Positions 1-54,613 of a stretch of DNA of 54,613 nt are shown piece after piece; within the stretch, counting starts at the first letter, position 1, and the number at the start of each line of letters is the position of its first letter. The stretch spans positions 33,894 to 88,506 of the forward strand of contig DFEB01000037.1 of the NCBI GenBank assembly GCA_002368605.1. Direction: 5' to 3'. The notes beneath the pieces were generated by a model. It did not search any database. It had not been told where the DNA came from and was given only the letters and a program-made list of their open reading frames with translations. Source of the stretch: Treponema sp. UBA3813. GTDB taxonomy: Bacteria; Spirochaetota; Spirochaetia; Treponematales; Treponemataceae. The position numbers and the translations under genes are program-made.

Positions 1-30
1 GTATATAGTTACAAGCACAAACTGCGTGTA

Positions 31-87
31 GCAGGCTAGCCTGCGGTTTCGCTAAGTCGTTATCACGACTGGGAGCCTTTTTTTGAT
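31..87. other. Palindrome and hairpin-T-run downstream of urtA
   Basis: A perfect 14-bp palindrome centred on CTAG occupies 31-44. It is followed at 55-70 by a 6-bp hairpin (AGTCGT/ACGACT), then GGGAGCC and a run of seven T on the plus strand. On the plus strand this could end a transcript entering from the left. On the minus strand it is the spacer between urtA and whatever follows it outside the window. The GGGAGCC-T-run motif recurs in the leader at 2243-2282, so a shared regulatory origin is possible but unproven. Confidence 0.35.
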
Positions 88-99
88 ACAGCCAGTGAT

Positions 100-1308
100 T
101 TACAAACCTTTTGCCCAGTCATAGCTTGAAAGATATGGATCAGGCTTAACTGCACCAGGCGTCGCCCACACTTCATCAATAAGTCCGCTCTTATTGATTT
201 TGCCGATTCGGACAGGCTTGTAGATGTGCTGGTTGTCTCCGTCCAGCGTGACCTTGCCTTCTGGCGCATCAAAGGAAATCCCATTGGCCGCAGCACGGAT
301 TTTCTCGACATCAAAGGAGCCTGCTTTTTCGGCTGCCTTTGCCCACAAGTAAACGCCGATGTAGCCCGCCTCAATGGGGTCGTCAGTCACGCGCTTTTCT
401 CCATAAGCTTTCTTGTAAGCGGAAACGAAAGCCGTATTTTCTGCTGTTTTTGTGGTCTGATAGTAGTTCCAGGCCACATAATGACCTTCCAGATTCTCAA
501 TTCCCACGCCGCCGACTTCTTCTTCAGCGATTGAAAATGACATGACTGGAATGGAAGAAGAAGTGATTCCCGCATCGGTAAGCTGCTTGAAGAAAGCTAC
601 GTTCGAGTCTCCGTTCAGCGTGTTGATGATACAGTCAGGTTTTGCCGCCTGAATCTTGCTTACAATCGTTGCGAAATCAGTGTGACCCATGGGAGTGTAT
701 TCTTCACCAGCGACTGAGCCACCGATATTTGCCAGCTGAGCCTTGATGATTTTGTTGGCGGTTCGCGGAAAGACATAATCACTTCCTACAAGAAAGATAT
801 TCTTTCCGAACTGACTTGCGCAGAACTCGACCGCCGGAACTGCCTGCTGGTTCGGAGCCGCCCCCATGTACATGATGTTGGGGCTTGCTTCCATTCCTTC
901 GTACTGAACCGGGTACCATAAAAGTGCGCCCGTTTCTTCCACGACAGGTTTTACTGCCTTTCGCGATGCGCTTGTCCAGCAGCCAAAAATTGTCGCCACT
1001 TTGTCGTTCTGAATCAGTTTTCTTGCCCTTTCTGCAAAAATCTGAGGCTCACTTGCGCCGTCTTCCTGAATCACTTGAATCTGCTTTCCGAGAACGCCGC
1101 CCGCCGCATTGATTTCATTTATTGCCAAAAGCTCTGCGTCGCGGACAGAAGTTTCTGAAATCGCCATTGTTCCGCTCAAAGAGTGAAGGATTCCGACTTT
1201 GACGGTCTTTGACTCTTCTTTTTTCTCGCAAGAAGAGAGGGTGAGTGTGCCCAAAACAGCACCGGCCGCCAGAACAGTTGTGATGATTCCGTTAATTGTC
1301 TTTTTCAT
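100..1308 (-). CDS. urtA: Urea-type ABC transporter substrate-binding lipoprotein UrtA
   Basis: A 402-residue type I periplasmic binding protein of the UrtA/AmiC/FmdD family, expected to deliver urea or a short amide to an UrtBCDE importer. The N-terminus is a lipoprotein signal ending in a lipobox (LSSC, Cys27). The body matches the family: [15 protein letters not shown] at the start, [32 protein letters not shown], and the late [11 protein letters not shown] strand. The ATG at 1308 is preceded by a good GGAGG. The permease and ATPase genes would lie to the left, outside the window. A terminator-like hairpin sits just before the ribosome binding site. The substrate could be urea, an amide or a related compound; the sequence cannot decide. 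Confidence 0.9.
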
Positions 1309-1327
1309 AGTTTTTCCTCCATAGTTT

Positions 1328-1379
1328 ATAAAAAAATGGCGTCCGCTTTCTTTGCCAGCACAAGAAAACAGACGCCATT
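1328..1379 (-). terminator. Terminator-like hairpin in the urtA leader
   Basis: On the minus strand a 9-bp stem (1371-1379 with 1335-1343, core GGCGTC/GACGCC) is followed by a run of T and then, within about 8 nt, by the urtA GGAGG. It either terminates transcription from the two small membrane genes upstream or acts as an attenuator for urtA. It resembles the hairpins before the genes at 2050, 7520 and 8311. Confidence 0.7.
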
Positions 1380-1418
1380 GTCTTTATTATTTTAAATTTG
1401 TTTTTTTATTAATTTTGT

Positions 1419-1697
1419 TTATGCAGTTTTTCGCTTCTGTATAAAAGAAAGAACTGCGAAAACAAGCATTCCGCTTGCAACTATTATTGCTCCGAGAATT
1501 GAATCTTCAACGCTGAGGTCAAAAAATCCTTCGCCCTCAAGAACCGAAGCAACTCCGTCCATGCTCCACATGAGGCTTGCTGCCCAGAACATGAGCATCG
1601 TCGCAAAAACACTCTTTGAAACAGAGGAATTCTTCTTCTGGTAGAAATAAACTCCGCTGAAAGCAAGGGCTGCACAAATCGTAAGAATCAAGCACAT
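1419..1697 (-). CDS. Small three-helix membrane protein of the urt locus
   Basis: A 92-residue hydrophobic protein not recognised as a named family. Three membrane segments are visible: residues 2-20, about 32-50, and about 68-86, with a basic QKRKTA tail. Its ATG overlaps the TAA of the upstream gene by one base (TAATG), so the two are probably translationally coupled. Position directly before urtA suggests a role in uptake or channelling of the same nitrogen compound, but this is inference from context only. It is too short to be UrtB or UrtC and lacks the repeats of a UreI/AmiS channel. Confidence 0.7.
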   Translation of the reverse strand: MCLILTICAALAFSGVYFYQKKNSSVSKSVFATMLMFWAASLMWSMDGVASVLEGEGFFDLSVEDSILGAIIVASGMLVFAVLSFIQKRKTA

Positions 1698-2050
1698 TAT
1701 ATCGCCCCCTGCAAGGTAATTTTTTCTTGTTTTTTGTTAATAAGATGCGCTATTAGTTCGGCAATTCCCCAGACAGCCGTAACCACAATTGCCATTGAAA
1801 CGCCGACCGTTGCCATCTCATGGAGCATTTCTATAGTATCCCCAGGATTTTTCATCGCGGTGAGGAAGGGTGGATAAAACACGACTTCGCCGTGATAAAC
1901 ATGCTCAATGGCGAGCAAAAAACTTCCGCCGTAAAGCATCTGCTCCAGCGCAGACAGTCGCTCCTTCCAGACAGGTTTTTCTTTAAATCCAAAATTCTTT
2001 GCCGCTAAAACCGCAAGTGCCTCGCCGAGCGGAACTAAAAAACATGCCAT
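1697..2050 (-). CDS. Small membrane protein, first gene of the urt-side transcript
   Basis: A 117-residue protein starting MACFLVPLGEALAVLAAK. An in-frame longer reading to 2287 exists, but the ATG at 2050 has a strong GGAGG at 2057-2061 and the longer version would translate the promoter and leader hairpin, so 2050 is chosen. Hydrophobic stretches are at about 1-18, 40-58 and 80-105, with His residues in or next to them (EHVYHGEV, MLHEMA). No family is recognised. It is coupled to the next membrane gene and lies upstream of urtA. It has a near-consensus promoter and an attenuator-like hairpin in its leader. Confidence 0.7.
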   Translation of the reverse strand: MACFLVPLGEALAVLAAKNFGFKEKPVWKERLSALEQMLYGGSFLLAIEHVYHGEVVFYPPFLTAMKNPGDTIEMLHEMATVGVSMAIVVTAVWGIAELIAHLINKKQEKITLQGAI

Positions 2051-2060
2051 AATTGCCTCC

Positions 2061-2095
2061 AAAATAAAAAAGGAGCCGTGAATCTTCACAGCTCC
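2061..2095 (-). terminator. Leader terminator/attenuator before the 2050 gene
   Basis: On the minus strand a hairpin of about ten base pairs at 2072-2095 (outer stem GGAGC/GCTCC with a TGTGA/TTCAC continuation) is followed by TTTTTTATTTT and then the GGAGG of the 2050 gene. The predicted transcript starts about 15 nt upstream of the hairpin, and no gene lies upstream on this strand, so this cannot be the end of another transcript. Expression of the operon should depend on read-through or antitermination. Confidence 0.75.
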
Positions 2096-2114
2096 CTTGC
2101 TCGTTACGGTGAGA

Positions 2115-2143
2115 ATCTTATCGACATGGAAAAATTCTGTCAA
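2115..2143 (-). promoter_or_regulatory. Sigma-70 promoter of the small membrane gene operon
   Basis: Minus-strand -35 TTGACA (2138-2143), 17-nt spacer, -10 TAAGAT (2115-2120). This is the strongest consensus promoter in the region and sets a leader of roughly 60 nt that contains the terminator hairpin. Confidence 0.75.
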
Positions 2144-2189
2144 TTTGTATTTGTTCAACTTTAGTTCTAGGAAAATCAACTTAAAAAGT

Positions 2190-2218
2190 CTTACAAAAAC
2201 ATAAAAATGATGTATAAT
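2190..2218 (+). promoter_or_regulatory. Sigma-70 promoter of the LuxR-type regulator
   Basis: Plus-strand -35 CTTACA (2190-2195), 17-nt spacer, -10 TATAAT (2213-2218). It drives the divergent regulator gene and defines a leader of about 115 nt containing two terminator hairpins. Confidence 0.65.
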
Positions 2219-2236
2219 CTTGCCAATCCTATTCAA

Positions 2237-2282
2237 TGGCAAGGGAGCCTTTTCGATTTTGAACGGAAAGGCTTCTTTTTTT
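2237..2282 (+). terminator. First of two tandem leader terminators
   Basis: The box TGGCAAGGGAGCC (2237-2249) leads into a 9-bp stem, GCCTTTTCG with CGGAAAGGC (2247-2255/2264-2272), followed by TTCTTTTTTT. It lies between the promoter and the start of the regulator gene. The CTTGCCA at 2219-2225 can also pair with TGGCAAG at 2237-2243. Confidence 0.7.
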
Positions 2283-2331
2283 GGCAAGGGAGCCGCTTTG
2301 GAGCAAAATCTAAGGCGGCTCTTTCTTTTTT
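2282..2331 (+). terminator. Second tandem leader terminator
   Basis: The same 13-base box TGGCAAGGGAGCC recurs exactly at 2282-2294, and its 3' half forms the arm GAGCCGC (2290-2296) that pairs with GCGGCTC (2315-2321). A T-rich run follows (2322-2331), then GGAGGTGG and the ATG at 2344. Two terminators in series in a single leader is unusual. Confidence 0.7.
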
Positions 2332-2343
2332 ATGGAGGTGGCT

Positions 2344-2667
2344 ATGCTCTCACAAGACGAATTAAAGACTGTCAACGATATATTGCTTGAGTTGAAAAGA
2401 ATTGAAAACATGATTCAAGATTTGATGAATGCAAATGCTGTCCAGAACTCTGTTGGATTCTGTCTCGAACATTCAATAATGAAATTCGCACTTTCAGAAC
2501 GAGAAGCTGATGTTTTACGTCTCATTGCGGATGGCCGCTCCAATAATGAGATAAGCGAGCAGATTCATGTGAGCATTTCCACCGTCAAGAAGCACATTTA
2601 CAACATTTTCAACAAAGCTGGCGTGAATTCCCGCTCGCAATTGCTTTCGATGATTTACATGAAGTAG
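2344..2667 (+). CDS. Small LuxR-type transcriptional regulator
   Basis: A 107-residue DNA-binding protein. Residues 1-45 look like a coiled coil (heptads such as LKTVNDILLELKRIENMIQDL). Residues 55-107 are a GerE/LuxR helix-turn-helix: LSEREADVLRLIADGRSNNEISEQIHVS followed by STVKKHIYNIFNKAGVNSRSQL. It lacks a receiver or ligand-binding domain, so it may dimerise through the coiled coil. A start 12 nt upstream is possible, but GGAGGTGG would then lie inside the gene; ATG 2344 fits the ribosome binding site. It is divergent from the urt-side genes and is the natural candidate for controlling them. Its own leader carries two tandem terminators. Confidence 0.85.
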   Translation: MLSQDELKTVNDILLELKRIENMIQDLMNANAVQNSVGFCLEHSIMKFALSEREADVLRLIADGRSNNEISEQIHVSISTVKKHIYNIFNKAGVNSRSQLLSMIYMK

Positions 2668-2715
2668 GACTCTTGTTCTAGAGCGGTTTGCTGGGCGGGC
2701 TTACGGGCTTTTCCC

Positions 2716-3648
2716 TTATTCTTCTTCCCGAATCAGCTTGAATGCGGCCGTGTTCTGGTACATCAAAATTTCGCTGTGGGCGAAGGCTATGATTCCGTTT
2801 TCGCCCGCCCGGATTTCCTCTTTGAGAGCAGCTGTGTAAGGGTCGGTGATTTTTGCGAGGAGCTGACCGCGTTCCACTGAGTCGCCCGCATGAACGAAAG
2901 TCTCGAAAAATCCCGACACTTCCGAGCGGATATTCACGAAATCCTTGCTCTCAACTACGCGAGAAATATAACCCTCGCAGCCTTTGTAGTCGATAATGCC
3001 TTGTTTTGAGAGAAAATTGAGAATCGAATCCACCGCCTGGGCTGCGCTTTTTCTGTCGATGTCGCTGGTACTCGTCGTGTAGAGCGAAAATGCATCGGTT
3101 TCCCAAATCTGCCAGTTGTAGTTGAGCGTTGCCGTATCGAAGGGGCGCGGATTGTGCAGAACGACATAGGGAAGCCCGAAGTGCTTTGCCAATTCCACAT
3201 TTTCGTGCCCGGTTTTCATCATTCTTACCTGGGGAACGAAATTTCCGCTCATGTAGAACGAGGCGAACTGAATTCCGTAGGAAAATTCCTTGGCAACTGA
3301 GAAAATGCCGTCGGCGATTCGCTGGGTGGTCTCGCCCAGGTTGTAGCCGGGAAACATGCGGTTGATGTCAGTGTTGTCGATTGTCCAGAAACGTTTTTTC
3401 ACATTAACCGAGTAGGGGTTCGCGCAGGGAATCACGAGAATCTGCTTTCCGCTCGTGATTTTGCCTTTTTCTTCGAGGATTCTAAGTCTTTCAATCAGAC
3501 GGGAGCAGGCGTAAATCTGCTGGTATTCGTTCCCCCGCATGGAGCCGACCACGCAGACCGATTTTTCACCTTGCCCGAAGGAAAAGCCCGTCACGCGGAA
3601 ATTATCGCGGTAGAGTGATTTGATTTCATAAAGAGTTGATTGTGTCAT
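2716..3648 (-). CDS. AstE/AspA-like (M14) paralogue lacking zinc histidines
   Basis: A 310-residue member of the succinylglutamate desuccinylase/aspartoacylase fold, with the C-terminal beta-barrel domain. Compared with the adjacent paralogue, the first zinc motif HxxE reads RGNE (Arg38, Glu41) and the second histidine region aligns as FAS (Phe128), while DINRMFPG and the late Glu (WETDAF) are kept. Two of three zinc ligands are therefore gone, so it is probably not a zinc hydrolase by the usual mechanism and may be a regulatory or structural partner of the active paralogue. It overlaps the upstream gene by 4 nt (ATGA). It is the last gene of the ATP-grasp operon. Confidence 0.8.
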   Translation of the reverse strand: MTQSTLYEIKSLYRDNFRVTGFSFGQGEKSVCVVGSMRGNEYQQIYACSRLIERLRILEEKGKITSGKQILVIPCANPYSVNVKKRFWTIDNTDINRMFPGYNLGETTQRIADGIFSVAKEFSYGIQFASFYMSGNFVPQVRMMKTGHENVELAKHFGLPYVVLHNPRPFDTATLNYNWQIWETDAFSLYTTSTSDIDRKSAAQAVDSILNFLSKQGIIDYKGCEGYISRVVESKDFVNIRSEVSGFFETFVHAGDSVERGQLLAKITDPYTAALKEEIRAGENGIIAFAHSEILMYQNTAAFKLIREEE

Positions 3649-4625
3649 TGAGTTTCTCCTTTTAAAATTCTTCCCAAAAGCGAGCCTTCGTCCACAACCG
3701 GGTACTCGCGTATCGTAAAAAGCCAGCCCGCTTCTTCTGCCATGATTTCAGAAAGAAGTTTTCCGTTCAATGGACTGATGATTTCCCCTATTTTTTCGCC
3801 TTTTTTGACCATTGCACCGTGATTTTTTTCCTTGATGAAAATTCCTGAGCAGGGCGCGTTCAGGTAGCAGACATCTTTTCCGCTCTCATCGTTTGAGACG
3901 ACAGGTCTTTTGACTGGGGCGACTTTGCCTGACCAGATGCCGATTTTTTTCATCAGCGAGAAAATGCCGTCGACAAGCTGCTTTCCGTATTCGCGAGTTA
4001 TTCTCATTCCCACACCCATTTCCACGACCAGCGTTTTGACTGAGCGGGAGTTCAGTGAGTAGGCTAAGGTGGATTCTAAGACCGTGCTCGCTCCGTGAAC
4101 CCAGACGAAATCCACATTCGATTCCATGGCATAGGGAAGGAGAGTATTTTTGTGAAGGGTGTTGATTCTGATTTGCGGAACTTCCGTGAGGAATATGTTG
4201 CTGGCGTGAATGTCCAGGCAGAGCGAGGAGCCTTCAAGGTCGCGTATGATTTTTGAGGCTATGAATTCGTTCATGTCACCTGAGTCGTTGCCGGGAAAAA
4301 TTCGGTTCATGTCGAGGTCGAAAGCCGGGATTCCGCGCGTGAGGCTGTCGATTCCGAAAGGATTCATCGCCGGGTAGATGTCAACAATTCCATGCAGGCA
4401 GCCGGGATTTTCCCTGATTTTTTGTGCAAGCTCGTAACACACGAACTGCCCCTCAAGCTCGTCTCCGTGAATTCCCGTGACAACAGAAATCCGCCTTCCG
4501 TTTTTTTCAAATTCCCGCTCGTCCTCTCCGCTCCATCCCTCCGGCAGGATTCTGTGCTTTTGGATTTTGAGCGACTCGTCAACGGGGAGAGATACCTTTG
4601 CAATCGTGATGATTTTTTCAGTCAT
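3645..4625 (-). CDS. AstE/AspA-family zinc deacylase (M14)
   Basis: A 326-residue succinylglutamate desuccinylase/aspartoacylase-like metallohydrolase. The catalytic set looks complete: HGDE (His53, Glu56), DLDMNRIFPG around residue 110, His140 in DIHASN, and Glu202 in VVEMGVG. Family enzymes cleave acyl or peptide-like amides from amino acids. The C-terminal 90 residues form the usual lipoyl-like barrel (CSGIFIKEKNHGAMVKKGEKIGEI). ATG at 4625 follows AAAGGAG with 10 nt to the transglutaminase gene. Co-transcription with an ATP-grasp ligase suggests it trims or recycles an amide product made by the operon; that is inference. Confidence 0.85.
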   Translation of the reverse strand: MTEKIITIAKVSLPVDESLKIQKHRILPEGWSGEDEREFEKNGRRISVVTGIHGDELEGQFVCYELAQKIRENPGCLHGIVDIYPAMNPFGIDSLTRGIPAFDLDMNRIFPGNDSGDMNEFIASKIIRDLEGSSLCLDIHASNIFLTEVPQIRINTLHKNTLLPYAMESNVDFVWVHGASTVLESTLAYSLNSRSVKTLVVEMGVGMRITREYGKQLVDGIFSLMKKIGIWSGKVAPVKRPVVSNDESGKDVCYLNAPCSGIFIKEKNHGAMVKKGEKIGEIISPLNGKLLSEIMAEEAGWLFTIREYPVVDEGSLLGRILKGETQ

Positions 4626-4635
4626 AAAGCTCCTT

Positions 4636-5454
4636 TTATTCCGTGTCCGAAGACTCTTGAATTTCTTCCACGAAAACAGAAATTTCCTGCTTCTGAGTCC
4701 CGCACTTTTCTGACCAGCGGAACACGCCCTGGTTTATCAAGCAGTCCTGCGCGTCTCGGCCGCGTGAAATGACGATGTAAGTGTCGTCGGTGCGGCGCTT
4801 GTGGGTGGGGTCAAGGGAAAGCCATGCTCCGTTTTCAAAAACTTCGACCCATGCGTGGCTTGCCCCTTCGCCAATCATCATACCAGTCACATATCGGCAG
4901 GGGATTTTTGTTTTTCGGCACAAGGCGAGGAGGATATGTGCATAGTCCTGACATACGCCCTGAGTAAGTGCGAAGGCTTCTTCTGCCGTGGTAAAAACGC
5001 CCGTCACGCCTGTTTCATAGCGGAAAACACGGGAGATTGAATCCATGAAGAATTCGGCTTTCTCAAAATTGGAAAGGGCAGGATTCAGACAGCCCGAAAG
5101 TTTTTCATAAAAATCTGAAAGTCGCCTTCCGCAGGCGGTGAGTTTAGTCGCATATTTAAAAAGCGATTCTTTTCCGTCGCTGGAAAGAATCGGATTTTCG
5201 GGCGAAACTTCGGCGATTCCGGTCACTTCCACCGAAAAATAATTGTGCGGAATGTCGGCTTTTCCGAACACGCATTTGTTTCCGAAGGAATCTTTCTCTT
5301 CGCTAAGAAAATAATTCGGAAAAATCTCCGACCTCTCCTCGATTATTTTCTGCCTTGCGTCATCACACGGAAAACACCGCAGCGTGAAGTGATGCTCGGT
5401 CACAAAGAGTTCAAAAATCATCTGCATTTTGTAGCGAAATCGGAGCCGTTTCAA
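4636..5454 (-). CDS. Transglutaminase-like cysteine protease (Bact_transglu_N type)
   Basis: A 272-residue protein with the bacterial transglutaminase N-terminal domain (LRFRYKMQMIFELFVTEHHF) followed by a transglutaminase/protease core. The triad is visible: Cys168 in GVCQDYAH, His200 in SHAWVEV, Asp215 in DPTH. The start is a TTG immediately after the TAA of the preceding gene (TAATTG) with AGGA six bases upstream. The first ATG, ten codons in, has no ribosome binding site and would cut a conserved strand. In this widespread operon type the protein is predicted to hydrolyse or transfer peptide or isopeptide bonds made by the ATP-grasp partner. Confidence 0.88.
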   Translation of the reverse strand: MKRLRFRYKMQMIFELFVTEHHFTLRCFPCDDARQKIIEERSEIFPNYFLSEEKDSFGNKCVFGKADIPHNYFSVEVTGIAEVSPENPILSSDGKESLFKYATKLTACGRRLSDFYEKLSGCLNPALSNFEKAEFFMDSISRVFRYETGVTGVFTTAEEAFALTQGVCQDYAHILLALCRKTKIPCRYVTGMMIGEGASHAWVEVFENGAWLSLDPTHKRRTDDTYIVISRGRDAQDCLINQGVFRWSEKCGTQKQEISVFVEEIQESSDTE

Positions 5455-6156
5455 TTAAAGTCCTGCCACAAGCGCGAGATTCGGTCTTTCGTTCAGCACG
5501 AGCGATTCGATTTCCTCGACAATGTTCTTGTAGTCCAGCGGCTCGACTTCGGAAAGCCAGTTGAGGTGCATGAGTTTGTGCGCGTCGTAATTTAAGCCTG
5601 TGCGGGCAAGTCGGATGTTCAGTCTTTTTAGTTCCCGCTTGATTTCCCCCGCGTTCATCTTCATGCGGGCGTAGTTGTCGATTCTCTCAATCCGCTTTCC
5701 GAGTTTGACGATGCTGCGCACATTGGATTCGTCCACGCTGTCATCGACCATGCCCCAGAATGCCACGATATTGTCGGTCACGCTTTGCAGGGCGAGCAGG
5801 GGAGCGTTGCTTTCTCTAGCCTTGTTCATCGCATAGACGGCAAGCTGAATGTAGCAGAGAGTGTCGCTCCCGATTTCCTCGCGGAGAACTATTGCGTTGT
5901 CGTAGGCACGAATCAGGTTCGAGTAGATTGAATTCGGGTCATCGCTCGAAAAGCAGTAGCGCGCGGTAAAGTCTTCTTTTGAAGCGTAGATGTTCGGAAT
6001 ATCCTGATTTTTGCAGAATTCGGCGTATTCGTAGTTTTTCAAGTCAATCATAGAGTCAAATTTGTTCGAGAAAAACTTGATGGTAGAATATACCCGCTCA
6101 CTGTACCGCCCCAGCCAAAAAAGCCTGTCGCTGTTTTCCCAAGAAAGAACTTTCAT
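5455..6156 (-). CDS. Alpha-E domain protein (DUF403)
   Basis: A 233-residue all-helical protein of the alpha-E family. The signature N-terminus MKVLSWENSDRLFWLGRYSER is present, as are later DDSVDESNVRSIVKLGKRIERID and NWLSEVEPLDYKN. The ATG at 6156 is preceded by GGAGGTAAAA; a longer reading to 6342 has no ribosome binding site and overlaps the ATP-grasp gene. Alpha-E proteins are typically encoded between a circularly permuted ATP-grasp and a transglutaminase, as here, and are thought to be partners in peptide-like ligation. No direct biochemical role is known to me. Confidence 0.88.
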   Translation of the reverse strand: MKVLSWENSDRLFWLGRYSERVYSTIKFFSNKFDSMIDLKNYEYAEFCKNQDIPNIYASKEDFTARYCFSSDDPNSIYSNLIRAYDNAIVLREEIGSDTLCYIQLAVYAMNKARESNAPLLALQSVTDNIVAFWGMVDDSVDESNVRSIVKLGKRIERIDNYARMKMNAGEIKRELKRLNIRLARTGLNYDAHKLMHLNWLSEVEPLDYKNIVEEIESLVLNERPNLALVAGL

Positions 6157-6179
6157 TTTTACCTCCGTTATGGTAGTTT

Positions 6180-7520
6180 TTAATTTCCCGTCACCCAAGT
6201 GTCCTTGAATCCGCCACCCTGCGATGAGTTCACGATGAATGAATCTGGATTGCGGGAAAATCTTGTAAGCCCGCTCTTCCAAACCATCGGCTCGTCTGCC
6301 ATTAGAACGAACGCCCGTAAGTCTGCCTTTCTGGGCAGACATTTTCCGTCCTCAAAAATCTCGATGTCCTTGAAGTCAATCACTTCTTGCGCGATGAATC
6401 GCCGCGGATTTTCTTTGAGGAGGGCGATGAAGTCCGTCTTTTGCGCCTTTGTCATCTTGCTTCCGAACATCACGCCGTAACCGCCCGCCTCGGCGACATC
6501 TTTTAAAACGAGCGTGTCGAATTTTTCTAGCACATACTTCATGTCGTTCTCGTAGTAGGGAAGGTAGGTCGGCGCGTTCTGGAGAATCGGGTCTTCGCCC
6601 AAATAGTAGCAAATCATCTTGGGGACGAAGTAATAGATACCCTTATCGTCGGCGACTCCGTTTCCGGGAGCGTTCAAAAGAGCTACATTTCCCTTGCGGT
6701 AGATGTCATAGATATGCGGAATTCCAATCACCGAGTCAGCGCGGAAGTTCATCGGGTCAAGGAAGTCGTCCGAAATCCTGCGGTAGACCGCCCCGACTTT
6801 CTCTTTTTTGCCTGAATAGTCGATGAAATAGAGGTGGTCATTTTCGACGGTCAGCTCGCTCCCCGTGGCAAGGTGCACCCCCGTCTGCTCGGCGAGATAG
6901 GAATGCTCGAAATACGCGGCGTTGTAGCGACCGGGCGAGAGAATCACCGTATGCCCGCCCGTGTTCACCGTGTCCATCGTTTTTCGTAAGAGGCTCGCAT
7001 AGTTTCGGTTGTCTTCTATATGAATCTGCTCGAAGAGACTCGGCGCGCTTTTTCGGCACAAGTCGCGGGCAATCATCGGATAGCTCGCTCCCGACGGAAT
7101 CCGCAAGTTGTCTTCAAGAATGAACCAAGAGCCGTCTTTTCCCTGCACCAAGTCGATTCCAGAGATGTGCGCGTAAATGCCTTTTGGCGGTGTCACGCCC
7201 TCGCACTGGGCAAGGTAGCCGCTTCCCGCGTAGATGAATTCTTCGGGAACAATGCCATCCTTCACGATGTGCTTTTCGGCGTAGATGTCCTTGATAAAGC
7301 AGTTCAATGCCATCACGCGCTGTTTTAGTCCGCACTCCAAAAAAGCGAATTCGTCCTTTTCAATCACGCGGGGAATCATGTCGAAGGGGAAAAGCTGTTC
7401 TTTGAAAGTGCCGTTTTTGTAGATGCCGAATTTCACGCCGTACCGCGCAAGCAATTCGTTCACCGAATCGGTGTTGCCGCACGCTTGTTCGCAAAGTTTT
7501 CTGAATTCCGATGATTCCAT
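6180..7520 (-). CDS. Circularly permuted ATP-grasp amidoligase
   Basis: A 446-residue CP_ATPgrasp family protein (DUF404/407 type), predicted to use ATP to join a carboxylate to an amine. Recognisable parts are MIPRVIEKDEFAFLECGLKQRVMAL (residues about 50-75), YIYAGSGYLAQCEG, LEDNLRIPSGASYPM, VLKDVAEAGGYGVMFG, and the C-terminal SSQGGGFKDTWV. The chosen ATG (7520) follows GGAGG at 7526-7530; an ATG 30 nt upstream lies inside the leader hairpin. It is the first gene of a five-gene operon with alpha-E, transglutaminase and two M14-like genes. A sigma-54 promoter upstream suggests nitrogen-responsive expression. Confidence 0.88.
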   Translation of the reverse strand: MESSEFRKLCEQACGNTDSVNELLARYGVKFGIYKNGTFKEQLFPFDMIPRVIEKDEFAFLECGLKQRVMALNCFIKDIYAEKHIVKDGIVPEEFIYAGSGYLAQCEGVTPPKGIYAHISGIDLVQGKDGSWFILEDNLRIPSGASYPMIARDLCRKSAPSLFEQIHIEDNRNYASLLRKTMDTVNTGGHTVILSPGRYNAAYFEHSYLAEQTGVHLATGSELTVENDHLYFIDYSGKKEKVGAVYRRISDDFLDPMNFRADSVIGIPHIYDIYRKGNVALLNAPGNGVADDKGIYYFVPKMICYYLGEDPILQNAPTYLPYYENDMKYVLEKFDTLVLKDVAEAGGYGVMFGSKMTKAQKTDFIALLKENPRRFIAQEVIDFKDIEIFEDGKCLPRKADLRAFVLMADEPMVWKSGLTRFSRNPDSFIVNSSQGGGFKDTWVTGN

Positions 7521-7530
7521 ACGCACCTCC

Positions 7531-7568
7531 AAAGAAAAAAGGCGTTCCACCGAAATTGATGAAACGCC
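7531..7568 (-). terminator. Terminator hairpin overlapping the ATP-grasp operon start site
   Basis: On the minus strand, arms GGCGTT and AACGCC (7541-7568) flank a 10-16-nt loop region and are followed by TTTTTTCTTT, right before the GGAGG of the ATP-grasp gene. It would end transcripts from the isochorismatase gene upstream. Transcripts from the sigma-54 promoter should start near 7564, inside the 5' arm, and so could not form the full stem. Confidence 0.75.
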
Positions 7569-7574
7569 TTTGCT

Positions 7575-7590
7575 TGCAAAAATAATGCCA
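7575..7590 (-). promoter_or_regulatory. Sigma-54 (-24/-12) promoter
   Basis: The minus strand reads TGGCAT-N5-TTGCA, which matches the RpoN consensus TGGCAC-N5-TTGCA at all positions but one, with exact spacing. The -12 GC is at about 7576-7577, predicting a start near 7564. It sits between the isochorismatase and ATP-grasp genes. RpoN control would fit nitrogen metabolism. No enhancer site or RpoN activator is identified within the window. Confidence 0.7.
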
Positions 7591-7645
7591 TATCACGCGG
7601 ATTTGGTCTATTGAACGAAAGTTCTAAGTTTTTGCATGTAAAATC

Positions 7646-8311
7646 TTAGAACTTCGTCTTTTTGACTTCTGCGAGCGGGATACAGGTAATTCCCATATTC
7701 TTCATGTCAAAGATGTTTGCATCTGCAACTTCCTTTGTTTTTGCAGAGCACGCATCCGTACAAATGACGGTGTTGTAATCATAGCTCATGGCATCAGCCG
7801 CCGTTCCGCGTACGCAGTTGGGATATTGAGTTCCTGAAAGAATAACGGTTTTTACTCCCATTCGGCGAAGAATCATATCAAGTTCAGTCTGAAAGAATCC
7901 GCTGTTTCGGCGTTTGCTTACGATGATGTCTCCTTCCTCTGGTTCAAGACCTTTTACGATTTCACAGCCCTTTGTTCCTGGCACACAATAGCCCGGCTTT
8001 CCGTCAGTAAAGAGCGGAATTCGTGGTGCATCTACATCAACGCCTGTCGGACGATGTTCACGAATGATGTAAATAATTGGCCAATTTTGAGAACGACCAT
8101 ATTTTATCAAATCCTGAATCGTCGGAATTGTGGGTTGCGCACCAGCAACACAGAGAACTGCGCCTGGCAGAACAAAATCATTCTGCATATCGATGACCAA
8201 GATTGCGACATCAGATTTGGGCGGATTTGAAGAAGAAGATTTCTTTGGAGCGGTGAATGCCATAGAACCAACCATAAGCAACAGTATACACAAAGCTGCA
8301 ATTTTTTTCAT
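7646..8311 (-). CDS. Exported isochorismatase-like amidohydrolase
   Basis: A 221-residue cysteine hydrolase of the isochorismatase superfamily. The catalytic triad is Asp41 (VIDMQNDF), Lys133 (VSKRRNSGF) and Cys166 (TQYPNCVRGTAADA). Relatives act on biuret, ureidoacrylate, nicotinamide or N-carbamoyl compounds. Unusually for this mostly cytoplasmic family, the first 20-22 residues are a cleavable-type signal peptide (MKKIAALCILLLMVGSMAFTA). An exported enzyme releasing urea or ammonia next to UrtA would make sense, but the substrate cannot be read from sequence. It has its own promoter and a leader hairpin and is divergent from cobK. Confidence 0.85.
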   Translation of the reverse strand: MKKIAALCILLLMVGSMAFTAPKKSSSSNPPKSDVAILVIDMQNDFVLPGAVLCVAGAQPTIPTIQDLIKYGRSQNWPIIYIIREHRPTGVDVDAPRIPLFTDGKPGYCVPGTKGCEIVKGLEPEEGDIIVSKRRNSGFFQTELDMILRRMGVKTVILSGTQYPNCVRGTAADAMSYDYNTVICTDACSAKTKEVADANIFDMKNMGITCIPLAEVKKTKF

Positions 8312-8334
8312 ACGATACCTCGTTTTTAATGAAA

Positions 8335-8378
8335 TAAAAAAGGCGTTCTCTTTCGCTCTAGAAACGAAAAGGAACGCC
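8335..8378 (-). terminator. Leader terminator hairpin of the isochorismatase gene
   Basis: On the minus strand a stem of up to 14 pairs (GGCGTTC with GAACGCC at 8342-8348/8372-8378, extended by CTTTTCG/CGAAAGAG-like pairing) is followed by TTTTTTATTT. It lies between the promoter at 8393-8420 and the ATG at 8311, with no upstream gene on this strand, so it is an attenuator-type leader. The 5' flank CAAAGGCGTT is shared with the hairpin of the ATP-grasp operon. Confidence 0.7.
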
Positions 8379-8392
8379 TTTGTTGTGCGTTA

Positions 8393-8420
8393 TTATTACG
8401 ATTTGTAAAAAAACTGTAAA
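8393..8420 (-). promoter_or_regulatory. Promoter of the isochorismatase gene
   Basis: Minus-strand -35 TTTACA (8415-8420), 16-nt spacer and -10 TAATAA (8393-8398). The inverted repeat AAAGTA/TACTTT just upstream could be an operator. Confidence 0.5.
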
Positions 8421-8496
8421 GTAGACTTTGGTTTACTTTTGAGACAGTAGGTAAGGCGTGTGAAGATGATAACACCGCGGATAGCTCCCCGTTCCA

Positions 8497-8526
8497 TTGG
8501 CATTTTCCGTCTTTTTTCACTATCAT
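8497..8526 (+). promoter_or_regulatory. Leaderless-type promoter of cobK
   Basis: -35 TTGGCA (8497-8502), 18-nt spacer, -10 TATCAT (8521-8526). Only six bases separate the -10 box from the ATG at 8533, so the mRNA should begin at or within a base or two of the start codon. No ribosome binding site is present. Confidence 0.55.
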
Positions 8527-8532
8527 AGCTGT

Positions 8533-9318
8533 ATGACGGTCTTTATCTTCGCAGGCACAACGGAAGGGCGCGAGCTTGCTTTGCTTCTCTCTAAGAACGG
8601 TGTTCACTGCACGGTGAGCGTTGCCACGGAATACGGCGCGAACTTGCTTCCAAAAGCAGAACGGCTCACGGTTTTGCACGGGCGGCTGAGTCATGAGGAA
8701 ATGGCAGAGAAATTTTCGCAAAATCACTACGATTTTGTAATCGATGCCACCCATCCTTTCGCCACGGAAGTTTCAAAAGAAATAAAAAAAGCGTGTAATT
8801 ACACAAAAAACCGCTATATCCGCCTTGCTCGGGAAACTGAGGCGTTACAAGGGCAGAAAATCTTTGTTTTTTCGGACATCGTTTCGGCGGGAAAATGGCT
8901 TGAAGGGCAGGGCGGGAAAATCTTCGTCACCACGGGAAGCAAAGAACTTCCCTCGCTTACGGCGCAGATTTCCGACAAGGCGCGGCTTTTTGTGCGCATT
9001 CTTCCCACGGTCGAAAGCATTCAGATGTGCGCGGAGTGCGGCATTTTGCAAAAGCAGATTATCGCCATGCAAGGTCCGTTTTCCGAAAGCACGAACGAAA
9101 TCCAATTTAAAGAAAGCAGGGCGAGCATTCTCCTTACAAAAGAAAGCGGACAGGCGGGCGGATTTTTCGAGAAAATCTCAGCGGCGGAAAAGCTCGGCAT
9201 GAAGATTGCGGTGATTCAAAATCCCGAGCGGGCAGAAAATGCGGCAGGCGAGGAGCGATTTACTTCAATAAAAGAATTGTTGCAAAGAATCTTGGGGCAA
9301 GAAAATCAGTGTAATTAA
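8533..9318 (+). CDS. cobK: Precorrin-6A/cobalt-precorrin-6A reductase
   Basis: A 261-residue CobK/CbiJ reductase that reduces (cobalt-)precorrin-6A in the corrin ring pathway. Features are the N-terminal MTVFIFAGTTEGRELA nucleotide-binding loop, DATHPFA (about residue 70), RYIRLARE, VTTGSKEL, and LTKESG..GGFFEK near the end, all standard for the family. A start 36 nt upstream would lie inside the promoter; ATG 8533 is chosen. There is no Shine-Dalgarno sequence, consistent with a leaderless message. It is the first gene of the cobalamin cluster on this strand. Confidence 0.9.
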   Translation: MTVFIFAGTTEGRELALLLSKNGVHCTVSVATEYGANLLPKAERLTVLHGRLSHEEMAEKFSQNHYDFVIDATHPFATEVSKEIKKACNYTKNRYIRLARETEALQGQKIFVFSDIVSAGKWLEGQGGKIFVTTGSKELPSLTAQISDKARLFVRILPTVESIQMCAECGILQKQIIAMQGPFSESTNEIQFKESRASILLTKESGQAGGFFEKISAAEKLGMKIAVIQNPERAENAAGEERFTSIKELLQRILGQENQCN

Positions 9319-9343
9319 CGACATTCAAATTTTCTGCTATAAT
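9315..9343 (+). promoter_or_regulatory. Leaderless-type promoter of cbiET
   Basis: -35 TTAACG (9315-9320), 17-nt spacer, -10 TATAAT (9338-9343), then seven bases to the ATG at 9351. It overlaps the end of cobK. As with cobK there is no ribosome binding site. Confidence 0.6.
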
Positions 9344-9350
9344 CATTGTA

Positions 9351-10805
9351 ATGAAGGCAAAAAAACATTTATTTTTAATCGCCCTCGGCATGGGAGATGA
9401 AAATTTTCTCACAGCGCAGGCAAAAAATGCACTTAGAGAAGCCCAAATCATCTTTGGCGGAGAGCGAATCTTAGAAATCGCAAGGAAAATCCTTCTGGAA
9501 GAGGGGAATCCGTCAGAAAACGCGGAAGCCCCTTCAAAAAAGATTCCTTTCGAGCCGATTTACCGTGCCGAAGAAATTTTCGCTTATTTAAGCGGGCATC
9601 TTGATTTTTCTTGCGCGGCCGTCGTTTTTTCAGGCGACACGGGATTTTTCAGCGGGGCGGCGGCCTTTTGTGAGAGATTCCGGGTCAAGCCCGGAATGAC
9701 AGAAACATTGAATTCAGGAATGACAGAGGCTGGGGCAGACTGGGAAATTTCTCTTTTGCCGGGAATTGCCTCGCCCCTTTATTTTGCCTCAAAATTGCAC
9801 AAGTCCTGGCAGAAGTGGAAAATGTTTTCCCTGCACGGCGCAAAATGCAACACGATTGAGCAGATTCGTAAAAATCCCGCCTGTTTTTTCATTCTTTCTG
9901 GAATCGAAGATGTCAGAATGGTTGGCAAAAAGATTGAAAAAGCCCTGAAAAATGGCGTGATTTCGTCCGTAAAATGCTATTTAGGCTCAAATCTTTCTTA
10001 CAATGTCGAAAAAATCATACAGATTCAACCAAAAGAGATGTCAGATTTTCAAGAAATCAACGAAACTGCCGACCGTTCGGGTGCAAAATCTCCTCAAAGT
10101 TCTCTCTTCGTCCTGCTTGTCGAAAACGAAAATGCCCTTAACGAAAGCGAAAGCCCGAATCTCAAAGACGAAGACTTTATCCGTGCCGAAAAAATCCCCA
10201 TGACAAAAAAAGAAGTCCGCCAGCTTTCAATCGCCGACTTGGGGCTCTCAAAATCCTCGGTGGTCTACGACATCGGAAGCGGCACCGGCTCCATCACGGT
10301 TGAAGCCGCCAGAATCGCTGTGGAAGGGCAGGTCATCGCCGTGGACTCCAACAGCGACGCCCTCGCTCTCACGCAAAAAAATGCAGAGAAATTCTGCCTC
10401 GAAAATGTGACTTTCCTGCAGGGGAGCGCGCCTGACTGCCTTAAAAACGCGGAATTACCCCCGCCAAGCCATGTTTTCATCGGGGGAAGCCGCGGGAATC
10501 TCGCCGAAATAATTCAATTCGCCCTCAAAAAAAATCCTTCCGTGCGAATCGTGGCCAATTTCGTAAGCCTTGAAAACCTCACCGAGATGCAGAATTGCTT
10601 GAAAAACCTTGAAGAAGGCTCTTTTATTGAAGCGGACTGTGGCAAAATCCATATCGAGAATCTTGAAATCAAGCAGATTTCCGTAAGCCGGGCTGAAAAA
10701 GCTGGAAATTTCCATTTGATGAAAGCCATGAATCCTGTGTGGATTGTAAGTTTTTCAGGAAAAATAGAAAAAAAAGAAAATCAGGGGCATGAAAATGAAG
10801 CCTGA
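9351..10805 (+). CDS. cobL: Precorrin-6Y C5,15-methyltransferase, CbiE-CbiT fusion (CobL)
   Basis: A 484-residue fusion. The N-terminal half is the CbiE tetrapyrrole methylase (IALGMGDENFLT, VVFSGDTGFFSG, LLPGIASPLYFASKL, FSLHG). The C-terminal half is the CbiT methyltransferase/decarboxylase (MTKKEVRQLSIADL, VVYDIGSGTGSITVEAA, GSAPDCL, FIGGSRGNL). It methylates C5 and C15 and removes the ring-C acetate. The CbiE half has an insertion of about 17 residues (roughly residues 108-126) that is the in-frame translation of a palindromic repeat (9676-9701). The two halves are joined by a long variable linker. The last bases overlap cbiA. Confidence 0.92.
   Translation: MKAKKHLFLIALGMGDENFLTAQAKNALREAQIIFGGERILEIARKILLEEGNPSENAEAPSKKIPFEPIYRAEEIFAYLSGHLDFSCAAVVFSGDTGFFSGAAAFCERFRVKPGMTETLNSGMTEAGADWEISLLPGIASPLYFASKLHKSWQKWKMFSLHGAKCNTIEQIRKNPACFFILSGIEDVRMVGKKIEKALKNGVISSVKCYLGSNLSYNVEKIIQIQPKEMSDFQEINETADRSGAKSPQSSLFVLLVENENALNESESPNLKDEDFIRAEKIPMTKKEVRQLSIADLGLSKSSVVYDIGSGTGSITVEAARIAVEGQVIAVDSNSDALALTQKNAEKFCLENVTFLQGSAPDCLKNAELPPPSHVFIGGSRGNLAEIIQFALKKNPSVRIVANFVSLENLTEMQNCLKNLEEGSFIEADCGKIHIENLEIKQISVSRAEKAGNFHLMKAMNPVWIVSFSGKIEKKENQGHENEA
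9676..9701 (+). repeat. Palindromic repeat A, in frame within cbiET
   Basis: GATTCCGGG-TCAAG-CCCGGAATGACA: 7-bp arms around TCAAG with the constant tail AATGACA. It translates as part of a loop insertion in CbiE before the conserved LLPGI strand. A diverged second half-copy (CAGGAATGACAG) follows at 9715-9726. The same consensus occurs at 17048-17110, 35895-35920, 47003-47032 and 49711-49735. Confidence 0.75.
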
Positions 10806-12327
10806 TTCAGAGTCTAAGTCACAAATTTTCAACATTCCCCGCCTCATGATTGCCGCCCCGGCCAGTGGCAGCGGAAAGACCACCCTCACTTGTGCCTTGC
10901 TCCGTCTTTTACAGAATCGCGGAAAGTCGCCAGTCTCCTTTAAGTGCGGCCCTGATTTTATCGATCCCATGTTCCACGAGCAAGTTTTGGGCGTTCCGAG
11001 CACAAATCTGGACAGTTTTTTTGTTGATGACGAAGAGGTGCGCACGATTTTTGCCGAAAAAATTTTATCTCAAAGACAGAAGAAAAAAAATCCGGCAGAT
11101 TTCGCTGTCATCGAGGGCGTAATGGGGCTTTTTGACGGACTTGCAGGAAAATCGCTCAAAGCCTCAAGCTACGACATCGCCCGAATCACGAATACGCCGA
11201 TTTTGCTCTGCCTTGACGCTTCGGGAATGAGCCGCTCGATTGTGCCTCTGATAAAAGGATTTTTGGACTACGACAGGCTTCAGTTTGGAAAAGGCGGGAA
11301 CCTGATTAAAGGAATTTTCCTCAATAAGGTTTCAAAAGGCTCTTTCCAGCTTTTAAAAGCTCTGATTGAAGAAGAATCTGCCGGCTACGGAGTCAAAGTC
11401 ATAGGCTATCTGCCTAAAGATTCAGAATTAGTCTGGGAAAGCCGTCACCTGGGACTTTTTTTGCCTGATGAAATAAAAGATTTAAACAGCCGGATTCAAA
11501 AAAGCTCCCAAATCCTCGATGAAACAACAGATTTTACTGAATTAGCAATGTGCAATATGCAATGTGAGGGGGAAGTCTCCCCCTACGCGCCCACGCAGTT
11601 GGTCGCTACCCCTTCTCCTAAGGGGCAGAGCCCCTTAAAATCCCCGCGAGATGAATCTGTATTTAAAAAGGATTTTTCCAAATCCAAATTCTCACATTCC
11701 TTATTTAATGTGGCAGTCGCTCGCGATGAGGCATTTTGCTTTTACTACGATGAAAATCTCCGCTTGCTGGAAGAATCTGGGGCGAACCTGGTTTACTTTT
11801 CGCCCTTGCACGAAAAAGCACTTCCTTCTGGAGTCGGGGGAATTTTACTGGGGGGCGGCTACCCTGAGCTTCACGCAGCGGAACTTGAGGCAAACCGCTC
11901 CATGCGTGAGTCAATCAAATCGGCGGTGGAAAACGGAATCGCTGTCATGGCAGAGTGCGGCGGATTCATGTATCTTCAGGAAAAATTGACCGACAAAGAC
12001 GGTGTCTCCTACGAAATGTGCGGCGCGATAAAAGGCGAGTGCCGTTACACAGGAAAGCTTGTCAGATTCGGTTACGCAGAATTTGCATCGAAAGACGAAG
12101 AAAAAACAGAGGGCGGATGGGAAAAACTTTCCGTGCGCGGCCACGAATTCCACTATTTCGACAGCACGAACAATGGCTCGGACTTCACGGCAAAAAAGCC
12201 ACTTTCTTCCCGCTCCTGGGATTGCATGATTCACACGGAAAAAATGCTGGCGGGCTTTCCTCATTTGTATTACCGCTCAAATCCAAAGATTGTGGAGTGG
12301 TTCTTGGAATCCTGTAAGAAAGATTGA
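10789..12327 (+). CDS. cbiA: Cobyrinic acid a,c-diamide synthase
   Basis: A 512-residue glutamine-dependent amidotransferase (CbiA/CobB) that amidates the a and c side chains of the corrin ring. The N-terminal domain has the P-loop ASGSGKTT (residues about 25-32), KCGPDFIDPMFH and VIEGVMGLFDG. The C-terminal class I glutaminase domain has LLGGGYPELHAAEL, the catalytic Cys in AECGGFMYL, and the HEFHYFD histidine. ATG 10789 overlaps the end of cbiET; ATG 10795 is an alternative with better spacing from AGGGG. Between the two domains lies a 40-residue insertion built from two repeat families (11544-11652). Confidence 0.92.
   Translation: MKMKPDSESKSQIFNIPRLMIAAPASGSGKTTLTCALLRLLQNRGKSPVSFKCGPDFIDPMFHEQVLGVPSTNLDSFFVDDEEVRTIFAEKILSQRQKKKNPADFAVIEGVMGLFDGLAGKSLKASSYDIARITNTPILLCLDASGMSRSIVPLIKGFLDYDRLQFGKGGNLIKGIFLNKVSKGSFQLLKALIEEESAGYGVKVIGYLPKDSELVWESRHLGLFLPDEIKDLNSRIQKSSQILDETTDFTELAMCNMQCEGEVSPYAPTQLVATPSPKGQSPLKSPRDESVFKKDFSKSKFSHSLFNVAVARDEAFCFYYDENLRLLEESGANLVYFSPLHEKALPSGVGGILLGGGYPELHAAELEANRSMRESIKSAVENGIAVMAECGGFMYLQEKLTDKDGVSYEMCGAIKGECRYTGKLVRFGYAEFASKDEEKTEGGWEKLSVRGHEFHYFDSTNNGSDFTAKKPLSSRSWDCMIHTEKMLAGFPHLYYRSNPKIVEWFLESCKKD
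11544..11652 (+). repeat. Composite in-frame repeat insertion in cbiA
   Basis: The first part (11544-11567) is an AATGTGCAATATGCAATG-type copy of repeat B, also seen in cobU and cbiP. The rest begins with GGGGGAAG..CTCCCCC and continues through a G/C-rich palindromic stretch ending AAGGGGCAGAGCCCCTT. It stays in frame and makes up the linker between the ATPase and glutaminase domains. The second part resembles the 3' end of cobT. Confidence 0.6.
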
Positions 12328-12350
12328 CATATATAAAAATATTAGAGAAG

Positions 12351-13796
12351 ATGTTTACGAGCGACAATAACACGAATATGGAAAACTCATCGCGCTTTTT
12401 CAAAAACACCGCCTGCTCATATTTTCCCTGCCATAAAGGGCTTGATTCTGACGAATTCAACTGCCTCTTTTGCTATTGCCCCCTTTACGGCCGGGAAGTC
12501 TGCCCTGGAAACCCCAGCTACATCAAAAAAGCAGACGGCAGGATCATAAAACGCTGTACAGACTGTACTTTCCCCCACAAGAGCGAAAATTATGAAAGAA
12601 TCATGAATCTTTTGCGGGTGACAAAAAACGAAATCCCGCCAGAAGAATATCACCACGGGGGAGAAGAAAAGACAATCTTTGATTTTTCCGTGAACACAAA
12701 TCCTCTGGGCTTGCCCGAAAGCGTAAAATCTTCTATAAAAAACGCCCTTGACCAGTGCGAAAAATATCCCGACCAGAATTGCACTCGTTTAAGAGAAAAA
12801 ATCGCGGAGCAGCTAAAAGAAAGCCGTCAAGCCGATTTTATTTCTGCTTTCAACATCATCTGCGGAAACGGAGCCAGCGAGTTGATTTCCCTTCTGGTCC
12901 AGGTCCTTTCCCCCAAAAATGCCCTGATTGTTGAGCCGACTTTTTCGGGCTACGAGCGGGCATTAAAAGCGCAGGGGTGCAAAATCCACCGGCATTTTTT
13001 AAGCGAAGAAAATGATTTTGCCTTTGACGAGAAGATTTTGGATTCGATTGAAAGAAAGGCGGAAGTTTGCCGTAGCGGGCAGGGAAAGTCGGAAGAAATT
13101 CCCCCCGACATGATTTTTCTCTGCTCGCCCAATAATCCCACCGGACAGATGATTAAGCCAAACCTGCTCAAAAAAATCATCGCCATCTGTGAAGGAAAGG
13201 GAATTTTCCTCGTCGTTGATGAGTGTTTTATCGATTTTACGGAGCGGACTGAGGAAAGCGCCCTTCAATTTACGAAAGAAAATTCCCACCTTATCGTTAT
13301 TAACGCCTTCACCAAGATTTACGCCATGGCGGGCTTGCGTTTAGGCTATCTCGTGACCTCAAACCAGGGAATTTTGCAAAAAATCAACTCTCTTCGCCCG
13401 GAATGGAATGTTTCGACCCTGGCACAAATCGCAGGGGAAGCGGCGCTGGACGAAAAGGCATATATTGAAAAAACGCGCGCCCTCATAAAAGAAGAAAGGG
13501 AATATCTCTCAAAAGAACTCAAAGCCTTGGGTTTTCACACCTTCCCCAGTGAGACGAATTTTATTTTGTTCAGAGATGAAAGGAAGGAAATACAGAAGGC
13601 TGACCGTGCAGATGTTCGGTTTTCTGGAAATAGCCTCAACTTGTCTGAAAATTTAGACAAAATCCTGCTGAAACAGGGTCTTTCCCTCCGTAACTGCGGG
13701 AATTTCCCTGGCTTAAGAGAGAATTTCTACCGAACGGCAGTTCGCACTCATGAAGAGAATGTACGCTTGATTGAAATTTTGTCCGGGAAAGAGTAG
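12351..13796 (+). CDS. cobD: Threonine-phosphate decarboxylase with N-terminal Cys-rich domain
   Basis: A fusion of a cysteine-rich small domain (about residues 18-85: CSYFPCHKGLDSDEFNCLFCYCPLY..C..C..C, probably metal binding) with a PLP-dependent aminotransferase-fold enzyme (FDFSVNTNPLG, NIICGNGASELI, FLCSPNNPTGQ, VVDECFIDF, and NAFTKIYAMAGLRLGY with the PLP lysine). The enzyme makes (R)-1-amino-2-propanol phosphate for the nucleotide loop. The start is uncertain: TTG 12324 overlaps the cbiA stop, ATG 12351 and ATG 12378 are alternatives. A 25-residue stretch before the C-terminal LSLRNCGNF looks like an insertion. Confidence 0.87.
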   Translation: MFTSDNNTNMENSSRFFKNTACSYFPCHKGLDSDEFNCLFCYCPLYGREVCPGNPSYIKKADGRIIKRCTDCTFPHKSENYERIMNLLRVTKNEIPPEEYHHGGEEKTIFDFSVNTNPLGLPESVKSSIKNALDQCEKYPDQNCTRLREKIAEQLKESRQADFISAFNIICGNGASELISLLVQVLSPKNALIVEPTFSGYERALKAQGCKIHRHFLSEENDFAFDEKILDSIERKAEVCRSGQGKSEEIPPDMIFLCSPNNPTGQMIKPNLLKKIIAICEGKGIFLVVDECFIDFTERTEESALQFTKENSHLIVINAFTKIYAMAGLRLGYLVTSNQGILQKINSLRPEWNVSTLAQIAGEAALDEKAYIEKTRALIKEEREYLSKELKALGFHTFPSETNFILFRDERKEIQKADRADVRFSGNSLNLSENLDKILLKQGLSLRNCGNFPGLRENFYRTAVRTHEENVRLIEILSGKE

Positions 13797-13833
13797 ATCT
13801 AGGAACTTTCCAGCCTTCGCTAACGCTAACTCA

Positions 13834-14460
13834 CTAATTTAACGATTCCGCTATGAAAAAAGCAAAAATCCCCAGAGAAAATGCAAACCCCAAAATCACG
13901 GCGAAAATACAGTCTTTTTTTGAGATTTTATTTTTCTTGTGGACTCTTTTTATCGTACAGTAATTCGTTTTGACAAAATCGTAGAATTCTTTCCATTTTT
14001 CTTCGGATTCAAAATTTGATTTCACCACAAAAAATGGACTCACTTTCGTCAAATACAGATAAATCGCGTCATCATCGAGGTAAATCGAATAAATATCTTT
14101 TGGATTCATGGTGATTTCTTCAACTTCATTCTTTACAATCACTTTTTCTTCTTGAAAAATCGCCGTCGTTTCGGGCAAATCCTTTGAAAAAAGCGTGTAC
14201 ATTTGTTTTGCCCAAGAAGTATTTTTCTTTAAAAGTGACAAAGTCCGCCAAATCGCAATGGCGAGTATAAAAATAAAATTAAAAAGCATCTTTTCAGTTT
14301 TCAGCCATATCGTAGTCGCCAGCCCAAGAATCGCCGTAAAATACAAAAAAACGAGAATTATCAAACGCAGGTAGACGAGGCTTTTTCTTGAAGAAATGAA
14401 ATTCTGATATAAATTCTGAAAATCTTCTTGAGTGTTGCTTCTTTTTACGCAAAATTCCAT
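13834..14460 (-). CDS. YcxB-like membrane protein
   Basis: A 208-residue protein with two adjacent membrane helices (about residues 25-70), a soluble beta-rich middle (EEKVIVKNEVEEITMNPKDIYSIYLDDDAIYLYL, similar to YcxB-like domains) and a last membrane helix (about 185-205). ATG 14460 follows GAGG with good spacing; a GTG 12 nt upstream is less likely. It follows a related but frameshifted gene. Function unknown. It marks the start of a non-cobalamin patch inside the cobalamin cluster. Confidence 0.65.
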   Translation of the reverse strand: MEFCVKRSNTQEDFQNLYQNFISSRKSLVYLRLIILVFLYFTAILGLATTIWLKTEKMLFNFIFILAIAIWRTLSLLKKNTSWAKQMYTLFSKDLPETTAIFQEEKVIVKNEVEEITMNPKDIYSIYLDDDAIYLYLTKVSPFFVVKSNFESEEKWKEFYDFVKTNYCTIKRVHKKNKISKKDCIFAVILGFAFSLGIFAFFIAESLN

Positions 14461-14468
14461 AAATTTCC

Positions 14469-14992
14469 TCACATATTTTTAACTTGGACATTTTCGCCGA
14501 CATAATTTTGCTTCACGAAGTCAACGATTTCTTTCCAATGTGATTCGTTCTCGCAATTATTTTTCAGCAAAAGAACGGCATGATTGAAATAAAAAATGTA
14601 GACAGAATTCTTTTTGAAAATTATCCTTTTTATCAGATTTTTCGGAAGATTTAATTTCATACATTCTGAGAAAGATTTTATATATTCCTCTGAAAGTTCG
14701 ATACATTCGGGCTTTGAAATGCTTTTTGCCGAATCATAAGTCGATTTTAGCACAAAAAGATACCAAACTGAAAAAAGCACGAAAAAAACGCCAAGCAGAA
14801 AAATATGTCTATAAAAAACGCATTTTTGGCAAGAATCTCAATCGGAAAAAACAATTTTAGAAAAAACAAAGCGGCGCAAACAAGGAAAAATGCCAAAAAC
14901 GCGAGAATCTTTTTGCGGGTGATTCCGCTCGCACTCAGCGAAAAATCACAATAATCAGAGAAATTGTAACTTGCATTTTCGATTTTCAGCAT
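14469..14992 (-). pseudogene. Frameshifted YcxB-like membrane protein
   Basis: Two short overlapping readings on the minus strand, 14747-14992 (81 aa: start MLKIENASYNFSDYCDFSLSA, two membrane helices) and 14469-14780 (103 aa: membrane helix then YIFYFNHAVLLLKNN..HWKEIVDFVKQNYV), look like the N- and C-terminal parts of one protein related to the downstream YcxB-like gene (compare WKEFYDFVKTNY there). A single frameshift between about 14780 and 14830, in an A-rich stretch, would join them. It could also be a sequencing error or two genuine small proteins. Confidence 0.55.
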
Positions 14993-15035
14993 AGAAAGGA
15001 TTATAACACGAAGATGATAAAAAAAAGAAGAAAAG

Positions 15036-15064
15036 TTTACTTTCGCGAAATTTCGTGGTATATT
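15036..15064 (+). promoter_or_regulatory. Promoter and operator of the toxin-antitoxin pair
   Basis: -35 TTTACT (15036-15041), 17-nt spacer, -10 TATATT (15059-15064). A perfect palindrome TTTCGCGAAA (15041-15050) lies in the spacer, where an antitoxin-toxin complex could repress transcription. Confidence 0.55.
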
Positions 15065-15105
15065 CTTGGTAGGAAATTTTCAAATCTTTTCGCAAGGAGA
15101 AAATT

Positions 15106-15336
15106 ATGACTTCAACGATAACAATTCAGAACGCAAACAAAAATCTCGTGGACGCAATCAAAAGTCTTGTCAAACTCGCTCCTTCCGCACATCTGTCGGT
15201 CAAAAAAACGCCGAAAGACGATTTTTATAATGAAGAAAATATCCGCCACCTTGAAGAACTGAAACGCCTCGACGACGAAGGAAAGTTGCACTTTGTCAAA
15301 AAAACGATGGAAGAACTGGAGGCGATGGCAAGATGA
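15106..15336 (+). CDS. Antitoxin of a YoeB-type module
   Basis: A 76-residue protein upstream of and overlapping a YoeB-like toxin. The N-terminus (MTSTITIQNANKNLVDAIKSLVKL) looks like a short DNA-binding or dimerisation segment. The charged C-terminus (EENIRHLEELKRLDDEGKLHFVKKTMEEL) fits a toxin-wrapping helix. It has AAGGAG before the ATG. It is not a clear Phd/YefM match, so the antitoxin family is left open. It probably neutralises the toxin and autoregulates through the palindrome upstream. Confidence 0.78.
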   Translation: MTSTITIQNANKNLVDAIKSLVKLAPSAHLSVKKTPKDDFYNEENIRHLEELKRLDDEGKLHFVKKTMEELEAMAR

Positions 15337-15596
15337 GCATTCAGTTTGAAGACAGCGCGTGGGAGCAGTTCATTTATTGGCAAGGGCAAGACAAAAAAAC
15401 TCTCAAAAAAATCAATAAACTCATTGCGGACATACAGCGCAACGGAAACGACGGAATCGGGCATCCTGAGCCGCTCAAAGACAATCTTTCGGGCTTGTGG
15501 AGCCGCGAAATTGACGAAAAGAACAGGCTGATTTACAAAATTGACGGAGATTGCGTGAGAATCTACCAGTGTAAAAATCACTACGATGACAAATAA
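15333..15596 (+). CDS. yoeB: YoeB/Txe-family mRNA interferase toxin
   Basis: An 87-residue RelE-superfamily toxin. Conserved features are the N-terminal WEQFIYWQGQDKKTLKKINKLI, GIGHPEPLKDNLSGLWSREID, NRLIYKI and the catalytic C-terminal CKNHY. YoeB toxins cleave mRNA at the ribosome. The ATG overlaps the antitoxin stop (ATGA), the usual arrangement. The module lies in the accessory patch that splits the cobalamin genes. Confidence 0.9.
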   Translation: MSIQFEDSAWEQFIYWQGQDKKTLKKINKLIADIQRNGNDGIGHPEPLKDNLSGLWSREIDEKNRLIYKIDGDCVRIYQCKNHYDDK

Positions 15597-15601
15597 TTCC
15601 A

Positions 15602-15721
15602 ATGGATTTCACTTACATTTTACATTCCGCGCTTCCAAAAAGTGAGGCTTCTAATTCCGAAAAAATCAGCGAAATCATCGACAAAAAATCGATTTTTCCC
15701 GCCTACCACATGAACAAATGA
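15602..15721 (+). CDS. Possible 39-residue protein or gene remnant
   Basis: A short reading frame (MDFTYILHSALPKSEASNSE followed by KISEIIDKKSIFPAYHMNK) starts 5 nt after yoeB and overlaps the next gene by ATGA. No ribosome binding site is clear and no family is recognised. It may be a coupled small peptide or the remnant of a longer gene. Confidence 0.3.
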   Translation: MDFTYILHSALPKSEASNSEKISEIIDKKSIFPAYHMNK

Positions 15722-16242
15722 ATCGCATTGCTTCGTCAAACACAGTGTTTCGCTTTCAAAAAATCCTCGCGTATCTTGAACTTGTCGTATTGTTCGTGTT
15801 CTGCTCGATTTCGTTTTTCATTGCTCGTGTGCCACTGGTCGCGGGCTTGGACTCCGACGGAACGCTACTTTTCGCCGAGGATTTTTCTTCGGGTGGAGAC
15901 GACAATGCGGCACTTTCATTCATCGGCATACTTTGTATTCCCTGTGCCATCTGTTCCGTCCTCAAACTGCTTTTCAAAAAGCGGATTTTCTCCGTACTTA
16001 AGACAATTTTTTATCTTGTCGCACTTTCTTTTGCAGTTTTGGATTTTCTATTTATGATAGATTACGCGGACTTCTTCCTCTGCCTTCGTTACGGCGAAAA
16101 AATCTTGCAGTTTTGGCTTTTCCTCGGAATCGTACTTTGCCCGATAAAAGTGGTTCAGATTGTAAGCGCAATATCTCACATTCCCCCGGCAATCGCCGTG
16201 AAAAATTCCGCGCTCCACAAATCAAGTTTCCGCTCGTCTTGA
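15718..16242 (+). CDS. Hypothetical multi-pass membrane protein
   Basis: A 174-residue protein with four likely membrane helices (about residues 17-37, 67-87, 93-115 and 126-150). No family is recognised. The last 22 residues are read antisense to the end of the AbiEii gene (67-nt convergent overlap), so the natural C-terminus may have been lost when the neighbouring DNA was joined. It lacks a good ribosome binding site and could depend on the small frame upstream. Confidence 0.5.
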   Translation: MNRIASSNTVFRFQKILAYLELVVLFVFCSISFFIARVPLVAGLDSDGTLLFAEDFSSGGDDNAALSFIGILCIPCAICSVLKLLFKKRIFSVLKTIFYLVALSFAVLDFLFMIDYADFFLCLRYGEKILQFWLFLGIVLCPIKVVQIVSAISHIPPAIAVKNSALHKSSFRSS

Positions 16243-17033
16243 ATGAAGGGGCGCACATCTTTCTTGGCTTCGGCAAAATCGATTTCCTTGAAGCGCTCCG
16301 AAAGCATTTCTTTGAGAATCGGGAGCGTGAGCGTGTCGAAAGAATCCCATTTTCCGCTCTGTTCGAGGCGTTTTTGCAAATGCGGGAGATTCGGCTTCGT
16401 TTTTCGCGAGAGATACCAGACCAAATCGTAAAAATCCCTGCCTTTCACCCGATTTTTCCACGCTCGGCACAGAATTGCGTGAAGTTTGCCTGCGAAAAGC
16501 GACGGCTCATCGTACATTTTGACGGCGAACGGAATCGGAAGGAGCGCGTATTTCGTTTCATAAGTGGCGAGCGCGGGCGGATTCGTGTCGATTTCAAACT
16601 TGATTTTGACCAGTTCGCCCGAATGAACGCCCGCAATCGCAGGCTCGGTCGGCACGATATTCAGAAGTTGCACAATCGTCTCGCCCTTGATAAAAGCCGA
16701 CTGCACCGCGCTTTCCTTTGATTTGACTTTTTGCTCCACCGAAAGTGAAAATCCCGCGGCGGAAAGTTCTTCTTCAAGGAACGAAAAATAATCGGAAAGC
16801 GAAAAATTTTGATTCGGCGCGCAGAGTGAAAAATCCATGTCCTCACTGAATCGGTCGAGTCCGTAGAAAATACGCAAAGCCGTTTCGCCGTAAAACGCCG
16901 CTTCCTTGAAAAAAATCCCGCGCGAAAGACCGCAGAGCGCGACTTCCTGAATGATTTCTTTGAGTGCGTTTTTGTAATCTTCGCTGTTTTTGCACTCGTA
17001 GCGTTCGAGCATTGATTGAATCGCGCTTGTCAT
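16176..17033 (-). CDS. AbiEii/AbiGii-family nucleotidyltransferase toxin
   Basis: A 285-residue protein with the AbiEii signature FYGETALRIFYGLDRFSEDMDFSL (residues about 47-70), FEIDTNPP, and the later KGRDFYDLVWYLSRK motif. AbiEii toxins are NTP transferases that modify tRNA and arrest growth during phage infection. The ATG at 17033 has GGAGGAAAA upstream. No AbiEi-type antitoxin gene is seen next to it: repeat DNA lies immediately upstream. It may be an orphan toxin, be inactive, or be neutralised from elsewhere. Confidence 0.85.
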   Translation of the reverse strand: MTSAIQSMLERYECKNSEDYKNALKEIIQEVALCGLSRGIFFKEAAFYGETALRIFYGLDRFSEDMDFSLCAPNQNFSLSDYFSFLEEELSAAGFSLSVEQKVKSKESAVQSAFIKGETIVQLLNIVPTEPAIAGVHSGELVKIKFEIDTNPPALATYETKYALLPIPFAVKMYDEPSLFAGKLHAILCRAWKNRVKGRDFYDLVWYLSRKTKPNLPHLQKRLEQSGKWDSFDTLTLPILKEMLSERFKEIDFAEAKKDVRPFIQDERKLDLWSAEFFTAIAGGM

Positions 17034-17047
17034 TTTTCCTCCGTAAA

Positions 17048-17110
17048 GATTCCCGCGTCAAGCGCGGGAATGACAAAAATCTTGTCATTGTCGGGCTTGA
17101 CCCGACAATC
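17048..17110. repeat. Inverted pair of palindromic repeat A
   Basis: The first copy (17048-17073) is GATTCCCGCG-TCAAG-CGCGGGAATGACA. The second (about 17083-17110) is the reverse complement type, beginning TGTCATTG and centred on GGGCTTGACCC. They sit between the AbiEii start and cobT, where an AbiEi antitoxin gene might be expected. Confidence 0.75.
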
Positions 17111-17186
17111 TGCTAATCATCTTCGCCAAAAAATTGAGATTCTTCTAAGGAAGAGAAGCCCGGCACCACGGACAAATCTCGGTCAT

Positions 17187-17330
17187 GTGAGCACAGAAAA
17201 TCTTAAGGACGCTTTTTCAGGCCGGATAATCGACAGGGAAACGGAATTCCTTGAACTTTCCAAAAAACGCCGTCTTGAGATTGACAACGAAGAAATAAAA
17301 GAAGATTATTTAAAAAGAATTTTAAAATAG
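17187..17330 (+). CDS. Possible 47-residue protein fragment
   Basis: From GTG 17187 a frame reads VSTENLKDAFSGRIIDRETE and then a charged helix ending EDYLKRILK. The composition looks protein-like, but there is no ribosome binding site and the upstream part of the frame is repeat DNA. It could be the 3' remnant of a gene disrupted by the repeats. Confidence 0.3.
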   Translation: MSTENLKDAFSGRIIDRETEFLELSKKRRLEIDNEEIKEDYLKRILK

Positions 17331-17335
17331 ATAAT
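17330..17335 (+). promoter_or_regulatory. Possible leaderless promoter -10 box of cobT
   Basis: GATAAT at 17330-17335 lies five bases before the cobT ATG. The -35 region is poor. No ribosome binding site is present, as for cobK and cbiET. Confidence 0.35.
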
Positions 17336-17340
17336 ACCTT

Positions 17341-18477
17341 ATGAAAACTTCGCCCAATCTCCTCGCCGAAACAATCGCCTCTGTCTCGCCCCTGAACGCC
17401 GCCGCCATGAGCGAAGCTGCCTCTTACCAGTCAAGCCTTGCCATGCCGCCTGAGAGCATGGGGGAGCTTCTTGCCATAGGGAGGAGGCTTTCTGGAATCA
17501 CAGGTAAATTGCACAATTCTCTTCCAAAAAAGCGGATTATCGTTCTTTGCGCGGACAATGGAATTGCGGAAGAGGGGGTTTCCTCGGCTCCCCAGTCAGT
17601 CACTCTGGCTCAGGCTGTCAACATGACCAAAGGGCTTACTGGAATGAGCGCGCTGGCAAAGCACTTCGGCAATGAAGTTCAGGTCGTCGATGTGGGAATC
17701 AAATATGACTACGACTGTCCGCAAATCATAAATAAAAAGGTGAGGGCAGGCACAAAATCTTTTTTACATGGCGAGGCAATGACAAGGGACGAGGCTCTTC
17801 GTGCCATTGAAATCGGAATCGAACTCGCCAAAAATGCAAAAGCCGACGGAGTTTCAGTCTTGGGCGTGGGCGAAATGGGAATCGGGAATACCACGACTTC
17901 CACGGTGGTTCTTTCGGTTCTGACAGGCCTTTCTCCCGAAAAAATTACCGGGCGGGGCGGCTGCATCACAGACGAAATGCTAGCCCATAAAAAAGAAGTC
18001 ATAAAAAAGGGAATCGACCTCAACAAGCCAAAGAAAAACGATGCCATCGATGTCCTGCAGAAGGTCGGCGGCCTTGATTTGGCTGCCATGTGTGGTGTTT
18101 TTTTAGGGGCGGCCTCTTGTAAAATCCCCGTAGTCATCGACGGCTACATTTCAATCGTGGCGGCCTTGTGCGCATCGCGTCTCTGTCCTTTGGCTTCTGG
18201 CTATTTTTTCCCATCCCACCTTTCAGAAGAGGCGGGTTACAAGCTTGCGATGACCGAACTTTCGTTAGTTCCATACCTGAATTTGCGGATGCGGCTGGGT
18301 GAGGGAAGCGGCTGCCCCCTTGCCTTTGAGATTATGGATGCCGCCTGCGTGATTATGAACGAAATGGCCACCTTCCAGCAGGCAAAAATCAACGACGATT
18401 ACCTGGATGAAGTGCGAAGGGGAAAGCCTTCCCCCTGTGCCACACTTCGTTGCGCAACGCCCTCGCTGGAGACATAA
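17341..18477 (+). CDS. cobT: Nicotinate-nucleotide:dimethylbenzimidazole phosphoribosyltransferase
   Basis: A 378-residue CobT that makes alpha-ribazole phosphate for the lower ligand of cobalamin. Family landmarks are VLCADNGIAEEGVSSAPQ, GVGEMGIGNTTTSTVV, TGRGGCITDEML, VVIDGYISIVAAL, and the catalytic Glu region RLGEGSGCPLAFEIMDAAC. The normal protein end is near residue 360; the last 18 residues (KPSPCATLRCATPSLET) are encoded by a repeat-like sequence that also supplies the stop codon. The stop overlaps the cobU ATG (TAATG). Confidence 0.93.
   Translation: MKTSPNLLAETIASVSPLNAAAMSEAASYQSSLAMPPESMGELLAIGRRLSGITGKLHNSLPKKRIIVLCADNGIAEEGVSSAPQSVTLAQAVNMTKGLTGMSALAKHFGNEVQVVDVGIKYDYDCPQIINKKVRAGTKSFLHGEAMTRDEALRAIEIGIELAKNAKADGVSVLGVGEMGIGNTTTSTVVLSVLTGLSPEKITGRGGCITDEMLAHKKEVIKKGIDLNKPKKNDAIDVLQKVGGLDLAAMCGVFLGAASCKIPVVIDGYISIVAALCASRLCPLASGYFFPSHLSEEAGYKLAMTELSLVPYLNLRMRLGEGSGCPLAFEIMDAACVIMNEMATFQQAKINDDYLDEVRRGKPSPCATLRCATPSLET
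18419..18475 (+). repeat. G/C-rich palindromic sequence encoding the cobT tail
   Basis: AGGGGAAAG-CCTTCCCC (18419-18435) opens a G/C-rich stretch with GTTGCGCAAC (18452-18461) ending just before the cobT stop. The opening hairpin resembles the one inserted in cbiA at 11568. It has extended CobT by about 18 residues without breaking the cobT-cobU overlap. Confidence 0.5.
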
Positions 18478-19469
18478 TGCACATACTCATCTCAGGTGGC
18501 TGCAAAAACGGAAAATCTTCTCTTGCACAGGACTTGGCCTATGAATATGCCAAAAAAACTGGCTGCCGTCCGATTTACTTTGCTACGATGATTCCCCAGG
18601 ACAGGGAAGACAAGGAGCGAATCGAAAAACATCGTGCCGACCGAAAGGACATGGGCTTTCAGACAATAGAATGTGGCAAAAATCTCAGCGAGACAATTAA
18701 AAATATGGAAGCGAACAGGGTAGTTCTCTTTGACAGCCTCACGGCTTTGGTTGCCAACGAGCTTTTTAATCAGGATGACTTTCGGAATCCATCCCTCCCC
18801 GAAAAAATCAAATCCGACCTTTCCGCCTTAATCGAAAAGTCCGATTCTGTCATTTTTGTGAGCGACGGCATCTTCTCTGACGGCAAAATCTACGACGAAA
18901 CGACAGAATTATATAGAAAAATTTTGGCAGAAACAGAAAACTTCATAGCCCAAAAATGCGACAAGGTGGTGGAAATGGTAGCTGGCAATGCAGAATGCAC
19001 AATGCAGAATACGCAACTTCCAAACGGCGTGAATTCAGACAAAAATCATGCATTACAAATTATGAATTACGCATTAATTCTTGGTGGCTCTTATCAGGGG
19101 AAAACTGCTTGGGCAAGGCGGAAATTTTCCCTTTCTGACGAGGATATTTTTGTATGCGAGCCTGATTCTATGCCGGATTTCTCAAAAAAATGTCTCGCTC
19201 ACTATGAAAATTATGTGGCTTATTGCCTGAAAAACAATCTTTCGCCTCGGACGGATTTTTTTGACGAAAATAATGCAAGTGCAAATAACCAAAAAGCAAA
19301 ATGTCCTCAAATCATTATCTGTGATGACATTTTCTGCGGGGTAGTGCCGATAGATTCTTTCCAACGAAAATGGCGGGAAGAGACAGGTCTTGCCCTACAG
19401 AAAATCGCCGGCAGGGAAAATGTTAAGCTCTGGCGGGTCTTTTGCGGTAGGGCGGTGGAGATTCAATGA
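18477..19469 (+). CDS. cobU: Adenosylcobinamide kinase/guanylyltransferase with a second CobU-like domain
   Basis: A 330-residue protein, about twice the usual length. The N-terminal 170 residues are a standard CobU (ISGGCKNGKSSLAQ P-loop, FATMIPQDREDKERIEKHRADR, LFDSLTALVANEL, VIFVSDGIFSDG). The C-terminal 130 residues are a second P-loop domain (LILGGSYQGKTAWARRKF, IIICDDIFCGVVPID, RKWREETGLALQKIA, RVFCGRAVEIQ), similar to short CobU-like proteins that stand alone in other bacteria. The junction is the translation of a palindromic repeat (18987-19078). The start at 18477 overlaps the cobT stop. The enzyme phosphorylates and guanylylates cobinamide. Confidence 0.9.
   Translation: MHILISGGCKNGKSSLAQDLAYEYAKKTGCRPIYFATMIPQDREDKERIEKHRADRKDMGFQTIECGKNLSETIKNMEANRVVLFDSLTALVANELFNQDDFRNPSLPEKIKSDLSALIEKSDSVIFVSDGIFSDGKIYDETTELYRKILAETENFIAQKCDKVVEMVAGNAECTMQNTQLPNGVNSDKNHALQIMNYALILGGSYQGKTAWARRKFSLSDEDIFVCEPDSMPDFSKKCLAHYENYVAYCLKNNLSPRTDFFDENNASANNQKAKCPQIIICDDIFCGVVPIDSFQRKWREETGLALQKIAGRENVKLWRVFCGRAVEIQ
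18987..19078 (+). repeat. Repeat B at the CobU domain junction
   Basis: An imperfect inverted repeat: AATGCAGAATGCACAATGCA on the left and ATGCATTACAAATTATGAAT followed by TACGCATTAATTC on the right. It is translated in frame and links two CobU-like domains. Related sequences occur at 11544-11567 in cbiA and 36057-36092 in cbiP. Confidence 0.65.
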
Positions 19470-20101
19470 AAAAAGAGATTTTTCTTTTCAGGCACGGCCG
19501 CACCCTTGCCAATGAAAAAAAACTGTACTGCGGAAAAAGTGACCTGCCGCTTTCTCCAAGAGGGGAGGCGGAGCTTTTGGAAAAAAAACTGACATTTTCT
19601 TATCCCGATATTTCTCATTGCTCGCTTTTTACCAGCGGACTTATGAGGACAATCCAGACTCTAAAAACCTTGTATCCGGAATTGAGCGATTTGGCGATTG
19701 TCGAAAAGGGCTTTCAGGAAATTAATTTCGGAGATTTTGAGATGAAATCCTACGATGAACTGAAAGAAAATCCTGATTATCAAAAATGGCTGCGTGAAGA
19801 AGTAGACAGAATTTCCCTTAGGTCGACAGAATCTTCCGGTAACCCCTGTCCCAATGGTGAAAACTGGGGACAAATGAACGAACGGGTGTTAGTTTCTCTT
19901 GAAAAAATCCTGAATAACGAAAGGTCGGTCGCAATTTTTACTCACGGAGGCCCGATTTCGGCGATTATGACGCACTTTTTCACGGATGAAAGAAAATCCC
20001 TCTATGAATGGCAGCCGGATTTTGGCGAGGGCTATAAAATTACGATTGACGAAAAATCAGTTTTTTATGAGAAAATTCCGCAAGAAGGGGTGAGGCTATG
20101 A
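19466..20101 (+). CDS. cobC: Alpha-ribazole phosphatase / histidine phosphatase
   Basis: A 211-residue histidine phosphatase. The catalytic RHG motif is at residues 9-11 (FLFRHGRT), followed by YCGKSDLPLSPRGEAE, TSGLMRTIQTLKTLYP, EINFGDFE and IFTHGGPISAIM. The family removes the 5' phosphate from alpha-ribazole phosphate or from cobalamin phosphate. Its ATG overlaps the cobU stop and its stop overlaps the cbiB start (both ATGA), so the three are one translationally coupled unit. Confidence 0.9.
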   Translation: MKKEIFLFRHGRTLANEKKLYCGKSDLPLSPRGEAELLEKKLTFSYPDISHCSLFTSGLMRTIQTLKTLYPELSDLAIVEKGFQEINFGDFEMKSYDELKENPDYQKWLREEVDRISLRSTESSGNPCPNGENWGQMNERVLVSLEKILNNERSVAIFTHGGPISAIMTHFFTDERKSLYEWQPDFGEGYKITIDEKSVFYEKIPQEGVRL

Positions 20102-21120
20102 GCGATTTCCAGCCATTAGATTTTCTTCTTTCTCATCATGTCGCTTTTTCCCTTTTGGCGGGATTTTTCCTGGACTGTATTCTGGGCGATCCCCATTCTT
20201 TCCCTCATCCAGTGCGCTTTATGGGTTGTCTTATAGCTTTTCTCGAAAAAAAACTCAATAAATCCTCGGATTCTGCAAAAAAACAGCGTTTCAAGGGATT
20301 TCTGCTCGTTATAATCCTTGTTTCTGCTTCTTTTTTGCTTCCTTTCGGGATTTTATTTGTCTCCAGACTCCTTCATCCGATTCTTTTTCTGACAGTAGAA
20401 AGCATTTTTTGTTATCAGTGTATCGCGGCCCGTAGTTTGTGCCATGAAAGCATGAAAGTCTACAAAGCGTTGAAAATTTGTGACCTTCCTGCCGCCCGAA
20501 AAGACCTTTCAATGATTGTCGGCCGTGACACGGACATTTTGGACGAAAAAGGCGTTGCCAGGGCTGCAGTGGAGACTGTGGCTGAAAGCACCAATGACGG
20601 AGTAGTGGCACCGATTTTCTTTATGGCTCTTTTTGGTTCGCCCGGTGCTTTTGTCTATAAAGCCATAAATACCATGGATTCCATGATTGCCTACAAAAAC
20701 GAGCGATACCTTAATTTTGGTTTTTTCGCCGCCAAACTGGACGACATGGCGAATTTTATTCCCGCACGATTGGCCGCACTTTTCATGATTTTTGCCTCTT
20801 TTATTCTCTCGCTGATTCCGTCAAAAAAGCGATTCAGCTTCAGAAATGCCGTCAGAATTTTTATCCGAGACCGCTACAAGCACGCAAGCCCCAATTCAGC
20901 CCAAACCGAAAGCGTAATGGCAGGCGCGCTGGGGCTAAGGCTTGCGGGCGATACCGTATACGGTGGCAAGGTCGAAAAGAAAGAATTCATCGGCGACAAA
21001 ACGAGGGAAATCGAAGACAAAGACATTTCCCGCGCGAACCTTCTCATGTACGGCACGACTGTACTTTCTATAATGTGTATTCTGTCTACCCGTGCCGTTA
21101 TTTTCTATCTTTTATCCTAG
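20098..21120 (+). CDS. cbiB: Adenosylcobinamide-phosphate synthase
   Basis: A 340-residue membrane protein of the CbiB/CobD family, joining aminopropanol phosphate to cobyric acid. Landmarks are FLDCILGDPHSFPHPVRFMG near the start, MIVGRDTDILDEKGVARAAVETVAESTNDGVVAP, YKAINTMDSMIAY and SPNSAQTESVMAGALGLRLAGD. Four or more membrane segments are visible. It is the last gene of the plus-strand cobalamin run. Confidence 0.93.
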   Translation: MSDFQPLDFLLSHHVAFSLLAGFFLDCILGDPHSFPHPVRFMGCLIAFLEKKLNKSSDSAKKQRFKGFLLVIILVSASFLLPFGILFVSRLLHPILFLTVESIFCYQCIAARSLCHESMKVYKALKICDLPAARKDLSMIVGRDTDILDEKGVARAAVETVAESTNDGVVAPIFFMALFGSPGAFVYKAINTMDSMIAYKNERYLNFGFFAAKLDDMANFIPARLAALFMIFASFILSLIPSKKRFSFRNAVRIFIRDRYKHASPNSAQTESVMAGALGLRLAGDTVYGGKVEKKEFIGDKTREIEDKDISRANLLMYGTTVLSIMCILSTRAVIFYLLS

Positions 21121-21137
21121 TCTAAGCCGGGGATTCT

Positions 21138-23120
21138 CTACTCTGCTCCTTTTTCTTTTGTAATTAAAAATTCGCCAGTTTTGATTTTTGCAATTATTTC
21201 ATCTTTCGGCATAGGTTTACCGAAAAGGTAGCCTTGAATACGCTCACATCCGATCGACCGCAAGAATTCAAAGGCATCTTCTGTTTCTACACCTTCTGAA
21301 AGAGTCTGCATACCGATATCATTTGCCAGCGTAACAATATTCTTGAGAATCGGACGGCTTTTTGGCGTGTTAGAGAAATTCCTCAAAAATGCCATGTCGA
21401 TTTTCATCATATCAAATTCATATTCTTTAAGAATGTTTAAGCCCGAATAACCAGAGCCGAAATCATCAAGCCAAAGTGAGTACTTTTTGGATTTAAGTAT
21501 TCGAAGCGTTTCCTGCAAATGCTTGTCGCTTTGAGAAAGTGCACTCTCCGTAACTTCAACATGAATCAGGTTTTTGTCGATATTCTGTTTTTCAACACAG
21601 TCTTCAAGCAACTGCTCTACATCCATAAGCTCAAAGTCAATCCTTGAGAAGTTAATTGAAATCGGGAATACGGGCACTCCCTTTGCCGGCGCTTCAAGTA
21701 TGTCCTGACAGACTTTTTTGACTATGTATGCGTCGAGTTTGTGAATTTGGCGGTATTCCTCAAGAACTGGAATAAATGAATAAGGCGGCATAAATCCGTA
21801 TTTAGGATCAATCCATCGGGCAAGCGCCTCGAAACCACAAAGCTCTTTGTTTTTAGAAAGCACTACTGGCTGATAGTAAATCTGAATGTAGTCATTCTCT
21901 ATTGCCTTATCGATATTGTTGATGACATATTGGCGGCGGGCAAAATCTTCGGCACTGGCCGTCGTGTATTCGCAATAATCAATATCATATTTCTTTTTGA
22001 TGCTGTCACAAGCATAACGGGCAAAATCACAGGCTGTATTAGTATGACATGCAATATCTTCCGGAATGTATGAGCCTACTTTAAGACCAAGCTTTACATC
22101 AGGATCAATTACAGAAATCTTTTTACGGATTGAATCAAGTTTTTCTTGAAAACCTGCGCTCTCACCTTCACCTTCCCTCTTTGCAAAGACAACGAAATGA
22201 TCGTCGGAAAAGCGCGCGACAGGATTGTCCCCAAAAGTGTATTTAATAGTGTGAGCGATAGAATTCAAAAGCTGGCTTCCTTTATCAAAACCGTGCCTTT
22301 CGTTGTAACTGGAGAAATTCCTGATGTTGAGGAAGAGGAAAATCCGAGAAAGGAAATCCTCCGGACTTGCAGAGCGAATCTCCCCCACTCTGTTGCGGAA
22401 GGAAACCATATTCCCAATGCCAGTCGCTTCATCGGTGATTGCGACTTCCCCCAGATAAGTGTTCACATTCTCAATATGCTCGGCCTTTTTTGCCTCAAGA
22501 AATTTCTGCTGAAAACGAACAATCGTTGTCACGCTGATTGAAAGCCAAGTCGTAAAAAGGTTCATTCTCGTGGCATAGCTTGCTGGACTTTTTGAACTCA
22601 CAAGAAAATAAAAAGCAAGCAAAGAAGATGTAATAAGCGTAATGGAAGTCGCCGGTCGCCAAAGCAGGATTCCGAAAATAAAAATTTCCATTGTAATGAG
22701 GGTTAGAATCTGCTCACCTTTTAGATAATCAAGATATGAAATGTAAATTCCGAAACAAAGGCAGATAAGTGCAAAAGATGTTCGGATTATCTTTCCCCAA
22801 ATTCTACTCAGCCGCTTGCCATTTATGTAATCCCGTGAGAATTTGAACAAAATGAAAGCACTTGAAAAAAGCAAAATGTAAGAAGAGAGGTGCTGGGCAA
22901 TCCAAAGAATCGAGCGACTTTTGGAACCTGTGAAAAGATGGAAAAGAACATAGCCCATCATGTAAATTTCCAGCATCATGGTAATTACGGAAATAACTAC
23001 TCCAGAATGGGCATTGTCAATATCAAAATAATGCTTAAAATAATCGCTATAACCTTGCAAACCAAGTATTTTTTTTATGAGCCTAACAACTTTCTTATAC
23101 ATAGATTTAAGCAAGGACAT
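21138..23120 (-). CDS. Membrane-anchored cyclic-di-GMP phosphodiesterase (GGDEF*-EAL)
   Basis: A 660-residue protein: about six N-terminal membrane helices (residues 30-220), a GGDEF-like domain and a C-terminal EAL domain. The GGDEF site is degenerate (ARFSDDHFVVF), so no cyclase activity is expected. The EAL domain keeps the known residues: EALARW, INFSR, HVEVTES, WLDDFGSGYS, MKIDMAFL, LSEGVET and QGYLFGKPM. It should therefore hydrolyse c-di-GMP in response to a membrane signal. ATG 23120 follows GGAG. It is convergent with cbiB and divergent from the glycosyltransferase gene. Confidence 0.9.
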   Translation of the reverse strand: MSLLKSMYKKVVRLIKKILGLQGYSDYFKHYFDIDNAHSGVVISVITMMLEIYMMGYVLFHLFTGSKSRSILWIAQHLSSYILLFSSAFILFKFSRDYINGKRLSRIWGKIIRTSFALICLCFGIYISYLDYLKGEQILTLITMEIFIFGILLWRPATSITLITSSLLAFYFLVSSKSPASYATRMNLFTTWLSISVTTIVRFQQKFLEAKKAEHIENVNTYLGEVAITDEATGIGNMVSFRNRVGEIRSASPEDFLSRIFLFLNIRNFSSYNERHGFDKGSQLLNSIAHTIKYTFGDNPVARFSDDHFVVFAKREGEGESAGFQEKLDSIRKKISVIDPDVKLGLKVGSYIPEDIACHTNTACDFARYACDSIKKKYDIDYCEYTTASAEDFARRQYVINNIDKAIENDYIQIYYQPVVLSKNKELCGFEALARWIDPKYGFMPPYSFIPVLEEYRQIHKLDAYIVKKVCQDILEAPAKGVPVFPISINFSRIDFELMDVEQLLEDCVEKQNIDKNLIHVEVTESALSQSDKHLQETLRILKSKKYSLWLDDFGSGYSGLNILKEYEFDMMKIDMAFLRNFSNTPKSRPILKNIVTLANDIGMQTLSEGVETEDAFEFLRSIGCERIQGYLFGKPMPKDEIIAKIKTGEFLITKEKGAE

Positions 23121-23151
23121 TTAATTCTCCATAAACAATAATACTTCAATG

Positions 23152-23180
23152 TTGCCAAAATCGCAAATGAATTTTATACT
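23152..23180 (+). promoter_or_regulatory. Promoter of the glycosyltransferase operon
   Basis: -35 TTGCCA (23152-23157), 17-nt spacer, -10 TATACT (23175-23180). The predicted leader is about 23 nt and has no obvious Shine-Dalgarno sequence before the ATG at 23210. Confidence 0.55.
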
Positions 23181-23209
23181 ACTAGAAATCACTATTGGGC
23201 TATTTCTGA

Positions 23210-24355
23210 ATGCAAAAAAAATCATATTCTGACAGGCGTTTCTTGTTCGTTTATTTAAATACTGGCAACGGTCATATTGCTCAAGCCAGGGTTTTAAAAG
23301 AAGCAATCGCAGAATATGCTCCTGAAGTCCATGTTGAGCTTCAAAGCGGATTCACTCAAAAGCAGCATATCGGGCATCGGATTCTCGAAACAACTTATGG
23401 AATCGCCTGCAATTATCTTCATGGCGCATGGCCGATTATTTATGGACTTGGCGAATATCCTTTCTTCCAAAAAATGGTTCGCTTCCACATGAAAGTCCAG
23501 ACAATTTCCCACTTTAAAAAACTACTTCGGGAACACAATATCACTGATGTCGTGAGTTTCCACTTTGCCCTTTCCCCTTCCATGAAAGACGCGATTCGCT
23601 CCGTAAATAAAAAGATCAATCTCACGGTCATTGTCACAGATCCATTTACCGGTCCAGAAGCATGGTTTTACAACCGAAAGCTGGACTATATCGTTTCTTC
23701 CGAGGATTTCCGCCGTTTCGGAATACAAGCTGGTGTCCGCGAAAAAGACATCCGTGTCATGCCTTTTCTTCTCAATAAAAAATATCGTGCTCCCGTCTCA
23801 AAAGATGAGATGCTCTCTCTCCGCCAACAATACGGCTTTCCTCAAGACAAGAGGCTGGTACTTCTTGCAGGTGGAGGCGAAGGTCTTCCAGGAACCCTTA
23901 AAATCATAAACCAATGTATAATCCACAAGGCTGACTTTTCAATCGCCGTCGTATGCGGCAGGAACAAAGCTCTTCAAAAATCACTCAAACTTCTCGCAAA
24001 GGCAAACAGCCGCCTCGACCTCCATGTATTTGGCTTCGTTGATTTCATGGACAGTCTCATCAAGATGAGCGATTTAGTCGTATCTAAGGCGGGTGCCTCT
24101 ACGGTCATGGAAATCGTCTCTCTCCGAAAGCCTGTCATCATCAACACTTACATTCATGGTCAGGAACTGGGAAACATGCGTTTCGTCGTTCAAAATGGCG
24201 CGGGATTTTTTATCCGTCATTCCGCAGACATTTTCCGCAAAATCAACCAGATTTTCTCCAGCGAAAAATCATATCAGGCTTGCCTTTCTCGCGCACAGGG
24301 GCTTTCAATCGACACTGATGTATCAAAAATCGTAAAATATCTTTTGGAAAAATAG
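23210..24355 (+). CDS. MGDG-synthase-like glycosyltransferase (GT28)
   Basis: A 381-residue GT28 enzyme of the monogalactosyldiacylglycerol synthase/MurG-like group. The N-terminal domain has the substrate loop [17 protein letters not shown], and the C-terminal domain has the donor-binding [21 protein letters not shown] plus [12 protein letters not shown]. Spirochaetes often contain glycosyl-diacylglycerols, so transfer of a sugar to diacylglycerol is likely. The sugar donor cannot be deduced. The gene ends 8 nt before the UPRT gene. Confidence 0.82.
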
Positions 24356-24363
24356 GAGCAAGA

Positions 24364-25395
24364 ATGAGCAACAAAATTATTCTTAAAGCAGAAGATTTGG
24401 ACGGCTACCTCACAAGCGAGGACTTGGCCGATCTCAAAAAACTTGACGGCATGTTCAAGGAAACCATGAAGTCTTTTGATCCGGTTAATAAAGAAAAAAT
24501 CATCGAAGGCTACGACAAAATGGGCCACGAGATGCACGCAATCTGCAAAAAACATCCCCGGATTAAAGTCTACTCCTTTGAAACCGAGCAGCAGGCTCAG
24601 GCCGAGGCAAGCCGGGTTATCGCAAAACTCCGAGACGAGCGCACTGACCATCAGGAATTTATGTATTACAGCCAGCGGGCCTACGAAATGCTTTTCCGCA
24701 TGGCTTACATCAATCAAAAAACCGACAAAAAAGGCCATATCATCGTAAAAACACCAGTCAATTTCCCGGTTCAGAACTATGCGGTTCACAAAATCCCTGA
24801 CATCGACCATAAAATCCACAATACAGTCATGTGCGTCATGCTCAGGGGCGCCCTTCTTCCCAGCATGATTGTATCAAAGGAAATCGAGGAATATTCTTCA
24901 GATTCTTACCTCACGCCTTTCGCTCTCTTTAAAATCAGCCGCAACGATACAAAAAACGAAAGCAACATGGAATATGTCCTTGACTTGGACAAGTCTTTCT
25001 TCAATCTCGAAGATTTGAACGGAAAGGACTTGATTTTCGCCGACCCCATGAACGCAACTGGCGGCTCTCTGGTCACGGTAGTAAAATACTTGCAGGATCA
25101 GGGAGTAAAACCGGCTTCAATCGCCTTCTTCAACACCATTTCCACCCTCAAAGGCTCAATCCGGGTCACCCGTGCCCTACCTAATCTCACCTGCTACACT
25201 CTCTGGATGGATCCCGTCATGAACGAAAAGGCTTACATCATGCCAGGTCTTGGTGACGCGGGCGACCGTCTCAACGGATGCGACACAAAAGATCATCCCC
25301 GCAACATCATCCAGCTTCTCGCCGATTACGGCCACAACATTTCAGCCCTTTACCGAAGCCAGATGTTTGAAATCGAACGCACGGTTTTAGGATAA
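24364..25395 (+). CDS. upp: Uracil phosphoribosyltransferase with N-terminal extension
   Basis: A 343-residue protein whose C-terminal 210 residues are a UPRTase: [12 protein letters not shown], the PRPP loop [11 protein letters not shown], and the uracil-binding [15 protein letters not shown]. It salvages uracil to UMP. The first roughly 130 residues form a helical, charged extension ([22 protein letters not shown]) that is absent from standard 208-residue UPRTases; its role is unknown. AGGAG precedes the ATG. The next gene encodes the matching uracil permease, so the pair acts as uptake plus trapping. Confidence 0.88.
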
Positions 25396-25413
25396 ACTTA
25401 TAAGGAGTTAAAA

Positions 25414-26763
25414 ATGGAATTAGTTTACGGAATCAAAGACCGCCCAAGTTTGGGTAAGGTCTTCTTGTTTGCCATTCAGCAGCTGCTTGCAATCATGGCG
25501 GCTACAATCGCAGTTCCGGCAATCGTGGGTAACGGGCTTACGGCTTCGGCAGCCCTTTTCGGCGCCGGCGTGGGAACATTCGTCTATCTTCTCTTCACAA
25601 AAAGCGCAAGCCCTGTCTTCTTGGGAAGCTCCTTCGCTTTCATCGGCTCGATGTTCTCTGCCTTTGGTGGTGCTGCATCAATCACAGTGGGCTACTGGGG
25701 CCTGATTATCGGTTCCCTCATGGCGGGAATCGTCTACATCATTATCGCACTTGCAGTTAAATTTTGTGGCATCGCTTGGATTGACAAGCTTATGCCGCCG
25801 GTCATCATCGGACCGACAGTGGCAATCATCGGTCTTTCCCTCTCAGGAAACGCTGTTCAAGACTTGATGAAGAGCAACATCGAGGGCGGAAGCTCCTATG
25901 TTGCCCTTATCTGCGGCCTTTTCACCCTTTTCGTAACAATGATGTGCTCAACCTACGGAAGCAAAATCGGAAAGCTCATTCCTTTCATTCAGGGAATTCT
26001 GGCAGGCTATATCCTCGCTTCGATTTTCGCAATCATCGGCCACGCCACCAACAATCCATCCCTCATCGTCATCAACTACTCTGCCCTCACGGAACTTGAC
26101 TTCTCAAAATTCTCAAGCTATCTTTCCCTTCCACGCTTCACTTTTGTTCTTGGAGGAGCCGAGGGACTCAAAGGCGTCACGGGAACTTACCTTCTCACGA
26201 TTTTCGCCGCTTATGTTCCCGTAGCTTTCGTTGTCTTTGCGGAGCATCTAGCCGACCACAAAAACCTTTCTGCAATCGTGGGCGTAAACCTTCTTGAAGA
26301 GCCGGGTCTCACCCGCACCCTTCTCGGCGACGGCGTTGGAACATTCGTTTCTACCCTCTTCGGCGGCTGTCCGAACACAACTTACGGCGAGTCAATCGGC
26401 TGCGTGGCAATCACCAGAAACGCCTCTACAATCTCAATCTGGGGCTGCGCGATTCTCTGTATCGTATTCAGCTTGCTCACTCCCCTCGTCGCTTTTTTGG
26501 AGACAATTCCGTCATGCGTCATGGGCGGCGTTTGCGTAGCCCTCTACGGATTTATCGCGGTTTCCGGCCTCAAGATGTTCCAGCAGGTCGATTTGAACAA
26601 AAACTCAAATCTTTTCGTAGCCAGCGTGATTCTGATTACGGGCGTCGGTGGCATGGTCGTTAAATTCGGAAAAGTCGAAATCCGAACCGTTGCCTGCGCC
26701 CTGATTCTGGGAATCATCACCAACATCCTGCTTTCACGCAAAAAAGAAGAAAAACCTGAATAA
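25414..26763 (+). CDS. uraA: Uracil/xanthine permease (NCS2 family)
   Basis: A 449-residue NCS2 transporter with about 14 membrane segments. Matches include the start LVYGIKDRPSLGKVFLFAIQQLLAIMAATIAVPAIVG, VFLGSSFAFIG, PPVIIGPTVAIIGLSL, AEHLADHKNLSAIVG, and GDGVGTFVSTLFGGCPNTTYGE. It imports uracil by proton symport. AAGGAG lies before the ATG. It follows the UPRTase gene by 18 nt and overlaps the next gene by one base (TAATG). Confidence 0.93.
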   Translation: MELVYGIKDRPSLGKVFLFAIQQLLAIMAATIAVPAIVGNGLTASAALFGAGVGTFVYLLFTKSASPVFLGSSFAFIGSMFSAFGGAASITVGYWGLIIGSLMAGIVYIIIALAVKFCGIAWIDKLMPPVIIGPTVAIIGLSLSGNAVQDLMKSNIEGGSSYVALICGLFTLFVTMMCSTYGSKIGKLIPFIQGILAGYILASIFAIIGHATNNPSLIVINYSALTELDFSKFSSYLSLPRFTFVLGGAEGLKGVTGTYLLTIFAAYVPVAFVVFAEHLADHKNLSAIVGVNLLEEPGLTRTLLGDGVGTFVSTLFGGCPNTTYGESIGCVAITRNASTISIWGCAILCIVFSLLTPLVAFLETIPSCVMGGVCVALYGFIAVSGLKMFQQVDLNKNSNLFVASVILITGVGGMVVKFGKVEIRTVACALILGIITNILLSRKKEEKPE

Positions 26764-27245
26764 TGTCAGAACCATTCTACAAAAATGGCCTTAAATTCGG
26801 CTGCAAGCGGTGTTCTTTCTGCTGCGGCCACTCACCGGGCTTCGTCTATCTTTCCTTGCGGGATTTAACGGAATTGCGCACTTTTCTCAAAATGAGCGTT
26901 ACGGAATTCGTATCAAAATACTGTCGCTGGGCTGATTATTACTACGGCGAGCAAGTCCTAGCCCTTCTGGAAAAAAAGAATTACGACTGCATTCTCTGGG
27001 AAAATGGCTGCTCCTGCTATTCTGCCCGCCCTGTCCAATGCTCCACCTATCCTTTCTGGTCTTGGATGATAAAAGACCAGGCGACCTGGGATGAATGTGC
27101 CCAGGACTGCCCTGGAATGAGAAACGAAGAAGGAAAACTCTGGACTTTTGAGGAAATTGAGGCCAACAAAAATGCCTACGACACAAACAAGCCCCTGACC
27201 CGCGCCCAAGTGGAAAAAATGCTGAACGAAGAGAAAATGTGTTAG
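26763..27245 (+). CDS. YkgJ-family cysteine cluster protein
   Basis: A 160-residue protein with the CxxCxxCC cluster near the start (GCKRCSFCCGHSPGFVYL) and further cysteines (ENGCSCYSARPVQCSTYPFW, CAQDC). Family members probably bind zinc or an iron-sulfur cluster; function is not established. It is translationally coupled to uraA, with no evident link to uracil uptake beyond the operon. Confidence 0.85.
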   Translation: MSEPFYKNGLKFGCKRCSFCCGHSPGFVYLSLRDLTELRTFLKMSVTEFVSKYCRWADYYYGEQVLALLEKKNYDCILWENGCSCYSARPVQCSTYPFWSWMIKDQATWDECAQDCPGMRNEEGKLWTFEEIEANKNAYDTNKPLTRAQVEKMLNEEKMC

Positions 27246-27271
27246 ACAGTGCTAACATTTTGCATTATAAT
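27240..27271 (+). promoter_or_regulatory. Promoter with overlapping inverted repeat upstream of the SDR gene
   Basis: -35 TAGACA (27243-27248), 17-nt spacer, -10 TATAAT (27266-27271). A second -10, TATAAT, lies at 27283-27288. The inverted repeat TGTTAG-N6-CTAACA (27240-27257) covers the -35 box and could be an operator; it can also form a weak terminator for the preceding gene. Confidence 0.5.
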
Positions 27272-27327
27272 CCTTCTTATGATATAATAAAATTTATTAA
27301 AGCTAATTTTAGGTTTTAGGAGGATTT

Positions 27328-28101
27328 ATGAATTCATATTTCGATTTAAAAGGACAGGTCGCCCTTGTAACAGGATGCTCTACAGGTCTTGGCGTTCAGA
27401 TGGCAAAAGCACTTGCAAATCAAGGTGCCAAAATCGTGGCAATCGCCCGCCGGAAGGATAAAATCGAAGCAGTTGCAAAAGAAATCGCCGACACATATAA
27501 AGTTGAGACTCTTGCAATTCCCTGTGACATCACTGATACAGAGCGCGTAAACGCAACAGTCGATGAAATCATGAAAAAATTCGGAAGAATCGACATCCTT
27601 ATCAACAATGCCGGAACAGGAGCCGTCGCCCCAGCCGAAGACATCACCGACGAGCAGTTCAACGGCGAGATGAATGTTGACCTTGCCGGCACCTTCAAAG
27701 TCGCCCGCGCCGTCGCCAAAAAAGCAATGATTCCCGCAAAATACGGAAGGGTCATCAATATCGCTTCAATGTACGGCCTTGTCGGCAACAAAATCGCGGG
27801 CAGCGCCCCCTACCATGCGGCAAAAGGCGGTGTCGTAAACCTTACGCGAGCTTTGGCCGCTGAATGGGGAAAATACAAAATCACCGTAAATTCAATTTGT
27901 CCAGGATATTTCTACACTCCACTCACAAAAGAGACTTTGGACTCAGATTTCTTCCAGCAGAACGCAAAGACAATGATTCCAATGGAGCGTTACGGAAATG
28001 AAGGCGAGCTTGACAGTGCGGCAATCTTCCTCGCAAGCCCAGCCTCAAGCTATGTCACAGGCGTAAATCTCCCGGTTGACGGCGGCTACACCTGTATGTA
28101 A
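27328..28101 (+). CDS. Short-chain dehydrogenase/reductase
   Basis: A 257-residue classical SDR. It has the cofactor loop TGCSTGLG, the NNAG motif, the catalytic Ser in INIASMYG, YHAAKGG (YxxxK) and a C-terminal PVDGGYTC end. The sequence is close to gluconate 5-dehydrogenase or KduD-type oxidoreductases, so a sugar acid substrate is plausible in a pectin-degrading organism. A 3-oxoacyl reductase is not excluded. Good AGGAGG ribosome binding site. Monocistronic, with its own promoter and terminator. Confidence 0.85.
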   Translation: MNSYFDLKGQVALVTGCSTGLGVQMAKALANQGAKIVAIARRKDKIEAVAKEIADTYKVETLAIPCDITDTERVNATVDEIMKKFGRIDILINNAGTGAVAPAEDITDEQFNGEMNVDLAGTFKVARAVAKKAMIPAKYGRVINIASMYGLVGNKIAGSAPYHAAKGGVVNLTRALAAEWGKYKITVNSICPGYFYTPLTKETLDSDFFQQNAKTMIPMERYGNEGELDSAAIFLASPASSYVTGVNLPVDGGYTCM

Positions 28102-28110
28102 TTTTTAAAC

Positions 28111-28152
28111 AAAAAAGGGGAAGGCAACCTTTCTCAAAAGGTTTCTTCCCCC
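28111..28152 (-). terminator. Terminator of the REC-GGDEF gene
   Basis: Minus-strand stem GGGGAAG..AACCTTT with AAAGGTT..CTTCCCC (28116-28152), followed by TTTTTTG on the minus strand. Confidence 0.75.
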
Positions 28153-28156
28153 TTTC

Positions 28157-28189
28157 AATCCCTCATCTTCCAAAGGTGGGGGATTTTTT
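28157..28189 (+). terminator. Terminator of the SDR gene
   Basis: A 13-bp stem (28157-28185, arms beginning AATCCC and ending GGGATT) with loop CCA, followed by a T run to 28189 on the plus strand. Confidence 0.75.
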
Positions 28190-29498
28190 ATTCAATCATC
28201 CCCTGCTCAAAAGAAAGTGAAAACATAGCAGAAGAATCTGCGTTTTTCCAGTTTTGCATAATTCTTTCAGTGACGGTATTAATATCTGAATTAGAAATTT
28301 CCGGGAGCATGACAATAAACTGGAGCGCATTGTTTTTGGTCACCAAATCACTCTGCCTCAAGGAAGAGCACAGAACTTCCATAAATTCATCGGCGGCATC
28401 TTCAATCGGAACGGCGGCATGTTCCTTTTCTTTAAGCATAAAAAGCAATATTGCCGCTTCATTATTATAATTTGCCTTGAGACGGCTATAAAACTGATAC
28501 ATGGAACGGAAATGCTCAAAAGAAAGCAAAAATGCCCCCTTATTCTTGTTTCGTTCACTTAAAATTTTTATGGCATTCCTCAAATCACCAGACTGAGATT
28601 CTTCTTTTTGGTTATCCTCGGACAAATCGGTGTAGAACATGTAGCCGTGCTTGCCGTTTTGTTTTACCGTATAGAGGGCTTTGTCTGCCTTTTTATGCAA
28701 AGAAGCGAAATCAGTGCCTTCATTTGGAACAAAGACACAGCCAATGGACGCTCCCAGAGGAATTGTCATATCCTCGCCCATAAATTCTTTTGCGGCATCA
28801 AGAATATACTTGTTTATAAAGCGGGATTTTTTTTCGATTACAATGTCCTCTTTTACATTCTGGCAGAAAGCGATGAATTCGTCCCCACCGAGCCGGCCAA
28901 CCACATCAATGGGACGAACGACTGCCTTTAAAATCTCGGCAAATCGAATGAGGATTTTGTCGCCCATGTCGTGACCGTACATGTCATTAACGAGCTTGAA
29001 GCTGTCCAAATCAATCATCATGAGAACGCCATGTGCCGATTTGCAGAGTTCGGCAATTTCGCCCTCAGAAGAAAATTTATTCAAGAGACCTGTCATTGGA
29101 TCCATGACGGCGGCCTGCTTTAAGCCCTGGATTTTTTCGACAGTTTGGAGAATGTTCCCCACCCGTTTGAGCAGGATATCGGCACGGAAAGGCTTGTGAA
29201 TAAAATCCATGGCACCGTTCTCGAAGCCCTTGCTTTCCGTTTCCTCGTTGGTGTCGGCGGTCATGAACATGAAGGGAATCTGCTCGTTGTACTCTTTCTG
29301 AAGTGACTGTTGAAGTTCGTAGCCTGACATTCCCGGCATTCGTAAATCAGAGAGAACCATATCAGGCTTTTCTTTTTTAAAAAGCTGAATTGCCTCTTCG
29401 CCGGAACTTGCGCATACCGTTGAATAGGCTGAAGAAAGAATATGATTCGTCATCATCAGAGAAATTTTTTCGTCATCAACAATCATTATCTTTTTCAT
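28188..29498 (-). CDS. Response regulator diguanylate cyclase (REC-GGDEF-GGDEF*)
   Basis: A 436-residue protein. Residues 1-120 form a receiver (IVDDEKISLMM, phospho-Asp in LSDLRMPGMSG). Residues 130-300 form an active GGDEF domain (RLGGDEFIAF) with the inhibitory RxxD site five residues before it (RPIDVVGRLGGDEF). The C-terminal 120 residues resemble a second, degenerate GGDEF domain (RQSDLVTKNNALQFIVMLPE at the corresponding place). It should make c-di-GMP when phosphorylated. Divergent from the REC-EAL gene, so making and breaking enzymes share an intergenic region. Confidence 0.88.
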   Translation of the reverse strand: MKKIMIVDDEKISLMMTNHILSSAYSTVCASSGEEAIQLFKKEKPDMVLSDLRMPGMSGYELQQSLQKEYNEQIPFMFMTADTNEETESKGFENGAMDFIHKPFRADILLKRVGNILQTVEKIQGLKQAAVMDPMTGLLNKFSSEGEIAELCKSAHGVLMMIDLDSFKLVNDMYGHDMGDKILIRFAEILKAVVRPIDVVGRLGGDEFIAFCQNVKEDIVIEKKSRFINKYILDAAKEFMGEDMTIPLGASIGCVFVPNEGTDFASLHKKADKALYTVKQNGKHGYMFYTDLSEDNQKEESQSGDLRNAIKILSERNKNKGAFLLSFEHFRSMYQFYSRLKANYNNEAAILLFMLKEKEHAAVPIEDAADEFMEVLCSSLRQSDLVTKNNALQFIVMLPEISNSDINTVTERIMQNWKNADSSAMFSLSFEQGMIE

Positions 29499-29672
29499 AA
29501 ACAGCCACCATTCATTAAAAAAAGGTAAGAGTAATATGTAAAGATTTTACCATAGGATTTCTGAATTCACAATGTTTTAAATTTCAGATTTTTTTAAAAA
29601 TTTCCCGTAATTTTTCTGTGCATTTTGGAAAAAACGGTTTATAATATTTTGTTATAAGGAATTAACAAAAAA

Positions 29673-31406
29673 ATGATTCGACGAGATACCGAATTTAAAC
29701 GAACCGTTCTGGTTGTTGACGATGAAGATGTAAACCGCGCTCTTCTTGGTGCGATTATCGAACAGAAATACAATGTACTGTATGCAAAAAACGGAAAGGA
29801 AGCCTTAGACCAAATCAAACAAAACGCCGACGGTCTTTCCCTTGTCCTTTTGGACATTCTCATGCCAGAAATGGACGGCTACGAAGTCCTGGGCGAAATC
29901 AACAAAGACTCAAAACTCAAAAAAATTCCGGTTGTCGTACTCACCAGCGAAAAATCCGCCGAAGTCAAAAGCCTTGAACTGGGAGCGGCAGACTTCCTTT
30001 CAAAACCCTACGACCTTCCCGAAGTCATTCTTGCGCGAGTCCAGCATTCAATCCAGCTTTTTGAAGGCAATAAAATCATTCAGGCCACCGAAAACGATGC
30101 CCTCACCAACCTTTACACGCCGGAATTCTTCTTTGAATACGGCCATCAATACGATAAGCGGCATCCAAGTCACGAGATGGACTCAATCGTCATCGATTTC
30201 AGCCGCTTCCATCTTTTAAACGAGCTTCACGGTCGCGAAACTGGCGACGAAGTTCTTATCAAAATTGCCGATGGAATCCGAGAAATCTTCAACGAAATCT
30301 TCGGGATTGCCTGCCGCCACGACGCAGACACTTTCTATCTTTACACAAAACACCGGGCTGAATACACAAGCGTTATCGAAAAAATCACGGTCAAACTCAT
30401 TTCTATCCTAAAATCTCAGGAAATTCGGATCCGAATGGGCGTATATTTTGACAAAGCCCACGAAATTCCATTTGAGTCTCGCTTTGACCGGGCTTTACAG
30501 GCTTGCAACGGCTTACGAAACAAACACGGCTCAGCGGTCGCAATTTACGACGAAGAAATGCATCAAAAAGAAATGTTTGCAGCCCGCTTGCTGGAAGATT
30601 TTGACACTGCAATCCGCGAAAAACAATTCAGGGTTTATTTCCAGCCAAAATACAACATCACTGGTGACACTCCCCTGCTCTCAAGCTCCGAGGCTCTTAT
30701 CCGCTGGATTCACCCGGAACTGGGCTTCATCCGCCCTGATTTGTTCATTCCCCTCTTTGAGGAAAACGGTCTGGTTCAAAAGCTCGACCGCTATGTCTGG
30801 AAGGAGGCCGCCGAACAAATCAAAAAATGGCGTGACAAATACGGCATAACAAAGCCCGTTTCAGTGAATGTAAGCCGGGTTGACATCTCTGACCCCGACA
30901 TGACCGACTATATCTGTAAAATCGTCAACGAAAACGAAATTTCTTCCCACGATTATCTTCTTGAAATCACGGAATCAGCCTACACTGACAATTCCCAGCA
31001 GATTATCGACATCGTAAACAATTTGCGCAACAAAGGATTCCGTATCGAAATGGACGACTTTGGCTCAGGCTACTCTTCCCTCAACATGCTGACCACCCTT
31101 CCCATTGACGCTCTCAAACTCGACAAAGGCTTTATCAACAATATTGCCCACGGAAACAAAGAAATGCGCATGGTAGAGCTGATTCTCGAAATAGCCGAAT
31201 TCCTTAAAGTCCCCGTCATCGCAGAAGGTGTGGAAACGAGGGAACAGCTGGAGCTTTTAAAAATAGCAAAATGCGATGTCATTCAAGGCTACTATTTCTC
31301 AAAACCACTCCCACCCGAAGAATTTAACGCCCTCATCGAAAAAGACATTGAAGTACGAAAAGAACTTAAAGCAAAAGAAAAGGAAAAAGAACAGAAACAA
31401 CGCTAA
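29673..31406 (+). CDS. Response regulator c-di-GMP phosphodiesterase (REC-GGDEF*-EAL)
   Basis: A 577-residue protein: receiver (VVDDEDVNRALL, LVLLDILMPEMDGYE), a degenerate GGDEF (RHDADTFYLYT in place of RxGGDEF) and an EAL domain with SSEALIRWIHPELG, VNVSRVDI, LEITESAY, EMDDFGSGYSS, LKLDKGFI, IAEGVETREQ and QGYYFSKPL. Phosphorylation should control c-di-GMP hydrolysis. TATAAT (29640-29645) and a distant AAGGA precede the ATG. The next gene encodes an HPt protein that could donate or drain phosphate. Confidence 0.9.
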   Translation: MIRRDTEFKRTVLVVDDEDVNRALLGAIIEQKYNVLYAKNGKEALDQIKQNADGLSLVLLDILMPEMDGYEVLGEINKDSKLKKIPVVVLTSEKSAEVKSLELGAADFLSKPYDLPEVILARVQHSIQLFEGNKIIQATENDALTNLYTPEFFFEYGHQYDKRHPSHEMDSIVIDFSRFHLLNELHGRETGDEVLIKIADGIREIFNEIFGIACRHDADTFYLYTKHRAEYTSVIEKITVKLISILKSQEIRIRMGVYFDKAHEIPFESRFDRALQACNGLRNKHGSAVAIYDEEMHQKEMFAARLLEDFDTAIREKQFRVYFQPKYNITGDTPLLSSSEALIRWIHPELGFIRPDLFIPLFEENGLVQKLDRYVWKEAAEQIKKWRDKYGITKPVSVNVSRVDISDPDMTDYICKIVNENEISSHDYLLEITESAYTDNSQQIIDIVNNLRNKGFRIEMDDFGSGYSSLNMLTTLPIDALKLDKGFINNIAHGNKEMRMVELILEIAEFLKVPVIAEGVETREQLELLKIAKCDVIQGYYFSKPLPPEEFNALIEKDIEVRKELKAKEKEKEQKQR

Positions 31407-31429
31407 GTCGAAGTTTAAAAGGAGAAACT

Positions 31430-31765
31430 ATGATTACGATTGAATCACTTAAATCTTACGGCGCAAATGTTGAAGAAGGACTGGCTCGCTGCCTTAACAA
31501 AGAAGATTTTTACATTAAAATGGTAAATCTTGGTTTAAAAGACGAACGATTTGATAAGCTGGCTGACATTCTCGCCTCAAAAGATTTGGACTCTGCTTTT
31601 GAAGCCTGCCATGCCTTAAAAGGCGTTATCGGAAACCTTGCCCTCACCCCGCTTTACGAGCCAATCAGCAAGATGACAGAATTGCTTCGTGCCAATACCG
31701 ATACGGATTACTCAGAGCTTGTCGCTGAAGTCAAAAGTCAGCGCGACAAACTCCTTGCAATGTAA
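31430..31765 (+). CDS. HPt-domain phosphotransfer protein
   Basis: A 111-residue single-domain histidine phosphotransfer protein. The phospho-His is in FEACHALKGVIGNLAL, with helices before and after that fit a four-helix HPt bundle. AAGGAG before the ATG. It lies 23 nt after the REC-EAL gene, suggesting the two form a phosphorelay branch, perhaps shared with the divergent REC-GGDEF protein. Confidence 0.87.
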   Translation: MITIESLKSYGANVEEGLARCLNKEDFYIKMVNLGLKDERFDKLADILASKDLDSAFEACHALKGVIGNLALTPLYEPISKMTELLRANTDTDYSELVAEVKSQRDKLLAM

Positions 31766-31776
31766 AATCCCCTTAT

Positions 31777-33246
31777 CTACTTCCAAATAGAAGTAAGGGC
31801 CGGAAGTGAAAGCAAGACAGGATTTCCGCGTACATCAGTCACAAGAATTCCCTCGCTGAAGAAGTTGAGCGGGCTTGCACCGTTGATTGCAACATCACTC
31901 TTCTTTTTGAGATTAAGATTTTTATCGTAAGAAGCAAGATAGTATTTTCCATTTTCATTGACAATCACATAGAAAGCGTCCCCACTCTGCACAAGAGAAG
32001 AATTTTCTGAAAGAGTTTCCGCGCTCTGCTTTTTGATTTCCAAAGTCACTGAATCGACAAGGCAAAGCTTTACAGCCGCTTTTTTGTCGTTTACGCCACA
32101 CACAGCCACAAAAGCCTCTCCCAAAGTCTCATTGCTTCCATCGTCTTTTGGAACACTTACATTTGATACAGGGAAAATAGATTTCTCACGGATTTGCTTT
32201 AATGATGACTTTTTGACAACATTTCCGTTTTCCGGGTTGACCGTCATAAGCGAATACAGTTTATTCTTTTCGTCAACAATAAAAAGACTTGTAAGATAGT
32301 TCTGATTCTGACTTTGGCTTGCCTTTGCGACTTCTTCTTTTTTAACCTCAGTCTTATCTTTTGCAATTTGCTCTCGTTCAGTCTTTACTTCTTCGCCTTT
32401 TTTATCGGCGAGCTTCTGCTGTTTCTCTGACTCTTTGGCACTTGCGCTTGCACTTACTTTGTCACCGTCTTTTTTTGCCTGAGCTGCTTCTTTCTGAGCT
32501 GCCTTTGCCTTTTCGCTGGCATCCCCTGCTTCTTTTTCTTTTATATCGGTGAGTTTTTCGCGAGTCTCCACGCTTTTGTCAGTTTCGGCCCGCAATGCCT
32601 CGATAACCTTGTTGTCACTGATTTCAGAAGTTTCGATTGAGGCAGTTCCTGCTGAAATTTCACCAAGAGGAATGACAATCTGCGTTTTGCCAGCCCAATC
32701 TTCCCAATTTGTACTCAAACCAACGGCCTCTTCGGTTAGGTATGTAAGAACTGCATTTTTGTATTTTGAAGAGAAATTTGAAAGCTGGCCGCGGTAAACC
32801 GCATTGTAGACCGTGACGAAAACTGCAAGGGTCTCGGCATCTTCCATTGAATAACCGTAGGCCGCCATGAGGTAACCAGTGATGATTCTGCGCAAATTGT
32901 TGATATGGTCAACGCCTGCCGTTGCATTCAAGAAAAGAATGTCTGCATCAAGCCCCTGCTCATCGATACCGCCAACAACATGATAGACTGAGTATTTTGC
33001 ATTGGGCTGCACCGACAAAGGGTTTTCAACATCAGCTGCAACTTCGTTACCAAGTGCCGTTCCTATTCCAAGAATTGCCGCAGCCGAATCTATGATTCTG
33101 TGAGTGCCGCCATAGTTCTCAAATTGCACGGCCGCATCCTGAGCAGACTGCAATTCGTTCTTATTAACATCAAGGGTAAAAACCTGAGAAGAAAACAAGA
33201 AAATTCCTGAAAGCACGAATGCCGTCTTCATCAACAATTTTTTCAT
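31777..33246 (-). CDS. P83/100 family spirochaete protein
   Basis: A 489-residue exported protein with a signal peptide (MKKLLMKTAFVLSGIFLFSSQVFTLD). Residues 25-200 match the Borrelia P83/100 domain (FENYGGTHRIIDSAAAI, YSVYHVVGGIDEQGLDADI, TAGVDHINNLRRIITGYL, YGYSMEDAETLAVFVTVYNAVYRG). A charged Lys/Glu/Ala-rich stretch (about residues 225-310) is a probable coiled coil. The C-terminal 170 residues look like a beta-rich domain. Function is not established; it is typical of spirochaetes. It follows two tiny membrane proteins and a stomatin gene. Confidence 0.88.
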   Translation of the reverse strand: MKKLLMKTAFVLSGIFLFSSQVFTLDVNKNELQSAQDAAVQFENYGGTHRIIDSAAAILGIGTALGNEVAADVENPLSVQPNAKYSVYHVVGGIDEQGLDADILFLNATAGVDHINNLRRIITGYLMAAYGYSMEDAETLAVFVTVYNAVYRGQLSNFSSKYKNAVLTYLTEEAVGLSTNWEDWAGKTQIVIPLGEISAGTASIETSEISDNKVIEALRAETDKSVETREKLTDIKEKEAGDASEKAKAAQKEAAQAKKDGDKVSASASAKESEKQQKLADKKGEEVKTEREQIAKDKTEVKKEEVAKASQSQNQNYLTSLFIVDEKNKLYSLMTVNPENGNVVKKSSLKQIREKSIFPVSNVSVPKDDGSNETLGEAFVAVCGVNDKKAAVKLCLVDSVTLEIKKQSAETLSENSSLVQSGDAFYVIVNENGKYYLASYDKNLNLKKKSDVAINGASPLNFFSEGILVTDVRGNPVLLSLPALTSIWK

Positions 33247-33280
33247 AACCTTTCCTTATGTAGCTTATGACTCAAACTGA

Positions 33281-33409
33281 TCAACCATTGAGGATATTCT
33301 TTAAAACGAAAATGTATGATACACTCAAAAAAATCGCGACAATCAGCATTGAACCGATTGTTCCAACCAAAAGCTCGCTCTGAAGTGACATGTATTTTTT
33401 ATTTTTCAT
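33281..33409 (-). CDS. 42-residue single-span membrane protein
   Basis: A short frame starting MKNKKYMSLQSELLVG, then a hydrophobic segment (TIGSMLIVAIFLSVSYIFVL) and the end KNILNG. GGAAAGAG lies just before the ATG. It sits between another tiny membrane protein and the P83/100 gene, all in one direction, so a role beside the stomatin-like protein is plausible. No family recognised. Confidence 0.6.
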   Translation of the reverse strand: MKNKKYMSLQSELLVGTIGSMLIVAIFLSVSYIFVLKNILNG

Positions 33410-33424
33410 TTACTCTTTCCTATA

Positions 33425-33544
33425 TTAGTGTCGATTTAACCAATTAATCACGGCATTTATTAACTTTATTCCAAACACAATAAACAAAATTAAAAATACA
33501 AGAGAAAATATGCCAATAATTACACTTGTAATAATCATCATCAT
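33425..33544 (-). CDS. 39-residue single-span membrane protein
   Basis: Begins MMMIITSVIIGIFSLVFLIL, continues FIVFGIKLINAVINWLNRH. The ATG is one base after the stomatin stop codon, and AAAGGAAAC inside the end of that gene serves as ribosome binding site, so it is probably coupled to it. The first two thirds are one membrane helix with an amphipathic tail. No family recognised. Stomatins are usually paired with NfeD, which is absent here. Confidence 0.62.
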   Translation of the reverse strand: MMMIITSVIIGIFSLVFLILFIVFGIKLINAVINWLNRH

Positions 33545-33545
33545 T

Positions 33546-34436
33546 TTAGTTTCCTTTTACCAATTCTTTCACACTGGTCAAAAATCCCGCCATGTTCTGA
33601 ATGTCTGACGGAATTATGATTTTATTAGCCGCTCCTTTGCTTGCAGTCTCAAATGCCTCAAGACTTCGGAGTTTTATGACTGACTCGTCGGCTCCAGCTT
33701 CTTTAATCATCTGAATACCCTGAGCAGTTGCCTTCTGAACTTCAAGGATTGCCTCGGCCTCACCCTTTGCCTTTTGGACAGCCGCTTCTTTTTGAGCCTC
33801 GGCCTCAAGAATCATGGCCTGTTTTTTACCCTCGGCTTCAAGAATCGCGCTCTGCTTGTGACCTTCGGCAATAAGAATCTGCTCGCGGCGTTCACGCTCA
33901 GCCCGCATCTGCTTTTCCATCGCTTCCTGAATTGCCTTTGGCGGATCGATATTCTTTACTTCGACGCGGGTGACCTTGATTCCCCATGGGTCTGTAGCCT
34001 CATCAAGAATACTGCGCATTTTTGTATTGATTACATCGCGGCTGGTAAGCGTTTCGTCCAGTTCAAGTTCACCAATGATGTTTCGGATTGTAGTTGAAGT
34101 AAGATTCTCCAGCGCGAAATTGGGATTCTCAACTCCGTAAGTGTAAAGCTTAGGGTCCGTTACCTGACAGTAAACTACAGTATCAATCTGAATCGTAACA
34201 TTATCTTTTGTGATTACCGGCTGGGGCGGAAAATCCATGACCTTTTCTTTGAGAGACATAGAATTTGCAATTCGATCGATAAAAGGCAGCTTAACATGAA
34301 AACCCACTTGCCATGTGGTACAATAAGCACCCAGTCGTTCAATAATGCAAGCCCGTGATTGGGGCACAACACGAACATTTGCCACAATCATCACGAAGAC
34401 AATGAAAAGAACGACAACAAAAACTGGAATCATCAT
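33546..34436 (-). CDS. SPFH/stomatin-like membrane protein (QmcA type)
   Basis: A 296-residue protein with one N-terminal membrane helix (residues 3-21), an SPFH domain (VVPQSRACIIERLGAY, VMDFPPQPVITKDNVTIQIDTVVYCQV, LTSTTIRNIIGELELDETLTSR, DPWGIKVTRVEVKNIDPP) and a Glu/Ala/Lys-rich coiled coil (about 175-245). Family members form cage-like oligomers that organise membrane microdomains and often regulate proteolysis. It has AAGGAG before the ATG. It starts an operon with two tiny membrane proteins and P83/100. Confidence 0.9.
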   Translation of the reverse strand: MMIPVFVVVLFIVFVMIVANVRVVPQSRACIIERLGAYCTTWQVGFHVKLPFIDRIANSMSLKEKVMDFPPQPVITKDNVTIQIDTVVYCQVTDPKLYTYGVENPNFALENLTSTTIRNIIGELELDETLTSRDVINTKMRSILDEATDPWGIKVTRVEVKNIDPPKAIQEAMEKQMRAERERREQILIAEGHKQSAILEAEGKKQAMILEAEAQKEAAVQKAKGEAEAILEVQKATAQGIQMIKEAGADESVIKLRSLEAFETASKGAANKIIIPSDIQNMAGFLTSVKELVKGN

Positions 34437-34581
34437 AAAATCTCCTTAAAAAATCACTTTTATTATAATCCATAATTTGAATTTTATAAAGAAAAATAGG
34501 CATATTTTTTGTTAATGCTCTGCCGACAATTCTCTTGTGGCAAGTGAGCCAAAAACTGACAGTCAGGGAGCAACAAAGAAT

Positions 34582-34611
34582 TTGCCGAATTCGCATTTAT
34601 TTTATTATATT
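34582..34611 (+). promoter_or_regulatory. Promoter with near-zero leader of the DUF3737 gene
   Basis: -35 TTGCCG (34582-34587), 18-nt spacer, -10 TATATT (34606-34611). The ATG at 34621 is nine bases after the -10, giving a leader of 0-3 nt and no ribosome binding site. Confidence 0.5.
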
Positions 34612-34620
34612 TAGTACAAT

Positions 34621-35490
34621 ATGAATTTTGAACAGAACTTTGAGAATCAGACTTTTGACGAAGAACGCGCCCTTTATGGCATAAAAAATGCGCTGGTAAA
34701 GAATTGCTCTTTTGACGGCCCGGCTGACGGCGAATCAGCCTTAAAAGAAGCCAGCGATTTTGAAGTAAAGGACTGCTACATGAACCTGCGCTATCCTTTC
34801 TGGCATGTGACAAACGCAAAAATCAGCGGAAGCGAACTGACGGAAAATTGCCGGGCTGCCCTCTGGTACGACAAAAATGTAGAAATTGACTCATGCAAAC
34901 TCAACGGAATCAAGGCTTTGCGGGAATGTGAGGGCATCACTCTCAAAAACAGCAGCGTCTCTTCTCCAGAATTTATCTGGAAGTGCAAGAATCTTTTAGT
35001 CGAAAATGTCGAAATCAACGAGTCGGAATATCCTTTCTTTGAGGTGGAAAATGCAAAAATCACCAATCTTAAAATGAAGGGAAAATATTCTTTTCAGTAC
35101 GACAAGAATATCGAAATCTGCGATTCGGATTTGGACACAAAGGACGCGTTCTGGCACACAAAAAATGTGACCGTTCGGAACAGCACTGTCAAAAGCGAAT
35201 ATTTAGGCTGGTACTCAGAAAACCTTACCCTCATAAACTGCCGCATTATCGGAACCCAGCCCTTCTGCTACTGCAAAAATCTTGTTTTGGAAAATTGTAC
35301 CATGGAAGGCTGCGACCTTGCCTTTGAGCGAAGTTCAGTCCAGGCGGATGTAAAAGGAAAAATCGACAGCGTAAAGAACCTGTTTTCAGGCAGCGTGACG
35401 GCAGACGAAATTGGCGATATTATTATGGAAGAAAACATCATTGACAGGGCGAAATCCAAGATTATTTGCCGGAAACGCCAGCGTTCATGA
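34621..35490 (+). CDS. DUF3737-family right-handed beta-helix protein
   Basis: A 289-residue cytoplasmic protein made of repeated beta-helix rungs (pattern x-N-x-x-I/V-x-x-C/S with paired aromatic repeats such as YPFWHVTNAKISGSEL, RAALWYDKNVEIDSC, AFWHTKNVTVRNS). It matches the DUF3737 family, often annotated as a hydrogenase-associated protein though no enzyme activity is shown. It ends 28 nt inside the convergent btuD-cbiP gene. No partner gene nearby suggests a function. Confidence 0.82.
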   Translation: MNFEQNFENQTFDEERALYGIKNALVKNCSFDGPADGESALKEASDFEVKDCYMNLRYPFWHVTNAKISGSELTENCRAALWYDKNVEIDSCKLNGIKALRECEGITLKNSSVSSPEFIWKCKNLLVENVEINESEYPFFEVENAKITNLKMKGKYSFQYDKNIEICDSDLDTKDAFWHTKNVTVRNSTVKSEYLGWYSENLTLINCRIIGTQPFCYCKNLVLENCTMEGCDLAFERSSVQADVKGKIDSVKNLFSGSVTADEIGDIIMEENIIDRAKSKIICRKRQRS

Positions 35491-37990
35491 TTTCATAGAT
35501 TTTCTTCATGTCCAAGTGGGCGCGGAGCGTGTCGGCCAGAAGATTGTACTGGCTTTCCTTAAAATCCTGAATCGTGGGAAATCCGTTGAAAATTTGTGAC
35601 TCACCTTCCCCGTCCTGTTTTTCTTTTGCGGCCAAAAAGGATTTTTCAAAATCGATTCCCTTTCGTCTGGCGAGGATTTCAACAAACTTCTGGCATAATT
35701 CCGCCTGGTCAAAAAATCCGTGAATGTAGGTGCCGAAGACATTTCCCTTAACCGCGCCGTCAAGCTTGGTCACGCCGGAAACGCTGTCAGTAACCTGCGC
35801 CAAAAAGGACTCAGCCGCCCCCGCAACAAAGCGCGTCCGTCCCATGTGGATTTCATAGCCGGAAACAGGAAGAAAATCGAGGGCAGAAAAGAGAGATTCG
35901 GAATTAACTTCGGAATGACGCAAACCATCGGATTCAGGATGACCGATTTCACCATCAGAAGAATCATTAATCATCAATTTTCCCGAAACGCGGGTGCGTG
36001 TCTTCTCCGAAGAAAAGACTGTCTCCACAGGAAGCAAGGAAAGTCCAATGAATTGTGCATTCTGCATTACACATTCTGAATTATATTCGCTTCCCGAAAT
36101 CTTTTCCCCCAGCATCTGAAAGCCGCCACAGATTCCTGCGATTGGCGTACCTTTTTTTGCCTCGGATTGAATAAGAGAAGCAAGGCCAGATTTTTTGAGC
36201 CAGTCCAAGTCAGCGAGAGTGTTTTTTGTTCCCGGAAGGATTATGCAGTCGGGAGAACCTAAGTCTTTGGGTTCTGAGACATAATAGAGGTTCACCAGAG
36301 GAGAATTTTGCAGAGGAATGAAGTCAGTGAAGTTTGAAATATGAGGCAAACGAACGACCGCTAGTTGAATTTTTTCTTTATCGTCTTGAAATTTTGTAAA
36401 AGTGTGCAAATTTTCAGACAGCGAATCCTCGTCGTCCAGCTGAATTTTCATATAAGGGATGCAGCCGACTACAGGAATACCTGTTTTTTCTTCCAGCATT
36501 TTGATTCCGCTTTCAAGAATGGTCTCATCCCCGCGGAATTTGTTGATTATAAAGCCTTTTACCCGCGACCGTTCGTTAGGCGTAAGCAGTTCCACGGTTC
36601 CTACGAGCTGTGCAAAAACTCCGCCCAGGTCAATGTCGGCCACGAGAAGCACCGGGCTGTCGGCGATTTCTGCCATTCCCATGTTTACGATGTCATTTTC
36701 TTTGAGGTTGATTTCGGCAGGACTACCCGCCCCTTCAAGCACGATTATGTCATGCTGGAGGCTGAGTTTTTCGTAAGCGGCCTTTATGTGTGGAATCAGG
36801 GATTTTTTGTAGGCGAAATATTCTTTTGCGGCCATGTTTCCCAGCACTTCGCCATTCACGATGACCTGACTTCCCGTGTCGCTGGTGGGTTTAAGGAGAA
36901 TAGGATTCATGAGGACACTCGGCTCTACTCCGGCCGCTTCTGCCTGCATGACCTGCGCCCGCCCCATTTCCAGGCCTTCGTTGGTGACAAAGGAATTCAG
37001 GGCCATGTTCTGGGACTTAAAGGGCGCGACTGAAAATCCGTCCTGCTTGAAAATACGGCACAAGCCCGCCACGACAAAAGATTTCCCCGCATTAGACATC
37101 GTTCCCTGCACCATCAAACAAGAATTATGTCCGTGTAATTCTTGTTTTGACGCTGCAGTACCGCATCCTTGCGGAGATTTTTCAAAGATTTTTTTCTTGC
37201 AAAATTTCTGTACCAATTCTTCGTAAGCCTTTTCTTCGTTGAAGAAATTTTCGTCCAATTCGTACAAAGCGCTCAACTGAGACTTACACGCCTTTTCCTT
37301 TCGGGAAAGTTCCCGGATTTCTTTTTTCCCGACGCAGAGGATTCGGCTGGAGATTTTAAGGGCAAGGTCGATTTCGTGGAGGGAGGCGATGATCGTGACG
37401 CCTTTCCCAGCGAGATTTTTGAGAATCGCAAGGAGTTCAAGCCGCCACTTGATGTCCAGGTAGCTGGTCGGCTCATCTAAAACCAATAGCTTTGGGTTTT
37501 GACAGAGGGCACGGGCAATCATTATCCGCTGTTTTTGACCGTCACTGACGCACATAAAGTCTTTCTGGGCAAAATCCTGAGCGTGAAGCAAGGAAATCGC
37601 CTCGTCAACCGCCTTTTCGTCATCTGAATTCAAAAGTCCAAAATAGCCGGTGTGGGGATAACGGCCAGAAGCGACCACATCACGACAGGTCAGCAATTCG
37701 GGCTTGACGCTGGTGGTAAGCAAAACCGAGATTTTTTTTGACACTTCCTTTTGCGTGTAGGATTTCAGCTCCGATGAATCAAGGAAAACCGCACCTTCAA
37801 TGGGTTCTAGCTGACGGATAATCGTTTTGAGGAGAGTGGATTTGCCTGAGCCGTTGGGCCCGATAAGCGAGAGAATTTCGCCTGCGCGCAGAGAGAGGGA
37901 AATGCCACTATGGAGAGGAGATTTTCCGTAGCCCACGGCGAGATTTTTTAGGATTAGGGGGAAGGTGGCTGGAGAAAGGTTGTTTTTCAT
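35462..37990 (-). CDS. cbiP: Fusion of cobalamin ABC ATPase (BtuD) and cobyric acid synthase (CbiP)
   Basis: An 842-residue fusion. Residues about 1-250 are an ABC ATPase of the BtuD/FhuC type (GPNGSGKST, signature SDGQKQR, LLVLDEPTSYLD, SLHEIDLAL). Residues about 300-840 are cobyric acid synthase (VQGTMSNAGKSFVVAGL, SQNMALNSF, GRAQVMQAEA, PGTKNTLADLDWL, glutaminase Cys in AGICGGFQML, His in GTYIHGFFD), which amidates four side chains. ATG 37990 overlaps the stop of the preceding gene (ATGA) and has GGGAG. Two repeat-derived insertions lie in the glutaminase half. It couples an uptake subunit to a biosynthetic enzyme in one chain. Confidence 0.9.
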   Translation of the reverse strand: MKNNLSPATFPLILKNLAVGYGKSPLHSGISLSLRAGEILSLIGPNGSGKSTLLKTIIRQLEPIEGAVFLDSSELKSYTQKEVSKKISVLLTTSVKPELLTCRDVVASGRYPHTGYFGLLNSDDEKAVDEAISLLHAQDFAQKDFMCVSDGQKQRIMIARALCQNPKLLVLDEPTSYLDIKWRLELLAILKNLAGKGVTIIASLHEIDLALKISSRILCVGKKEIRELSRKEKACKSQLSALYELDENFFNEEKAYEELVQKFCKKKIFEKSPQGCGTAASKQELHGHNSCLMVQGTMSNAGKSFVVAGLCRIFKQDGFSVAPFKSQNMALNSFVTNEGLEMGRAQVMQAEAAGVEPSVLMNPILLKPTSDTGSQVIVNGEVLGNMAAKEYFAYKKSLIPHIKAAYEKLSLQHDIIVLEGAGSPAEINLKENDIVNMGMAEIADSPVLLVADIDLGGVFAQLVGTVELLTPNERSRVKGFIINKFRGDETILESGIKMLEEKTGIPVVGCIPYMKIQLDDEDSLSENLHTFTKFQDDKEKIQLAVVRLPHISNFTDFIPLQNSPLVNLYYVSEPKDLGSPDCIILPGTKNTLADLDWLKKSGLASLIQSEAKKGTPIAGICGGFQMLGEKISGSEYNSECVMQNAQFIGLSLLPVETVFSSEKTRTRVSGKLMINDSSDGEIGHPESDGLRHSEVNSESLFSALDFLPVSGYEIHMGRTRFVAGAAESFLAQVTDSVSGVTKLDGAVKGNVFGTYIHGFFDQAELCQKFVEILARRKGIDFEKSFLAAKEKQDGEGESQIFNGFPTIQDFKESQYNLLADTLRAHLDMKKIYEIMNAGVSGK
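35895..35943 (+). repeat. Palindromic repeat A (diverged) within cbiP
   Basis: GATTCGGAATTAACTTCGGA followed by ATGACG, then a half-copy GATTCAGGATGACC at 35931-35943. It encodes a 30-35-residue insertion before the conserved GYEIHMGRT strand of CbiP. Confidence 0.5.
36057..36092 (+). repeat. Repeat B copy within cbiP
   Basis: AATTGTGCATTCTGCATTAC followed by ACATTCTGAATTA; the same ATGCA-rich pattern as the insertions in cobU and cbiA. It encodes residues around ECVMQNAQFIG, before the GLSLLPVET strand. Confidence 0.5.
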
Positions 37991-39402
37991 ATAATCTCCC
38001 AATGTCCGCCTTTGTCTGCGCCCACGCGACGGATAATATTTTTTTCCTGTAACCTTGCAATCTGCTTGGCAACTGCACGCCTGGAAATTCCCAGTTTATC
38101 TGCCATGTCCTGAGTAGTTATATTTCCATCAGACTTTATAAGTTCAATAATTTTCTGTGAACTTTTCTGTGAACTTTTCTGTGAACTTTTCTGTGAACTT
38201 TTCTGTGAACTTTCTATGTATTTTCCATGCTCAACATCCCAAGTATTCTGGCCTGGTGCAAGGTTTTCCTTATAAATCAAACCGTCTTTTGCAGTTCCGG
38301 CCACAGCCTCAAAAGTGACAGTAAAATCGTTGTTATCTATGGAATATTTAGGAAGGGGATTTTCATTTTCTTTGCAGGCATCACAAATCTTTTGAATACC
38401 ACGCCCCCAAGTTTCAATATATCCGGCCTTAAAAAAAGCTTCTGCAATCAGCGGATTATATTTTATGGACTTATGTTTCTGGAAAAGTTTTTCTTCCGTC
38501 CAATCTTCGGTGACATTTGCGGCATCATTTGAAATCACAATCTTATTATAATAAACCCGAATCTGAGTCGGATTCATGTAATTATACGCACGGTGAACAA
38601 TCGAATTATAAATGGCCTCGCGAATCGCACCATACGCAAATGGAAAAGTTTCAATTCGGGTTGTTCCGTCGTAAGTTATTGTCGCCTTTAAGTATTTGGT
38701 AAAAATCAAATCAATGCACTTTTCCGCCTGCTCAAAAAGAGAACCCTTCACCTCGTCCTGATACAGAATATCAGAGTCTTCAAAATAGCCTACCTTGATA
38801 TATGAATTGAATGCAACCTTATTCGGGTCTTTTGCAAACAAAAGATATGCAGCGCGGGTAAGTTTTCCGTCTTCCGTTAAAAGCTGAAGTTTTTCCAAAA
38901 GCTCGCGCTTGGAAAGATTCAAGTCATCAACAGAAAGTCTTTTGTGTTTTAAAGCCTGTTCCCTAAAAATATCAAATGAAGTGTCAGGCAACTGCTCCGG
39001 CTTTACGTTTTCTACAACCGCACTTTCCCAACTGACCCCCATTTTCTTCATTAAAAAGGAATTCAATGCATTACCCTTAAGCTGCTGTTTCGTGCTTCCA
39101 GAACGGTAATGATACTCACCCCTATAGTTCACAGGAAACTGGCTCGGCTCTACCTTTATTTCAATAACATCCTTTCCATCCTTTTTACTAAGATTCACTT
39201 CCGCAAGTATACCAAGCGCATCTCGGATTTTATTTGGTAAATCTTCCAAGGACTTTTTGGCATCACTTACACCAACAGCCTTTCCTTTGTCATCTATACC
39301 AATATAAAGCACACCGCCCTGAGCATTTGCAAAACCACAAATCCATTTGAGATATTCATCACGCCAAGATTCTTTGTATTCGACTAACTGGGATTCGGAC
39401 AT
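37987..39402 (-). CDS. AlbA_2 (Schlafen AAA_4) ATP-binding transcriptional regulator
   Basis: A 471-residue protein with an N-terminal AlbA_2 domain (LVEYKESWRDEYLKWICGFANAQGG, LYIGIDDKGKAVG), a middle HATPase_c_4-type region (REAIYNSIVHRAYNY, GYIETWGRGIQKI) and a C-terminal winged helix (TTQDMADKLGISRRAVAKQI). Before the helix it has five copies of SSQK from a 12-bp tandem repeat. The family is described as predicted transcriptional regulators or nucleic-acid-binding proteins. It is coupled to btuD-cbiP and may belong either to that operon or to the restriction island. Confidence 0.85.
   Translation of the reverse strand: MSESQLVEYKESWRDEYLKWICGFANAQGGVLYIGIDDKGKAVGVSDAKKSLEDLPNKIRDALGILAEVNLSKKDGKDVIEIKVEPSQFPVNYRGEYHYRSGSTKQQLKGNALNSFLMKKMGVSWESAVVENVKPEQLPDTSFDIFREQALKHKRLSVDDLNLSKRELLEKLQLLTEDGKLTRAAYLLFAKDPNKVAFNSYIKVGYFEDSDILYQDEVKGSLFEQAEKCIDLIFTKYLKATITYDGTTRIETFPFAYGAIREAIYNSIVHRAYNYMNPTQIRVYYNKIVISNDAANVTEDWTEEKLFQKHKSIKYNPLIAEAFFKAGYIETWGRGIQKICDACKENENPLPKYSIDNNDFTVTFEAVAGTAKDGLIYKENLAPGQNTWDVEHGKYIESSQKSSQKSSQKSSQKSSQKIIELIKSDGNITTQDMADKLGISRRAVAKQIARLQEKNIIRRVGADKGGHWEII
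38153..38212 (-). repeat. Five 12-bp tandem repeats (SSQK) in the AlbA_2 gene
   Basis: Five exact tandem copies of TTCTGTGAACTT on the plus strand, encoding (SSQK)5 as a hinge between the ATP-binding and winged-helix domains. The 12-bp unit preserves the frame when copy number changes, so it would change linker length rather than switch the gene off. Confidence 0.9.
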
Positions 39403-39418
39403 TATTGGGCTCCTTTTT

Positions 39419-39528
39419 TGGGGGTGTTCCCTGCCTTTCGGCAGGTCGGGCTTTTCGCACTTCCGCTATCGCTTCATTCCTACGCTTACGCTTCGGAACG
39501 CCTTCGGCGGTGCTACAATCCCTAACGA
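39419..39528 (+). repeat. G/C-rich intergenic repeat at the island border
   Basis: A dispersed-repeat-like stretch: GGGGGTGTTCCC, the hairpin CCTGCCTTTCGGCAGG (39430-39445), TCGGGCTTTTCGC, TACGCTTACGCTTCGG, GCCTTCGGCGG and ACAATCCCTAACG. Sequences of this form are common intergenic repeats in several host-associated bacteria (from memory). It separates the AT-rich restriction genes from the AlbA_2/btuD-cbiP pair. Confidence 0.5.
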
Positions 39529-39533
39529 CTGTT

Positions 39534-40535
39534 TTAAAATAATATATTATCTACTTTCCATTCTTTATTAAGTTTATCTCTATATGAATCAAAAACTATA
39601 CAATCATCTGTCATTATTTTTGAAGTATCCAACTCAGGTATATAAAAGGATTTTATATCGACATTCTCCATCTCAATTGTGAACATCTGATTTATAGTTG
39701 CAGAAAAGACAGTAGAATTATTGATTAAAGATAACGGACTATAACGTATAGCATATAAAACAATATTAGCAGCTATGGCTTCAATAATAAATTTTAGTTT
39801 TGCATCGCTGAAAGAATTATATCTATCATGCTTTGTTTTATTATATGCATCATACCACACCAATGATTTTGTAGGATTGGAAACATTCCATAATAGAAAC
39901 GGAGTTATTTTTGTCCTAAATGAATTATTTCGGAGTCTTATAGAAAAATCCGTTAGAAAGATCTTATTAATTAATTTTGCATAATCCTTAGTTGTATAGT
40001 CCTTTCCGTTTATCGGTGTAATTTTATTATGTACAAGGATACTTCTCCATTGGTTTTCAACTTCTGTACATGATAAAATTAACAATTCTCTTGTCTTATA
40101 ACTATAACATTCCAAACCTTCTATTGATGGTTCTATATATATAAGCAATTCATCTAGTTTTTGTACTAATAAACGAATACTTTGCTCCTGTGAAACTTGC
40201 TCAGATTCATTAATCCTCAATGCATTACATGTATCGTACCAATAATATAATGACGGTCTCCAAATTCCTTCGAGTACATGTCCAACATCACGTGTCATAA
40301 CTTGAATTTCATCAGCTCCAAATCTATATTTTACCCAATCTTCCAGAGACTTATATTTCGCTTTACCTTCTGTAACGGTCAAACCTACAGAGATAATATA
40401 AAAGCTTTCTTTTCCATAAAAATGGACATAATGTGTTGGAGTTTCATACGCATAACCATATTTTTGTTCTACATGAACATTATCTACCCATCCAGGAAGA
40501 TTTGTTTTTGTGTTTTTATAACATATAGCTTTCAT
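39534..40535 (-). CDS. Uncharacterised HEPN-like protein downstream of the R-M gene
   Basis: A 333-residue AT-rich gene not recognised as a named family. It starts 8 nt after the R-M gene, with AAAGGA before the ATG. The middle (residues 190-270) is helical and contains WYDAYNKTKHDRYNSFSDAKL; the KTKHDR segment resembles the RxxxxH region of HEPN RNases, which is suggestive only. The N-terminal part is beta-rich (YGYAYETPTHYVHFYGKESFYIISVGL). Tight spacing suggests it belongs to the restriction system as an effector or specificity helper. Confidence 0.6.
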   Translation of the reverse strand: MKAICYKNTKTNLPGWVDNVHVEQKYGYAYETPTHYVHFYGKESFYIISVGLTVTEGKAKYKSLEDWVKYRFGADEIQVMTRDVGHVLEGIWRPSLYYWYDTCNALRINESEQVSQEQSIRLLVQKLDELLIYIEPSIEGLECYSYKTRELLILSCTEVENQWRSILVHNKITPINGKDYTTKDYAKLINKIFLTDFSIRLRNNSFRTKITPFLLWNVSNPTKSLVWYDAYNKTKHDRYNSFSDAKLKFIIEAIAANIVLYAIRYSPLSLINNSTVFSATINQMFTIEMENVDIKSFYIPELDTSKIMTDDCIVFDSYRDKLNKEWKVDNILF

Positions 40536-40543
40536 AATATCCT

Positions 40544-43500
40544 TTACATCTCCTTCACCTTAGTCTCAATAAACTCGATTTCATCTTTTGAAAGCCCATA
40601 TTTCTTATACAACTGTTTATCTATTTCTGGAATAGACTTGCTCCAGTCAATGTCGCTGGTTGCGGTGAAGTCTTGGAGCGGAACAAAGCGATATGTTTTA
40701 GCGGTTGCGTCTTGGCTTGCTTTTGCAAGGCTGTGCATAAACCTTGCAAATTTTGTCTTGAAATATCTGCAAATATTATTAGCAGCTGTTTCATCAAGAT
40801 TCAAATTAATACCTAAAAGTAGATATGATTCAGTACAAACAGTATTTGGCTTTCCTACAACGGCATTTAAATTATCATCATTCAACTCTGTTCCAATGTT
40901 ATTTGCCCGTGAAGTGAACACCTTCCAATTGTTTATCCATTCTTTATGCGCTGGAACTTGCTCATTTTCGATATATCCAACACTCCAATTCTTTCCATAA
41001 CAAAATACTGGTTTTTTAAGTCCGTCACTTGAATCTTTGAAATGGGAACTTTTTGCAAAAGTTGTGTCCAAACCAAAAGGTTTACGAGATGACACATACT
41101 CAGAGAAAGATTTTGACTTATTCTCAGAAAATATTTTTTTTATTATTTCAATCGCAACTGCACTTCTTATAAAAATCTCTGTTCCCTCTATTTTCATAGG
41201 GCGCATTATATCGCTTTCAATTCCTTTATCGTTGTGCGTGATAACCCTTGTAAGTTTTTTCGTATTGTCATAATTTTTATTTCTAAAGAAATAGCAAATT
41301 CCACCTCGATTATTTGTATCAGGAAAAAGAAGTTCTGGGTGTAAAAAATCATGAAGTTCTTGCAAATGAATATCATTCAGCATTTTGTTTCTGAATTCAT
41401 CAAGATTTTTTCCACCAGCATACCATCGTGAGGGCATTATGATTGATACAAGATTCGGGTCAACTTTTTCTGAAAAATCTACAAAATCATTATAAATTGG
41501 TCTTGCACTAGCTTGTGCACCACCATCCATCACCTGATACGGTGGATTACCAATTATCGCATCAAAATTCATATCTTTAAGCTCCTTGAGAATTTCTTCA
41601 TTTTTTGTTGTGTCTATCAAATCATACGATGTAAAGTCAGAATAAATATGTTCTACAGGAAGACCTAAAAGTTTGTAAATCTTCCTTGTACATTCATAGG
41701 TTACGCCCGATGTCGGAATGCTGTACACATTATTCTTTATTTTTTCGCCATATCTTTGTAAAAGCGCATTTGCAAATTCCCCGGTCTTTGAGGCAATGTC
41801 AAGGAATTTGTCGCTTGCGCAAATATCATCCGGCAGATTGTTCACCAGTTCCATTGCGACATTATCCGGCGTTACTACTTCCGAAACAGAAAGGCGTGAC
41901 ATTTTCTTTAATGCTATTCCAATCTTATCCGGTCTTATTTCTTTTCCAAGCTGGTTGATGTTTTGGATTTTATCTTCAAGATAAGAAAGAATCTGCGGAT
42001 TGATTTTGTCACGAACAAGTTTTAATTCTTTTACATTAATCTGAAGGTTCTTTCCAATGCGTTTTCCGTCTGTATCATTTTCAATATTGAGAATTATATC
42101 TGAAACGCTCTTTTCATCTTTTTCAGAAATAAAGGCAAAAAGCAAGAGCTTAAAATAATAGCCTTGCAGCTTGCTTGCCAATGCTTTGCTGTTATCTTCT
42201 TCACTTTGAGAATTATCTTTTTTCTCTGTATTTTGAGGCTCCAAATCTCCGGCCGTTTGTGCATCTGGAATATCAATATCATCACCGTCGTCTTCTGAGC
42301 CGTAAGCTGGCACATCAAACTTAATGCCTTTTACCGTAACTTCCGGCTGTTTTTCAATTATTGAACGAATTGCTTCATCTTCAAAAATCCGCTGGTCAAT
42401 TTCTATGTCGAAAGTTTCATCCATCATGCTCTTATTGGCATTGTAATTACGGATTGTATCGACAATATCTTGCGCTTCTACCCTACCCAATTTTGAATGA
42501 TTCATAAAAATGATGGGAGCAATTTCAAGTTCTCTTTTTAATTTTGCGTCCAGAACTTCATTTCCTCGTTCAGATTTATTTATGTTTGCTATAAGAGACT
42601 TTTTGTGCTGCAATGTGTACATTCTGACAGGATCAAAATCAACAAGAATTGTCTGAGGCTTCATGTCTTGCCTGATTATTTTGCCGTCCTCACTCTTTAT
42701 AGTCTTAATATACTGACTTTGCAAACGGAAAATTGCCTGGTCATAGTCCTGCGGACTAGATGTATTCCGCAAGAAAATCATCGTATCCCACTCTTTGACG
42801 GTCGAGCCTGTAAGCATTTTTCCTACCGTCAAAGAAATTGTCTTTTTCCCTTCTGATTCAAACTTTTCGATTTTTTCTTTGACACGAGCGGCATAATCAG
42901 GCTTATTCATTATTGTTCCTGAATCAAAACCTGCAATATTTATAATTTCGTAATCATTCAGATTATTAAAACGCTCAGCCTTTAAAAGATTTTCCATTGC
43001 ATCACAGGAAGCACAATATGGAAGTACCATGACGATATGGCGGCACATTGAGCCTTTTTTGATTTTGTCATAATTTAAGAAACTGAAAATATTTTCATCC
43101 TCTTTGCTTCCGTCAATCGCGCGGAGCAAATCTATAACTTCATCTTTATATTTGAACTGATTGTGTTTTTCGTCTGCTTTTGATGTTGATTCAGGAGAAA
43201 ACAGTTCATCCAAATCATAGGCATAGCCGTTATTTTTTAAGTCTGCCAGCTTTGCTTTTGCAGATTCGTTCAGATTAAAGGCAAAGCGAATCATCTGTGG
43301 AAAGCCATAATAAGGATTTTCCCATTCGTCTTTTTCAATATTTTCCTTATCCCACTTTTCTTTTTCGTTGATAATGTCGCTGTATTGAACCATTCCGACA
43401 ATATCATCACTTTCAAATTCGTTATCCAAAAGAATTCTGTAAGGAGTACCTGAAAGATGGAGCTTCACTTTTGGAGAAAAGACTTTTATCTGATTCTCAA

Positions 43501-44500
43501 GATCATCAAAAGATTCGTCATAACCAGTTGATTTTTCTGTCTTTGAAAGTTTCGTACGATTGTTTTGGTTACTGAGCGTAGTCGAAGTACCAAGAACTTT
43601 TCCGAATTCTTCTGCCCTTGCTCCAAAATGAGTTTCATCTATAATGAGCAAATCAAGTTTTTTCTGACTGTTTAAGCTGAATAAATCGGCATGGCGAGTT
43701 TTTATATCTTCTCCAAGCAAATCCTGCATGGTAAGAAAAACAACTACAAAATGGCCTTCTGCAAGTTTTTCTGAAATGACGGCTGGATTTCTTGACATTG
43801 AATCTGAATCAATAAATTCAAAGCCGTCTAGTATTTTTGGACGCTGAACATTTTCTTTCCATTCCAAACGAACTGCTGTCTTTCCGCAAACAACAACAGT
43901 CAGTTTTGCTTTCATTGCCTTAGCACAACAAAGAGATGTAAAAGACTTTCCAAAACGCATGACTGCGAACATCAACAAATTGTTGCGGCCTTTTTTGACT
44001 GCATTTGAAAAATTCTCTATGACAGCTTTCTGATTTTCTCGCGGTTTCCAGTCCGCATCACGCTTAAAGTCAAAATCTCCTAAAGGCAAGTTATCTTCCA
44101 CATCATAAAAAGCGTACCTGTTATCTTTCTTCTCAAATGATTTTTGAATGTCTTTTATAGCTTCCTCAACATTTTCCTTTTTTGCATTCATAAAAAACTC
44201 GTTTGAAAGATAAATTCCGCTTTTGACATCATCTTTTTCAATTCGGCGGAAGCCATTCTGAATCAAAAAATCATGTACGGAATAATCGCGAAAGTATGTT
44301 TTCTCGTCAACTTTTGCAATATGCTCGTATTTCTTTTTCAAATCAGAATAGAATTTTCGCCACTCATCAAGACGGACTTCGACAGGACGGTAAGTGTCAC
44401 CGACTTTGAGAAAATTAGGAACGGTGTTTGTTTCAAAAGCGTAGATGTATGGATCAACACGGCCTCGAATGAGAGAATTCAGGTTTATATTTTCAATCAT
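40544..44500 (-). CDS. GIY-YIG nuclease / SF2 helicase / N6-adenine methylase fusion
   Basis: A 1318-residue restriction-modification polypeptide. N-terminus (residues 10-50): GIY-YIG-like (DPYIYAFETNTVPNFLKVGDTYRPVEVRL). Residues 150-700: SF2 helicase/translocase with MRFGKS (motif I), IDETH (II), HLSGTPYR (III) and QAIFRLQSQ (VI region). Residues about 880-1318: gamma-type N6-adenine methylase with motif X-like VVTPDNVAMELV, FLDIASKTGEFANALL (motif I) and NPPYQVMDGG (motif IV). It overlaps the upstream gene by 8 nt. A C-terminal target-recognition role for residues 1180-1318 is likely. The whole looks like a single-chain translocating R-M enzyme. Confidence 0.85.
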   Translation of the reverse strand: MIENINLNSLIRGRVDPYIYAFETNTVPNFLKVGDTYRPVEVRLDEWRKFYSDLKKKYEHIAKVDEKTYFRDYSVHDFLIQNGFRRIEKDDVKSGIYLSNEFFMNAKKENVEEAIKDIQKSFEKKDNRYAFYDVEDNLPLGDFDFKRDADWKPRENQKAVIENFSNAVKKGRNNLLMFAVMRFGKSFTSLCCAKAMKAKLTVVVCGKTAVRLEWKENVQRPKILDGFEFIDSDSMSRNPAVISEKLAEGHFVVVFLTMQDLLGEDIKTRHADLFSLNSQKKLDLLIIDETHFGARAEEFGKVLGTSTTLSNQNNRTKLSKTEKSTGYDESFDDLENQIKVFSPKVKLHLSGTPYRILLDNEFESDDIVGMVQYSDIINEKEKWDKENIEKDEWENPYYGFPQMIRFAFNLNESAKAKLADLKNNGYAYDLDELFSPESTSKADEKHNQFKYKDEVIDLLRAIDGSKEDENIFSFLNYDKIKKGSMCRHIVMVLPYCASCDAMENLLKAERFNNLNDYEIINIAGFDSGTIMNKPDYAARVKEKIEKFESEGKKTISLTVGKMLTGSTVKEWDTMIFLRNTSSPQDYDQAIFRLQSQYIKTIKSEDGKIIRQDMKPQTILVDFDPVRMYTLQHKKSLIANINKSERGNEVLDAKLKRELEIAPIIFMNHSKLGRVEAQDIVDTIRNYNANKSMMDETFDIEIDQRIFEDEAIRSIIEKQPEVTVKGIKFDVPAYGSEDDGDDIDIPDAQTAGDLEPQNTEKKDNSQSEEDNSKALASKLQGYYFKLLLFAFISEKDEKSVSDIILNIENDTDGKRIGKNLQINVKELKLVRDKINPQILSYLEDKIQNINQLGKEIRPDKIGIALKKMSRLSVSEVVTPDNVAMELVNNLPDDICASDKFLDIASKTGEFANALLQRYGEKIKNNVYSIPTSGVTYECTRKIYKLLGLPVEHIYSDFTSYDLIDTTKNEEILKELKDMNFDAIIGNPPYQVMDGGAQASARPIYNDFVDFSEKVDPNLVSIIMPSRWYAGGKNLDEFRNKMLNDIHLQELHDFLHPELLFPDTNNRGGICYFFRNKNYDNTKKLTRVITHNDKGIESDIMRPMKIEGTEIFIRSAVAIEIIKKIFSENKSKSFSEYVSSRKPFGLDTTFAKSSHFKDSSDGLKKPVFCYGKNWSVGYIENEQVPAHKEWINNWKVFTSRANNIGTELNDDNLNAVVGKPNTVCTESYLLLGINLNLDETAANNICRYFKTKFARFMHSLAKASQDATAKTYRFVPLQDFTATSDIDWSKSIPEIDKQLYKKYGLSKDEIEFIETKVKEM

Positions 44501-45497
44501 TTTTCTCTCCCTCTTTCATAATATCTACGAAGCGTAAAGTTTTATTCTCCTTCCAGTCACGGATTTTGCAATAGATTCCGTTGTGCTTGAAATAAGAATT
44601 TTTGCCGTAACCAAGCTTGCAGCCCTCACATGGTTTCGAAATCACATGGCTTTCAAATAAATCTTCCTCCACAATTTCTTTTGTACAACAGGAATTCGGT
44701 ATAACAAACTTCAAGCCGTCCATTTGCCAGATATTCCATGCAATCACTTTGGCAAAGCCGATTAAATCCTGAGTTTGAAGTTTTTCATGGAAGTTTGCTT
44801 CATAGTGCTCTGCGACATCAAAAAGAAGATTTTCTCGTGCAATAAGAATATTATCTCCCTGCCACTCAAACCCATAAGAACTTTGTACAGCAACCATTGC
44901 CCATTTTAGCCAATCTTCGCGACTATCAGTATTCTCAGCAACAACACGAAGTTTTCTGTCCAATAGACCTATCCTATTTGGAACCTCTATATATTCACCA
45001 GTAACAGTGTCATAACGGCTCGCAAGATAAGGAGCCTCACCGCAAGTAATTTCCAGCCGGTTTGAATTGACATAATCCTGCCAACTTTTGCCTTTTTCGT
45101 CTGAGAATTGAATTTTTTCTTTTGTTGCTTCCCATGAGCGTTCCTTTTCTATATTAAAAACATCTTTTCGCCCCAACCAGACTTCATCAACCAAATTGTT
45201 CTGAAGATTGCAAACCCAGCTTGGAGTAAAGACTTCTGCTTTTTGTCTCACTCTCTTCTGCTGTTCTTCCTTTGATTTTTTTGTGCGCGGTTTTATAATT
45301 CCGCCATGCCGTGAGGTAATTAATTCTATTTTGATTTCTTTCTCAGCAGAATAAGAAAAACCATATTTGGAATAATTGTCCGTTGCCCAAATGATATTTT
45401 TTCCTGTCGTTTTGTCCTTCAGAAGAATTTCAAGCAGAGTGCGGTCAATTTTGAGAAGGTCATTTTCTTTTATATCTATCAAATTTTGGGCTTCCAT
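44493..45497 (-). CDS. R-M partner with degenerate adenine-methylase motifs
   Basis: A 334-residue protein upstream of and overlapping the large R-M gene. It has a motif X-like QKAEVFTPSWVCNLQNNLVDE and a motif I-like LEITCGEAPYLASRYD, but no NPPY. A DGLKFVIPNSCC segment follows and the C-terminal region is Cys-containing (SKPCEGCKLGYGKNSYFKHN). It could be a pseudo-methylase specificity or regulatory subunit for the methylase in the next gene. ATG 45497 is taken; an adjacent GTG is three bases upstream. The ribosome binding site is weak. Confidence 0.72.
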   Translation of the reverse strand: MEAQNLIDIKENDLLKIDRTLLEILLKDKTTGKNIIWATDNYSKYGFSYSAEKEIKIELITSRHGGIIKPRTKKSKEEQQKRVRQKAEVFTPSWVCNLQNNLVDEVWLGRKDVFNIEKERSWEATKEKIQFSDEKGKSWQDYVNSNRLEITCGEAPYLASRYDTVTGEYIEVPNRIGLLDRKLRVVAENTDSREDWLKWAMVAVQSSYGFEWQGDNILIARENLLFDVAEHYEANFHEKLQTQDLIGFAKVIAWNIWQMDGLKFVIPNSCCTKEIVEEDLFESHVISKPCEGCKLGYGKNSYFKHNGIYCKIRDWKENKTLRFVDIMKEGEKND

Positions 45498-45564
45498 CAC
45501 TTTTATTCTAGCACATTCCTAGACTTTTTTCATTCAGTTTCCTCTTTAGGCCACCGCTCCGCCA

Positions 45565-46575
45565 TCACTTCTCCCGCTTCCTTCGGTTCACCAGCATGAA
45601 AATCACCACGGGCGCGCCGAAAACTGATGTGACCGTGCTTATGCTTAGTTCCATCGGGGAAAGGACTGTGCGGGCGATAAGGTCAGATATGATGCAGAAA
45701 ACTGCCCCGCCCAAAAATGAAGCCGGAATCACGACCAGACTTTTTGAAGTGAGAAGGAGCCGCTTGACCAAAAAAGGCACGGCGATTCCCACGAAGGAAA
45801 CCGGGCCTGCAAAAGCCGTGACGGTAGCGGAAAGCAGGCTTGAAAGGAGAATCAAAAGCGGGCGGAAGATTTTTGTGTTCACTCCCATGGACTGAGCGTA
45901 ACTTTCTCCCAGCTGAAAGGCCTGAATTGGTTTTGCAAGCAAAAAAACAAGGGCTGTAGTCACAAAGATGATTCCGAAAGAAAGCGCGCAGTCGCCCATA
46001 CCGAAGCCAGAAAAGCTTCCCTTTGACCAGCCGTGCAAGTTCACGATATCGGCGTCTTCGGCAAAGGTAATCAAAAAATCCGTGACCGCCGAAGTGACAT
46101 AGCCAATCATGATTCCCGCCACCAGAAGGGAACCGGCGGAAGAAATTTTCCGGGCTACCAGTAGAATAAAAGCCGTGGAAAGAAGGGCACCGACAAAGGC
46201 CGAAGCGACCAAAATAAGAGACGATGATGCAAATCCCCTTTTGAGCAGAAAAATCAGCGCGAGGGCAACCGTCATCTTGGCTCCCGAAGAGATTCCCAGA
46301 ACGAAGGGACCTGCAATTGGGTTCTGAAAGTAAGTCTGTAGTAAAAATCCAGAAAGCGAAAGGGCTCCCCCCAGCAAAAACGCCATGATAAGCCGGGGAA
46401 AGCGAATCTGCATGATGATGTTGACTTCCTGTGTCGAGCCGCCATGACGCGCCAGAATCGAGCAGACCTTACCGAAAGACAGGGGAACCGAGCCAATGGA
46501 AAGAGAGAGCACGGAGGAAAGCGCGAGCAAAATGAGAAAGACGATAAAAACTAAGGGGATTCGATTTACTTTCAC
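45565..46575 (-). CDS. btuC: Cobalamin/iron-siderophore ABC permease (BtuC/FecCD)
   Basis: A 336-residue FecCD-family permease with about ten membrane segments. Family marks are SIGSVPLSFGKV, RFPRLIMAFLLGGALSLSGFLLQTYFQNPIAGPFVLGISSGA, and the late GPVSFVGIAVPFLVKRL, then SDLIARTVLSPMELSISTVTSVFGAPVVIFML. The start is GTG 46575 with GAGGGA upstream, 11 nt after btuF. The usual next gene, the ATPase, is not adjacent; it is found 7.6 kb further on as part of the BtuD-CbiP fusion. Confidence 0.9.
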   Translation of the reverse strand: MKVNRIPLVFIVFLILLALSSVLSLSIGSVPLSFGKVCSILARHGGSTQEVNIIMQIRFPRLIMAFLLGGALSLSGFLLQTYFQNPIAGPFVLGISSGAKMTVALALIFLLKRGFASSSLILVASAFVGALLSTAFILLVARKISSAGSLLVAGIMIGYVTSAVTDFLITFAEDADIVNLHGWSKGSFSGFGMGDCALSFGIIFVTTALVFLLAKPIQAFQLGESYAQSMGVNTKIFRPLLILLSSLLSATVTAFAGPVSFVGIAVPFLVKRLLLTSKSLVVIPASFLGGAVFCIISDLIARTVLSPMELSISTVTSVFGAPVVIFMLVNRRKREK

Positions 46576-46586
46576 TTGCAATCCCT

Positions 46587-47819
46587 CTACTCCACCCGCT
46601 CCAAAAATGCCAACTGCCTCTCTTCCCCGCTGATAATCGCCTTTAAATCGAGAATCATATCGCCGATGCTGTCGGTAGCCTGATAGAGATATTTCCCGGT
46701 CGCCCACACTGAGCCGCTCTGCACTGCCTTGAATTCGGCAAAGAGGGGGCTTTTTGCGCGCAGATCCTTTAGGGAATGAACGCTGTTATCAATCGAGGAA
46801 TTGTAAATGAGGATGTCGGCATCGGCGCACTGGGCGTAAAATTGCTCCATGGAAATCGTGACCGAGGGACTGGTGGATTTCCGCGTGGAGGCAAAGGCAT
46901 AAGTTCCACCGGCCATTTCAATCATTTTTACGATGTAGTCGTCGCTGCCACGGATTACCACAAGACCGTTGGGTGTTATATAGAAAAAAGCGATTTTGGG
47001 GGAGATTCCCGCATCTAAGTGCGGGAATGACGGTGAATCATGGTGTGTGGCTGACGGTGAATCAAGTGCTGGGGTCAGGGCGGAAATCTTTTTTTGGAAG
47101 AAAGATTCAGCCTCCCTCTCCTTTCCCAGCATGGCTCCGTAAAGTTTAATCCATTCCATGCGGCCAAGGGGATTCGGCTCATAGCTGGACTTATCCACGA
47201 AAACCGGAATTCCCAGAGACTCAAGTTTTTCTTTGATTTGGGGCGAGTGATAAATCATCGTGGATTCCACGGCCAGAGACGGCTTTTCCTTCAGCAAAAG
47301 CTCAAAATCGGGGGCATTGTATTTCCCGGCGTAGAGGATTTTTTTCTCTTCCATGGCGCGGGCGGCTTCTTCTATATACCAGTCTTTTTTTTGGATAGCG
47401 GAAAAGCGGATTGCGTCCAAAGAATCAAGGCGAGCCCAGAGAGCCATTGCGGAAGATGCGCAAAGATAAGTCTTTTTTACGGGATATTGAATCAGGATAA
47501 TTTCAGGAGGAAGATTTTTGGGAAGAGGCGCGTTTGCGGGAATCAAGAGATAGCGGTCACTGTCGGCCACGGTAATCAGGCGATAACCACTCGAAGCAAA
47601 AGCCCTGTCACTGTCAGAAGATTCTATCGGGCGATATTCGTCAATGCGGAAGATTTTCGCATATTTTAATGGAAGAGACTTTTCAAAAGTCAGGCCTTCG
47701 ATTTCAAGGGGCGCGTCATTTTTAATAGAAGATTTTGTGCATGAAGAAAGAATTAAGAGAAAGCAAAGAAGAGGAAAAAAAATTCTGACACGGATAGACG
47801 CAGAAAACTGCGGATTCAT
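46587..47819 (-). CDS. btuF: Cobalamin-type ABC substrate-binding lipoprotein (BtuF-like)
   Basis: A 410-residue class III periplasmic binding protein. It has a lipobox (LSSC, Cys27), an N-terminal lobe (IILIQYPVKKTYLCASSAMALWARLDSLDAI), a bridging helix region (SFFQKKI) and a C-terminal lobe (KIAFFYITPNGLVVIRGSDDYIVKMIEMAGGTY, ADADILIYNSS). Riboswitch and cbiK context points to cobalamin or a precursor; iron-siderophore binding is an alternative. About 20 residues before KIAFFYI are encoded by palindromic repeat A (47003-47032). Confidence 0.87.
   Translation of the reverse strand: MNPQFSASIRVRIFFPLLCFLLILSSCTKSSIKNDAPLEIEGLTFEKSLPLKYAKIFRIDEYRPIESSDSDRAFASSGYRLITVADSDRYLLIPANAPLPKNLPPEIILIQYPVKKTYLCASSAMALWARLDSLDAIRFSAIQKKDWYIEEAARAMEEKKILYAGKYNAPDFELLLKEKPSLAVESTMIYHSPQIKEKLESLGIPVFVDKSSYEPNPLGRMEWIKLYGAMLGKEREAESFFQKKISALTPALDSPSATHHDSPSFPHLDAGISPKIAFFYITPNGLVVIRGSDDYIVKMIEMAGGTYAFASTRKSTSPSVTISMEQFYAQCADADILIYNSSIDNSVHSLKDLRAKSPLFAEFKAVQSGSVWATGKYLYQATDSIGDMILDLKAIISGEERQLAFLERVE
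47003..47032 (+). repeat. Palindromic repeat A in frame within btuF
   Basis: GATTCCCGCA-TCTAAG-TGCGGGAATGACGG, with the variant centre TCTAAG. Read on the coding strand it gives the extra loop SFPHLDAGISP between the two lobes of BtuF. Partial flanking duplications (GGTGAATCA twice, 47032-47064) follow. Confidence 0.7.
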
Positions 47820-47852
47820 ATTTTTAAATTCCTCTCATCTCTTAAAAAAAAC

Positions 47853-48716
47853 TTACCAGCCAAAAAATTTCTTCTTCGCGGATTTTGAATCGAAGTTAAG
47901 GTAATACAAAATCTCGTGGCTTTTGCTCATGGCGAGGGTGTCGGCGTAAAGAGGAAGTTCCCGGTCGAAAGCGTAAATCGGAATCGTGAAAGTTGAGTTT
48001 CCGCCCTTGTCCAGGATTTTTTTGTCCACATCGAACCTCTCTCCGTTGACCTTCATGTAATCATAGTTGGAGCTTGACCATTCGATTATGGCGACTGCCT
48101 TTCCGTCCTTTACGGTGACTTTTGCAGGGCTGGTGATTTTTGCCTTTCCGCTGCCACCAGAAAGCGTGACCTTTACGAGATAAGAGCCGTCTTTAAGGGG
48201 AGAAGGATTTCGCTCCGGGGAGACAAAAAGGGATTTTTCGGGCAGGCTTGAAGCGTCAAAGAGGATTTCCCGCTCATACCACTTGCCTTTTTTTGAGCTG
48301 AATGCGGCACATTTAATAGAAGAATTAAGTTCTGAAATCGGGAAAGAAAAGAAAATCGCGCCATTTTCATCGCTCTGGGCTAAAATCTCCCCCTTTCCTT
48401 TCGAGTCAGAAGCATCCTGTGCGCTTCCCAGGAAAAATTTCGTGTAGGACTTTCCGCTCATGGTGATTTTAACGCTCATCTGCCCCTCTTTTACAGAAAG
48501 AAGGGATTTTGTGATTCTGAACATTGAAGAGCTGGACTCAGACTCAACTTCATATTCTCCGTCAGCGATGTCGGAAGCAGAGACAGGAATCATAGTCTCC
48601 CGCCCCACCTTCTCCGGCACAAGCATTTCATCACTGGAAGCAACCTGAGCGTCCAAAGGCGAAAGGAAAAATGAGCAATGAGCAATAAAAATCGCAAGTA
48701 CGAAGATTTTTCGCAT
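47853..48716 (-). CDS. Exported protein with two related beta-sandwich domains
   Basis: A 287-residue protein with a signal peptide (MRKIFVLAIFIAHCSFFLSPLDAQ). Two related domains are visible: residues about 50-120 (DGEYEVESESSSSMFRITKSLLSVKEGQMSVKITMSG.SYTKFFLG) and about 180-245 (DGSYLVKVTLSGGSGKAKITSPAKVTVKDGKAVAIIEWSSSNYDYMKV). The pattern recalls NEAT-like ligand-binding sandwiches, but this is not certain. Lying between cbiK and btuF it is a candidate periplasmic corrinoid-, metal- or haem-binding protein. Confidence 0.7.
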   Translation of the reverse strand: MRKIFVLAIFIAHCSFFLSPLDAQVASSDEMLVPEKVGRETMIPVSASDIADGEYEVESESSSSMFRITKSLLSVKEGQMSVKITMSGKSYTKFFLGSAQDASDSKGKGEILAQSDENGAIFFSFPISELNSSIKCAAFSSKKGKWYEREILFDASSLPEKSLFVSPERNPSPLKDGSYLVKVTLSGGSGKAKITSPAKVTVKDGKAVAIIEWSSSNYDYMKVNGERFDVDKKILDKGGNSTFTIPIYAFDRELPLYADTLAMSKSHEILYYLNFDSKSAKKKFFGW

Positions 48717-48756
48717 GGGAAGTGTCCTTTTAAATTCCTCACAGAGCTGGAATTAT

Positions 48757-49641
48757 TTAAAGTGAATCGATTGCTGATTTTGCGTGGTCTACATAAATCT
48801 GCTGGATTGTTTCGTCCTGGCCTAAGCCTTCGAGAACGCACTCAACATCGTAGCCGGCTTTTTTAAAGATTGATTTCCATGAATCATCCTCGTCGCCTGC
48901 CATGTCATTTGTGGCGTGATCTCCCGCAACGACCATGAGGGGAAGGAGAACGACTTTTGAGTAAGTTGCTTTTTTGTGAAGCTCTTTTCGCAAATCTTCA
49001 ACAGATGGAGTCGCCTCAACCGTGCCGATGTAGTAGTTTGCGAATCCTTTTGAAGAAAGAACGCCCTGCATTTTAGAGTAAACGCCGTTTGAAGCAGCCT
49101 CTGTTCCGTGTCCCATGAAGACGATTGCAGTTTTTCCGTCGTCGAATTTCTTTGTTTTGGCTGTGATTGCGTCAGCTACGCGGGAAAAATCCTCGTCCGT
49201 GGTGAGAAGTGGTTTTGAGAGGACGACCTTAGAAAATTTGCTCTCGTATTTTGAAAGGGTTTTCTGCAAGTCGGTGTACTCAAAGCCGTCCATCAAGTGG
49301 GTTGGCTGAACGACCAGTGTTTTGACCCCATTGTTTGCGGCGCGGGCAAGAGCTTCGTCCACATTGTCGATTACGAGATTTTCCCGTTCTTTAAGGATTT
49401 TGATGATTGTGTCTGCGGTAAAGGCACGGGCAACTGTGTAATCAGGGTAGGCTTTTGCGATTGCATTTTCGATTCCGCCGATTGTAAGGTCACGGGAAGA
49501 ATTGTAGCTTGTTCCGAAAGATACGACCAGGATTTCCTTGTCTTTTGAAGCGACTTTTGTGCTGCCACAAGAAGTGAAAACCGAAGCGAAGAGAGCGCTT
49601 GCACCAAGAGCAAGTGCGACCAATTTTGAACATTTGTTCAT
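48757..49641 (-). CDS. cbiK: Exported sirohydrochlorin cobaltochelatase CbiK
   Basis: A 294-residue class II cobaltochelatase that inserts cobalt into sirohydrochlorin. It has VVSFGTSYNSSR, PTHLMDGFEY, the metal His178 in FMGHGTEAASN, and His242 in VAGDHATNDMAGDEDDSW. The N-terminus is a lipoprotein signal (lipobox FTSC, Cys25), so the enzyme should be anchored outside the inner membrane, as described for the periplasmic CbiK of Desulfovibrio. It is first in an operon under a B12 riboswitch. A periplasmic role in haem or metal handling, rather than corrin synthesis, is possible. Confidence 0.9.
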   Translation of the reverse strand: MNKCSKLVALALGASALFASVFTSCGSTKVASKDKEILVVSFGTSYNSSRDLTIGGIENAIAKAYPDYTVARAFTADTIIKILKERENLVIDNVDEALARAANNGVKTLVVQPTHLMDGFEYTDLQKTLSKYESKFSKVVLSKPLLTTDEDFSRVADAITAKTKKFDDGKTAIVFMGHGTEAASNGVYSKMQGVLSSKGFANYYIGTVEATPSVEDLRKELHKKATYSKVVLLPLMVVAGDHATNDMAGDEDDSWKSIFKKAGYDVECVLEGLGQDETIQQIYVDHAKSAIDSL

Positions 49642-49680
49642 TTGTAAATACTCCTTTGTCTCGAAGAAGACTTTTTATTA

Positions 49681-49820
49681 ACTTCAGGCTGGTGTCTGAC
49701 TCGAAGAACGCTGTCATTCTGAACTTGATTCAGCTTCTCTTCACACAGTAGCGGCACTGCTTGGGATTCTCACCCAATTCCCAGTTAGGCTCGCCCCCAG
49801 TTTCCTGTTATGCGAGCACC
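49681..49820 (-). ncRNA. Cobalamin riboswitch
   Basis: The minus strand contains the B12 aptamer landmarks in order: AACAGGAAACTGGGGGCGAGCC (about 49787-49809 plus coordinates), GGTGAGAATCCC..GCAGTGCCGCTACTGTG (49744-49774) and the B12-box-like GAGTCAGACACCAGCCTGAAG (49682-49702). It lies about 40 nt upstream of cbiK, whose AAAGGAG follows a small GTCTTCTTCGAGAC hairpin, which suggests control of translation. It should shut down the uptake operon when cobalamin is plentiful. Confidence 0.88.
49711..49735 (-). repeat. Repeat A copy inside the riboswitch
   Basis: On the minus strand CTGAA-TCAAG-TTCAGAATGACAG forms a hairpin with the same TCAAG centre and GAATGACA tail as repeat A. It occupies the variable peripheral stem between the CGCTACTGTG core and the B12 box. 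Confidence 0.6.
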
Positions 49821-49914
49821 TAAAATCTTACCTACTTTATCACAAGGCTGTTTTTTGTGCAATTATTTATTGGCGCACCCCTTCGGCTACTTCGGGGCTA
49901 CCAGCGCTTGTGCA

Positions 49915-51066
49915 TCATCGCCCGACCTTGTATTTGGCTGTAATCGGCACAGTCCAAAGCCAGCGGTATTCACCGTCAGTGATTTCTTTGTAGAAAGTGT
50001 CCCAGCCTGCCGTCACCGTCCATTTTTCAAATTCAAAGAGAATGCGGGGATAAAACTCCCAGGTGTCAAAAGATTTTGATGAATCGCTCGTGTCGTAGGC
50101 GGCGTAATATCCTGCCATGGGCTTTAAGGCAATGGCGCCGACCACAGGGAAATAAAGTTGCAGGGCTGAGTAAAACGGAATCATTGTGCCCTCGACTGAA
50201 TGACCGATTTCGCTCTCGCTGGTGATTTTTACGCTTCCGATTGTAGGCCGGATTGCCAGAGAGAAAAGATTCGAGCGTTTGACTTGGGCATATTGCTCTG
50301 ACTTACTGCTGCTCACCACAGAGACCGGACTTAAAACCGTGTGGGCTACATAAGGACGGACATTGTGGGAAAAAGCAAAGAAAAACGAAAAATTCTTAAA
50401 AATTGACAGATTCTTTTTTGAATAGTTTAGGGAGACGCATTCTGAAAAATCTTTTTCTGAAACAGAGTTTACATCTTCATTATCATCGCCTGTCGCAGAA
50501 TAAAGCAAATCTGCTCCAAGAGTAAGGGGAAGATTTTTTGAAAGCTCGGCAAAATTGTAGGAAATCGCTCCGTTGACACCCCAATTTTTTTTAAAGGTGA
50601 CATAGCTTTCGGTGACAGGAAGAGCCGCGCCGAGCGTGAAGCCTTTGAATTCTGTCTTTGCCCCTACCCCACTTTCGCCCCAGCGGGTCGCTCCCGTGTA
50701 AGTTTCAGTAAGCGAGAAATATCCTCCGGTCAGATAATACGAATAAAGTTTTCCGATTGCAGCCTCAAAAATGTTCGTTCCAAAGGGCCGGATTTTTGCG
50801 TAGGCCCGCTTTACATCTAATTTTTGCGATTCCTCGTCAGTGTTTTCGGCAGAACTGAGCCTGTAATACAGCTTCCCGCCTAGAGTCGTGTAGTCGTCTG
50901 AGAGAGTGCTTTCGACGAGAGTATATGCTCCGTCATATTTTACATGATCTTTTTCATCTTTGTTTGTGGGAGTAACGGCAAATGTAATGGAAGTGTTGTT
51001 TTTCATCTGAGCAGAAAGGGAAGATAGTATAAGAGAAAAACTGACCAAGAAAAAAAACTTTTTCAT
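49915..51066 (-). CDS. Outer-membrane beta-barrel-like exported protein
   Basis: A 383-residue protein with a signal peptide (MKKFFFLVSFSLILSSLSAQ) and alternating amphipathic beta-strands throughout (TLGGKLYYRLSS, LDVKRAYAKIRPF, FEAAIGKLYSYYLTGGYFSL, WTVTAGWDTFYKEI). It ends in a charged residue (KYKVGR) rather than an aromatic one, so insertion by the standard signal is unsure. ATG 51066 follows GAGG; a reading 57 nt longer has no signal peptide at its start. No specific family recognised. Divergent from a FadL-type porin gene. Confidence 0.65.
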   Translation of the reverse strand: MKKFFFLVSFSLILSSLSAQMKNNTSITFAVTPTNKDEKDHVKYDGAYTLVESTLSDDYTTLGGKLYYRLSSAENTDEESQKLDVKRAYAKIRPFGTNIFEAAIGKLYSYYLTGGYFSLTETYTGATRWGESGVGAKTEFKGFTLGAALPVTESYVTFKKNWGVNGAISYNFAELSKNLPLTLGADLLYSATGDDNEDVNSVSEKDFSECVSLNYSKKNLSIFKNFSFFFAFSHNVRPYVAHTVLSPVSVVSSSKSEQYAQVKRSNLFSLAIRPTIGSVKITSESEIGHSVEGTMIPFYSALQLYFPVVGAIALKPMAGYYAAYDTSDSSKSFDTWEFYPRILFEFEKWTVTAGWDTFYKEITDGEYRWLWTVPITAKYKVGR

Positions 51067-51202
51067 AAAAACCTCATTTTTTTGATGGCTAGAGAATATA
51101 CAAGTTCTGTAAAATTTATGCAATACTAGACTTAAATGACAAAAATCTCTAAAATGTCAAAATAATATCGCACAAATTTTACACACTTTAAGGAGCGTCA
51201 AA

Positions 51203-52453
51203 ATGAAAAGAATCGCCGCATCAGCCTTTCTTGCAGTGATGGGTTCAGTCTTACTTTTTGCGAGCGGAGTCGAGAACAAAACTAACATGAGCACAGGCTA
51301 CCTGCGAAATCCAAGCCGCAACACCGAGGCAAAACGTCCGGAGGCTTCATATTACAATATCGCAGGAACGGCGTTCATGAAAAACGGTCTTCACATTGAA
51401 GCCGGAAACCAGTTCGTCTTCAAAGAGTACGGAAATGAATTGAACACAGGAAATGCAGCCTTGGATTTCTACTCAAATGACGAGACCACGGTCTGGCTCT
51501 ACCCGGACGCAGATTTTGTCTACAAGCACGACAAGTTCGCAATCTTCGGCAACTTCGGCGTATATGCAGGCGGCGGCTCCCTTGAATACAGCGAGGGAAC
51601 AAGCGCGACAAAAATGTTATTTTTAGGCAGTGCACTCGCCACTTCAGGTATCGCAAATAACCACTCCCTCAAAGTCACTTCAATCACTTACGGCGGTCAG
51701 CTTGGCGGAGCCTACAAATTCCTCGACAATCTTTCATTTGCCGCAGGCTTGCGCTATGTTCACGGAACGCAAACCATGTCAATCAAGTCAAACTATTTTT
51801 CTGGAGTCGGAAACGGCAGTAACGAAATCTCTTACAAGGCAAACGGCTACACCGTAAGCGGCGTATTCGGAATCCACTGGCAGCCGATTGAAGTCGTTGA
51901 TTTGGCGGTTCAGTACCAGTCTAAATCTTCCGTAAAATACAAGGTTACAGATGTTGATGGAAATCTCGCTGAGCAATTCAATATCAAAAACGGAAAAACT
52001 TTCCACACAGACCTTCCGGCAGCATTGAATCTTGGAGCGGGCTGGCAGGCTTTGGAAAATCTATACCTGAGCACAAGCTTCAACTATTACTTCAACACAT
52101 TCGCCGACCAGAATTCGATTCTTGGTGAAACAGACTATGCGAACTCATGGGAAATCGCCCTTGGCGCGGACTGGAAAATCTGCAAATGGCTTTCTTACAG
52201 CGCAGGCATTCAGTACGGAAAACAGGGAACAAAAGACGGCTCTAACAGCACATTTAACCCGGTTTTGGACAGCGTTTGTTTCGGAACTGGCGTTGAAATC
52301 TATCCGACAGAAGAGTTAACCCTTGCCTTCTCAGGCTTGTTCGCAAAATACTTCGACACGGATTATTACTTGCAGGACACTTACAAGACCACATTGAGCA
52401 AAAAAGTCACAAACCTTTCATTTGGCGTTACATATCATTTCCCAAACCTCTAG
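51203..52453 (+). CDS. FadL/OmpP1-family outer-membrane transport protein
   Basis: A 416-residue outer-membrane protein with a signal peptide (MKRIAASAFLAVMGSVLLFASG). The FadL-like N-terminal region is visible (STGYLRNPSRNTEAKRPEASYYNIAGTAFMKNGLHIEAGNQF), followed by repeated beta-strands (GGQLGGAYKFLDNLSFAAGLRYVHG, VVDLAVQYQSKSSVKYKV, LNLGAGWQALENLYLSTSFNYYF). Such proteins import hydrophobic compounds such as long-chain fatty acids. Treponemes typically have several paralogues. AAGGAG precedes the ATG. Confidence 0.85.
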   Translation: MKRIAASAFLAVMGSVLLFASGVENKTNMSTGYLRNPSRNTEAKRPEASYYNIAGTAFMKNGLHIEAGNQFVFKEYGNELNTGNAALDFYSNDETTVWLYPDADFVYKHDKFAIFGNFGVYAGGGSLEYSEGTSATKMLFLGSALATSGIANNHSLKVTSITYGGQLGGAYKFLDNLSFAAGLRYVHGTQTMSIKSNYFSGVGNGSNEISYKANGYTVSGVFGIHWQPIEVVDLAVQYQSKSSVKYKVTDVDGNLAEQFNIKNGKTFHTDLPAALNLGAGWQALENLYLSTSFNYYFNTFADQNSILGETDYANSWEIALGADWKICKWLSYSAGIQYGKQGTKDGSNSTFNPVLDSVCFGTGVEIYPTEELTLAFSGLFAKYFDTDYYLQDTYKTTLSKKVTNLSFGVTYHFPNL

Positions 52454-52487
52454 TCTTTTGAATAATTAAAGAAAATTCATAAATCAG

Positions 52488-52536
52488 AAAGCCCCTGTGG
52501 TAAAAGTAAATCACCATAGGGGCTTTTGCTTTTTTT
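52488..52536 (+). terminator. Terminator of the FadL-type gene
   Basis: AAAGCCCCTGTGGT (52488-52501) pairs with ACCATAGGGGCTTT (52512-52525) over about 14 bp, followed by TGCTTTTTTT on the plus strand. Confidence 0.85.
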
Positions 52537-52565
52537 ATTTATGTTTTATCGAAAGATTCAGTGAA

Positions 52566-53897
52566 CTACTGAACTACAGGAATCATTCCTGCTCCGGCAT
52601 TTGCCTTTACATAGTCAGGAACTTCTTCCGCGGTAATCGTTGCATAAGTGTAAGGAATGGTGAACAAAGGTGATTTTGAAACCTTGTACTGACCAGTCTT
52701 CTTGCCGTTCGTTGTTTTATCGATATCACCGATTGAATAGACCGTTCCTTGTTTGCTTCCAGAATAACCTGAGAAAGAATAGCTCGTTCCAGAACCGTAG
52801 TAGTTATTTTCTGACTGAATCAAAGCATTATATCGGACTCCGAGAGCGTAATTGCTCTTGTATGGAGCGTCTTTGGCAACCTCAAAGAAATTGTTGTATG
52901 TGTGGACGGTCGTGAGGCGAACCATAGGCAATCGCTGACCACAGTTGTAAAAATAATTGTGGTGAAGAGTGATATGACGGTTTTCTGGCTTGATTGATTC
53001 AGAATCGCTTGAACCGATGAGCATTGTTTTGTCGTGATTCATGAATTTGCAATAAGAAATCGTAATATTGTCATTTCCGTTCGTAATGTCGCACAAGCCA
53101 TCGAAAGTCTGCCATTTTTTGTCATTTTTGCCAGCCGTAAGGACATGAGAAACATTAATCGTATCAGCAAATGTGCAGTGATCAACCCATATATTCTTAG
53201 ATCCCTGGATTGCAACAGTATCGTGCTGCGCATTGTAGCCATCATTTGCCTCATGATGAGGGAAAGGATCATAAGCATCGCGAATGGTGAGATTTCGGAG
53301 AATTACATTTGAAACACCGTTAATGCTGATTGTAGCTCCAGAAAATCCAGATTCACTTGTAAGACCGATAAGGATTGTATTGCTTCGAATAGCCACCTGA
53401 ATCACATCTCGGTAAGTCAAGTTCAAATCATGCATAGTAGTATACATCGAGCTTTGCGGTCCCTTGCTGTCATCATTTGTTGAAGTCGTACAGGCAGCGG
53501 CATAGGCATCTTTATATTCTTTATAGGTAGAGAATCGGCTGTGTTTTTTTACGAATGCATCCAATGCGGCATTTGAAGCTCCGCCCTCACTTGGCAACAT
53601 TCCGTCAGACATGTCAATCATGCCGTTCACATAAATGACACCACCCTTTCGAAGAGCAGAACGAAGTTCTTCTTTTGTGCTGACAGTTTTAGCTGAAGAA
53701 AAATCAACTTTACTAGAAAAATTTGTCGATGCAAAGCCGTCAGGAAGTTGACTTGCAGAAATTGATTCCGGGCGAGCAAAAGGAACTCTTTCGTTTTTTG
53801 TTGTAGTCGCCGCAGATGCTTTAGTTGTAGAAGAACAAGCCGCAATTGACAAAGAAAAAAGCAACGCACTTGCATATAAAGAAAAAGTTTTTTTCAT
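52566..53897 (-). CDS. Pectate lyase family 1 lipoprotein
   Basis: A 443-residue secreted lyase of polysaccharide lyase family 1. The signal ends in a lipobox (IAAC, Cys21). Family motifs are NVILRNLTIRDAYDPFPHHE, IQGSKNIWVDHCTF with calcium-binding acidic residues, DGLCDITNGNDNITISYCKF, and the catalytic GQRLPMVRLTTVHTYNN (RxPxxR). It cleaves polygalacturonate by beta-elimination, fitting a pectin-using rumen treponeme. Being lipid-anchored, it should act at the cell surface or in the periplasm. Monocistronic by appearance. Confidence 0.92.
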   Translation of the reverse strand: MKKTFSLYASALLFSLSIAACSSTTKASAATTTKNERVPFARPESISASQLPDGFASTNFSSKVDFSSAKTVSTKEELRSALRKGGVIYVNGMIDMSDGMLPSEGGASNAALDAFVKKHSRFSTYKEYKDAYAAACTTSTNDDSKGPQSSMYTTMHDLNLTYRDVIQVAIRSNTILIGLTSESGFSGATISINGVSNVILRNLTIRDAYDPFPHHEANDGYNAQHDTVAIQGSKNIWVDHCTFADTINVSHVLTAGKNDKKWQTFDGLCDITNGNDNITISYCKFMNHDKTMLIGSSDSESIKPENRHITLHHNYFYNCGQRLPMVRLTTVHTYNNFFEVAKDAPYKSNYALGVRYNALIQSENNYYGSGTSYSFSGYSGSKQGTVYSIGDIDKTTNGKKTGQYKVSKSPLFTIPYTYATITAEEVPDYVKANAGAGMIPVVQ

Positions 53898-53971
53898 AAA
53901 AAATCCCCCAAAGATTAGATTTAAAAATTATAACCTAAAATCGGGGGAAAATAAACCACATTACGGCTTTT

Positions 53972-54613
53972 TTATTTTTTGCACTGTTTTGAGAATGTCT
54001 TGACACCCTCAACGACGAGAACAACTGCAAGAATTGCCATGCTACCTGCAAACAAGAGCTGGAAGTAGTCGCCCCACATTGCAGCGTTGCCTTCGACAAG
54101 GCCTGCAATCAATTTGATTTTTCCGATTACTGTAAGAATCAAACTTGTGAGTGTTGCGGCGAGCATGAATACCATAGGGATGAAGAACATTTTGTTGTTC
54201 TTTCCGACTTCACCAAGCCATGCAGCTACAGCCATGAGCGCGATACCTGCAAGAAGCTGGTTTGCAGCACCGAAGAGTCCCCAAATCTGAGAAAGTGAGA
54301 GGCCGCCCAAGATACATCCGACGATTACCATGAATGAAGTTCCAACGAAAGGATTTGCAAGAATCTTGCGGACAGGGCTTTTTGCGTCTTTCCATGTTGG
54401 CTCATCATCTTTAAGGAAAAGCTCTGAGAACATGAATCGGCTCAAACGGGTTGCAGAGTCCAAAGATGTGAGTGCGAATACAGAAACAGCGAGTGTAAGA
54501 AGCGCGCTGATTGTGTTGTAAACAGGAGTTCCCTTTTCGCCGAAAAGCGTTGCGATACCGGCACCGAAAGCAGCAGATGGAGATCCGAATTCTTTTTTGC
54601 CCCAAGCTTCCCA
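53972..54613 (-). CDS. cstA: Carbon starvation protein CstA, C-terminal part
   Basis: The last 213 residues of a CstA-family transporter, open at the window end (starts WEAWGKKEFGSPSAAFGAGIA). Family matches are LTSLDSATRLSRFMFSE and LSQIWGLFGAANQLLAGIALMAVAAWL. It has about five membrane segments and ends EGVKTFSKQCKK. CstA proteins take up peptides or pyruvate. The N-terminal half lies outside the window. Confidence 0.9.
   Translation of the reverse strand, partial: WEAWGKKEFGSPSAAFGAGIATLFGEKGTPVYNTISALLTLAVSVFALTSLDSATRLSRFMFSELFLKDDEPTWKDAKSPVRKILANPFVGTSFMVIVGCILGGLSLSQIWGLFGAANQLLAGIALMAVAAWLGEVGKNNKMFFIPMVFMLAATLTSLILTVIGKIKLIAGLVEGNAAMWGDYFQLLFAGSMAILAVVLVVEGVKTFSKQCKK

Follow-up and report, generated by a model that had tools for sequence, protein, structure and literature searches.

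The window, the whole stretch of 54,613 nt of the Treponema sp. UBA3813 contig DFEB01000037.1 that was analysed, carries three tightly packed minus-strand open reading frames, here called PM, BIG and P3, which proved to be real and to lie where an earlier note on this DNA had placed them. The PM and BIG frames share 8 nt, and P3 starts 8 nt beyond the BIG stop (ORF coordinates); the three genes are probably co-transcribed. The features of the locus are as follows.

44493-45500, minus strand: PM, 335 aa, start GTG at 45500 or ATG at 45497 (ORF list).
40544-44500, minus strand: BIG, 1318 aa (ORF list).
44171-44458, minus strand: GIY-YIG (T5orf172-like) signature, BIG residues ~15-110 (alignment and Pfam on homologues).
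43439-44047, minus strand: ResIII (SF2 helicase, first part), BIG residues 152-354 (Pfam).
41549-41881, minus strand: altered methylase front lobe, BIG residues 874-984 (motif reading).
40547-41548, minus strand: NPPY (985-988) and target-recognition half, BIG residues 985-1318 (Pfam, locus comparison).
39534-40535, minus strand: P3, 333 aa (ORF list).
39729-40217, minus strand: predicted HEPN-like helical bundle, P3 residues 107-269, with N232-x2-K235-H236-D-R238 (alignment and model).
37987-39402, minus strand: AlbA_2 (Schlafen)/HATPase/HTH gene, which bounds the cargo slot in the window (Pfam and locus comparison).

As judged from its sequence, BIG is a predicted GIY-YIG nuclease, SF2 helicase/translocase, altered methylase front lobe and NPPY plus target-recognition half, in this order. 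The ResIII match of Pfam has an E value of 7e-8, Eco57I matches residues 966-1056 (E 1e-18), and PADLOC REase_MTase_IIG (PDLC03626) spans the entire protein (E 0). The N-terminus of the window's BIG gave no Pfam match to GIY-YIG, and the superfamily assignment comes through its homologues: 18 aligned N-termini all have Y20, K32 and G34, and nearly all have R43 and E101, which gives the Y / K-x-G / R / E signature, and T5orf172 (GIY-YIG) matches 14 of the 18, the window's own not among them. The domain reading of the earlier note (a GIY-YIG-like N-terminus, an SF2 translocase and an N6-adenine methylase) is thus upheld by Pfam, PADLOC and the homologue alignment. Searches of PDB sequences with BIG, PM and the GIY-YIG profile returned nothing useful.

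The front lobe of BIG departs from a normal methylase at both SAM-site motifs. DIASKTGEF (901-909, K905) stands at the position of motif I, and SIPTS (927-931) at the place of the expected acidic motif II. Among 47 readable lobes chosen for a survey, broken or cut ones being left out, 45 are of the BIG type, the proteins of L203 and L206 falling outside because their motif is canonical. All 45 have a Lys where motif I has its first Gly, and the acidic motif II is absent (the L188 lobe, missed by the motif-II pattern, reads FGIAPTE by eye). These motifs suggest that BIG's own front lobe is SAM-dead.

PM appears from its motifs to be the front half (motifs X, I, II and III) of a gamma-class N6-adenine methylase, and PADLOC MTase_II (PDLC03390) matches it with E 1e-122. 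Direct reading of the translation showed that motif IV (NPPY) and the target-recognition domain (TRD) are absent, and relatives are alike, so the claim that the partner keeps motifs X and I and has no NPPY was right. The Cys-Gly motif I and the acidic motif II are kept in PM relatives (70 proteins, 69 distinct; motif II was missed in two, L049 and L205); among the HsdM controls three were read by pattern and three by eye, one of them (L108) with NMPF for NPPF. PM alone falls short of the full gamma-class order. On three viral contigs, PM is fused directly to an NPPY/recognition half, and this natural fusion has motifs X-I before NPPY and the TRD after it; partial rows of the fusion alignment begin after NPPY. 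The structure predicted for one such fusion is a complete methylase. In L203 and L206, phage-contig proteins that are solo methylases, a PM-like canonical lobe is joined to NPPY, and a BIG-type helicase was not found beside either. Viral contigs also carried PM genes standing alone, at 12 loci with 11 distinct proteins. Because PM keeps the SAM-site motifs that are altered in BIG's lobe, PM may be the SAM-binding half and the BIG lobe not, and to call PM a pseudo-methylase, as had been done, is probably the wrong way round.

The predicted structure of P3 is a HEPN-like helical bundle. In an alignment of the window's protein with 83 relatives of 290-370 aa, N232, K235 and H236 (M1 = 1) are kept in 84/84 sequences, an invariance that is partly built in because the relatives were found with a pattern containing the KTKHDR stretch; R149, E158 and E160 are kept as well. 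The suggestion that P3 recalls HEPN RNases therefore holds for the fold in the model and for the KTKHDR segment, but the canonical Rx4-6H, including its Arg, is missing. N232-x2-K235-H236 stands about in its place, with Y231/N232 near the expected Arg position (the register was estimated from the end offset of the structural-alignment row 7ae8_D). A Foldseek search with the model gave no E below 0.43, and sequence searches against PDB, single or profile, gave nothing up to E 5. Pfam and PADLOC showed no convincing match to P3 and only scattered weak ones across 67 relatives (HEC-01A in 1/67, E 6e-4; PD-Lambda-5_A in 2/67, E 0.015), and no Pfam/ABC ATPase domain was found in P3. PHROGs matched P3 to phrog_19461 (function unknown) with E 1e-97.

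The gene behind BIG was compared between the window and locus L045 of the same genus. Identity is 93.2% over 7105 nt and breaks sharply at 40544, where the BIG stop codon ends. P3 is absent from L045; its place is taken by a gene of 262 aa, unrelated to it, that matches PDC-S31 weakly, followed by an AlbA_2 homologue whose DNA is only 65% alike over 384 nt (the likeness sets in at window 39414, which is 12 nt ahead of the start of AlbA_2) and then by a 385-aa gene. High identity is back over 46 nt at window 39408-39363 (L045 10018-10062; 95.7%), and a further stretch of it covers 38035-35473 (92.2%), indicating that the chromosomal site is the same. The exchanged block thus comprises three genes in L045 against P3 in the window. 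In L043 and L044 the core and the beginning of the AlbA_2 gene are shared with the window, but the cargo is different. They also differ from it at 41529-40685, which covers BIG residues 991-1272, a stretch that opens just after NPPYQV and closes shortly before the TRD half ends, so that the TRD too is exchanged among close relatives.

AlbA_2 homologues follow the cargo in six loci (L043, L044, L045, L047, L051 and L216), with more than one gene in between in L047 and L051. Among 42 PM-BIG loci in which the core end can be seen, a same-strand ORF lies no more than 60 nt from the core in 21; one of these ORFs is only 61 aa, and the remaining loci have no such ORF. Gaps between core and cargo run from -26 to +25 nt, except for 154 nt in L044. 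PADLOC matched the slot genes in 15 of the 19 loci tested (16/20 proteins, one weak, L061 having contributed two). The matches were Dsr2 in L043 (full length) and L054, an AriAB/PARIS-like protein in L052, HamA (Hachiman) in L047 and L056, a CBASS cyclase in L040, SIR2 types in L048 and L061, SpbK in L058, Orf5 in L174, NsnA in L041, and PDC-S31, S02, S14 and S35 in L045, L051, L175 and L184; the slot genes of L044, L059, L060 and L176 had none. The protein tested for L052 and L058 was the second gene of the run, picked after reading the sequences, and the first cargo genes of L049, L197, L216 and L217 were left out of the scan. Upstream neighbours matched PADLOC in 4/10 loci against 8/10 for the slot in the same loci, numbers too few to lean on as an argument for enrichment. 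The PM-BIG neighbourhood is a defence island anyway, and exchange is better supported by the sharp junction at the BIG stop.

Co-occurrence of the three genes was examined from both ends. Within 195 genomes of the window's family, PM was matched in 33 (a few weakly) and P3 in 3, and the two P3 relatives outside the window genome lie on contigs other than those of PM. A P3-like gene was present in 0/60 other loci with PM and BIG or an NPPY half; these 60 include the duplicates L185 and L186 (of L174 and L175) and the solo methylases L203 and L206, and at least 9 of them stop with the core or shortly after it (L039, L042, L046, L050, L053, L055, L057, L069 and L215). Conversely, PM was present in 0/98 loci of P3 relatives, 80 of them from genomes and 18 viral, among which three pairs are identical in P3, many contigs are short, and neighbours were clustered and partly annotated. 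Four of the 98 have an HsdM-like match. Plasmid records were examined for 5 of 11 with P3 and 3 of 17 with PM. The PM-BIG core is common, and the trio with P3 was not found outside the window in the loci examined. The earlier note had joined the three genes into one system and had named a failure of the third protein to co-occur with the other two as what would count against it; this failure is what the neighbourhood search showed. P3 looks like one of many exchangeable cargo genes, and the three genes look modular, not like a new fixed system. That they nevertheless form one dedicated, rare system is very improbable: operon-like spacing is all that speaks for it, and it is largely refuted already by the 0/60 and 0/98 counts and by the other genes in P3's place at the orthologous site, on which we reject the trio as one unit.

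The nearest known enzymes are those of Type ISP (LlaGI, LlaBIII), with which BIG shares the single-chain order of nuclease, SF2 motor, gamma-methylase and TRD. Type ISP enzymes have an N-terminal Mrr-like nuclease (PMC3874165), whereas BIG has a GIY-YIG signature instead. They are self-contained, without a separate methylase subunit, whereas BIG has PM beside it in the window and also at the loci examined, PM having been the query by which those loci were collected. PM adds a second front lobe, BIG's own lobe is altered, and split and fused forms exist. BIG and PM are already catalogued as restriction-modification, since near-full-length PADLOC models exist for both, but the labels (type IIG; type II methyltransferase) are silent on the motor and on PM as half a methylase. 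Natural split methylases such as M.AquI and M.EcoHK31I, whose active site is completed by two polypeptides, are cytosine (5mC) enzymes, while PM-BIG is of the N6-adenine type by its motifs, has one catalytic half to two front lobes and is tied to a motor nuclease. An inactive DAM domain reported in DndH (PMC10853773) offers a partial precedent for defence enzymes that carry a dead methylase lobe. PM is the unexpected part of the locus; in the portions of the open-licence literature consulted, we recognised no printed precedent for a split, two-lobed N6-adenine restriction methylase of this kind or for this cargo slot.

Linkage of P3-like proteins to restriction is older ground. PMC3710099, PMC3874165 and PMC12707154 describe HEPN toxins in restriction operons, guards and accessory toxin genes, among them PrrC-EcoprrI and 16 HEPN clades (PMC3710099), so the "new defence layout" of the earlier note did not survive. 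P3 resembles PrrC in being a HEPN-like protein encoded within a restriction-modification operon, but PrrC has an N-terminal ABC ATPase, of which P3 has no sign, and its linkage to EcoprrI is dedicated; P3 is without the canonical Rx4-6H and is replaced by other genes behind the same core. AbiV has structural similarity to P3, with 4% identity in that alignment, but P3 is ~105 N-terminal residues longer, and no AbiV match was found in Pfam or PADLOC, nor any other match at the level of sequence.

We favour, with moderate confidence, a core of PM and BIG that is an ATP-dependent restriction-modification enzyme with a two-polypeptide methylase, P3 being a separate, exchangeable HEPN-like cargo. 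PM-BIG would work like a Type ISP enzyme with GIY-YIG replacing Mrr: the BIG TRD would find an unmodified site, the SF2 motor would translocate, the GIY-YIG domain would cut the DNA, and NPPY would methylate adenine. The methylase would be built from PM, as SAM-binding front lobe (X-III), and the NPPY/TRD half of BIG, which would additionally bear the second front lobe with altered SAM motifs. P3 would most likely be a HEPN-like abortive-infection effector, acting independently or stepping in when restriction fails, its RNase or toxic activity and its trigger being our conjecture. It is possible, though not what we expect, that PM is instead a non-catalytic pseudo-subunit and that the BIG lobe and NPPY are active, PM stabilising the enzyme, binding DNA or regulating it. 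METTL14 is a parallel for such a partner, to METTL3. In fused and class-3 forms BIG's own lobe runs directly on into the NPPY half, and three class-3 lobe versions retain a near-normal DPACKSGVF, as this reading would have it; against it stand the altered motifs of the 45 BIG lobes, in contrast to the acidic motif II and Cys-Gly motif I kept by PM, the direct fusion of PM to NPPY in three loci, and the joining of a PM-like canonical lobe to NPPY in L203 and L206 with no BIG-type helicase found beside them.

That P3 is a guard like PrrC, which PM-BIG keeps inactive and which is freed as an RNase when phage inhibits restriction, is unlikely. The 8-nt spacing to BIG, the P3 relatives inside hsd (type I) operons in 7/98 loci and an AriAB-like gene after the core at one locus would fit it, and PrrC and PARIS are established guards of restriction-modification (PMC12707154); but 91 of the 98 loci are without a visible type I operon and none has PM-BIG (many contigs being short), and the same core carries unrelated cargo elsewhere. 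Because P3 relatives occur without PM-BIG and the core with unrelated cargo, a dedicated PM-BIG/P3 interface is unlikely too. A less remote though still doubtful reading makes P3 a non-catalytic HEPN-like module that binds RNA or protein and has no RNase activity. The missing Rx4-6H, with Y231/N232 where the Arg is expected, agrees with this, and some motif-less HEPN domains are probably non-catalytic RNA binders (PMC3710099); yet the same source has families without R but with H, and AbiV without the canonical motif, and H236, K235, N232 (pattern-biased), R149, E158 and E160 are all kept in P3 relatives.

Within the favoured two-polypeptide methylase, a more tentative idea is that the NPPY/TRD half of BIG pairs either with its own SAM-dead lobe, to scan and cut, or with SAM-bound PM in trans, to methylate. 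If so, PM would decide between restriction and protection, the solo PM genes at the 12 viral-contig loci would be anti-restriction factors that make a methylase of the host enzyme, and the gene that follows the core would be a plug-in slot for backup effectors. The case is a caution that a tight three-gene operon with a restriction enzyme need not be one new system. The exchange of downstream genes at one chromosomal site amounts to a natural experiment, in which one restriction core is joined to different effectors. If PM supplies the SAM site, restriction and modification would be gated by a second protein in the PM-BIG family, which would explain the solo PM genes on viral contigs.

The block formed by PM (a 335-aa methylase front half with motifs X to III and without NPPY), BIG (a 1318-aa protein joining GIY-YIG, SF2 helicase, an altered methylase lobe and an NPPY plus target-recognition half), the HEPN-like P3 and the AlbA_2 gene is flanked by a permease gene and an ATPase/CobQ fusion gene.

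Window 35462-46707: PM-BIG-P3-AlbA_2 block with its flanks, the FecCD permease gene on one side and the ABC-ATPase/CobQ fusion gene on the other.
Window 35462-38002: single 846-aa ORF joining an ABC-transporter ATPase and the cobyric acid synthase CobQ.

In L222, L226 and L230 the sequence match extended across both parts of this fusion. The ATPase match adjoined the permease match in 7 of the 11 relatives' loci that have a permease match, and in L222 the two were 17 nt apart. Judged from these matches, such loci show the empty arrangement and are candidate orthologous sites.

Within BIG, the recognition-domain stretch (window 40685-41529) showed sharp-edged divergence in the close relatives L043 and L044. 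In the relatives L047, L050, L052 and L053 an extra ORF was located between PM and BIG; these ORFs resemble one another and are probably RhuM-like.

PM-like genes were also observed alone on viral contigs, at 12 loci encoding 11 distinct proteins of 214-311 aa, and no NPPY half or helicase was in view near them. Two phage-contig methylases carry a canonical PM-like lobe, with the motif EPACGSGNF, and no BIG-type helicase was found beside them.

L187, L190-L192, L194-L196 and L198-L202: solo PM-like genes, viral contigs.
L203:317-1879 and L206:5653-7224: methylases with PM-like lobe and NPPY/TRD half in one protein.

P3-like genes were observed inside the type I hsd operons of L104, L105, L107, L108, L111, L112 and L116, which also carry other variable genes, RhuM-like ones among them. 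The P3 copy on a Chryseobacterium plasmid (L035:4445-6680) is fragmented, its pieces separated by a 355-aa ORF on the opposite strand. In the cargo slot of one relative, a 1563-aa protein is encoded (L216:1188-5879).

In L045, the recognition-domain stretch of BIG is as in the window, yet the cargo is different. A 46-nt copy of the start of the window's AlbA_2 gene (L045:10018-10062, 95.7%) is placed behind a second, diverged AlbA_2 homologue. This copy is likely a trace of cargo exchange.
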